From Treponema sp. (GTDB lineage Bacteria; Spirochaetota; Spirochaetia; Treponematales; Breznakiellaceae): 32,753 bases of DNA. The notes beneath the pieces were generated by a model, which saw nothing but the letters and a program-made list of their open reading frames with translations, was not told the origin of the DNA and ran no database searches. Shown here piece by piece: positions 1-32,753 of this stretch. Both the position numbers and the translations under genes were made by a program. The stretch covers positions 1 to 32,753 of the forward strand of contig JAITFK010000038.1 of NCBI GenBank assembly GCA_031281555.1. Reading direction: 5' to 3'. Position 1 is the first letter of the stretch, and each line of letters begins with the position of its first letter.

Positions 1-1919
1 CACTTGGCAAGAGGTATTGATTTTGTGCTTCTGCACTCGGGAAATCCGGAGCAGGCAAGGAAAAATCCAAAACGTCCCAATTTTTTTAACAAAGGCTTTC
101 CGCATTTTTCGCAAATAAACTCTGTCTGTTCATCTAGGGTCCCTTTATAGGACTCAATATTTTTTGTAACTTCATCAACCGTATTTTTAAAAGGATCCCA
201 AAATTCACTTATCATCTGAGGCCAGCTTATTTTGTTCTCTTCTACATCATCCAGTTTTGTTTCCATGGAGGCGGTAAAATCAGCGTCAATATAAGCGTAA
301 AAATGCTCAACCAACACATCATTAATCAATTTGCCGAGAACGGTAGGGACAAGCTGTTTATTGGAGCGTGTAACATAATAACGGTCAAGCAGAACCGAAA
401 TAATCGGCGCGTAGGTTGAAGGCCGTCCAATACCTTTTTCTTCAAGAGTACGCACAATTGAAGCGTCAGTGTAACGAGGTGGCCCCTGTGTGAAATGCTG
501 TTCGCTTCTGAATTTTTCTATTTTAACAACATTTCCGGTTTTTAAAGACGGATAGGTATTTAAATTTTCTTCTTTGGAAGATAAAAGCTTAATAACCTTA
601 TAAAAACCCTTTTCTGTAAGTTTAGTTCCGCTTACGCGGAAAAGCCCTTCGTCACTACCTGAAACTACCTTGATATCGGCGCTGACAGTCCGGCTTTTTG
701 CATTGTTCATCTGACTTGAGATAAAACGTTCCCAGATGATTGTATAAAGTCTTAATTGATCTTTTGTAAGGTAATCTTTTACATAATCAGGCGTATACTC
801 AGTATATGTAGGCCTTATCGCTTCATGCGCGTCCTGTGCGTTTTTGCCTACGGTGTATTCAACAGCTTTCTCCGGCAATTCGGCAGGATAATTTTTTTCA
901 AGCCATGTACGCACATCTTCAAGCGCGGTTTGAGAGATACGAACGCTGTCTGTACGCATATAGGTAATCAGACCGACCATTGAAGAGCCTATATTTACGC
1001 CTTCATACAGCTGCTGAGCAACCTGCATGGTTTTACGTGATGTGAAATTAAGTCTGTTTGCTGCCGTCTGCTGAAGCTGTGATGTTGTAAACGGGGCTTT
1101 AGGCCTTATTGTCTTTTCTGTTTCTCTGACATCGGAAACAATACATTCCTTGTCATGAATCATTTCTATTATTGCCTTGACTTCGCCCTCGTTTTTTAAA
1201 ACAGGTTTGCTGTTATTCCAAAGTACAAGCTGTGCGGTATAATTTGTTTTCCCCGACTTAAAATCAGCTTCCAGCGTCCAGTATTCATCGGGGATAAAAT
1301 TGTCTACTTCTTTTTCACGTTCACAGATAAGGCGAAGCGCTACAGACTGGACACGCCCGGCGGATAAGCCGTTTTTTACTTTTTTCCAGAGAAGAGGCGA
1401 AAGATTATAACCTACAAGTCTGTCCAGAACACGGCGGGCTTTTTGCGCCGATACTTTGGCTTCGTCAATTGTACGCGGATTAACAACAGCTTCTTTAATT
1501 GCCTGCGGCGTTATTTCATTAAAACTTATTCGCTCTATAGGCACTTCTTTCGTTTTTGCAGTGATAGCGTTTCTTAAATGCCATGCAATCGCTTCGCCTT
1601 CACGGTCATTATCGCATGCCAGTAAAACCTTTCCTGCGTTTTTTGCGTCTGTTTGCAGTTCTTTCAGTATACTCGCTCTTCCGCGTACTGTTATGTACTC
1701 AGGCTCAAAGTTGTGCTCAACATCAATTGCCGTTCTTGATTTCGGAAGGTCTATAAGATGGCCCATTGACGCTTTTACGTTATACGAAGAACCCAGATAT
1801 TTCCCGATTGTCTTTACCTTTCCGGGAGATTCCACAATCACAAGAATCTGTTTTTCTTTTGGTTTTGAGTTTATCTTTTTTTTCTTACCGTCTTTTTTCA
1901 CTTTTGTTTCCGCTGCCAT
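1..1919 (-). CDS. topA: DNA topoisomerase I (type IA), C-terminus cut by window edge
   Basis: Type IA topoisomerase that relaxes negative supercoils by cutting and passing one DNA strand. I translated 639 codons without a stop before the left edge. The N-terminal Toprim domain is visible (VESPGKVKTIGKYL near residue 25, then the DNDREGEAIAWHL acidic motif). The active-site motif YMRTDS places the catalytic tyrosine at residue 320, close to Tyr319 of E. coli TopA. A four-cysteine zinc-ribbon begins near the edge (Cys603, 606, 623, 629), so more ribbons or a basic tail may follow outside. The start is ATG with AAGGA just upstream. The gene lies 9 bases after dprA and is probably the last or nearly last gene of the division operon. 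Family assignment is certain; total length is unknown. Confidence 0.97.
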   Translation of the reverse strand, partial: MAAETKVKKDGKKKKINSKPKEKQILVIVESPGKVKTIGKYLGSSYNVKASMGHLIDLPKSRTAIDVEHNFEPEYITVRGRASILKELQTDAKNAGKVLLACDNDREGEAIAWHLRNAITAKTKEVPIERISFNEITPQAIKEAVVNPRTIDEAKVSAQKARRVLDRLVGYNLSPLLWKKVKNGLSAGRVQSVALRLICEREKEVDNFIPDEYWTLEADFKSGKTNYTAQLVLWNNSKPVLKNEGEVKAIIEMIHDKECIVSDVRETEKTIRPKAPFTTSQLQQTAANRLNFTSRKTMQVAQQLYEGVNIGSSMVGLITYMRTDSVRISQTALEDVRTWLEKNYPAELPEKAVEYTVGKNAQDAHEAIRPTYTEYTPDYVKDYLTKDQLRLYTIIWERFISSQMNNAKSRTVSADIKVVSGSDEGLFRVSGTKLTEKGFYKVIKLLSSKEENLNTYPSLKTGNVVKIEKFRSEQHFTQGPPRYTDASIVRTLEEKGIGRPSTYAPIISVLLDRYYVTRSNKQLVPTVLGKLINDVLVEHFYAYIDADFTASMETKLDDVEENKISWPQMISEFWDPFKNTVDEVTKNIESYKGTLDEQTEFICEKCGKPLLKKLGRFGFFLACSGFPECRSTKSIPLAK

Positions 1920-1928
1920 ATTACGTCC

Positions 1929-2897
1929 TTATATCTCAATCTTAAGAAAATTTGCCATTGAAAAGACAATATCACTTACTTCTGCGCCTGAAAAATCCGT
2001 ATTTCCGTTGTTATCCGAAACTTTCATATTCCATTTTTTAAGGATATCATTCCCCGAATAAATAATTTCCGCTCCGTCCTGCGCAAGTTTTATAGTTCCG
2101 CGTTTATCGTAAATACCCTGCTTTACTCCGCTTGAAGAAGTCCAAAGATCCTTACCGTGTTCATGCGCAAAATCTGCTGTTATAAGGGCTCCTGACTTTA
2201 GCGGCGCTTCCACAATTAACACACTTCGCGAAAGAGCTGAAATAATCCTGTTCCTCGCCGGAAAACTCCACTTGCTGGGACGCACACCCGGAGGATATTC
2301 CGAAATAAGCGCTCCTTTTGAATCAATTATCTGTCTTGCAAGATGCCTATTTATTGATGGAAAAATCTCATCGACTCCCGATCCAAGCACCGCGTATCCC
2401 GGGACACCGCTTGCAAGGTTTCCCCTATGCGCCATTGAATCAATCCCAAGAGCAAGGCCTGAAATTACGGATATTCCCGCTTTTCCGGATTCGAAAGCCA
2501 GTTTATATGCCTGCGCTGAACCTTCCGGGCTTGGTTTTCTTGTTCCCGCCATACCAAGCAAAGGCTTTTCAGGATCGGGAAGAATGCCTTTATAAAAAAT
2601 TACCGTCGGCGGATCATATATTTCCCTCAATAATGGCGGATAACTTACATTTATATAAGATACCCATTTAATTGAACGTATTTTACATATTGTGTCTATT
2701 CGGTCAGCTTTATCGCGAATATCGTTGATATCCCAGTTTTTATTTATCTTCCGCTTAAGCATTTCTTCTATATGTTCTTTCGACAATATCAATATATCTT
2801 CTTCACACTTGAATAAATTGAGAATTCTGATTTTTTCTTTCGCCGCTAATCCGGGCATAAGGGAAATAATTAAATCCAACAATCCGCGTTCATTCAT
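1929..2897 (-). CDS. dprA: DNA-processing protein DprA/Smf
   Basis: DprA binds single-stranded DNA and loads RecA during natural transformation; in bacteria not known to be competent its role is unclear. The Rossmann-like DprA domain is complete: SGLALGID at 146-153 with the following MAHRGNL, FPARNRII at 212-219 and SGALITA at 235-241. An N-terminal helical region occupies about residues 1-80. At 322 residues it is shorter than many DprA proteins and I see no clear C-terminal winged-helix domain. The ATG has a strong GGGGAGG site four bases upstream. It overlaps the end of the TPR gene by 8 bases and is followed by topA, a dprA-topA pairing seen in many bacteria. Identity is confident; no other competence gene is visible here. 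Confidence 0.95.
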   Translation of the reverse strand: MNERGLLDLIISLMPGLAAKEKIRILNLFKCEEDILILSKEHIEEMLKRKINKNWDINDIRDKADRIDTICKIRSIKWVSYINVSYPPLLREIYDPPTVIFYKGILPDPEKPLLGMAGTRKPSPEGSAQAYKLAFESGKAGISVISGLALGIDSMAHRGNLASGVPGYAVLGSGVDEIFPSINRHLARQIIDSKGALISEYPPGVRPSKWSFPARNRIISALSRSVLIVEAPLKSGALITADFAHEHGKDLWTSSSGVKQGIYDKRGTIKLAQDGAEIIYSGNDILKKWNMKVSDNNGNTDFSGAEVSDIVFSMANFLKIEI

Positions 2898-3639
2898 AAA
2901 GCCTCCCCTGAATAATATCTCTGTTAATCAACGCTTCTTCCCTTATCTTTTGATCTTTTGTACGGGAAATAATTCTGTCATATTGTTCAACTGCTTTGAT
3001 AAAGTTTTCAGTCATATAGTACGCTCTTGCAAGAACAAACATTGCCGAAACATCATAAGACTGTATTGTCAGATAACGTTCAAGATACGGAATCGCATCC
3101 TGCGGCCTGTCAAGCTCAAACACATAAAGAACAGAAAGACCGTACATTGGTTTTGTATATGTAACGTCAATTTCCAAAGCGCGCAGATAAGAAGCTTCGG
3201 AAAGTTTATAATAACGTTCTCTTTCTCTCTCATCGGCTGCAGAAAACCCGACTAATGATTTTGCGATATTTGCGGCGGAAACTCCGGTTAAATAAAAGAG
3301 AATAGCATCTTCTGTATTATAATAAATTGCCCTTTCAAGAGCTCCAAGCGCATCATTATGCAAATTTTTATCAGCAAGACGAATGGCAAGAATTTTCCAG
3401 TAAACGCCTGTCTGGGCGCCTTCTCTTACGTTCCGCTCAATTTGATCTTCATATAACGCTATTGCCTGTCTTAGTCCTTCAATTGTTTCAGGCGGTCCCC
3501 CGCGCGGACTTAATTCCGCAATGCGTTTTGCAAGTTCCCTGCTGTATTTTCCTGCTTGATTGCGGTACATATAGTTTATCAAAGCCACTGTAACAGCAAT
3601 AATAATAATCGCAAGAATAATTTCTTTTAATCTTTTCAT
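2890..3639 (-). CDS. Membrane-anchored TPR protein
   Basis: A 249-residue protein with an N-terminal hydrophobic segment (about residues 5-24) that looks like an uncleaved signal anchor, followed by a soluble region facing the periplasm. From about residue 50 the sequence is made of helical pairs typical of tetratricopeptide repeats, for example the segments ending KNLHNDALGALERAIYYN and RPQDAIPYLERYL, with VEQYDRIISR near the C-terminus. TPR domains are protein-binding scaffolds; no enzymatic motif is seen. Its place between a Xer recombinase and dprA, downstream of ftsZ, suggests co-expression with division functions but does not prove a division role. The ribosome site (GAGAG) is weak. The stop overlaps the dprA start by 8 bases. 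Function is unknown. Confidence 0.85.
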   Translation of the reverse strand: MKRLKEIILAIIIIAVTVALINYMYRNQAGKYSRELAKRIAELSPRGGPPETIEGLRQAIALYEDQIERNVREGAQTGVYWKILAIRLADKNLHNDALGALERAIYYNTEDAILFYLTGVSAANIAKSLVGFSAADERERERYYKLSEASYLRALEIDVTYTKPMYGLSVLYVFELDRPQDAIPYLERYLTIQSYDVSAMFVLARAYYMTENFIKAVEQYDRIISRTKDQKIREEALINRDIIQGRLYE

Positions 3640-3648
3640 ATTATTCTC

Positions 3649-4554
3649 TCACAGATCCATTATATTAAGTTTTGGAAGAAAACGTCTGTGATTTTCCCTA
3701 AGAAGCCCGACATCAACATGGGTATAAATTTGCGTTGTTGAAAGATCAGCATGACCCAAGAGTTCCTGAACAGTCCGTAAATCCGCTCCTCCCGCAAGCA
3801 ATGACGTAGCGAAACTATGCCTTAATGTGTGAATATGCGATGAAATTCCCGCAAGAGAAGCCCATTTCGCGTAATTTTTCCAGATACCCTTTCTTGAAAG
3901 CCTATTTCCGCTCCTTCCTATAAAAAGAGCGCCGCTCTTATTGGTCTTACCAGCCAATTTCCCGCGAGCCTCATTTAAATACTGGCTAAGCCAAACCGCG
4001 GCCTCCTTCCCAAACAGCACAAAGCGCTCCTTGTTCCCCTTTCCCCTGACTTTCGCAATGCCGCCTTCAATATCAATATCCCTGATATTAAGTTCCGCCG
4101 CTTCTGAAACACGAAGACCCGCGGAATAGATCAGCTCAAAAAGACACCTATCTCTTAAACCTAAAGGATTTTTTATCTCAATTTTATTTAAAAATCCGTC
4201 AATTGTTTCTCTGTCCATGACTTCGGGAAGATTTACCTTTCGTTTGGGACTCTCAATTACCACTGCCGGATTTTCTTTTACCAGTCTTTCATCCATTGCA
4301 AATTTGAAAAAAGAACGCAGAGCGGATATTGCTTTTGCCGTGGAACGGGAATTGATTTTATCAATATTACGGCGCATCGCAAAATAGTTTGAGAGAACTC
4401 CGGCGTCTGTGTTTTCCAAAGATATTTTTACCGTATCAAGAAAATCCAGAAAATGCCGGATTTCAAGACGGTAACTCTCTCTTGTTAACACAGCGCGGCG
4501 TTCTATTGCGGCAAGCCGCGAGCAAAATCTGTCAAGCAGTTCAGTATGTTCCAA
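3649..4554 (-). CDS. Tyrosine recombinase, XerC/XerD family
   Basis: Site-specific recombinase of the type that resolves chromosome dimers at dif sites during division. The N-terminal SAM-like core-binding domain covers about residues 1-95 and the catalytic domain about 110-295. All catalytic positions are present: Arg148, Lys172, His242, Arg245, His268 and the nucleophile Tyr277, a spacing very close to E. coli XerD. At 301 residues it has normal length. The start is TTG; GGAG for it lies within the last codons of ftsZ, only four bases separate the genes, and no earlier ATG fits. Co-transcription with ftsZ makes a role in dimer resolution likely. I cannot tell XerC from XerD from the sequence alone, so no symbol is given. 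Confidence 0.93.
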   Translation of the reverse strand: MEHTELLDRFCSRLAAIERRAVLTRESYRLEIRHFLDFLDTVKISLENTDAGVLSNYFAMRRNIDKINSRSTAKAISALRSFFKFAMDERLVKENPAVVIESPKRKVNLPEVMDRETIDGFLNKIEIKNPLGLRDRCLFELIYSAGLRVSEAAELNIRDIDIEGGIAKVRGKGNKERFVLFGKEAAVWLSQYLNEARGKLAGKTNKSGALFIGRSGNRLSRKGIWKNYAKWASLAGISSHIHTLRHSFATSLLAGGADLRTVQELLGHADLSTTQIYTHVDVGLLRENHRRFLPKLNIMDL

Positions 4555-4558
4555 TTTA

Positions 4559-5827
4559 TCACTTCTCCGTTAATTCCAGTTGTTTTCCTTCAGAACGGGA
4601 GATGTAATTTCTAAATACAGAAGGAACATCCAGGTCATCCTGATATTCTCTTTGCGGCAGATAATCAGGGCGTTTTGTTCTTTCAACCATTCTCATAAAT
4701 TCATTGTGGTCAATAAAATCAAAATCGGATGTTTTTACTGCATCTTCTGCCTTTTTTTCTATGTATTCGGTTTTTGAAAAACCTGTAGCGATTACCGTTA
4801 TCTGAATATTACCTTCCAATTCAGGATCAATGCGAACTCCGTGAATAATATGCACGTCAGGATCGCATTTTTCTTTTATTGTTTTTATTATATTCTGAAT
4901 TTCAACCATAGTAATATCTTTGGAACCTGCAATGTTAATCAAAACACCTGTAGCTCCGTCAATGCTTGTATCTTCAAGGAGGGGGTTGTCTATCGCATTT
5001 TTAACGGCATCAATAGCCCTGTTTTCACCGGAACCAAAGCCAATACCCATCAGTGCATCACCTCTGCCCTTCATGATTGTTTCTACATCTGCAAAGTCGG
5101 TATTTTGAAAACCTGTTTTTGTAATAAGCTCGGAAATTCCTCGAACTCCGCGGCATAAAACCTCATCAGCCAGTAAATAGGCATTATCATATGAAGTTTT
5201 ACTGTCAATAATTTTAAACAAATACTGGTTTGGAATAACAATTAACGTATCTACTTCCTGACGTAATTTTTCTATTCCTTCTTCGGCAAGCCTCATCTTG
5301 TAACGGCCTTCATATTCAAAAGGAGTAGTTACAACCGCTATGGTAAGGGCTCCAAGTTCTCTTGCTATTTTCGCTATAACAGGAACGGAACCTGTTCCTG
5401 TTCCTCCGCCCATACCCGCTGTAATAAAAACCATATCGGCTCCTTCCAACGCTTGCGCGATAGCTTCCCTGTCTTCAATAGCGGCTTGTTCGCCTTTTTC
5501 CGGTTTCCCTCCGGCTCCGCGTCCGCCCGTTACCTTGGCGCCGATTTGTACTTTAACCTCCGCTCTGCTTTTGTTGTAAAGATCCTGGCTGTCCGTGTTA
5601 ACTGAAATATAGTTAACTCCGTAAAGATTGTTGTCAATCATGCGGTTAAGCGCGTTTGCTCCGCCGCCGCCGGCCGAGATTACCTTAATAACTGCAGGTA
5701 AAACCTCTTCACAGGTTGTTTTTTTATCCTGAATAACCGCTTCCTGCGGTTTGAACGGGATAATTTGCGACTGTATTACTTTTGATTGTAATACACCAGG
5801 TCTTTCCTGTACCGATAGAACGTTCAT
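4559..5827 (-). CDS. ftsZ: Cell division protein FtsZ
   Basis: Tubulin-like GTPase that polymerises into the Z ring. The GTP-binding signature GGGTGTG is at residues 140-146, the preceding GGGGANA loop is near 53-59, and the T7 catalytic loop appears as NTDFADV. Relative to E. coli FtsZ there is an N-terminal extension of about 34 residues before VIKVI. The linker after the globular domain is short, and the C-terminal peptide LDVPSVFRN (from residue 399) matches the FtsA/ZipA-binding tail. Length is 422 residues. The start lies seven bases after a run of seven G, which may serve as the ribosome site. A 79-base gap separates it from ftsA, the largest in this operon, so it may have its own promoter, though I could not identify one confidently. 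Confidence 0.98.
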
Positions 5828-5834
5828 TTTTGTT

Positions 5835-5841
5835 CCCCCCC
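5835..5841 (-). promoter_or_regulatory. Poly-G tract acting as ftsZ ribosome site
   Basis: On the minus strand seven consecutive G residues end seven bases before the ftsZ ATG. Only a G-rich sequence is in position to pair with the 3' end of 16S rRNA, using G-U wobble. Homopolymeric G runs are prone to length change by slippage, and poly-G tracts are known to affect expression of some treponemal genes. Confidence 0.45.
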
Positions 5842-5906
5842 ATTAAAATATCATTATTAACTGTCATAAAATCCGGATCTTTAATATTAGTTCGGATTAA
5901 AAACAA

Positions 5907-7175
5907 TTAAAAAAATTCTTCTCTAAGCCATAATTTTAGTTTATCAATAACATTGCTTTTTCTATCAACCTGCCTTGGTTCAGAATCATATTCCGCCGCG
6001 TCTATTCCGGATCTTTTCTCTCCTTCAAGCGCAAGCCCTATAACTGTAGCAAAGGAAGGCTTTCTGTATTCTTCAACTAACCCTCCCAAATTTTGCGTTG
6101 GTATCGGACTTCCAATTCTCGCAGTCAGTTTTAATATATTATTCGCAAGTTCAACAACACCTGTCAAATCAGCTCCGCCGCCTGTCAAAACTACGCCGCC
6201 CCCGAGAGGACGAGGAATATTCAGCGTATCAAGATGTTGTTTAACCATTTTAAATATTTCTTCCATCCGCGGCCTTATTATTGTAAGTATCTGTGAACGC
6301 GGAATTGACATCGGCGGCCTTCCTCCGATTCCGGGTACAATGACAGTCTCATCGTCATCTAAAAGTTCATTCCAGCAGCAGCCTGCGTCAATCTTAATTC
6401 TTTCCGCATTGTCCATGGAGATATTTTTAATAATTGATATATCGCTTGTAACCTGAGCCCCGCCTGCGGGAATTGTATATGTAGAATACGGAGTTCCTTC
6501 AACATAAACAAGAACATCCGTAGTACCGCCGCCAAGATCGATTAAAACTACGCCAAGATCCATTTCGTCCTGCGTAAGTACAGCCCGTCCCGCGGCAAGT
6601 GTTTGTAAAATTAACTCATTGATTCTGAATCCGGCGCGGTTTACGCATTTGATAAGATTTTGCATGCCTGTTACCGTGCAGGTAATTATATGCACATCAC
6701 ACTCAAGACGTACTCCGATCATGTCAAGCGGATTCCTTATTCCCTTTTGATCATCTACCTTAAAATTTTGCGGGATTACCTCAATTATTTCCCTGTCTGT
6801 CGGTATTACTACAGCTTTCGCAATTTCAATTACGCGGTTAATATCATCCTGACTGATTTCCCTTTCTTTCGTATCTTTTCTTTTCCCGGAAACTCCCACA
6901 ACGCCGCGCGAATTTATTCCGTTAATATGGTTACCGCCAATCCCCGCCCAACAGCATGTAACTTCAAGCCCGCTCATCATTTCCGCGTCTTCAATAGCGC
7001 CGGCGACAGCCCGTAGAGTTGCTTCGATATTAACTACAACGCCCTTTCTTAAACCTGTTGATGGACGTATTCCTGATCCTATAATCTGAAGGACGCCGTT
7101 ATCGTCATATTCACAGACAATACAGCGTACGAATGCGGAACCTATGTCAAGCGAAACTACAATTTTACTATTCAT
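5907..7175 (-). CDS. ftsA: Cell division protein FtsA
   Basis: Actin-like ATPase that anchors FtsZ to the membrane and recruits later divisome proteins. Visible motifs are phosphate-1 (LDIGSAFVR, residues 9-17), phosphate-2 (DLGGGTTD) and the adenosine motif (LTGGGADL). The SHS2-type 1C domain lies between about 80 and 165. The C-terminus (VIDKLKLWLREEFF) fits the amphipathic membrane-targeting helix. Length, 422 residues, is normal. The ATG overlaps the ftsQ stop as ATGA, with GGGAG about nine bases upstream, so the two are probably translationally coupled. It is followed by the 79-base gap and ftsZ. Confidence 0.97.
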   Translation of the reverse strand: MNSKIVVSLDIGSAFVRCIVCEYDDNGVLQIIGSGIRPSTGLRKGVVVNIEATLRAVAGAIEDAEMMSGLEVTCCWAGIGGNHINGINSRGVVGVSGKRKDTKEREISQDDINRVIEIAKAVVIPTDREIIEVIPQNFKVDDQKGIRNPLDMIGVRLECDVHIITCTVTGMQNLIKCVNRAGFRINELILQTLAAGRAVLTQDEMDLGVVLIDLGGGTTDVLVYVEGTPYSTYTIPAGGAQVTSDISIIKNISMDNAERIKIDAGCCWNELLDDDETVIVPGIGGRPPMSIPRSQILTIIRPRMEEIFKMVKQHLDTLNIPRPLGGGVVLTGGGADLTGVVELANNILKLTARIGSPIPTQNLGGLVEEYRKPSFATVIGLALEGEKRSGIDAAEYDSEPRQVDRKSNVIDKLKLWLREEFF

Positions 7176-8011
7176 AAGGATTTCTCCCTTACCCTGTATG
7201 ACCCCATGCCTGATCTTAAATCAATCTCTGCCGGCTTTTCGGAACTGTCTTTGAAAACATCCAGCATCAGAAGCATATACCTAAGTCCGTCTTCCGTGAG
7301 ATTGTTTTCCATACGCACCATGATTGAGCTGTGAACAGGGTAAAGTATAATATCAAATCCCTCCCAGTCTTTTTGCTCAATGCGTATTTCAGAAATAGCG
7401 GATAATAATTCCGGTGAGGAACGCGACAGTTCAAAAAGACTATCGACTAACGGAACAAGTCCCGAAGGAAGATGCATGCCTAACTTAGGATTTTCAAAAC
7501 CTGAAAGAATTGGAAGGGTTGTTTCCTTCAGATCATCTCCCCTCTTGAAAAATACACCGCGCTTGTCAACAAAAAGCAGCGCTTGTTTCGAACCATTATT
7601 TACAAGAGTTACAGCGGCAGCCTGCCTCGGAGTTATGAAAACAGACAATTTATCGGGGAAACGTTTAATAACTGTTGCAGAATCCACTAGAATGTGGCTT
7701 GTAAGTTTTTCCTGTACTTTCTTTGCATTGGTAGAAACAAACGATGAATTTTCATCAAGATTCGCAAAGCTTAAGATTTCATTACGGTTTAATCCTGTAA
7801 TTTCCTGAACTTCAACAGTTGAAAAAGGGACAAACGGTGTTACGCCAAACAGCCAGATTAGTTCCGCTGCGAAAATCACCGCCGCTATTATTATGAGCCG
7901 TTTAAGGTTCTTTTCTATTTTAAACGAAGACTTTGCCTTTTTACCGAAATTCCCGGAAGAAGAAGCGCCTGTAAATACAGTATCAGAAGCGTATGAAAAT
8001 TCAGAAGCCAT
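7172..8011 (-). CDS. ftsQ: Cell division protein FtsQ/DivIB
   Basis: Bitopic divisome protein with a cytoplasmic N-terminus, one membrane segment and a periplasmic POTRA domain. I start it at the ATG giving MASEFSYASD because GGAGGA lies five bases upstream; the open frame extends 27 codons further but deep into ftsW. In this version (279 residues) the membrane helix is at about 41-60 (LIIIAAVIFAAELIWLFGV) and the POTRA region follows (STVEVQEITGLNRNEIL through FPDKLSVFITPRQAAAV). The rest fits the beta domain. FtsQ sequences diverge widely, so the call rests on the POTRA pattern plus position between ftsW and ftsA. It overlaps ftsW by 11 bases and ftsA by 4. Confidence 0.9.
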   Translation of the reverse strand: MASEFSYASDTVFTGASSSGNFGKKAKSSFKIEKNLKRLIIIAAVIFAAELIWLFGVTPFVPFSTVEVQEITGLNRNEILSFANLDENSSFVSTNAKKVQEKLTSHILVDSATVIKRFPDKLSVFITPRQAAAVTLVNNGSKQALLFVDKRGVFFKRGDDLKETTLPILSGFENPKLGMHLPSGLVPLVDSLFELSRSSPELLSAISEIRIEQKDWEGFDIILYPVHSSIMVRMENNLTEDGLRYMLLMLDVFKDSSEKPAEIDLRSGMGSYRVREKSL

Positions 8012-9179
8012 CTTTATCCTCCGGACTCTTGTAATTAGACATTGTATTTGAAATAGTTGCGTATTTATCTTCATTTCCAGCGACATTCGCAATTAGTCCT
8101 GCACAGATTAGCGTTGTCGCAAGTGAAGATCCTCCGGCTGAAAAAAAAGGAAGCGGAATCCCGGTAGCCGGCAATGCGCCCGACACTACGGCAATATTCA
8201 ATAACACCTGCGACACGATAATTGTCGTTAATGAAGCGGCAAGAAGCCTTCCGAACAATGATTCACATTTCCATGCAGCTCTGTATCCCAAAAATGCAAA
8301 GGCTGTAAGGATAGCAAAAAAAAGGATTATACCGATAAATCCGGTCTCTTCAACATAAGCGCTGAAAATAAAATCCGAATGAATCTCGGGAATACTCGCT
8401 ATCTTGCGTGTTCCTTCTCCTATTCCCTTCCCCCATAATCCTCCTGAAATAATAGCGTCACGGCTCGCATTTACCTGGAAACCTGCTCCAAGCGGATCCC
8501 ACTCAGGTTTTATGAAACTTACAAGACGTCTCACTCTGTGTTCTTTTGTAAAAACCAAGAGTACGGCAGCAGGCATTATCATCGCGAGGGCCGCCAAAAA
8601 GTAGCGGTAACGCATTCCGGCAAGGAAAAAAATTACCATCGCGTTAAACACAATAAATACAGCGGTAGAAAAATTATTTTGTATATAAATCAATCCGAAG
8701 AAAAGCCCGGTTATCAGTACTGGCGGCAGTATACCTGAATAAAAATTATCAAGATTACCTGCTTTTTTATCCAGCAGATGAGAAAGATACAACGGAAGGA
8801 CAAATTTTACCATTTCCGACGGTTGATATGAAAAAGAAGCTATTTCTATCCAGCGCGACGCGCCGTAACGTTCAACACCTATTCCCGGAATCAGCGTAAG
8901 AATACAAAGAAAAGCTGCAAGCCCTATAAAAAACATAATAAATTTACGGAATTTTTCAAGGTTGATTTTTGAAAAAATAAAGAATAAAACAATACCCGCT
9001 CCGCCGAAAATTAACTGCCTGATAATAAAATAATTACCATCACCGAAAAACCGCAGAGCAAACGCGTAAGACGCCGAATAAAGAGTAACAAGACCTGTCC
9101 CGAATAAAAGGATCACACATAAATAAAAGAGATGTACTGTTCTTTTGTTTCTCATTTGTTCAGCTTCAAAATGGTACAC
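8001..9179 (-). CDS. ftsW: SEDS glycosyltransferase FtsW
   Basis: Multi-pass membrane protein of the SEDS family that polymerises lipid II at the septum with a partner class B penicillin-binding protein. About ten hydrophobic segments are visible. Conserved SEDS stretches are RYGASRWIEI with YQPSEMVKF (about 104-126), WDPLGAGFQ (227-235, containing the conserved aspartate), GLWGKGIGEG (247-256) and PEIHSDFIFSAYVEETG. The start is GTG with AGGGAG upstream; an ATG eight codons later lacks a good ribosome site. No ftsI partner is encoded in this window. FtsW is chosen over RodA because of the divisome operon. Confidence 0.95.
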   Translation of the reverse strand: MYHFEAEQMRNKRTVHLFYLCVILLFGTGLVTLYSASYAFALRFFGDGNYFIIRQLIFGGAGIVLFFIFSKINLEKFRKFIMFFIGLAAFLCILTLIPGIGVERYGASRWIEIASFSYQPSEMVKFVLPLYLSHLLDKKAGNLDNFYSGILPPVLITGLFFGLIYIQNNFSTAVFIVFNAMVIFFLAGMRYRYFLAALAMIMPAAVLLVFTKEHRVRRLVSFIKPEWDPLGAGFQVNASRDAIISGGLWGKGIGEGTRKIASIPEIHSDFIFSAYVEETGFIGIILFFAILTAFAFLGYRAAWKCESLFGRLLAASLTTIIVSQVLLNIAVVSGALPATGIPLPFFSAGGSSLATTLICAGLIANVAGNEDKYATISNTMSNYKSPEDKDGF

Positions 9180-9189
9180 TTATTTCTCC

Positions 9190-10269
9190 CTATTGAATTT
9201 TCAGCGTTGAAAGGGCAATAATCGCGAAAAGCCCGCCAAGTATCCAAAAACGTATAACAGTTTTTGTTTCAGGCCATCCCATTAGTTCGTAGTGGTGATG
9301 AAGCGGCGCCATTTTAAAAACCCGTTTTTTCCGCAGTTTAAAAGAAACTACCTGTATAATTACAGATCCAATTTCAAGAACAAAGACTCCGCCGATTACA
9401 AGAATAAGAATTTCCTTTTTTGTAATAAGCGAAATAACAGCGATTACTCCTCCGAGCGATAAACTGCCTACATCTCCCATAAATACTTCCGCAGGATGCG
9501 CGTTAAACCATAAAAAACCCACACAGGCGCCTGCAGCAGCAAGACAAAAAACCGTTAATTCGCCCGCCAGCGGAACATACGGGATTCTAAGATATTCGGA
9601 ATAATCTATTCGGCCTGTAATATATGAAAGAACGGCGAGCGTAAGAAAAACAACAATTAAAAGCCCCGCTAAAAGGCCGTCAAGCCCGTCTGAAAAATTA
9701 ACCGCGTTTGATTCACCTACGACTAACAAAATCGCAAACGGAATCCATAACCAACCCATGTCAACAACGGGATTCTTAAAAAAAGGAATATAAAGAGCTG
9801 TTGTATTCTTATCCCCGGTAAAATACAGAATTAACACAACAGTTATCGCTACTGCGAACTGCCCTGCCAGTTTAACCCATGCTTTAAGCCCGGCCGAATT
9901 ATGACGCGTAACCTTAAGATAATCATCAAAGAATCCGATCGCTCCAAAAGCGAGGAAAGTACCCATGATTATCCAAACCATACGGTTATGAAAATCCCAC
10001 CAAAAAAGCATTGACGCAGCAACAGAAAGAATAATCAAAATTCCGCCCATTGTAGGCGTACCGCTTTTCGCAAGGTGAGTCTGCGGACCGTCTTCGCGAA
10101 TGGATTGATTTACCTTCAGCCTGCGTAAAAATACAATAATTTTGTTCCCAAGCAAAAAACATATTAAGAGCGTCGTAAGGGCCGCAAACGCTCCGCGAAA
10201 TGTCAGGTAGGTGAAGATATGAAACGGAGTAAAATATTTTATTAACGGCAGTATAATTTCACGTATCAT
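9190..10269 (-). CDS. mraY: Phospho-N-acetylmuramoyl-pentapeptide transferase MraY
   Basis: Integral membrane enzyme that transfers phospho-MurNAc-pentapeptide from UDP to undecaprenyl phosphate, giving lipid I. Diagnostic motifs are all present: the FFDDYLK aspartates (Asp115, Asp116), NFSDGLDGL (191-199), FMGDVGSL (263-270) and the APLHHHYE histidine motif (321-328). About ten transmembrane segments are apparent; 359 residues is the usual length. The ATG overlaps the murF stop as ATGA and has GGGGGA five bases upstream. MurG, which makes lipid II from lipid I, is not in this cluster. Confidence 0.98.
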   Translation of the reverse strand: MIREIILPLIKYFTPFHIFTYLTFRGAFAALTTLLICFLLGNKIIVFLRRLKVNQSIREDGPQTHLAKSGTPTMGGILIILSVAASMLFWWDFHNRMVWIIMGTFLAFGAIGFFDDYLKVTRHNSAGLKAWVKLAGQFAVAITVVLILYFTGDKNTTALYIPFFKNPVVDMGWLWIPFAILLVVGESNAVNFSDGLDGLLAGLLIVVFLTLAVLSYITGRIDYSEYLRIPYVPLAGELTVFCLAAAGACVGFLWFNAHPAEVFMGDVGSLSLGGVIAVISLITKKEILILVIGGVFVLEIGSVIIQVVSFKLRKKRVFKMAPLHHHYELMGWPETKTVIRFWILGGLFAIIALSTLKIQ

Positions 10270-11654
10270 TGCATTCCCCCGGTAAGCATTTCACTCAACC
10301 TTTCCAAAGCGCAACCTCTTGAACCTTTCAAAAGGACAAGATCATCTTTTTGCACATAACTATCAAGGGCGGAAGACAATTCATCAATGTTTTCCGTATG
10401 GAAAACATCCTTCCCTTTTGATTCCAGAACTTGAGCTGTTACGGCAGTTTCTCTTCCGAAAAGGAACGCTCTGTCCGCCTTTGACTCCGCAACAAGTTCT
10501 CCCAATTTTGTATGAGCAGACGCTGAGATTTCACCTAACTCAAGCATATCGCCTATTACAAAAATCATTCTTCCCCGGCAGTCAAGCGAATTGCAGAATT
10601 CAACGCTTTTCGCCGTAGATTCAGGATTAGCGTTGTAACAGTCGCGGATAACAGTTGTGCGGCCTTTAAGAATCTCAAGCCTTCCGAAAAGCGGCCTTAC
10701 TTTTTCCAGGCCTTTTTTTATCGCGTCATTACTGACATGAATTTCTTTGGCAATAGCGATTGCGGCCATAGCGTCATGGAGACTGTGTTTCCCCGGCAAG
10801 GCAAAATGGATTTTCTCTCCGGCCCATGTGATTTCTGTTCCTTCGAGCCCAAGACTGCGCGTTTGCTCAAGTTCATCAAAAGTATCAATTCCGTAAAAAC
10901 TAACTCTCGCATTAACGCCGTCAGCAAGAACATTTGAGTATTCATCATCCTTTGGGATCAATGCGGTATCGCTTTTGCTTAAAAAATTAAATATACATTT
11001 TTTTTCGTTAAGTATGTTCACTTTACTGCCGATGTGTTCGATATGGGCAGTTCCAATATTTGAGATTAACGCAATGTTTGGTTTTAGTACATTTGCAATT
11101 TCACGAATTTCACCTTTTCGATTCATACCAAGCTCAAATACACCTACTTCATGGTGCGGACGCACTTTAAATACAGATAACGGAAGCCCTGTTTCCGAAT
11201 TTAGGTTTCCGTCGTTCATTACGGTATTTTTTTCACATGAAATAATTGATGATGCAATTTCTTTTACAGTTGTCTTGCCGGAAGAACCTGTAATCCCCAC
11301 TTTCACAAGGTTATTAAATTTTTTAAGATAAACTCTGGCTGAATCCTGCAAACCTTTCAGGGTATTTTCCACTACAATTAATTCCTTTCCTGTTTTTTGC
11401 GCGAGATTTACAAGAGCAAAGCTGTCAACTTTAGAAGATTCTACCACTGCGCCGCATGCGCCTAAATTAAACGCCGCGCTGACAAAACTATGTCCGTCGC
11501 TGGATTTGCCGTTTAATGCAAAAAACAAACAGCCTTCACTGACATTACGCGAATCAATAGCAACTGAGGAAAAACAGGAATTTGACGAAAAAGAAATATG
11601 GCGGGCTCCAATCAGGCTTGACAATTCACCCATACTCATGAGATCAAAATCCAT
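10266..11654 (-). CDS. murF: UDP-MurNAc-tripeptide--D-Ala-D-Ala ligase MurF
   Basis: Cytoplasmic Mur ligase that adds D-Ala-D-Ala to the UDP-MurNAc tripeptide using ATP, giving the substrate of MraY. The N-terminal UDP-binding domain contains VAIDSRNVSEGCLFFAL (31-47), followed by the P-loop GITGSSGKTT (120-129) and the central-domain motif ELGMN. A C-terminal Rossmann-like ligase domain contains DCYNANPES, characteristic of MurF. Length is 462 residues. The ATG has a purine-rich GGGAGGGAAGGGG stretch upstream and overlaps ftsL by 11 bases. MurE and MurD, the preceding ligases, are not encoded here. Confidence 0.97.
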   Translation of the reverse strand: MDFDLMSMGELSSLIGARHISFSSNSCFSSVAIDSRNVSEGCLFFALNGKSSDGHSFVSAAFNLGACGAVVESSKVDSFALVNLAQKTGKELIVVENTLKGLQDSARVYLKKFNNLVKVGITGSSGKTTVKEIASSIISCEKNTVMNDGNLNSETGLPLSVFKVRPHHEVGVFELGMNRKGEIREIANVLKPNIALISNIGTAHIEHIGSKVNILNEKKCIFNFLSKSDTALIPKDDEYSNVLADGVNARVSFYGIDTFDELEQTRSLGLEGTEITWAGEKIHFALPGKHSLHDAMAAIAIAKEIHVSNDAIKKGLEKVRPLFGRLEILKGRTTVIRDCYNANPESTAKSVEFCNSLDCRGRMIFVIGDMLELGEISASAHTKLGELVAESKADRAFLFGRETAVTAQVLESKGKDVFHTENIDELSSALDSYVQKDDLVLLKGSRGCALERLSEMLTGGMQ

Positions 11655-11937
11655 TCCCCTTCCCTCCCGCTATTTTTACCTGGAGCAAATGTTCAGGAGG
11701 TATCTTTTTTAATTCAAGCTGATACCTGGCTATTTCTTCTATTCTTTCGGCGGATGAATATTCTGCAATACCTGCTATTAGTCTTTTATTACTTTCGACC
11801 CATTCTTCCTGTGTTTGTTCAAGGAGAGAAAGCTCATTTTCCAGATTTTGATACCTGTTTGACTGCCAGACAAGAGAGGCAAGAAAAACCGGAATTGTTA
11901 ATACCAACAGGTAAAGAAGAAAATACCGTTTCATCAT
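11644..11937 (-). CDS. ftsL: FtsL-like division protein
   Basis: A 97-residue bitopic protein: short cytoplasmic N-terminus, one membrane helix (about 5-23) and a heptad-rich coiled-coil region from about 26 to 58 (NRYQNLENELSLLEQTQEEW and onwards), then a segment with the YSSAERIEEIARYQLELKKI pattern typical of FtsL/DivIC tails. FtsL has low sequence conservation, so the call depends on topology and on its classical place directly after rsmH. It would form a complex with FtsQ and FtsB. The ATG has GAGGA six bases upstream and overlaps the rsmH stop by 4 bases. Confidence 0.85.
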   Translation of the reverse strand: MMKRYFLLYLLVLTIPVFLASLVWQSNRYQNLENELSLLEQTQEEWVESNKRLIAGIAEYSSAERIEEIARYQLELKKIPPEHLLQVKIAGGKGNGF

Positions 11938-12887
11938 TGACCATCCTCGTCTAAAACTTTTTCTACAACACGAAGCCTTGCGCTTCTGGAGGGAGGATTC
12001 CGCTCAATCTCGTCTTTTCCGGGTATAACGCCTTTTTTGGTAAGTATATTGATTGAGCGGCGTCCCTCACATCTACATATCGGCGCTTGCGCAGGGCAGA
12101 TACAGTCTTTATTCATTGTCCTGAAAAAATTTTTAATTATTCTGTCTTCCAATGAATGAAAACTTATAACCCCGAGCCTTCCCCCAGGCTCAAGGACCCT
12201 AAGCGCCGCCTCAAGGAGCGACGGAAGTTTTGACAATTCTCCATTTACTGCAATACGCAGCGCTTGAAACGTTCTGGTCGCGGGATGAACCGGCCCGTAT
12301 CTGTAAGAAGCCGGCACTGCTCTTTGTACCAGGTTGGCAAGCGCCGAAGTGGTAGTTATTGTTCCGTTTTTCCGTTCATTTACAATAGAGGAAGCAATGC
12401 GGCGCGAATAACGCTCTCCCGAATTATTATACAGAAGGTCCGCAAGTTCCTTTTCAGGAAGCCTTGCCAAAATATCCGCCGCAGTCAAACCTTTTGACGT
12501 ATCAATCCTCATGTCAAGGTATTCGTCCTTCTCGAAACTAAACCCGCGTCCACTTTCCTTGTAATGAAAAAGACTTACGCCAAGATCAATAATAATGGTA
12601 TCGGGACGTTTTAATTCTGCGGGGTATTCAGCAAAAAAATCATGAGACCAACCATAATAAAAATAAATACGGTTTTTATAGGCCTCAAGTCTTTTTTCAG
12701 CTTTGGTGAGAATTGAACTGTCCGCATCAATACAAACCATTTTTAACTCAGGAAATCTTGAAAGAAAATTAATACTATGTCCGCCTTCTCCGGTATTCGC
12801 GTCTATCATCAGTTCGTTATTTGACCTTGGAGCAAGAAGATTGAGGGATTCTTCCAATAATACGGGAATATGAATATAGGTTATCAT
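11934..12887 (-). CDS. rsmH: 16S rRNA (cytosine-1402-N4)-methyltransferase RsmH (MraW)
   Basis: S-adenosylmethionine-dependent enzyme that methylates N4 of C1402 in the 16S rRNA decoding centre. The SAM-binding motif appears as DANTGEGGHS (29-38), followed by an acidic residue motif CIDAD, the DLGVSLFHY segment, and the highly conserved GRLGVISFHSLEDRI near the C-terminus. A small cysteine cluster (CICPAQAPICRC) follows that. Length, 317 residues, is typical. The ATG overlaps the mraZ stop by four bases with GAGGG just upstream. Position as second gene of a dcw cluster is canonical. Confidence 0.97.
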   Translation of the reverse strand: MITYIHIPVLLEESLNLLAPRSNNELMIDANTGEGGHSINFLSRFPELKMVCIDADSSILTKAEKRLEAYKNRIYFYYGWSHDFFAEYPAELKRPDTIIIDLGVSLFHYKESGRGFSFEKDEYLDMRIDTSKGLTAADILARLPEKELADLLYNNSGERYSRRIASSIVNERKNGTITTTSALANLVQRAVPASYRYGPVHPATRTFQALRIAVNGELSKLPSLLEAALRVLEPGGRLGVISFHSLEDRIIKNFFRTMNKDCICPAQAPICRCEGRRSINILTKKGVIPGKDEIERNPPSRSARLRVVEKVLDEDGQ

Positions 12888-13396
12888 TCTTGTCCCTCAT
12901 CTGAAAAAAAGTTAATCTGTCCAAACAATTTTTTATGGATATTTTTATTTATAGCCTGTACCTCGTCCATAAAGGCTTTATTAAGTTCCGCGTTCCATAT
13001 TTCCAGATGACCTTTAATACTTACAATGAGGCAATCTTTTGTCAAATTGGCATAAGATCTTAAAACGGCAGGTATCGGAATACGGCCCGTTTTTGGATCA
13101 ATTTCCACAGATTGCGCGGTACTTTCATGCTGATAATAAAATGCCATTATTTCTTCCGAGCTTAAGTTCCGTTCTTTGCTTTCTTTTTTGAATTTTTCAA
13201 GGAATTTTTCGTATGCGGCAGTTGTCATCACCCAAAGACAGTGTTCTACCCCGCGTGTAATCATTAACATCCCGGAATAATAATCCCTAAGTGATGCAGG
13301 AATTACAACACGGCCTTTATCGTCCAGGGTACTCTCTAGAGTACCTTTTTTTGGGTTAATTTCCACTTGATTCCCTGAAATACTAAGATATGCCAC
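12884..13396 (-). CDS. mraZ: MraZ transcriptional regulator
   Basis: DNA-binding regulator with two AbrB/SpoVT-type swapped-hairpin domains; in other bacteria it forms rings and controls its own dcw operon. The two signatures are LDDKGRVVIPASLR from residue 24 and EIDPKTGRIPIPAVLR at 98-113. Length is 170 residues, slightly longer than usual. The ATG at 13396 has no Shine-Dalgarno sequence. A GTG at codon 11 (position 13366) has AGGGA five bases upstream and would place LDDKGR closer to the usual distance from the start, so it may be the true start. The promoter upstream is a good sigma-70 match. The direct TGGG-type repeats bound by MraZ elsewhere are not seen upstream. Confidence 0.93.
   Translation of the reverse strand: MAYLSISGNQVEINPKKGTLESTLDDKGRVVIPASLRDYYSGMLMITRGVEHCLWVMTTAAYEKFLEKFKKESKERNLSSEEIMAFYYQHESTAQSVEIDPKTGRIPIPAVLRSYANLTKDCLIVSIKGHLEIWNAELNKAFMDEVQAINKNIHKKLFGQINFFSDEGQE
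13328..13345. repeat. Inverted repeat inside the mraZ 5' coding region
   Basis: GGTACTCT and AGAGTACC are perfect 8-base inverted arms separated by two bases, within codons 18-23 of mraZ and about 60-75 bases downstream of the predicted transcription start. It could be a protein-binding site or a small mRNA hairpin, but may also be chance within coding sequence. Confidence 0.5.
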
Positions 13397-13410
13397 TAAA
13401 TGACACTTTT

Positions 13411-13440
13411 AGTATCTATCATATCTATTTATTAAGTCAA
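13411..13440 (-). promoter_or_regulatory. Promoter of the division operon (mraZ)
   Basis: On the minus strand TTGACT (13435-13440) is followed after 18 bases by GATACT (13411-13416). This is a good sigma-70-type match. The expected transcription start is near 13404, leaving a leader of only about 8 bases to the ATG at 13396, or about 38 to the alternative GTG at 13366. Confidence 0.6.
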
Positions 13441-13474
13441 TAACTATTGATAATTTTTTTGAAAAAAAACTAAA

Positions 13475-13488
13475 AATTCTTAAGAATT
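13475..13488. repeat. 14-base perfect palindrome between divergent promoters
   Basis: AATTCTTAAGAATT is a perfect palindrome in the 156-base region between mraZ and the plus-strand gene at 13553. It lies about 35 bases upstream of the mraZ -35 and about 30 bases upstream of the -35 of the plus-strand gene. It could be an operator for a dimeric regulator; its AT-rich make-up makes chance occurrence possible. Confidence 0.4.
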
Positions 13489-13517
13489 ACTATACGTTCA
13501 TGTAGTGTAAATTTTCA

Positions 13518-13546
13518 TTGCGTCGGCTGCACGCATACAGTATTAT
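13518..13546 (+). promoter_or_regulatory. Promoter for 13553 gene, probably leaderless
   Basis: TTGCGT (13518-13523), 17-base spacer, TATTAT (13541-13546), then only six bases to the ATG at 13553. The expected transcription start falls on or next to the start codon, and no Shine-Dalgarno sequence is present. A 5-base inverted repeat (TGCGT/ACGCA) overlaps the -35 and spacer. Confidence 0.5.
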
Positions 13547-13552
13547 TTTTCC

Positions 13553-13792
13553 ATGTTCATATGTGAATATTTCATCGTATTTCCCGACGGCGACATACAG
13601 GAAATACAGGGACGGCTTCCATTTAACGCTCTTGTAGATATGAACGGAAATGTTTTACCCTTACCGCTTCCTACCAATAAAATGATTGTTTACAAAGTAG
13701 ACGGGATAAAAACCGAAGAAAAAAAAGGGTCAAGCGAAACTTACCATTTTCTGGAATTACTCAGCGCGGAGGAATTGCTTGAGTACATATAA
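13553..13792 (+). CDS. Small protein of unknown function
   Basis: A 79-residue protein that I cannot assign to a family. It has no signal peptide and no membrane segment. The sequence begins with a beta-rich stretch (MFICEYFIVFPDGDIQEIQG), has a proline-rich loop (VLPLPLPTNK) and an acidic C-terminus (ELLSAEELLEYI). The start has no ribosome site, but a promoter lies directly upstream. Its end overlaps the next gene by 14 bases, and the ribosome site of that gene is inside its last codons, so the two are almost certainly co-expressed. The length and reading-frame overlap support a real gene. Function unknown. Confidence 0.7.
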   Translation: MFICEYFIVFPDGDIQEIQGRLPFNALVDMNGNVLPLPLPTNKMIVYKVDGIKTEEKKGSSETYHFLELLSAEELLEYI

Positions 13793-14486
13793 AAATAAGA
13801 AAAAATCTTCAAAAATCGGCATTTTTAATGAAAGTTCTCTGCATCGTACATTGAAGTTTAATTACACCGGCACAGGAGGTAAAACAGAAGTTGAAGTAAA
13901 CGGGTTTGTCGCAGACGGAATTAAGAAAAACGGCGAATATATAGAAGTTCAAACAGGCAGTTTTGCACCGTTACCAAAAAAATTAAAGGAATTCGTCAAG
14001 TACGGCAAAGTAAGGATTATCCATCCCATAGCGCTTATAAAAAAAATAGAAGTATACAGTACTGACGGAAAACTGCTATACCGCCGTAAAAGCCCCGTAA
14101 AAGGCTCAAAATGGAATATTTTTAACGCATTAATTCATGCTCCGCAGGTGCCGCTTATCCGAGGCGTAACAGTAGAAATTGTTATGGTTGATATTACGGA
14201 AAGACGTATCAAAGACGGTAAAGGTTCAAGGCGGCGGAAAGGAATCAGTCTCAATGACCGTGAGCTTATTTCCTGGCATGAAAGTATTATCTTTAAGAAA
14301 CCTGCCGATTACCTTCAATTCATTCCTTTTAAAAAAAACGAAAAATTTACAAGTTCTCTTTTGTCAGAACAAGCCGGTATTGACAAATGGACGGCGCAGA
14401 AGGCTTTATATGTCTTAACAAAATTAAAAATTGTTAAAAGAAACGGCAAAAAAGGCAATTCGTGGGTGTATACACGTGTGAAATGA
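13779..14486 (+). CDS. PD-(D/E)XK-like protein with C-terminal winged-helix-like region (DUF8091-like)
   Basis: A 235-residue protein starting at TTG, with GGAGGA five bases upstream. Residues about 15-115 fit, from memory, a family of unknown function related to restriction-endonuclease-like folds: an N-terminal glutamate in NESSLHRTLK (Glu18), an aspartate in VADGI (Asp46), and IEVQT (Glu56-X-Gln58) in place of the usual E-X-K, followed by the KKLKEFVKYGKVRIIHPI and RRKSPVKGS segments typical of that family. Residues about 175-235 look like a winged helix (SSLLSEQAGIDKWTAQKALY, then basic VKRNGKKG). A DNA-binding or nuclease role is an inference from fold alone. It overlaps the small upstream gene and converges on the phosphoesterase with a gap of seven bases. 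Confidence 0.8.
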   Translation: MSTYKNKKKSSKIGIFNESSLHRTLKFNYTGTGGKTEVEVNGFVADGIKKNGEYIEVQTGSFAPLPKKLKEFVKYGKVRIIHPIALIKKIEVYSTDGKLLYRRKSPVKGSKWNIFNALIHAPQVPLIRGVTVEIVMVDITERRIKDGKGSRRRKGISLNDRELISWHESIIFKKPADYLQFIPFKKNEKFTSSLLSEQAGIDKWTAQKALYVLTKLKIVKRNGKKGNSWVYTRVK

Positions 14487-14493
14487 ACGGCGA

Positions 14494-15255
14494 TTATAAA
14501 ACAATAATTTCACTATCTTTTAAAAGCGCGGTTTTTTCATACAAATATTGATAACCGCGTTTTAAGGTTTCATCATAGTAATACTTATCCATATGCCAAT
14601 GTCCGCAAAACCACTGTTTACAGGTTATTTTTTCGTCTATTTTTTCATTTAGCGCGGCTACTTCATCAAAAAATTTAGGCGTTAATCCGGCTCTTATTAC
14701 ATTGTAAATTATCCGGTTTATTCTGCCGGGTCCTGTATGGGATAAAATATAATCAAACTTTTTATGTTTTTCCAACAATAAAAATAAATTTGCTTTTTCA
14801 GTTTCATCCCAATATTCACGCTGCCACCAGCTGATATTGGAGCGGCGGAATTCTTTATCAATAGATAAAGCTCCGCCCAGAACAAGGAATCTGTGATTTT
14901 CAATTTTATAAATGCTGCCGCGTTTAAGGTATGCCACAAAGGGTTTATCCTGTATCTGAAGAACTTTTTCTCCAATTCCAATATCAACTTCCGGTACATC
15001 ACTCATGCCAAGGATAGGCTCATGATTTCCCATAACACAAAGTACGGGAAACGGACGGTTGGCAAGCGCTTTATAATTATATTGATCGCCCTTTTCATTT
15101 CCCGGCCAAAGAAACCCGGCGTCTCCAAGGATTACGTGGTAATTTATTTCATCGTATTCGATCTTTTTGTACTTATTAATAAGCGTTTTTTTTGTTATAA
15201 ATTTAAGTTCATCCAGAGCATTGGCATGAAAATCGCCTGAAAACAAAATCGACAT
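14494..15255 (-). CDS. Calcineurin-like metallophosphoesterase
   Basis: A 253-residue cytoplasmic enzyme of the metallophosphoesterase superfamily. All metal-binding motifs are present in order: D8-X-H10 in GDFHAN, Asp45 in GDAG, Asn77-His78 in GNHE, His173 in LSHTGP and His219-X-His221 in GHWH. The substrate cannot be told from sequence; relatives include phosphodiesterases and protein phosphatases. The ATG has AAGGA five bases upstream. It lies 19 bases downstream of ptsI on the same strand, so the two may be co-transcribed. No terminator is visible between it and the convergent plus-strand gene. Confidence 0.9.
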   Translation of the reverse strand: MSILFSGDFHANALDELKFITKKTLINKYKKIEYDEINYHVILGDAGFLWPGNEKGDQYNYKALANRPFPVLCVMGNHEPILGMSDVPEVDIGIGEKVLQIQDKPFVAYLKRGSIYKIENHRFLVLGGALSIDKEFRRSNISWWQREYWDETEKANLFLLLEKHKKFDYILSHTGPGRINRIIYNVIRAGLTPKFFDEVAALNEKIDEKITCKQWFCGHWHMDKYYYDETLKRGYQYLYEKTALLKDSEIIVL

Positions 15256-15274
15256 TTTTGTCCTTTTTAAATAT

Positions 15275-16981
15275 TCAATATTTTACCCCGGCAAGAAATT
15301 TTTTCACTTCCGCAGCGGTAGGTAATTCCAGAACTTTCGCCGCGATTTCTTCAGCTTGTTTTAAAGTGATAGAAGATAGCGAACGTTTTACCGTTGCGAC
15401 AGAAGCCGCGCCCATGCTGAGTTTTCTTAAGCCCAAACCAACAAGTATGGGTATCGCAAGCCGTTCTGCTCCCAATTCACCGCAGATAGAAATCGGTTTT
15501 TCGGCTTTATCAAACGCTTTAATAACATCTTTTAAAAGCCTGAACATTGCAGGATGATAACTTTGATAATATGATTCCACATCGCTGTTCATCCGGTCCG
15601 CGGCGCAAAGATACTGACATAAATCGTTTGAACCAATACTCGCAAAATCTACTTCTTTTGCCGCTAAATCCGAAATAAGCGCGATAGAAGGTATTTCTAT
15701 CATAATACCTGTTTTAATTTCCGAAAAAGCCGCTCCTTCTTTCTTTAATTCTTCCTTTGCAATGCAGATAAATTCTTTTGCTCTGCGGATATCTTCAAGG
15801 GAGCTTACCATTGGCAGCATTAGCCAGAGATTACCGTTAACAGAAGCACGTAACGCAGCTTTTAACTGGGTAATAAAAATATCAGATTTACTGAAACAAA
15901 ACCTGAGAGCTCGGTTTCCCAAAAAAGGATTTTTTTCCTCAGGTAACTCCATACTGGCAAGTTCCTTGTCTCCGCCAATATCAAGAGTACGGATAATTAC
16001 GGGACGCTGTCCGTAACGTTCAAGGACTCTGCTGTAAGCGGTAAATTGCTCATCTTCATCGGGTAAAGTGTCGCGTCCCATATAGAGAAACTCTGTCCTG
16101 AAAATCCCGACAGAATCCGTATAATCCGCCGCCGTTAAATCCATATCAACATTGGAAATATTAAGGCCGATATCAATTCTTACTCCGTCGGCAGTGCATC
16201 CTTCTCTGTAAAGATAAGTTTCCGTTATCTTTTTATCGCGAAGGAATATATCGCTCTTTTGCGTATATTTTTCTACTACAGATTCTTCCGGATCTAAAAT
16301 TACCTGTCCTTCATCAGCGTTAACAACCGCCATTTGCCCGTGTTTTACGGTATCAAGAAGCTCATTTATGCCCAAAACAGTCGGAATCCCGTAGCTTTTC
16401 GCTATAATTGCCGTATGGCTTGTTATTCCGCCCGTTTCGGTAATAATTGCCAAAACTTTATTTCTGTCAATACATGCAATATCGGAAGGTAAAAGATCAT
16501 GAGCGGCAATAATTACATAGTCTGTCAGATGTTCAAGCCCGTCATTCTTTTCTCCGTACCATAACCTTAAAAGCATGGAACGAACGTTATCAAAATCAAC
16601 TGCGCGTTCTGCTATAAATGAATCGGCTGTTTGCTGTAAAACAACAATAACAGTTTCATAAACCTGATAAATTGCCCAATCCCCTGCCCAATTTTCATTA
16701 CGTATTTTGGAAGGAATTTCTTCATTAATTACTATATCATTTATTATTTCCTGATAAGCTTCAAAAATTTCCGCTTTTTTGGGATCATGCTTCCGCATAG
16801 CGGTTTTAATTTCCGCAAATTCTTCCATAGCCTGCTTTTTTACCAGCAGATAACGATCAATATTTTCCTGTTGTTCCTTTTCAGGAATAAAATTTTCTTT
16901 TGGTAGTAGAATATTGTTTTTATATATAAAAATTCTGCCCACCGCAACACCGGGAGCAGCGCATTTTCCGCTAAGTACCAT
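15275..16981 (-). CDS. ptsI: PTS phosphoenolpyruvate-protein phosphotransferase (enzyme I)
   Basis: Enzyme I takes phosphate from phosphoenolpyruvate and passes it to HPr. The phosphorylated histidine is His189 in GGITSHTAIIAKSYGIP, the same number as in E. coli. The C-terminal PEP-binding barrel carries FRTEFLYMGR, the GSNDLCQYLCAADR motif and active-site Cys500 in SICGELGAE. Length, 568 residues, is normal. No HPr or enzyme II gene is in the window. Treponemes often hold partial PTS systems thought to be regulatory, so sugar transport cannot be assumed. The ATG has no Shine-Dalgarno sequence and follows the U-tract of the flaA terminator by only a few bases, while an in-frame stop at 17009-17011 excludes a longer version. 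Confidence 0.96.
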   Translation of the reverse strand: MVLSGKCAAPGVAVGRIFIYKNNILLPKENFIPEKEQQENIDRYLLVKKQAMEEFAEIKTAMRKHDPKKAEIFEAYQEIINDIVINEEIPSKIRNENWAGDWAIYQVYETVIVVLQQTADSFIAERAVDFDNVRSMLLRLWYGEKNDGLEHLTDYVIIAAHDLLPSDIACIDRNKVLAIITETGGITSHTAIIAKSYGIPTVLGINELLDTVKHGQMAVVNADEGQVILDPEESVVEKYTQKSDIFLRDKKITETYLYREGCTADGVRIDIGLNISNVDMDLTAADYTDSVGIFRTEFLYMGRDTLPDEDEQFTAYSRVLERYGQRPVIIRTLDIGGDKELASMELPEEKNPFLGNRALRFCFSKSDIFITQLKAALRASVNGNLWLMLPMVSSLEDIRRAKEFICIAKEELKKEGAAFSEIKTGIMIEIPSIALISDLAAKEVDFASIGSNDLCQYLCAADRMNSDVESYYQSYHPAMFRLLKDVIKAFDKAEKPISICGELGAERLAIPILVGLGLRKLSMGAASVATVKRSLSSITLKQAEEIAAKVLELPTAAEVKKFLAGVKY

Positions 16982-16987
16982 ATAGGT

Positions 16988-17033
16988 AAAAAAAAACTGT
17001 CTGATCGCTTACTTATATGCAAGGATCAGACAG
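16988..17033 (-). terminator. Intrinsic terminator downstream of flaA pair
   Basis: On the minus strand the arms CTGTCTGATC and GATCAGACAG (10 bases, perfect; plus coordinates 17024-17033 and 16997-17006) enclose a 17-base loop and are followed by nine T. This is a standard rho-independent terminator 14 bases after the flaA stop and directly before ptsI. Confidence 0.9.
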
Positions 17034-17046
17034 CTTAATTTACGGC

Positions 17047-17769
17047 TTACCAACCGTCTACCATGTCGTCAGGATCGCGGTAATACTCGGAAAACAAGTC
17101 AGTTGTCGCTCGCAAATCATCAAAATAAATATAGTAGCTTCCATAAGCTTCCAGAGGATCACAATCAATACGGAACCCCAATACCTTGATACCCATATGG
17201 TTGTTATAATGGTAATTCCTTTGAACAACGCCGCTTAAACCATCTTCGGCTTGAGGAGGAATTGTTACCGTCATTCTTTTCCAGCCCATAAAATTGAGCT
17301 TTCCAATGTAAAATTCATATTTTCTGCCAAAGAAATCTTCGATTAAAAGTGTAAGTTCATGGTTATAATTACGGCCTGCTACCCATAATGAAACAGTTTT
17401 TGTTACTCCCTCAATCGGAATTGGTCTTGTGGGGTAAATGGTAAAGGAATTATATCCCCTGCGAAGGAAATCAATTCTTGTACCAAGTACATACTTGTCG
17501 GGAATGTTAAGTTCTGCCTCATCCGGAATTTGCTCTTTGCCTGAGGGGGAACCAGCAAACAGTCTGGACGTTGCATATCCTTCGTCGGAAGATATGGTTG
17601 AATGCCAGAAACCGTCATGCTCAAACTTGTCAACAGAAACTTCTTTTAACATCTGCTGAGCGGACTCTATACCAAGCCTCTGCGGATCCGGTGCGCCAAC
17701 TTCACTTTGCTGGGCATAAATGAAACTGCCAATGAAAAGAAAAATCGCGACAATTAAAAAATTCCTCAT
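17047..17769 (-). CDS. flaA: Periplasmic flagellar filament sheath protein FlaA
   Basis: FlaA forms the outer layer of the spirochaete periplasmic flagellar filament around the FlaB core. The 240-residue protein has a signal peptide (hydrophobic about 4-18, cleavage near IYAQ). The mature part carries features I associate with FlaA: VLGTRIDFLRRGYNSFTIYP, the PIPIEGVTKTVSLWVAGRNY segment, FMGWKRMTVTIP and a C-terminal YIYFDDLRATTD followed by an acidic tail ending in MVDGW. The ATG has AAGGAG six bases upstream. It is the second gene of a two-gene flaA operon, 10 bases after its paralogue, and is closed by the terminator at 16988-17033. No flaB is in the window. Confidence 0.93.
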   Translation of the reverse strand: MRNFLIVAIFLFIGSFIYAQQSEVGAPDPQRLGIESAQQMLKEVSVDKFEHDGFWHSTISSDEGYATSRLFAGSPSGKEQIPDEAELNIPDKYVLGTRIDFLRRGYNSFTIYPTRPIPIEGVTKTVSLWVAGRNYNHELTLLIEDFFGRKYEFYIGKLNFMGWKRMTVTIPPQAEDGLSGVVQRNYHYNNHMGIKVLGFRIDCDPLEAYGSYYIYFDDLRATTDLFSEYYRDPDDMVDGW

Positions 17770-17779
17770 TTTTTTCTCC

Positions 17780-18523
17780 TTAATTGTTTGCCCAGAGTTT
17801 TTCTACAATACTGGGATCGGCTAAATCATTGCCATCAAACAAGCTTTCAAACATATCTGTCAGAACCTTAAACTGTTTGAAATAAATATAGAAATTATCA
17901 ACTTTCTCAACAGGTTGTGTCCATATTCTGAATTTTACAAAAGTTAAAGCAGCGTAAGAAGGCAATATTCTTCTGGACTGCCGAATAGTGGTGGGTATAT
18001 TTACCTTAAGGTTTCTCCAGCCGGTATAGGAAATATCGCCGAGTTTGAAACTATGAACAATACCCATATAATCACGCACATAAATTTCAATGTAATATTT
18101 CAAGTTTGCGCCCCAAACCCACATATCCATATTTTGTACTCTGCCCGGTATCGGTATTTCATACGGGGTATCAGGAGTATCCTTTAATGTGGGATACACA
18201 TCTATCCAGTTATATCCCTGACGGTCAAAACGGCCGTTTATGCCAAAACTTTTGATAGGAGTACTGTCATTCCCTCTGCCATATCCAAAGACAGCAACCG
18301 GCCATGCTTCCACATAAGTTACTAAAGGATATGTTACATCTTTTACCTTTGAGGTAAACCTGCTTCCTACAGCTTTCCACACGAGAGTCGAGTCAGAATC
18401 CCCGTTAAAAGACTCTAAAATCTTTGTTTCCAGGCTACTCGTAACATCATCACTGAAGCCTGAAAAAACCGTTATACATGCCCAAACAATCAGGCAGATA
18501 AATTTGAAACTACTATGTTTCAT
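17780..18523 (-). CDS. flaA: FlaA-family flagellar sheath protein (paralogue)
   Basis: Second FlaA-type protein, 247 residues from the ATG giving MKHSSFKFIC; AAGGAG lies six bases before this ATG. The open frame extends ten codons upstream without a better site. The signal peptide covers about residues 1-25 with cleavage near FSGFS. It shares with the neighbour the domain layout: a GINGRFDRQGYNWIDVYP stretch, PIPGRVQNMDMWVWGANLKY, YTGWRNLKVNIP and YIYFKQFKVLTDMF near the end. The two are clearly diverged paralogues, as in treponemes that carry two adjacent flaA genes. It is transcribed from the perfect promoter at 18553-18581. Which sheath paralogue it matches cannot be settled here. Confidence 0.9.
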   Translation of the reverse strand: MKHSSFKFICLIVWACITVFSGFSDDVTSSLETKILESFNGDSDSTLVWKAVGSRFTSKVKDVTYPLVTYVEAWPVAVFGYGRGNDSTPIKSFGINGRFDRQGYNWIDVYPTLKDTPDTPYEIPIPGRVQNMDMWVWGANLKYYIEIYVRDYMGIVHSFKLGDISYTGWRNLKVNIPTTIRQSRRILPSYAALTFVKFRIWTQPVEKVDNFYIYFKQFKVLTDMFESLFDGNDLADPSIVEKLWANN

Positions 18524-18552
18524 CCTTAACTCCTTATATATCCTTATTTTCA

Positions 18553-18581
18553 ATTATATTTTTTTTCAATACCTTTGTCAA
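18553..18581 (-). promoter_or_regulatory. Perfect-consensus sigma-70 promoter of the flaA operon
   Basis: On the minus strand TTGACA (18576-18581), a 17-base spacer and TATAAT (18553-18558). Both hexamers and the spacing equal the sigma-70 consensus. The predicted leader is about 23 bases and contains AAGGAG. This fits the known pattern that spirochaete flaA genes use the housekeeping sigma factor while flaB core genes often use sigma-28. Confidence 0.9.
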
Positions 18582-18585
18582 ATCA

Positions 18586-18601
18586 TAAAGATCGATCTTT
18601 A
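18586..18601. repeat. 16-base perfect palindrome next to the flaA -35
   Basis: TAAAGATCGATCTTTA is a perfect palindrome ending four bases upstream of the flaA -35 hexamer and 13 bases after the stop of the preceding gene. It could be an operator for a dimeric regulator or part of a hairpin terminating the upstream transcript, but no T-run follows it on the minus strand, which argues against an intrinsic terminator. Confidence 0.6.
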
Positions 18602-18614
18602 ATATATTTTACCC

Positions 18615-19508
18615 TTATTTATGTATTTTACGCAATATCTTCTTGTCAATATAGCCTTTATTAAGACTAACAAATTTTGATTGTAACAGCCCTTCTTTTT
18701 GTCCTGCTATTACCATCCTGACCGCCTCTATAGTCTGCGCTACAGAAGAATCATTAATTAAAAGCACTGTTTTTGCCGGCAGTAAGGCAGGATCTATCCA
18801 TGAAAAGAAAATTATGGGAATTTCTTCGTTGTTTTCCAGGAATTCTACTCCTGAACCTGCCAAAACTACGCAGGAAAGATCGGGAATTTCAGAAAATTGG
18901 ATAAAATTGTTAAAAAAAAGAGCCTGCGGCGGATTTTCAAAAAAATTCATTCCCTGTAAAAAAGCATCAGTTGCCTGTAACTGGATTTGCGGATCCATAA
19001 AAACGGCGATTTTTCCGTTCTTGCCCATATTAACAGCAGCAGCAGCCATGCCCGCCTTCTGAAATTCAATGTTTATATCTGTTTTATAAATATAGTAATC
19101 GCTTAAATTACTTCCAATAACAAAATTGGTTGAAATATTACCATGCCTGCCTTCCAGGATTACGACAGGAATCTCCGGATTTTGTTCACGGTAAATACGA
19201 GCGCCGCGGATAAATCTTAACGGGAAAATTACACAAAACGGATTTGACGAAACATCGGTTATCGCTATTCGTACTATTTCATCACTGGCATCGTCGGCAA
19301 CCAGAACAATACGAACCCTGCGAAACAGTATAAACGATGACACCAAGCTCTCCTGTTTAATTCTCGCTTCTCCATAAAGCGAAATAAACGCGAGATCGGT
19401 TATAATTAAAACAGGAGAGCGAGAAAGGTAAAAATAGCCTGGAACCATAAAACCAAGCGCTAAAACTGTAATAATAAGCGTAATTTTGATTCTTATTTTA
19501 TTTTTCAT
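18615..19508 (-). CDS. Exported protein with periplasmic-binding-protein-like pattern
   Basis: A 297-residue protein with an N-terminal hydrophobic segment (about 8-27) that may be an uncleaved signal anchor. I do not recognise a named family. The middle part (GKIAVFMDPQIQLQATDAFLQGMNFF, spread over about 175-200) resembles the hinge region of type-1 periplasmic binding proteins such as the BMP lipoproteins, and the alternating hydrophobic strands VVILEG, CVVLAG and TVLLIND fit a Rossmann-like fold. No cysteine lipobox is seen. The ATG lacks an obvious ribosome site. It reads towards the flaA operon, but flaA has its own promoter. Function is not known. Confidence 0.75.
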   Translation of the reverse strand: MKNKIRIKITLIITVLALGFMVPGYFYLSRSPVLIITDLAFISLYGEARIKQESLVSSFILFRRVRIVLVADDASDEIVRIAITDVSSNPFCVIFPLRFIRGARIYREQNPEIPVVILEGRHGNISTNFVIGSNLSDYYIYKTDINIEFQKAGMAAAAVNMGKNGKIAVFMDPQIQLQATDAFLQGMNFFENPPQALFFNNFIQFSEIPDLSCVVLAGSGVEFLENNEEIPIIFFSWIDPALLPAKTVLLINDSSVAQTIEAVRMVIAGQKEGLLQSKFVSLNKGYIDKKILRKIHK

Positions 19509-19536
19509 TGTGAACGACTGAATAATATCATAATAT
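19508..19536 (+). promoter_or_regulatory. Candidate promoter for 19555 gene
   Basis: TTGTGA (19508-19513), 17-base spacer, TAATAT (19531-19536). The -35 begins at the first base of the divergent gene's start codon. The predicted leader is about 11 bases and contains the AGGAG ribosome site. Confidence 0.4.
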
Positions 19537-19554
19537 TTTACTTAGGAGTTGTAA

Positions 19555-20304
19555 ATGAAAACAACACTTCCACCGGAACAGAAAAAAAAGGCCGCCGGAA
19601 AGGATGCTCCCATACAGTCGGGTTCGCTCGGTGACATTATGTTCGAGCGAATTTGGGCTTTATTGATTGAAGACCAACAAAAAAAAGAACGTTATCTGGA
19701 TCAAATTGAGAAAAGGTTTTTCCGGCAAATTGAAGAGAACAACAGGCAGCTTGAAGAAAGCGGAAACAAATTTATCCGGCGTATGGAGGAAAAAAGGAAT
19801 GAATACATAGAAGATTTAGATATCAGCGAAATAATTAACAGTATAAACAGTAAAATAGGGTTAAAAAAGAAAAAAATTATTAAAGGGGATAGTTTCACTG
19901 AATTATATAAGAATCTGATTCGTACCAGCATTATCAGCAAATTTGACGAAATGGGATATCATTTTGATGACATTTCCTTAGGCAGACACATTATTGATAA
20001 GAAAAAGAATAAAAGGACTGAAATAGATATAATTCTTGAAAATAAAGACTGCATAACAGCGGTAAAAATAATTACAAAACCGGGTAGTAAAAATGTCAAT
20101 TTACTTTCTTCTCAGTTAAAAATATTGAAAAGTCACCGCAGTAAATATAATGACAAACGTAAAATATACGGAGCTATCGCGGGAGCAGCAGTTGAAAAAG
20201 AAGAAAAACAGGCTGCCTTAAACGCCGGAATTTTCGTATTTGAACAGGACGGAATTACAATGAAAGCCGGTATCTCGCAGAATTTTGTCCCGCATGAATG
20301 GTAA
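19555..20304 (+). CDS. Coiled-coil protein with degenerate PD-(D/E)XK-like domain
   Basis: A 249-residue cytoplasmic protein. Residues about 35-90 are a highly charged probable coiled coil (KKERYLDQIEKRFFRQIEEN and onwards). The C-terminal half, about 112-240, resembles PD-(D/E)XK nuclease-like domains: TEIDIILENKD supplies the aspartate (Asp158), and the next strand TAVKIITKP corresponds to the usual E-V-K motif. Here the position of the catalytic glutamate is Ala169 while Lys171 is kept, so catalysis is doubtful. The ATG has AGGAG six bases upstream. Similar coiled-coil plus nuclease-like proteins of unknown role occur in several phyla. No partner gene is evident; the downstream fba has its own promoter. 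Confidence 0.75.
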   Translation: MKTTLPPEQKKKAAGKDAPIQSGSLGDIMFERIWALLIEDQQKKERYLDQIEKRFFRQIEENNRQLEESGNKFIRRMEEKRNEYIEDLDISEIINSINSKIGLKKKKIIKGDSFTELYKNLIRTSIISKFDEMGYHFDDISLGRHIIDKKKNKRTEIDIILENKDCITAVKIITKPGSKNVNLLSSQLKILKSHRSKYNDKRKIYGAIAGAAVEKEEKQAALNAGIFVFEQDGITMKAGISQNFVPHEW

Positions 20305-20309
20305 GGGCA

Positions 20310-20338
20310 TTGACCAAAAAAAAGGTAACATATAATAT
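20310..20338 (+). promoter_or_regulatory. Promoter of fba
   Basis: TTGACC (20310-20315), 17-base spacer, TAATAT (20333-20338); TATAAT is also present two bases earlier with a 15-base spacer. A leader of about 24 bases with AAGGAG precedes the fba ATG. Confidence 0.6.
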
Positions 20339-20368
20339 AGAAAAATCACCAATAAAAGGAGTTAAATA

Positions 20369-21367
20369 ATGACAAGTTATAAAGAGCTTGGTCTTGTAAA
20401 TACAAAAGACCTATTTAAAAAAGCAATATCGGGCGGGTACGCTATTCCCGCGTATAATTTCAATAATATGGAACAAATGCAGGCAATTATACAGGCATGC
20501 GTGGAAACAAAATCTCCTGTAATTCTTCAGGTTTCAGCCGGAGCGCGCAAGTACGCCAACCAGAACATTTTGAAGAATATGGCGCGCGGAGCGGTTGAAT
20601 ATGCCCAGGAATTAGGTTACGACATCCCCATTGTTTTACATCTTGATCACGGCGATTCTTTTGAGATCTGCAAAGATTGTATTGAAACCGGATTTTCATC
20701 GGTAATGATCGACGGTTCTCACCTGCCCTACGATGAAAATGTCGCGCTTACAAAAAAAGTTTGTGAACACGCCCACGCACAAAAAGATTATGTCACTGTC
20801 GAAGGAGAGCTCGGAGTTCTGGCCGGAGTTGAAGACGATGTTTCAGCCGAACACAGCCACTATACTCAACCTTCGGAAGTTATTGATTTTGTTAACAAGA
20901 CTAAAGTTGACTCTCTTGCAATTTCCATCGGTACAAGCCACGGACGCGCCAAATTTAAACCCGAACAATGTACAAGAGACGCAAACGGTATCCTTATACC
21001 GCCTCCGCTTCGTTTCGATATCCTTGAAGAAATAGAAAAACAAATTCCGGGATTCCCGATTGTCCTTCACGGCTCATCTTCAGTCCCAATCGAATATGTG
21101 CATATTATCGAAAAATTCGGCGGTAAATTATCCGACTCTGTAGGTATCCCTGAAGAGCAGCTTCGTAAAGCCGCAAAAAGCGCTGTGTGCAAGATCAACA
21201 TTGACTCAGACGGACGCCTTGCCATGACGGCAATGATCCGCAAGGTCTTTACTGAAAAACCTGATGAATTTGATCCGCGCAAGTACTTGGGGCCTGCAAG
21301 GGACGAGCTTAAAAAACTTTACTCCCACAAAAACAAAAATGTACTTGGATCGGCGGGACAGGCTTAA
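20369..21367 (+). CDS. fba: Class II fructose-1,6-bisphosphate aldolase
   Basis: Zinc-dependent aldolase that splits fructose 1,6-bisphosphate into dihydroxyacetone phosphate and glyceraldehyde 3-phosphate in glycolysis. The motif LHLDHGDSFE supplies the acid/base Asp93 and zinc ligand His94; further metal ligands are His191 in TSHG and His234 in VLHGSSSVP. The GSHLPYDENV stretch (116-125) is typical of the family. Length is 332 residues. The ATG has AAGGAG seven bases upstream. It stands alone between promoter and a possible weak terminator and is probably well expressed, as expected for a central metabolic enzyme. Confidence 0.97.
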   Translation: MTSYKELGLVNTKDLFKKAISGGYAIPAYNFNNMEQMQAIIQACVETKSPVILQVSAGARKYANQNILKNMARGAVEYAQELGYDIPIVLHLDHGDSFEICKDCIETGFSSVMIDGSHLPYDENVALTKKVCEHAHAQKDYVTVEGELGVLAGVEDDVSAEHSHYTQPSEVIDFVNKTKVDSLAISIGTSHGRAKFKPEQCTRDANGILIPPPLRFDILEEIEKQIPGFPIVLHGSSSVPIEYVHIIEKFGGKLSDSVGIPEEQLRKAAKSAVCKINIDSDGRLAMTAMIRKVFTEKPDEFDPRKYLGPARDELKKLYSHKNKNVLGSAGQA

Positions 21368-21379
21368 TACCGCAAACAT

Positions 21380-21409
21380 TGCAGATTTAATTTTAATTCT
21401 CTGCATTTT
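21380..21409 (+). terminator. Weak candidate terminator after fba
   Basis: TGCAGA (21380-21385) and TCTGCA (21400-21405) form a 6-base stem with a 14-base AT-rich loop, followed by four T. The stem is short and loop long, so termination would be inefficient. Confidence 0.3.
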
Positions 21410-21437
21410 ACTGCAAAAGGAATTTGAGTAAAGTTTT

Positions 21438-23183
21438 ATGGAACAGATTAAATGGGTCTGGAATTACATGAAGGGAAAAAGAGCCGTCTTTATGTTCGGG
21501 CTCTTTCTCACGGTCGTAACAAACGCGATACGCGTTATCAACCCCATGTTGGGCAAACAAATAATCGATGTAGTTATCATAGGCCGCGATACAAGCCCTT
21601 TAATAAGATTTCTTGTTATGATGATGATAGTCCAGCTTTCTCGCCTTGTACTTAACTATCTTCAGATAATATTGATGGAGATCGCCAGCACCGATGTTAT
21701 GACTCGTCTCCGCAAAGATATGTATCAGACTGTTCAATGGCAGGACTATAAATTCCTAAACCGCTTTCCTACCGGAAACCTTATGACAAGAATGACACAG
21801 GATCTTGACCGCCTGCGCCATACTGTCGCGTGGGTTTCCTATCAATTTATCGGGGCTATCGCGTTATTTGCCGCGACATTTATTTTTTATCTGTTCTTAA
21901 ACTGGAAACTTACCCTTTGCCTTGTACTCATTACCCCTTTTATTTTATATATAAGCAGCAGGTTTGTAAAAAAAATACGGCCGCGTTTTATGCTGCTTCG
22001 GCAGAAGCTTACAGACCTTGGAACCGCCGTTACGGAAAACATTGACGGCAACCGTGTGGTAAAAGCGTTTGCGCGCGAAGAATACGAAAAAGAAAGGGTT
22101 GAAAAACAAAACGCCGAATTCCGCGACATAAGCTGCGAAAACGCTTTAATAACCGCGAAGTATCAGCCATTCCTTGATACCGCGAGCCAGCTTCTTATGG
22201 TAATAATGCTTGTTGCCGGCGGTTTCTTCTTAATCAAGGAATGGATGACACCAGGTGATTACATGGCGTTCTCCTCTCTTACATGGGCGCTTTCCATGCC
22301 GATGCAGATGTTAGGCCCTCTACTTGCGGATCTTGAGCGTTATACTTCAGCGGGACAGATGATTCGCGAAGTGGTTGAAACACCCAAGGGAATAAGCGAT
22401 ATATCAGGCGCCAAGTCGTTAACGCAAAGACCTACCGGAAGAATCGAATTCAGAGACATAAAACTTACAATTAACGGAAATCCGATTTTGGAAGATATAA
22501 ATTTTACGGCGGAAGCAGGTTCCACTATAGGCATACTTGGCAGTACGGGATCCGGAAAAACTTCGCTTATAAATCTCCTTGTGCGTTTTTATGAGCCTGA
22601 CTACGGCGCGGTTCTTTTGGACGGCGAAGACGTAAGGCGTTACACGTTATCATCGTTAAGGCGGAAAATTGGGTTAGCTATGCAGGATGTGTTTTTATTT
22701 TCCGATTCCGTAAAAGGTAATATTTCCTACGGCAGGCCGGATTTGGACGATGAAAACATTAAAAAACGCGCTGTACAGTCAGACGCGGATAATTTTATCA
22801 ATGAAATGTCGGACGGATATAACACGATGGTAGGAGAACGCGGCGTAGGGATTTCAGGCGGACAGAGGCAAAGAATAGCCCTCGCAAGAGCGCTTGCCAT
22901 AGAACCCGCTGTCCTTGTGTTAGACGACACTACTTCAGCGGTGGACAGCGAGACTGAACATTATATTCAGGAACAGCTTGAAAAACTTGAGTTCCCCTGC
23001 ACAAAGATAATTATCGCACAGAGGATATCGTCGTTCAGAAAGGCGGATTTAATTCTTGTCATGGACAAGGGGCGAATCATCGAAAGAGGCACCCATGATG
23101 AACTGCTTGCGTTAAAAGGATTTTATTACAATATCTGGCTGCTTCAGTATAACGCCGGGCTTGATGCTTTGGAGGGGAAATAA
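21438..23183 (+). CDS. ABC exporter subunit with degenerate Walker B (heterodimer partner 1)
   Basis: Half-size ABC exporter, 581 residues, with six membrane helices (about 1-310) fused to an ATPase domain. Walker A is GSTGSGKT (368-375), the signature is canonical SGGQRQR (from 473), and Walker B ends LVLDDTTSAVD with Asp497 where the catalytic glutamate normally sits. Its ATP site is thus expected to hydrolyse poorly. This is the pattern of heterodimeric exporters such as TM287/288 and BmrCD, with the next gene as partner. Substrate cannot be predicted; drugs, lipids or peptides are all possible. The stop overlaps the next ATG (TAATG). The ribosome site is weak. Confidence 0.95.
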   Translation: MEQIKWVWNYMKGKRAVFMFGLFLTVVTNAIRVINPMLGKQIIDVVIIGRDTSPLIRFLVMMMIVQLSRLVLNYLQIILMEIASTDVMTRLRKDMYQTVQWQDYKFLNRFPTGNLMTRMTQDLDRLRHTVAWVSYQFIGAIALFAATFIFYLFLNWKLTLCLVLITPFILYISSRFVKKIRPRFMLLRQKLTDLGTAVTENIDGNRVVKAFAREEYEKERVEKQNAEFRDISCENALITAKYQPFLDTASQLLMVIMLVAGGFFLIKEWMTPGDYMAFSSLTWALSMPMQMLGPLLADLERYTSAGQMIREVVETPKGISDISGAKSLTQRPTGRIEFRDIKLTINGNPILEDINFTAEAGSTIGILGSTGSGKTSLINLLVRFYEPDYGAVLLDGEDVRRYTLSSLRRKIGLAMQDVFLFSDSVKGNISYGRPDLDDENIKKRAVQSDADNFINEMSDGYNTMVGERGVGISGGQRQRIALARALAIEPAVLVLDDTTSAVDSETEHYIQEQLEKLEFPCTKIIIAQRISSFRKADLILVMDKGRIIERGTHDELLALKGFYYNIWLLQYNAGLDALEGK

Positions 23184-24991
23184 TGGCGTTCTTCAGTAAA
23201 AAAAGAGAACAAAAAACCGCCAAAGAACAAAACCGCTACGACATGGACGAATACCTTGATGAAAAGGTAAGTTTATTTAACGTAAAGCGCGTCCTAGGTT
23301 ATTTAATTAGAGCAAAGGGCCCTTTAAGACTGTCGCTGATATTCAGCATCTTTGCCTCAATTTCCGGCCTTGTTGGCCCGCTCTTTATTAAAACAGCGCT
23401 TGACGAAGCTGTCCCTAACAAAGATTTCCATCAACTGCTCCTGATGGGAGCGTACCTTACGGCGTCAATTGTTGTAAGCGTCGCTTTAAGCGCCGTGCGT
23501 AACATACTTGTAGCGAAGGCGGGTGCGGGAATTATCCATGACATACGCCAGGATTTATTTGCGCATCTGCAAAAATTGTCTTTTAGTTTTTTTGACTCAC
23601 GCCCGCACGGGAAAATATTTGTCCGCGTGGTTCCATACGTAAACAGCGTATCGGACGCGCTTTCCAACGGAATTATCAACTTTGTAATAGAAGTATTAAA
23701 TATCTTTTTTATTATTTTTTTTATGTACAAAGTAGATCCTCATCTTGCGACGGTTATTGTTATCGGCCTTCCCCTGCTCGCTCTTTTTATCTGGACGATA
23801 AAACCCGCCCAGCGCAGAGCGTGGCAGGCTGTTTCAAACAAGGGTTCAAATATAAACGCCTACATTCAAGAATCCCTAGACGGAGTAAGAGTAACGCAAG
23901 CCTTTGACAGACAGGATAAAAATCTTGAAATAATGAACGGGCTCGCTGACGAGCGCAACAATGTATGGATGAAGGCGATTTATATTTCCAATACCGTATG
24001 GTGTTCAACGGAATCAATAAGCCAGTTAGTTTGGTCATTCGTCTACATCATGGGTGTTTTCTGGATGAACCCTATGGCAAGTTTCGGAATGCTGCTTGTT
24101 ATGGGAAACTACGCGTGGCGTTTTTGGCAGCCGATAATAAACCTTGCCAATATTTACAACACGTTTATAACAGCGATGGCTTACCTTGACAGAATTTTCG
24201 ATACAATAGCGGAACCTGTAACAATTCAGGACATTCCCAACGCCGTGGAATTTCCGTTTGTGCGAGGGCATGTCGAATTTAGAAACGTAAGTTTCAGTTA
24301 TGACGGAGTCCGCAAAGTACTGAACAATGTCAGTTTTAACGGACATCCGGGACAAAGCATAGCCATTGTAGGTCCTACGGGAGCCGGAAAAACAACCATC
24401 GTAAACCTGCTGTCGCGCTTTTACAATATTGAGGAAGGACAGGTATTAATCGACGGACAGGATATAATGAAGGTTACCCTGCACTCCCTAAGAAGCCAGA
24501 TGGGTATAATGCTTCAGGACAGTTTTTTATTCACCGGAACAATCGCCGACAACATCCGTTACGGGAAACTTGACGCCACAGATGAAGAAATCCGCGCCGC
24601 CGCAAGTCTAATAGGAGCCAACCAATTTATAGAAAAACTGCCGGACGGCTATGATACCCGCATAACAGAACGCGGAAGCGGCATCTCCGCAGGCGAGAGG
24701 CAGCTTTTGGCGTTTACCCGCACCCTTATTTCCAACCCCAGGATATTGATCCTTGACGAAGCTACAAGCAGTATCGACACAGGCACAGAACAGCTTGTGC
24801 AAGAGGGAATCCAGACATTGATGAAAGGGCGCACCTCTTTTATCATCGCTCACAGGCTTTCAACAATACGGAATTGTACGCAGATAATGTTTGTAAGCGA
24901 CGGTCAAATTGTAGAAAGCGGCACACATGAGGAACTGATGGCTGTAAAAGGCCGCTATTATGAACTGTGCCTTGCGCAATATGAGCAATAA
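23183..24991 (+). CDS. ABC exporter subunit with catalytic glutamate (heterodimer partner 2)
   Basis: Half-size ABC exporter of 602 residues: a charged N-terminal tail, six membrane helices (about 45-335) and an ATPase domain. Walker A is GPTGAGKT (397-404), Walker B ends LILDEATSS with Glu526 in the catalytic place, and the signature reads SAGERQ (from 502) instead of SGGQ. Paired with the preceding subunit this gives one competent ATP site (this Walker A/B plus the partner SGGQ) and one degenerate site, the usual asymmetry of heterodimeric exporters. Translation is coupled through a one-base overlap. GAGGGG lies six bases before the ATG. Confidence 0.95.
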   Translation: MAFFSKKREQKTAKEQNRYDMDEYLDEKVSLFNVKRVLGYLIRAKGPLRLSLIFSIFASISGLVGPLFIKTALDEAVPNKDFHQLLLMGAYLTASIVVSVALSAVRNILVAKAGAGIIHDIRQDLFAHLQKLSFSFFDSRPHGKIFVRVVPYVNSVSDALSNGIINFVIEVLNIFFIIFFMYKVDPHLATVIVIGLPLLALFIWTIKPAQRRAWQAVSNKGSNINAYIQESLDGVRVTQAFDRQDKNLEIMNGLADERNNVWMKAIYISNTVWCSTESISQLVWSFVYIMGVFWMNPMASFGMLLVMGNYAWRFWQPIINLANIYNTFITAMAYLDRIFDTIAEPVTIQDIPNAVEFPFVRGHVEFRNVSFSYDGVRKVLNNVSFNGHPGQSIAIVGPTGAGKTTIVNLLSRFYNIEEGQVLIDGQDIMKVTLHSLRSQMGIMLQDSFLFTGTIADNIRYGKLDATDEEIRAAASLIGANQFIEKLPDGYDTRITERGSGISAGERQLLAFTRTLISNPRILILDEATSSIDTGTEQLVQEGIQTLMKGRTSFIIAHRLSTIRNCTQIMFVSDGQIVESGTHEELMAVKGRYYELCLAQYEQ

Positions 24992-26198
24992 TGTAATATG
25001 TAAACTAATGGCGTACATATTGCTGCTACTGTCGCTTGTTTTTACCGGAGCATGTAAAAACAATCAAATTGATTCTGTAGAAAGGGAAGAACTGTTTACT
25101 CTTGAAGTAGGCCATATGGAAGATCAGATCGCCCTTTACAACCTTGACGGTACAAGGGGTATAAGGCGCACAGGTTTTACGATGAAAGACGGGCAATTTT
25201 ACATTTCAGACGGTAACGGCGGAAAAATCAGCAGATTTAACTCTTACGGTGATTTATTGTTCATGATCTATAACGAAGAGACTAACCCCCCTCCAATCAG
25301 CTTAAAAACAATTATTTCAGGCGAAGAACAGGCGACACGCTGGGCATATTCATATCCTCTTGAACAGCCCGGCTGGATTGCGGTCGATTCACGCAAACAT
25401 ATTTTCGTGGAAGACAGGCTTCCGTCGCAGGCTCACCGCATTGACAGGGAAAGAAATTCACTGCTGGACGGAATAATTTTACACTTTGATCAGGACGGAC
25501 GTTTTATTAATTATCTGGGATGCGAAGGAGTCGGAGGCAGCCCTTTTCCAAGGATAGTCGCGCTTACCGCTACTGTTAACGACGAGCTTGCCGTAATTTG
25601 CCGTCTTCCCGGCGGTTGGGATATATACTGGTTCAATTCTTCGGGAATGCTTCTTTATCTTGTAAAAATATCTTCCTCTGTTACCCCCTCTCTTCCCGAC
25701 TGGCCGCAGGCGCTCTCCGTTATTGATTCCGTAATGGCCTCTCCCGACTCAAGAAGGCTATTTATGAAGGTGGATTACAGCCGTGATACTTTTGATCAAT
25801 CCACAAATACCCGTACAGGCTCAGAGCCTGTCAGTTCGGCTATCTGGATATTAAATGTCGAGGACGGTTCCTATTCAGGCATGGCTGAGATCCCGTTATT
25901 TGAAATATCACAGAACGGTAATAATATTAAAACAAAGGTATTTTACATAATGCTCGGAGTTTCGCGAAACAGAAAAGCTCTTCTGTACTTTCCGGTGGAT
26001 ACAGGTTATTCGCTGCTTTATGTAGACACACATTCAAATGAACAGCAGCGGAGAAATATTAATTTTTCCAATGATGAAATAAGGTACAACGATTTTTTTC
26101 TTTCAACAGAAGGTATTCTTTCGGCAATGCTGGCAGATAACTATAACATTAAGCTTGTATGGTGGCGTACCGACAGATTAATGGGAGAAGCGCATTGA
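24960..26198 (+). CDS. Lipoprotein with beta-propeller-like repeats
   Basis: A 412-residue exported protein with signal peptide and lipobox FTGAC (cysteine near residue 32), so it is probably a lipoprotein. The mature part has repeated aromatic and glycine-rich strands of the NHL or beta-propeller sort (ISRFNSYGDLLFMI, GIILHFDQDGRFINYLG, WDIYWFNSSGMLLYLV). It recalls spirochaete-specific lipoproteins (LIC_12708-like), but I am not sure. The first ATG, inside the exporter gene, has AAAGG eight bases upstream; an ATG at 24981 would also keep the signal peptide but has no ribosome site. It overlaps the next gene and is probably co-transcribed with the exporter. Role unknown. Confidence 0.8.
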   Translation: MNCALRNMSNNVICKLMAYILLLLSLVFTGACKNNQIDSVEREELFTLEVGHMEDQIALYNLDGTRGIRRTGFTMKDGQFYISDGNGGKISRFNSYGDLLFMIYNEETNPPPISLKTIISGEEQATRWAYSYPLEQPGWIAVDSRKHIFVEDRLPSQAHRIDRERNSLLDGIILHFDQDGRFINYLGCEGVGGSPFPRIVALTATVNDELAVICRLPGGWDIYWFNSSGMLLYLVKISSSVTPSLPDWPQALSVIDSVMASPDSRRLFMKVDYSRDTFDQSTNTRTGSEPVSSAIWILNVEDGSYSGMAEIPLFEISQNGNNIKTKVFYIMLGVSRNRKALLYFPVDTGYSLLYVDTHSNEQQRRNINFSNDEIRYNDFFLSTEGILSAMLADNYNIKLVWWRTDRLMGEAH

Positions 26199-26782
26199 CA
26201 GACAGTGAGCAGCCTAAAAGGCCGAACGCTAAATACAAATTGAGTAACGAGAACGCCGGAAAGGTAAACGGGGAAGAAAAACTTAACTTTTACTACAGCC
26301 GTGAACGCAGGCTGGAAAAAGCGCCTCAGGCTGTAAGGGATCTGTATGACGAGAGTAAAAAGAACCGTTCCGGATTTTTTAAAGTTCTGGTTGCAGACAA
26401 ACCAAGAGCAATGGTTTTTTTTACAATTTTGATAATGATGGCAGTAATAATACTTCTTTCACTTTCAAATAAAACAAGTAGTTCTTATTTACTTGACGGA
26501 AATAAACTGGAAATAAAAGGAATCAAGTATGAGGGTATGGCTATAATGGCAATAAGAAAAGCCAGAAAAAATACTGAAACCGCGTACTCAGGGGCCGTTG
26601 ATATTGCTGTTTCCCCTGTTGTACAGGAAGATGAAAAATTAAACGTATTCTATCATCGTATATTTTTCAGTCTGGAAAGTGAAGAAGACTACCGATTTAC
26701 AGTACCCTTTGATTCGCCTGAATTACTGATAGTCCTCCAAACAGAGAAAAAAACCTTAAAAATCAGATATAAACCTGAATAA
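26195..26782 (+). CDS. Single-pass membrane protein, unknown function
   Basis: Starts at TTG overlapping the previous stop (TTGA), with GGGAG seven bases upstream; an in-frame ATG 36 bases earlier lacks this and lies deeper in the lipoprotein gene. The protein (195 residues) has a charged cytoplasmic N-terminus of about 60 residues, one membrane helix (VFFTILIMMAVIILLSLS, about 69-86) and a periplasmic region of beta character (YLLDGNKLEIKGIKYEG to the C-terminus). I recognise no family. Coupling to the lipoprotein suggests that they work together at the envelope. Confidence 0.8.
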   Translation: MTDSEQPKRPNAKYKLSNENAGKVNGEEKLNFYYSRERRLEKAPQAVRDLYDESKKNRSGFFKVLVADKPRAMVFFTILIMMAVIILLSLSNKTSSSYLLDGNKLEIKGIKYEGMAIMAIRKARKNTETAYSGAVDIAVSPVVQEDEKLNVFYHRIFFSLESEEDYRFTVPFDSPELLIVLQTEKKTLKIRYKPE

Positions 26783-26813
26783 TCAAAAGACATTGTGTTT
26801 CCTTACAAGTCCA

Positions 26814-26842
26814 TTGACGAAATCGGTTTTTTTTGATATGTT
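26814..26842 (+). promoter_or_regulatory. Promoter for 26849 gene, probably leaderless
   Basis: TTGACG (26814-26819), 17-base spacer, TATGTT (26837-26842), then six bases to the ATG. The expected transcription start coincides with the start codon and no Shine-Dalgarno sequence is present. Confidence 0.5.
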
Positions 26843-26848
26843 CCTAGT

Positions 26849-27259
26849 ATGGTACAATTGTATTTTTTATCTATTTTGTGTAATGCCTTGAGCGGGTATG
26901 TACTATTTGCCGGTAATGATAATGAAACCCCGGAAAAACCTTTAAGCTTTACGGACAACCCTACTTTTAACCTTGTTCTCGGAATATTAAGCGCCGTTAC
27001 CGGTGTCTTAAAACTTCTTTCACCTACTGTGGATAAAATCCCAATTCTCGGTGATCTTGTACCTGCGATTGCCGGAATCGCGGCCGGTCTTGTTTTAATC
27101 TTCGGCATTTACCGCCGGAATACATCTTCTGTTTCAACATCAACAAATTCACTGGACAGCCTTGCCGGAACCCTCCTAGCTTTCAGGAAACCGTTTGGCC
27201 TAGGATTACTTGCCGTGGCTCTTTTACATTTTCTCTTTCCCCAGGCGCTCTTTCTTTAA
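26849..27259 (+). CDS. Small multi-pass membrane protein, unknown function
   Basis: A 136-residue hydrophobic protein with about four membrane segments: near residues 2-22, 40-58, 68-88 and 116-135. Between the first two is a polar stretch with the acidic segment NDNETPEKP, and a serine/threonine-rich loop precedes the last segment. No family is recognised; a treponeme-restricted membrane protein is likely. The start has no ribosome site but a promoter lies directly upstream. It converges on the omptin-like gene with a 9-base gap and no visible terminator. Confidence 0.75.
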   Translation: MVQLYFLSILCNALSGYVLFAGNDNETPEKPLSFTDNPTFNLVLGILSAVTGVLKLLSPTVDKIPILGDLVPAIAGIAAGLVLIFGIYRRNTSSVSTSTNSLDSLAGTLLAFRKPFGLGLLAVALLHFLFPQALFL

Positions 27260-27268
27260 CGGCGATTC

Positions 27269-28231
27269 CTAAAAAAGATTAATTTTGACAAGAAAACGGG
27301 TATCTAAAAACGAAAGCCCTGCGCCTGCTTCGTTGTCAATAACTTTATAATCTTTATTTTCTTTTTTGTATGATTTACCTCTGGTTTTGCCGATACGGCG
27401 GTACGCGATATCAAATGAAAAAGCAATACGGTTTATGTTTAGAGCAATATTTATTTTTGGTTCAAAAAAAAGTCCCATGCTTGTAATATCATTATTAATA
27501 TTTTTTGTTAAAATATGTTCATCCATAGCGTTACAATATGTAAACGGGCTTATTTGAAAGGATAAATCTACAGTAAAAGGGTATAAAACATTTGTCTCAA
27601 TTTCAAGACCGGCTGCAATCAAGAGCCAGTTTTGTCTGTAATTTATAACATTACCATTAAGCGGCCCCTCCCTTGGGGGATTATAATCTATATAGTAATA
27701 ATAGCCGTCTCTTCCTGTAAAAGAAAAATGCATCCAACTGCCGCTTAAGAACGATTTTACACAAATAATTGATTTTATGGGAATTGAAACACCGGCAGCG
27801 GCGTCCAGAGCAAAAAAACTATTAGTTTTGTTGATATGTCTTGAAATTCTTGTAAGATCGCTGTTTTCCTGAAACATCCAATCGCGATCTTCCATAATTC
27901 CTGAATCTTTCGGAAAGCCGGCTTTAAAAGACAGGGAAGAAAAAAAATCAATACCGCGCATAATATCGGCAGGCTTAAAATCCAACTGTAAACCAACATA
28001 ATAAACAGACTTCATATCCCATTTCAGTTCGCTGTACAATTCAGCTTTTGTTTCTCTTTGTATAGGGTTGGGGTACACATATTCAAAAGCCTGACCGTAG
28101 ATAAGTCCGGCTTGAGGGCTAACCGAAAATGTGTAACGGTTGTTTCCCGTTTCCTGACTGAATATCGGGTTAATAAAAATATATACACAATTAATGATGA
28201 CTAAAAAAGCTAAAGCGGTTATATTTTTCAT
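27269..28231 (-). CDS. Omptin-family outer membrane protease
   Basis: I start at the ATG giving MKNITALAFLVIIN, a signal peptide with cleavage near IFSQ; the open frame extends nine codons upstream. The 320-residue protein reads as a beta barrel with alternating aromatic strands and a C-terminal phenylalanine. It aligns by eye with OmpT: MEDRDWM holds Asp115 and Asp117 (OmpT Asp83, Asp85), ISRH matches the OmpT SRH segment, FTGRDGYYYYI matches its FTARGGSYIY, and AMDEHI holds Asp237 and His239 (OmpT Asp210, His212). Spacing between the pairs is 122 against 127 in OmpT. The C-terminal RIGKTRGKS and AGAGLSF stretches also match. Omptins are surface proteases cutting between basic residues, so activity is likely but unproven. 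Confidence 0.85.
   Translation of the reverse strand: MKNITALAFLVIINCVYIFINPIFSQETGNNRYTFSVSPQAGLIYGQAFEYVYPNPIQRETKAELYSELKWDMKSVYYVGLQLDFKPADIMRGIDFFSSLSFKAGFPKDSGIMEDRDWMFQENSDLTRISRHINKTNSFFALDAAAGVSIPIKSIICVKSFLSGSWMHFSFTGRDGYYYYIDYNPPREGPLNGNVINYRQNWLLIAAGLEIETNVLYPFTVDLSFQISPFTYCNAMDEHILTKNINNDITSMGLFFEPKINIALNINRIAFSFDIAYRRIGKTRGKSYKKENKDYKVIDNEAGAGLSFLDTRFLVKINLF
28197..28225 (+). promoter_or_regulatory. Candidate promoter for 28236 lipoprotein, inside omptin gene
   Basis: ATGACT (28197-28202), 17-base spacer, TATATT (28220-28225), 10 bases before the ATG at 28236. The -35 is a 4/6 match. It lies entirely within the first codons of the opposite-strand omptin-like gene. Confidence 0.35.
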
Positions 28232-28235
28232 TAAT

Positions 28236-28625
28236 ATGAGAATAACGGCTAAAAACATCTTTGGTCAATTGTTATTATTTTTTTTCATAACATCCTTGTG
28301 TTCGTGTTTATTAAAAAAAGAAGAAAACCCTGTAATTCCGCCTGAAACATCACCTTTGTCGCAGGACTATATCGGTTACGGGGTAATTACCAATTCATTC
28401 ACCCACATTACAGCCGATCCTTCGGAAGAAAGCCCTTCTTTGGGTTATTTAAGACGCGGGTCGCTTGTACGCATAATAAGAAGACAGTCCGTAAAAACAG
28501 TCAACGGGTTTATTTCATGGGTTCTTATAGAAGATTCGCAGTACGGCTGGTTAAAAGAAGAAGCAATGGATATATACAGCAGTGAAAATCAGGCTAAAAC
28601 AGCATCGGAGTCGATGACAAGGTGA
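28236..28625 (+). CDS. Lipoprotein with SH3-like region
   Basis: From the ATG at 28236 the protein has 129 residues, beginning MRITAKNIFGQ, a hydrophobic stretch and a lipobox-like LCSC; an in-frame ATG at 28194 would add 14 residues inside the omptin gene. After a proline-rich linker the region YGVITNSFTHITADPSEESP through SQYGWLKEEAMDIY has the layout of a bacterial SH3 domain, often found binding cell wall or peptides. No ribosome site precedes either ATG. Its stop overlaps the next gene as GTGA. Role unknown; pairing with the divergent omptin-like gene may be regulatory only. Confidence 0.75.
   Translation: MRITAKNIFGQLLLFFFITSLCSCLLKKEENPVIPPETSPLSQDYIGYGVITNSFTHITADPSEESPSLGYLRRGSLVRIIRRQSVKTVNGFISWVLIEDSQYGWLKEEAMDIYSSENQAKTASESMTR
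28239..28268 (-). promoter_or_regulatory. Promoter of omptin-like gene, inside lipoprotein gene
   Basis: On the minus strand TTGACC (28263-28268), 18-base spacer, TATTCT (28239-28244), then seven bases to the ATG at 28231. It would give a leaderless or nearly leaderless transcript. It lies in codons 2-11 of the divergent lipoprotein gene. Confidence 0.5.
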
Positions 28626-29572
28626 ATCGGGTTATTCTATTCTTTATTCCGCCTGTTGTAGGATGCTTTATCGGATATATTACAAATGTAATCGCGATCA
28701 AGCTGCTTTTCCGTCCGCTTAAGGAAATTCGTATACTTGGCGTGAGGCTTCCTTTTACTCCGGGTATCCTTCCAAGGCAGCGTTTCAGACTCGCGCAAAG
28801 TATCGGCGGCATGGTGGAGCGAGAGCTCTTAACCGCAGAAATTATCAGACAACGCCTTGCCCGCGACGACGTGCGCGAAAAAACACGGGACGCGATTTCA
28901 CTTTTTACCGAAAATATTCTTGCCAAATCACCGACAGAACTGCTTATAAACAACAATAATTTTTTGTCTTTAAAAATCTCAGAAGCGGCAGAAAAAATTT
29001 ATCCTCTGTTTACTTCGCTCATTCTTGAATTTCTTAACCGTTATGAAATCCGCAAAGAAATGGAATCTAAAGGGCGGATACTCTTAAGAAATATTTTTTT
29101 GAAACTCAATACTTTTCAACGCTTTTTTATTTCAGCGGGTCAATATGATATCACACTTGAACAAAAAATGCCTGAAATTATAGATGAGCTAATCGATAAT
29201 GCGCAGGAATTATTAAACGATGCAAGAGTTAAGAAAACCCTGACAGAAGCAATACTTTCCATTCCCGGAAAAAGCAAAAATCTTGCAGCGTTACTTGACA
29301 TAGGAATGGAAGATAAAAAAAAATTAGACGATTTTATTTTGGATAAATTAATTACAACCGTAGACGAAAAGATTGAAAACATACTCTCTTCTATTGATGT
29401 AAAATCACTTGTTTCAGAAAGGATAGATTCGCTTGACATGCTGCGCGTCGAAAGGATTGTCCTTGATGTAATGTCAGATCAATTCAAATGGATAGAAATT
29501 TTCGGCGGAATACTGGGGTTTTTAATAGGTTTGTTCCAGTCCGCGCTAGCTCTGTTTTTGTCCACAAAGTAA
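28622..29572 (+). CDS. DUF445-family membrane protein
   Basis: A 316-residue protein starting at GTG that overlaps the previous stop. It carries the DUF445 hallmark at the N-terminus: GYITNVIAIKLLFRP within a membrane segment, then PFTPGILPRQRFRLAQSIG. A long helical soluble region follows (about 60-285), including SEAAEKIYPL and repeated charged helices, and a second membrane helix closes the protein (GILGFLIGLFQSALALFL). Function of the family is not established; it includes proteins linked to membrane or spore processes in Bacillus. GGAG lies 11 bases upstream, a rather long spacing. Confidence 0.9.
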   Translation: MNRVILFFIPPVVGCFIGYITNVIAIKLLFRPLKEIRILGVRLPFTPGILPRQRFRLAQSIGGMVERELLTAEIIRQRLARDDVREKTRDAISLFTENILAKSPTELLINNNNFLSLKISEAAEKIYPLFTSLILEFLNRYEIRKEMESKGRILLRNIFLKLNTFQRFFISAGQYDITLEQKMPEIIDELIDNAQELLNDARVKKTLTEAILSIPGKSKNLAALLDIGMEDKKKLDDFILDKLITTVDEKIENILSSIDVKSLVSERIDSLDMLRVERIVLDVMSDQFKWIEIFGGILGFLIGLFQSALALFLSTK

Positions 29573-29604
29573 CCGACTTTATGGACAGTCACTAATTAAA
29601 TCCA

Positions 29605-29633
29605 TTGTCTGTTTGGAAAATAATTAATATAAT
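29605..29633 (+). promoter_or_regulatory. Promoter of upp-like gene, probably leaderless
   Basis: TTGTCT (29605-29610), 17-base spacer, perfect TATAAT (29628-29633), eight bases before the ATG at 29642. The predicted leader is 2-3 bases and no Shine-Dalgarno sequence is present. Confidence 0.6.
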
Positions 29634-29641
29634 AGTTGTTT

Positions 29642-30697
29642 ATGGATAATGTTATTTTCAAAGCCGCTGATCTGGATGGGTATTTAACTGCCGATGACAA
29701 AGAAAACCTTCTTGCTCTTGATAAATTGTACGGGAAAGCGCTTGAAATATTCCCGTTACTGGAAAAAGGTGAAAAAAACGCGGAAAACGACTTAATAAAA
29801 ATATACAATGAAATAGGCAATTCACTTGAGAAAATATGCAGTAAAACACCGCAGCTGCATGTTTATACCTTTTCTCCCCCGCAGGAAGACCATTCGGAAG
29901 CTTCCCGAATAGTCGCGAAACTAAGAGATATTAAAACAGATAACAAGGAATTCCTTTACTATATACAGCGCACATATGAGATGCTTTACAAGTTTGCGTG
30001 GGGAAACATTCCCGGTGAACATAAAAATTATCTTATTGTAAAAACGCCTGTAACAAATCCTGTCCAAAATTACGCTGTTCATAAGATCAACAACGCGGAT
30101 CACAAAATCGGTAATACTGTAATGTGCGTAATGCTAAGAGGCGCGCTTCTTCCGTCAATGATTATGAGCAAGGAAATTGAAGAATATTCTTCCAACGGTT
30201 ATGTTACGCCTTTCGCTCTTTTCAAGATAAACCGCAATGAAAGTAAACATGAAAACGACATGGAATACATTCTTAACCTTGATAAATCTTTTTTTAACCT
30301 TGAAACTCTTGACGACAAGGATTTGGTTTTTGCCGATCCGATGAACGCGACAGGAGGCAGCCTTGTTACTGTCATCAAGTACCTTCAAAAGTCGGGAATA
30401 AAACCGCGTTCCATTTTATTTTTTAACGCAATTTCCGCTTTGAAAGGCGCGCTTAGGGTTGTAAGAGCGCTTGATAACTGCGATGTCTATACACTCTGGA
30501 TGGACAGCGTACTTAACAATGATGCCTATATAATGCCCGGTCTCGGAGACGCGGGGGACAGGCTTAACGGCAAAGATAACGAAACAAACAGCCGCAATAT
30601 AATGCAGCTGATTACCGATTACGGAACAGGTATCGCAAATCTATACCGTTCACAACTTCGGGAAATTGAAAATACGGTATTCGGAAACAGAAAATGA
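29642..30697 (+). CDS. upp: Uracil phosphoribosyltransferase with N-terminal extension
   Basis: Catalyses uracil plus PRPP to UMP in pyrimidine salvage. The C-terminal half contains the PRPP loop DPMNATGGS (232-240) and the uracil-site motif [15 protein letters not shown] (296-310). Ordinary Upp proteins are about 208 residues; this one has 351, with an extra N-terminal region of about 140 residues, mostly helical and acidic, of unknown role. PRPP-loop Asn replaces the more common Leu (DPMLATGGS). I start at the ATG; a TTG two codons earlier is possible. It overlaps the TPR lipoprotein gene by four bases. Confidence 0.9.
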
Positions 30698-31587
30698 AAA
30701 AGTTATTGAAGCCGTTGATTCTTATTCTTTGTGTCAAATTTTTAAGCGGATGCGCGGGAATGGCGGCGTCTGCGGAAGAATATTATTCTATCGGTATGGC
30801 ATATTTTGAGACCGGAAAATTCGAAGAAGCCGAAATGTGGCTTAACCGCGCGAAAGCGGCCGACAAAACAATGGTAGCTTCACAGTACAATCTGGGACGG
30901 ATCGCGTTTGAGAAAAAGCAGTACAATGAAGCGGCAAAACTTTTTGAAGATATTTTAAAGAAAGACCCGGATAATGTACTCGCCTTGAAAGCCGCCGCCT
31001 ATACAAGAATTAATACAGGTGATTTTACAATTGCCGAAAAACATTACAAAAGACTGCAGGAACTAATTCCGGAAAGCGCCGATGACGGTTATAATCACGC
31101 GCTTATTCTGTACGCGATGAAACGTTACAGCGACGCACAGGAAGTTCTTGAAAATAATTCACTTTCCATGCTTGAAAGAAGTGAAATGCAGCTTCTTTAC
31201 GCGCGATGCCAAAAAGCCCAAAATAAGATAGAAGCGATAGACAGCTACTCAAATTGGCTTAATAATAATTCAGATGTAAGAGTAAGGTATGAATACGCAC
31301 AGCTTCTTGAATTTCATGAACTATACGCGAGAGCTGTTGAAGAATACCGTAAAGCCCTTTCTGAAACCACTTCGACAGAGAAAGCTTTAAACCGTGAAAT
31401 TCGCTTTTCACTTGCAAGAACTCTTTTAGTTGCAGATAACGCAAGCGGCGAAGGAATAACAGAGCTTCAGACTGCTGTTAATGACGGATTTAGGGATACC
31501 GAAGCTGTAAGAGAATTGCTTGCAAACGGAAAAATATCCGCCGCTAACAAAGACAGCATAAGGAATATTATTTCAGGTATGCGCTGA
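30694..31587 (+). CDS. TPR lipoprotein
   Basis: A 297-residue lipoprotein: signal peptide with lipobox LSGC (cysteine 20), then tetratricopeptide repeats from about residue 28 ([59 protein letters not shown] and so on, at least five units). Such proteins scaffold envelope complexes. The ATG overlaps the upp stop (ATGA), so translation is probably coupled. No enzymatic motif is present. The link with pyrimidine salvage is probably only transcriptional. Confidence 0.88.
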
Positions 31588-31641
31588 GAAATAACGCCGG
31601 ATGCTTTTGTAAAAACCGCATTTACTATAAACTATATTCCA

Positions 31642-31929
31642 ATGATTGTTTCAATGATAAAGGTAATATTTGAAATCCCCGGCGCCGCCAATATCAAGGA
31701 AAAACGCCGTGTAATCAAGCCTGTTATCGAAAAACTGAAAAAACGTTTCCAAATGAGCGCCGCGGAAATAGACCTGCAGGATTCTCTTTCTTTCGCGCAA
31801 ATCGGAGGCGCTGTAGTTTCCAATTCCAAAACGTTTGGTGAGACCGTAATGCAAAAAGCTTTTAAAATGATTGAAAATGAGACTCCTGTCCGTATTCAGG
31901 ATATGAGCATTCATTCGGAGGAATTCTAA
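31642..31929 (+). CDS. DUF503-family protein (YlxP-like)
   Basis: A 95-residue cytoplasmic protein matching the DUF503 pattern: IKVIFEIPGAANIKEKRRVIKPVIEKLKKRF, then AEIDLQDSLSFAQIGGAVVSN. In Firmicutes the homologue ylxP lies by infB and rbfA, suggesting a link to translation, but its function is not known. No ribosome site precedes the ATG; TATAAA and TATATT lie just upstream without a matching -35. A second ATG four codons later is possible. Its stop overlaps the next ATG by one base. Confidence 0.88.
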   Translation: MIVSMIKVIFEIPGAANIKEKRRVIKPVIEKLKKRFQMSAAEIDLQDSLSFAQIGGAVVSNSKTFGETVMQKAFKMIENETPVRIQDMSIHSEEF

Positions 31930-32582
31930 TGAAAAATAATAAGACAAAAAAACTGCTGCCCGCCTTGCTTATTCTCCTTTTTTTATTGATTTTTAATTCG
32001 TGTATCGGTTTGTCGATGGATATTCAAATGCGCAAGAACGGCTCGGGAAAAATCAGCATGGAATACCGTGTTTCAAACATGGCTGAAGCAATCGGAAAAT
32101 TTGACGGGAATCAGAATTGGCCAATAGTTCCCGTAGGCCGCGCCGACTTTGAAAGAAGCGTCTCGCGAATGCCCGGTATCAGGATCGTTTCATTTTCTTC
32201 AAATGAAAAGCAGAAGGATGTAATTACCGATGTTACGCTTGAATTTGAGAACCCGCAGGCTCTGTTAAAATTTCTTGATCCGTCAGGAACAAGGGCGCGT
32301 TATTACGAGAACAAGCTTGAAATTACTCTTCTTGAGGCGGACTTGAAATTTGACACCGACTTGCTTGATTTAGTACGGCAGGTTTCCGCCGGATACAGTT
32401 TCTCAATAAGTTTCAGCGCCGATAGCAACTCCGTAATGACAATTACCGACGGTACAGGAAAAGAAATAAAGCCTCCGGCAGATTCACAGTTTGTTCAGTC
32501 AGGCAGGAAAGTGTCGTGGTCAACAAGAATCTCTGAAATCTTCGGTTTTTCAAAAGGGCTCGCGGTAAATATTAACTGGTGA
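31929..32582 (+). CDS. Lipoprotein, unknown function
   Basis: A 217-residue lipoprotein with a lysine-rich N-terminus, hydrophobic core (about 9-22) and lipobox FNSC (cysteine 25). The mature part begins with IGLSMDIQMRKNGSGKISMEYRVS, a beta-rich pattern also seen in other predicted spirochaete lipoproteins, and contains a helical middle (NPQALLKFLD). The start has GGAGG upstream and overlaps the DUF503 stop (TAATG). No function is recognised. It converges on the alpha-glucuronidase gene with a 21-base gap and no clear terminator. Confidence 0.8.
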   Translation: MKNNKTKKLLPALLILLFLLIFNSCIGLSMDIQMRKNGSGKISMEYRVSNMAEAIGKFDGNQNWPIVPVGRADFERSVSRMPGIRIVSFSSNEKQKDVITDVTLEFENPQALLKFLDPSGTRARYYENKLEITLLEADLKFDTDLLDLVRQVSAGYSFSISFSADSNSVMTITDGTGKEIKPPADSQFVQSGRKVSWSTRISEIFGFSKGLAVNINW

Positions 32583-32603
32583 AAAACAGCTAAGAACCTT
32601 CTT

Positions 32604-32753
32604 TCATTCGTAAATTTTCCTGCCTTTTTGATCAGCTATTCCTGTCTTGCGCCAAAAATAAGTGTTAATCTGATCACGCCATTCTCTAGCGTTTAACAAC
32701 TGCCGCTCAAAGCGGGAAAGTACAGACTCATACACTTCTTTTTCAAGCGAAGC
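32604..32753 (-). CDS. aguA: Alpha-glucuronidase (GH67), C-terminal fragment
   Basis: Open minus-strand frame of 49 residues plus stop, running off the right edge. The sequence [20 protein letters not shown] followed by [15 protein letters not shown] fits the C-terminus of GH67 alpha-glucuronidases as I recall it, where a WRDxVNTYFYRxxGIPDxxGRxIY pattern is conserved. The enzyme removes 4-O-methylglucuronic acid from xylo-oligosaccharides. Only the C-terminus is seen, so the call is moderate. It would suggest hemicellulose use by the host organism. Confidence 0.75.

What the first reader, a model, noticed from the sequence alone, without database searches (positions are those of the whole stretch)
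27269..28231. Omptin-type outer membrane protease with complete catalytic set in a spirochaete
By eye the protein aligns over much of its length with OmpT and keeps both aspartate pairs and the Asp-Glu-His triplet (Asp115, Asp117, Asp237, His239), plus FTxRxGxYxY and SRH segments. Omptins are best known from enterobacteria and their activity depends on lipopolysaccharide, which treponemes are generally held to lack. A catalytically intact omptin in such a membrane would need a different lipid cofactor or a different mode of activation.
Basis: partly seen in the sequence, partly recalled or inferred. Interest (0 to 1): 0.75.

Follow-up and report, generated by a model that had tools for sequence, protein, structure and literature searches.

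The report
Omptin and lipoprotein with interlocked promoters
A spirochaete that seems unable to make lipopolysaccharide carries an intact-looking outer-membrane protease of the omptin family, and its gene appears to share interlocked start signals with a neighbouring lipoprotein gene, each gene's promoter lying inside the other gene.

Summary

The unexpected part is the gene's start. It lies 4 bp from the start of a divergent SH3-like lipoprotein gene. Each gene's predicted promoter sits inside the first 12 codons of the other, and neither has a Shine-Dalgarno-like site, suggesting face-to-face promoters and (nearly) leaderless mRNAs. In 67 such pairs the elements sit at fixed positions in 54 and 57. 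Without the partner they are missing: 0 of 52 omptins (15 of them from this family) and all but 2 of 30 lipoprotein genes. Transcription, mutual exclusion and any effect of the lipoprotein on the protease are untested.

The parts
27269..28231 (-). omptin-family outer-membrane protease gene (320 aa, ends in Phe)
28154..28231 (-). predicted signal peptide (about 26 aa; cleavage site judged by eye)
   Evidence: translation; helix 13-29 in the model of the 329-aa form
27887..27889 (-). codon of Asp115, aligned with OmpT Asp83
   Evidence: alignments; codon position by arithmetic
27881..27883 (-). codon of Asp117, aligned with OmpT Asp85
   Evidence: alignments; codon position by arithmetic
27521..27523 (-). 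codon of Asp237, aligned with OmpT Asp210
   Evidence: alignments; codon position by arithmetic
27515..27517 (-). codon of His239, aligned with OmpT His212
   Evidence: alignments; codon position by arithmetic
28236..28625 (+). divergent SH3-like lipoprotein gene (129 aa, lipobox Cys24)
   Evidence: SH3_3 below cut-off, E 0.0011; Cys24 invariant in 37 aligned sequences; model pLDDT 88.7
28232..28235 (.). the 4 bp between the two start codons
   Evidence: sequence; in 67 pairs the gap is 3 bp in 37 and 4 bp in 18
28263..28268 (-). predicted -35 of the omptin promoter (TTGACC), inside lipoprotein codons 10-11
   Evidence: scan; conserved at fixed position
28239..28244 (-). predicted -10 of the omptin promoter (TATTCT), inside lipoprotein codons 2-3; 18 bp spacer; omptin ATG after 7 further bp
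   Evidence: scan
28197..28202 (+). predicted -35 of the lipoprotein promoter (ATGACT), inside omptin codons 10-12
   Evidence: scan
28220..28225 (+). predicted -10 of the lipoprotein promoter (TATATT), inside omptin codons 3-4; 17 bp spacer
   Evidence: scan
28622..29572 (+). DUF445 gene overlapping the end of the lipoprotein gene by 4 bases, perhaps co-transcribed with it
   Evidence: PF04286 E 2.1e-35; coordinates

Best explanation
The gene encodes an outer-membrane omptin barrel, very probably an active protease that does not rely on the enterobacterial LPS site, in a lineage where no lipid A pathway was found. It is expressed from a sigma-70-type promoter that lies inside the first 11 codons of a back-to-back SH3-like lipoprotein gene. 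That lipoprotein gene is expressed from a promoter inside the first 12 codons of the omptin gene. Both mRNAs are predicted to begin at or within about 4 nt of their start codons (leaderless or nearly so). Because the two promoters face each other with start points a few bases apart, only one RNA polymerase should load at a time, so the two surface proteins are made in a coupled, alternating way. Shown by sequence: family membership, predicted fold, catalytic residues, no detected lpxC or lpxB, gene arrangement, and nucleotide-level constraint that depends on the partner. Inferred: proteolysis, start points, mutual exclusion, and substrates (perhaps cationic peptides or proteins around the cell).
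For: PF01278 and fold. Catalytic residues in 57 HMM-found omptins: D83 54, D85 57, D210 57, H212 57. LpxC and LpxB 0 of 195. Promoter elements in 67 back-to-back pairs: omptin promoter exact in 54, lipoprotein promoter exact in 57, both in 45; slid 1-119 bases further into the genes, 0 and 1. Codon choice at element positions against the rest of the same genes: Ile4 ATA 63 of 63 vs 340 of 1130; Val11 GTC 62 of 62 vs 198 of 901; lipoprotein Gln11 CAA 58 of 59 vs 60 of 247 (pairs with another residue there are not counted). Lipoprotein residue 10 varies (Gly, Ser, Arg) while NGTCAA stays in 57 of 67. Partner dependence: 59 of 79 omptins beside the lipoprotein vs 0 of 52 without, of which 59 of 78 vs 0 of 15 within the family; 8 of 10 vs 2 of 30 lipoprotein genes. 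Pattern search: 68 matches in 65 of 195 genomes, reversed-pattern control 0. SD-like sites 0 of 67 for both genes.
Against: No transcript, protein or activity data. The element definitions were drawn from the same 67 loci on which they were first counted; searches test them further, but overlap in genomes. 22 of 67 pairs lack one or both exact elements. In 12 of 79 lipoprotein-omptin loci my script found no start pair within 12 bp. 8 of 195 genomes have the omptin without a detected lipoprotein and 15 the reverse, so neither strictly needs the other. 13 of 30 window genes, these two included, lack an SD-like site, so its absence alone is weak evidence. Only LpxC and LpxB were sought across the family, in genomes that are largely drafts, and another anionic glycolipid is not excluded.
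Confidence: 0.7

Rival explanations
1. The conserved bases around the two starts reflect protein constraint on two signal peptides or shared ancestry, not promoters.
For: Both stretches encode signal peptides, and the pairs are homologous.
Against: Constraint sits on codon choice (Ile ATA 63 of 63, Val GTC 62 of 62) and on bases while amino acids change. The elements are missing from nearly all genes without the partner. Spacings of 17 and 18 bp fit sigma-70 promoters.
Confidence: 0.1
2. The conserved sites are operators for a regulator of both genes, with the true promoters elsewhere.
For: Matches to consensus hexamers are weak evidence by themselves: the scan found 8 promoter-like sites in 801 bases against 2.3 expected.
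Against: The two boxes on each strand have -35/-10 content and spacing, and point at the start codons at the distance expected for leaderless start points. A strict leaderless pattern has 2 matches elsewhere in this genome (control 0), one of them exactly at the start of an acyl-carrier-protein-like ORF.
Confidence: 0.12
3. The protease still needs a lipid activator, but a treponemal glycolipid replaces LPS.
For: OmpT and Pla are stimulated by LPS or LOS (PMC7356225 and PMC7696990, passages). The position of OmpT E136 is aromatic in most spirochaete omptins examined: Tyr, Trp or Phe in 116 of 126.
Against: The LPS motif residues are also missing in 9 omptins from 7 LpxC-positive spirochaete genomes, so their loss does not track loss of LPS. 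Motif mutants of OmpT keep activity, which LPS still raises (PMC7356225).
Confidence: 0.3
4. The partner lipoprotein is the activator or inhibitor of the omptin, replacing LPS as its control.
For: Presence is linked across 195 genomes: 145 both, 8 omptin only, 15 lipoprotein only, 27 neither. Starts are interlocked.
Against: Linkage is inflated because neighbours are lost together in draft genomes. Lipoprotein genes persist without the omptin. Of 36 omptin loci that I counted as other spirochaete families, 1 (L071) had the lipoprotein gene beside it. No complex was modelled.
Confidence: 0.15

Closest known systems
OmpT (E. coli K-12) and Pla: omptin family, Pfam PF01278
   Same: OmpT/Pla-type barrel by prediction, catalytic Asp-Asp and Asp-His pairs, OmpT Glu27, Ser99 and His101 equivalents
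   Different: 18.8 % identity to OmpT over 298 aligned positions; none of the five putative OmpT LPS residues is kept; D97 is Arg and D208 is Ala; LpxC and LpxB not found in its genome
Leptospira LIC20019, modelled as Pla-like (PMC5406399, passages)
   Same: spirochaete barrel likened to an omptin
   Different: in that paper a structural model; Leptospiraceae have lipid A genes (PMC3087551, passages); I did not compare the sequences
Bidirectional bacterial promoters with a shared -10 (Warman et al. 2026, PMC12825309; abstract and introduction read)
   Same: one short DNA stretch serves two divergent transcripts, and two polymerases cannot bind at once
   Different: here two separate predicted -10 elements face each other 13 bp apart in the window, each inside the other gene's coding sequence, with predicted start points about adjacent rather than commonly 10, 18 or 23 bp apart
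Leaderless bacterial mRNAs (recalled, no paper read)
   Same: promoter -10 about 6-7 bp before the start codon, no Shine-Dalgarno site
   Different: two divergent leaderless genes interlocked; start points predicted, not mapped

Membership tests
Omptin family (PF01278) | profile match above the curated cut-off | tested here: met
   103.4 bits vs 22.6
Omptin family (PF01278) | catalytic Asp83, Asp85, Asp210, His212 | tested here: met
   Asp115, Asp117, Asp237, His239
Omptin family (PF01278) | OmpT/Pla-type barrel | tested here: met
Omptin family (PF01278) | proteolytic activity | not testable with these tools
   needs an assay
Enterobacterial omptins (PRK10993-type, LPS-dependent) | NCBIfam equivalog cut-off | tested here: not met
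   38.7 bits vs 467 and 24.5 vs 580
Enterobacterial omptins (PRK10993-type, LPS-dependent) | putative LPS-binding residues Tyr134, Glu136, Arg138, Arg175, Lys226 | tested here: not met
   Gly, Trp, His, Asn, Ser here; 0 of 126 LpxC-less-group and 0 of 9 LpxC-positive spirochaete omptins keep both Arg
Enterobacterial omptins (PRK10993-type, LPS-dependent) | dibasic specificity pocket Glu27, Asp208, Asp97 (roles recalled) | tested here: inconclusive
   Glu kept, Asp208 is Ala, Asp97 is Arg; activity not assayed
Bidirectional promoter with shared -10 | start points on either side of, or within, one shared -10 element | tested here: not met
   two distinct predicted -10 elements, 28220-28225 (+) and 28239-28244 (-)
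Leaderless genes | no Shine-Dalgarno site; -10 placed for a start point at the start codon | tested here: met
   SD-like 0 of 67 for both genes; with gaps of 3-4 bp (55 of 67 pairs) the omptin -10 ends 6-7 bp before its start codon
Leaderless genes | mapped transcript 5' end at the start codon | not testable with these tools
   no transcript data
Bacterial SH3 domain (PF08239), for the partner lipoprotein | profile match above the curated cut-off | tested here: not met
   19.5 bits vs 27, E 0.0011; best Foldseek E 6.9e-3, SH3-like domains among the rows, so 'SH3-like' only

The most novel reading that the evidence does not exclude
Spirochaetes without lipid A hold a lineage of omptins that work without LPS. 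In Breznakiellaceae the protease is locked, through mutually embedded face-to-face leaderless promoters, to a surface lipoprotein that takes over the control LPS exerts in enterobacteria.
Probability: 0.15. Interest if true: 0.85.

Novelty: new variant of a known kind. Interest (0 to 1): 0.6.

Why it matters
Omptins are described mainly as LPS-activated enterobacterial proteases. In this phylum sample most of them are in genomes without LpxC (113 of 120), which makes LPS dependence testable in enzymes from naturally LPS-free membranes. The interlocked gene starts would be a compact natural switch: two genes whose promoters are each other's signal-peptide codons, so one DNA stretch carries two overlapping codes. 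It predicts mutually exclusive initiation, which a simple reporter can check.

Tried and rejected
A single-protein scan of genome contigs found no relative; an alignment query found 118, of which 80 were kept. A proteobacterial control set could not be centred on E. coli, so 9 omptins of 7 LpxC-positive spirochaete genomes served instead. LptD (PF04453) was 0 of 195, but that model did not ring in the Bacteroides control either (recalled to have LptD), so I draw nothing from it.

I first read the conserved stretch upstream of the omptin as a plain promoter. It proved to be coding DNA of a divergent gene, which led to the interlocked-promoter reading. A looser form of the motif, without the start codon, occurs once in the own genome, and its reversed-pattern control also occurs once.

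Residue numbers printed are shifted through an error in my script. The residues themselves come, and the numbers in this report were corrected by hand.

Literature: omptin+treponem 9 papers, omptin+spirochaet 6, omptin+metagenom 17, seen as listings; passages read from PMC4827864, PMC8618247 and PMC5406399, and from the omptin and lipid A papers PMC7356225, PMC7696990, PMC3087551 and PMC3048539. None of those passages describes a treponemal omptin; unread papers may. Searches on leaderless divergent genes and bidirectional promoters were seen as listings, apart from PMC12825309; no listed title or abstract start shows a case like this.

Full report

HOW WIDESPREAD. The window lies in a 2.49 Mb draft genome of 212 contigs. 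The family includes Breznakiella homolactica (Spirochaetia, Treponematales, Breznakiellaceae): the omptin of G009 sits at the same coordinates as in that named record. Most of the 80 named loci kept are MAGs titled Treponema sp. PF01278 is found in 153 of 195 family genomes, and in 35 of 42 of those at least 90 % complete and at most 5 % contaminated. In a phylum sample it is in 120 of 392.

LIPID A. LpxC was found in 0 of 195 and LpxB in 0 of 195 family genomes, while several control genomes ring. I did not seek the other lipid A genes. In the phylum sample LpxC is in 110 of 392, all labelled 'same phylum', that is, outside the window's class. Reading the two lists together, 7 genomes have both (G202, G206, G215, G227, G281, G325, G363), so 113 of 120 omptin-bearing genomes show no LpxC. 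These counts are confounded by phylogeny. PMC3087551 (passages) reports that T. denticola, T. pallidum and B. burgdorferi lack the Kdo2-lipid A enzymes while Leptospiraceae and Brachyspiraceae have them, which agrees.

CATALYSIS VERSUS LPS SITE. Among 57 omptins taken by HMM search (the window's plus the best 30 of each of two searches, overlaps merged), D83 is kept in 54, D85 in 57, D210 in 57 and H212 in 57. In the larger set of 135 distinct sequences, 121 of 126 from the LpxC-less group and 9 of 9 from LpxC-positive genomes keep all four. Limits: these are mostly best matches, not a random draw; the 80 loci were found with a pattern that contains D83 and D85; and LpxC status of those named records was taken from their group, not tested one by one. 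The five putative LPS residues of OmpT named in PMC7356225 (passages) are Gly, Trp, His, Asn and Ser here. In the LpxC-less group 63 of 126 keep none, 59 keep one, 3 keep two and 1 keeps three; no sequence keeps both Arg138 and Arg175. The 9 LpxC-positive sequences look the same: 5 keep none, 3 one, 1 two. So loss of this motif separates the spirochaete omptins examined from OmpT but does not track loss of LPS. PMC7356225 also reports that OmpT with the motif mutated keeps activity, which LPS still raises. PMC7696990 (passages) reports that Arg-to-Glu changes at two positions abolish or reduce Pla activity. The residues aligned with OmpT D97 and D208 (roles recalled) are Arg and Ala here, so dibasic cleavage should not be assumed.

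THE GENE START. Many relatives share an oddly constant N-terminus (MKNI......LV). Upstream bases fitting a promoter pattern in 62 of 135 omptins turned out to be the first codons of a divergent gene. Of 109 loci with a divergent ORF of at least 60 aa, 79 have one family of SH3-like lipoproteins there (profile built from 55 of them), and in 67 of the 79 the two start codons are 0-12 bp apart: 3 bp in 37, 4 bp in 18. In the window the lipoprotein is 28236-28625 (+) and is followed by DUF445. Its family has an invariant lipobox Cys in 37 aligned sequences; its model has pLDDT 88.7 and only weak fold matches, with SH3-like domains among them.

INTERLOCKED PROMOTERS. Read on the omptin strand, lipoprotein codons 11 to 2 spell -35 TTGACN, 18 bp, -10 TANNNT, then usually 6-7 bp, then the omptin start codon. 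Read on the lipoprotein strand, omptin codons 12 to 3 spell -35 NTGACN, 17 bp, -10 TATANT, then 6 bp, then the gap before the lipoprotein start codon. In the window these are 28268-28263 and 28244-28239 (-), and 28197-28202 and 28220-28225 (+). A generic scan finds both, among 8 sites where 2.3 are expected. Exact elements occur in 54 (omptin) and 57 (lipoprotein) of 67 pairs, both in 45. The same definitions slid 1-119 bases further into the genes give 0 and 1. The constraint is on bases, not residues: where residue 4 is Ile it is ATA in 63 of 63 against 340 of 1130 Ile codons later in the same genes; where residue 11 is Val it is GTC in 62 of 62 against 198 of 901; where lipoprotein residue 11 is Gln it is CAA in 58 of 59 against 60 of 247; codon 10 ends in T in 61 of 67 against 1949 of 8041, while its residue is mostly Gly, Ser or Arg. 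SD-like sites upstream: 0 of 67 for each gene; in this window 17 of 30 genes have one.

CONTROLS BY ABSENCE. Omptin genes beside the lipoprotein gene carry the lipoprotein-promoter element in 59 of 79; omptin genes with at least 500 nt upstream and no such neighbour in 0 of 52 (4 sequences with less upstream were left out). Of these 52, 37 are from loci I counted as other families; within the family the split is 59 of 78 against 0 of 15. I then fetched 40 more stretches with lipoprotein genes, picked because no listed omptin adjoined them or its place was not listed, with a few exceptions. With a divergent omptin, 8 of 10 carry the omptin-promoter element; without, 2 of 30. Of those two, L219 keeps a relic omptin start, and L232 begins about 100 bases before the lipoprotein gene, at the contig end. 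Six others of the 30 (L209, L225, L226, L229, L230, L231) are also cut short, so some omptins there could be out of sight. A pattern for the element with its start codon gives 68 matches in 65 of 195 genomes, against 0 for the reversed-pattern control. By my reading of coordinates against, 61 of the 68 lie at an omptin or lipoprotein start; the other 7 (G009:C1:185904, G076, G105:C129, both of G119, G146, G164:C4) adjoin none that was listed, but the lipoprotein places of G119 and G146 were not listed. A strict leaderless pattern in the own genome gives 2 matches (control 0), one exactly at the start of an acyl-carrier-protein-like ORF and one at an in-frame ATG of a small ORF.

HOW IT PROBABLY WORKS. 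RNA polymerase at the omptin promoter would sit on the lipoprotein's first codons and move over the lipoprotein promoter, and the reverse. The predicted start points are about adjacent, so two open complexes should not coexist. This resembles the bidirectional promoters of Warman et al. (PMC12825309; abstract and introduction), in which start points lie on either side of, or within, a shared -10, commonly 18, 10 or 23 bp apart; that paper also finds that basal activity at its five tested promoters is too low for polymerase competition, so mutual exclusion here may matter only when one promoter is strong. Here there are two facing -10 elements. Alternation of the two surface proteins, or coupling of their levels, is the inferred consequence. 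Across 195 genomes the two genes co-occur: 145 both, 8 omptin only, 15 lipoprotein only, 27 neither (from the rows); neighbours missing together from drafts inflate this.

VERDICT. The omptin itself is a divergent member of a known family, already recognised by Pfam's model. What is new here, as far as my searches show, is its wide presence in a spirochaete family without detected LpxC or LpxB, with the LPS motif gone, and the interlocked gene pair with predicted leaderless starts. None of the passages I read describes either; the searches are named under Tried and rejected.

Noticed in passing
G137:C140:2486-6098: Three omptin matches in a row on one strand; some other family genomes hold 2-4 omptin matches.
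   Followed up: no
L219 (G067), near the lipoprotein start: A relic of an omptin start remains beside a lipoprotein gene, which suggests loss of the protease with the shared promoter region left behind.
   Followed up: partly
L192, 1240-1503 (-): An acyl-carrier-protein-like ORF in the same genome starts 6 bp after a TATAAT with TTGACA upstream, so leaderless starts may be used elsewhere too.
   Followed up: partly
L062, L064-L067 (LpxC-positive spirochaetes): Omptin-like proteins with Tyr (or a gap) where OmpT has Glu27 and Ser where it has His101, with the catalytic four kept; their specificity may differ.
   Followed up: no
L071 (G494, same order, another family): The only one of 36 loci counted as other families with the lipoprotein gene beside the omptin; its starts are further apart and its omptin lacks the lipoprotein-promoter element.
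   Followed up: no
L081 (WRGH01000115.1): The closest named relative (71 % identity) is titled Brevinematales bacterium, while the next best hits are titled Treponema sp.; the label may be wrong.
   Followed up: no
window 28622-29572: DUF445 gene overlaps the end of the lipoprotein gene by 4 bases; I did not test whether it follows the lipoprotein gene in relatives.
   Followed up: no
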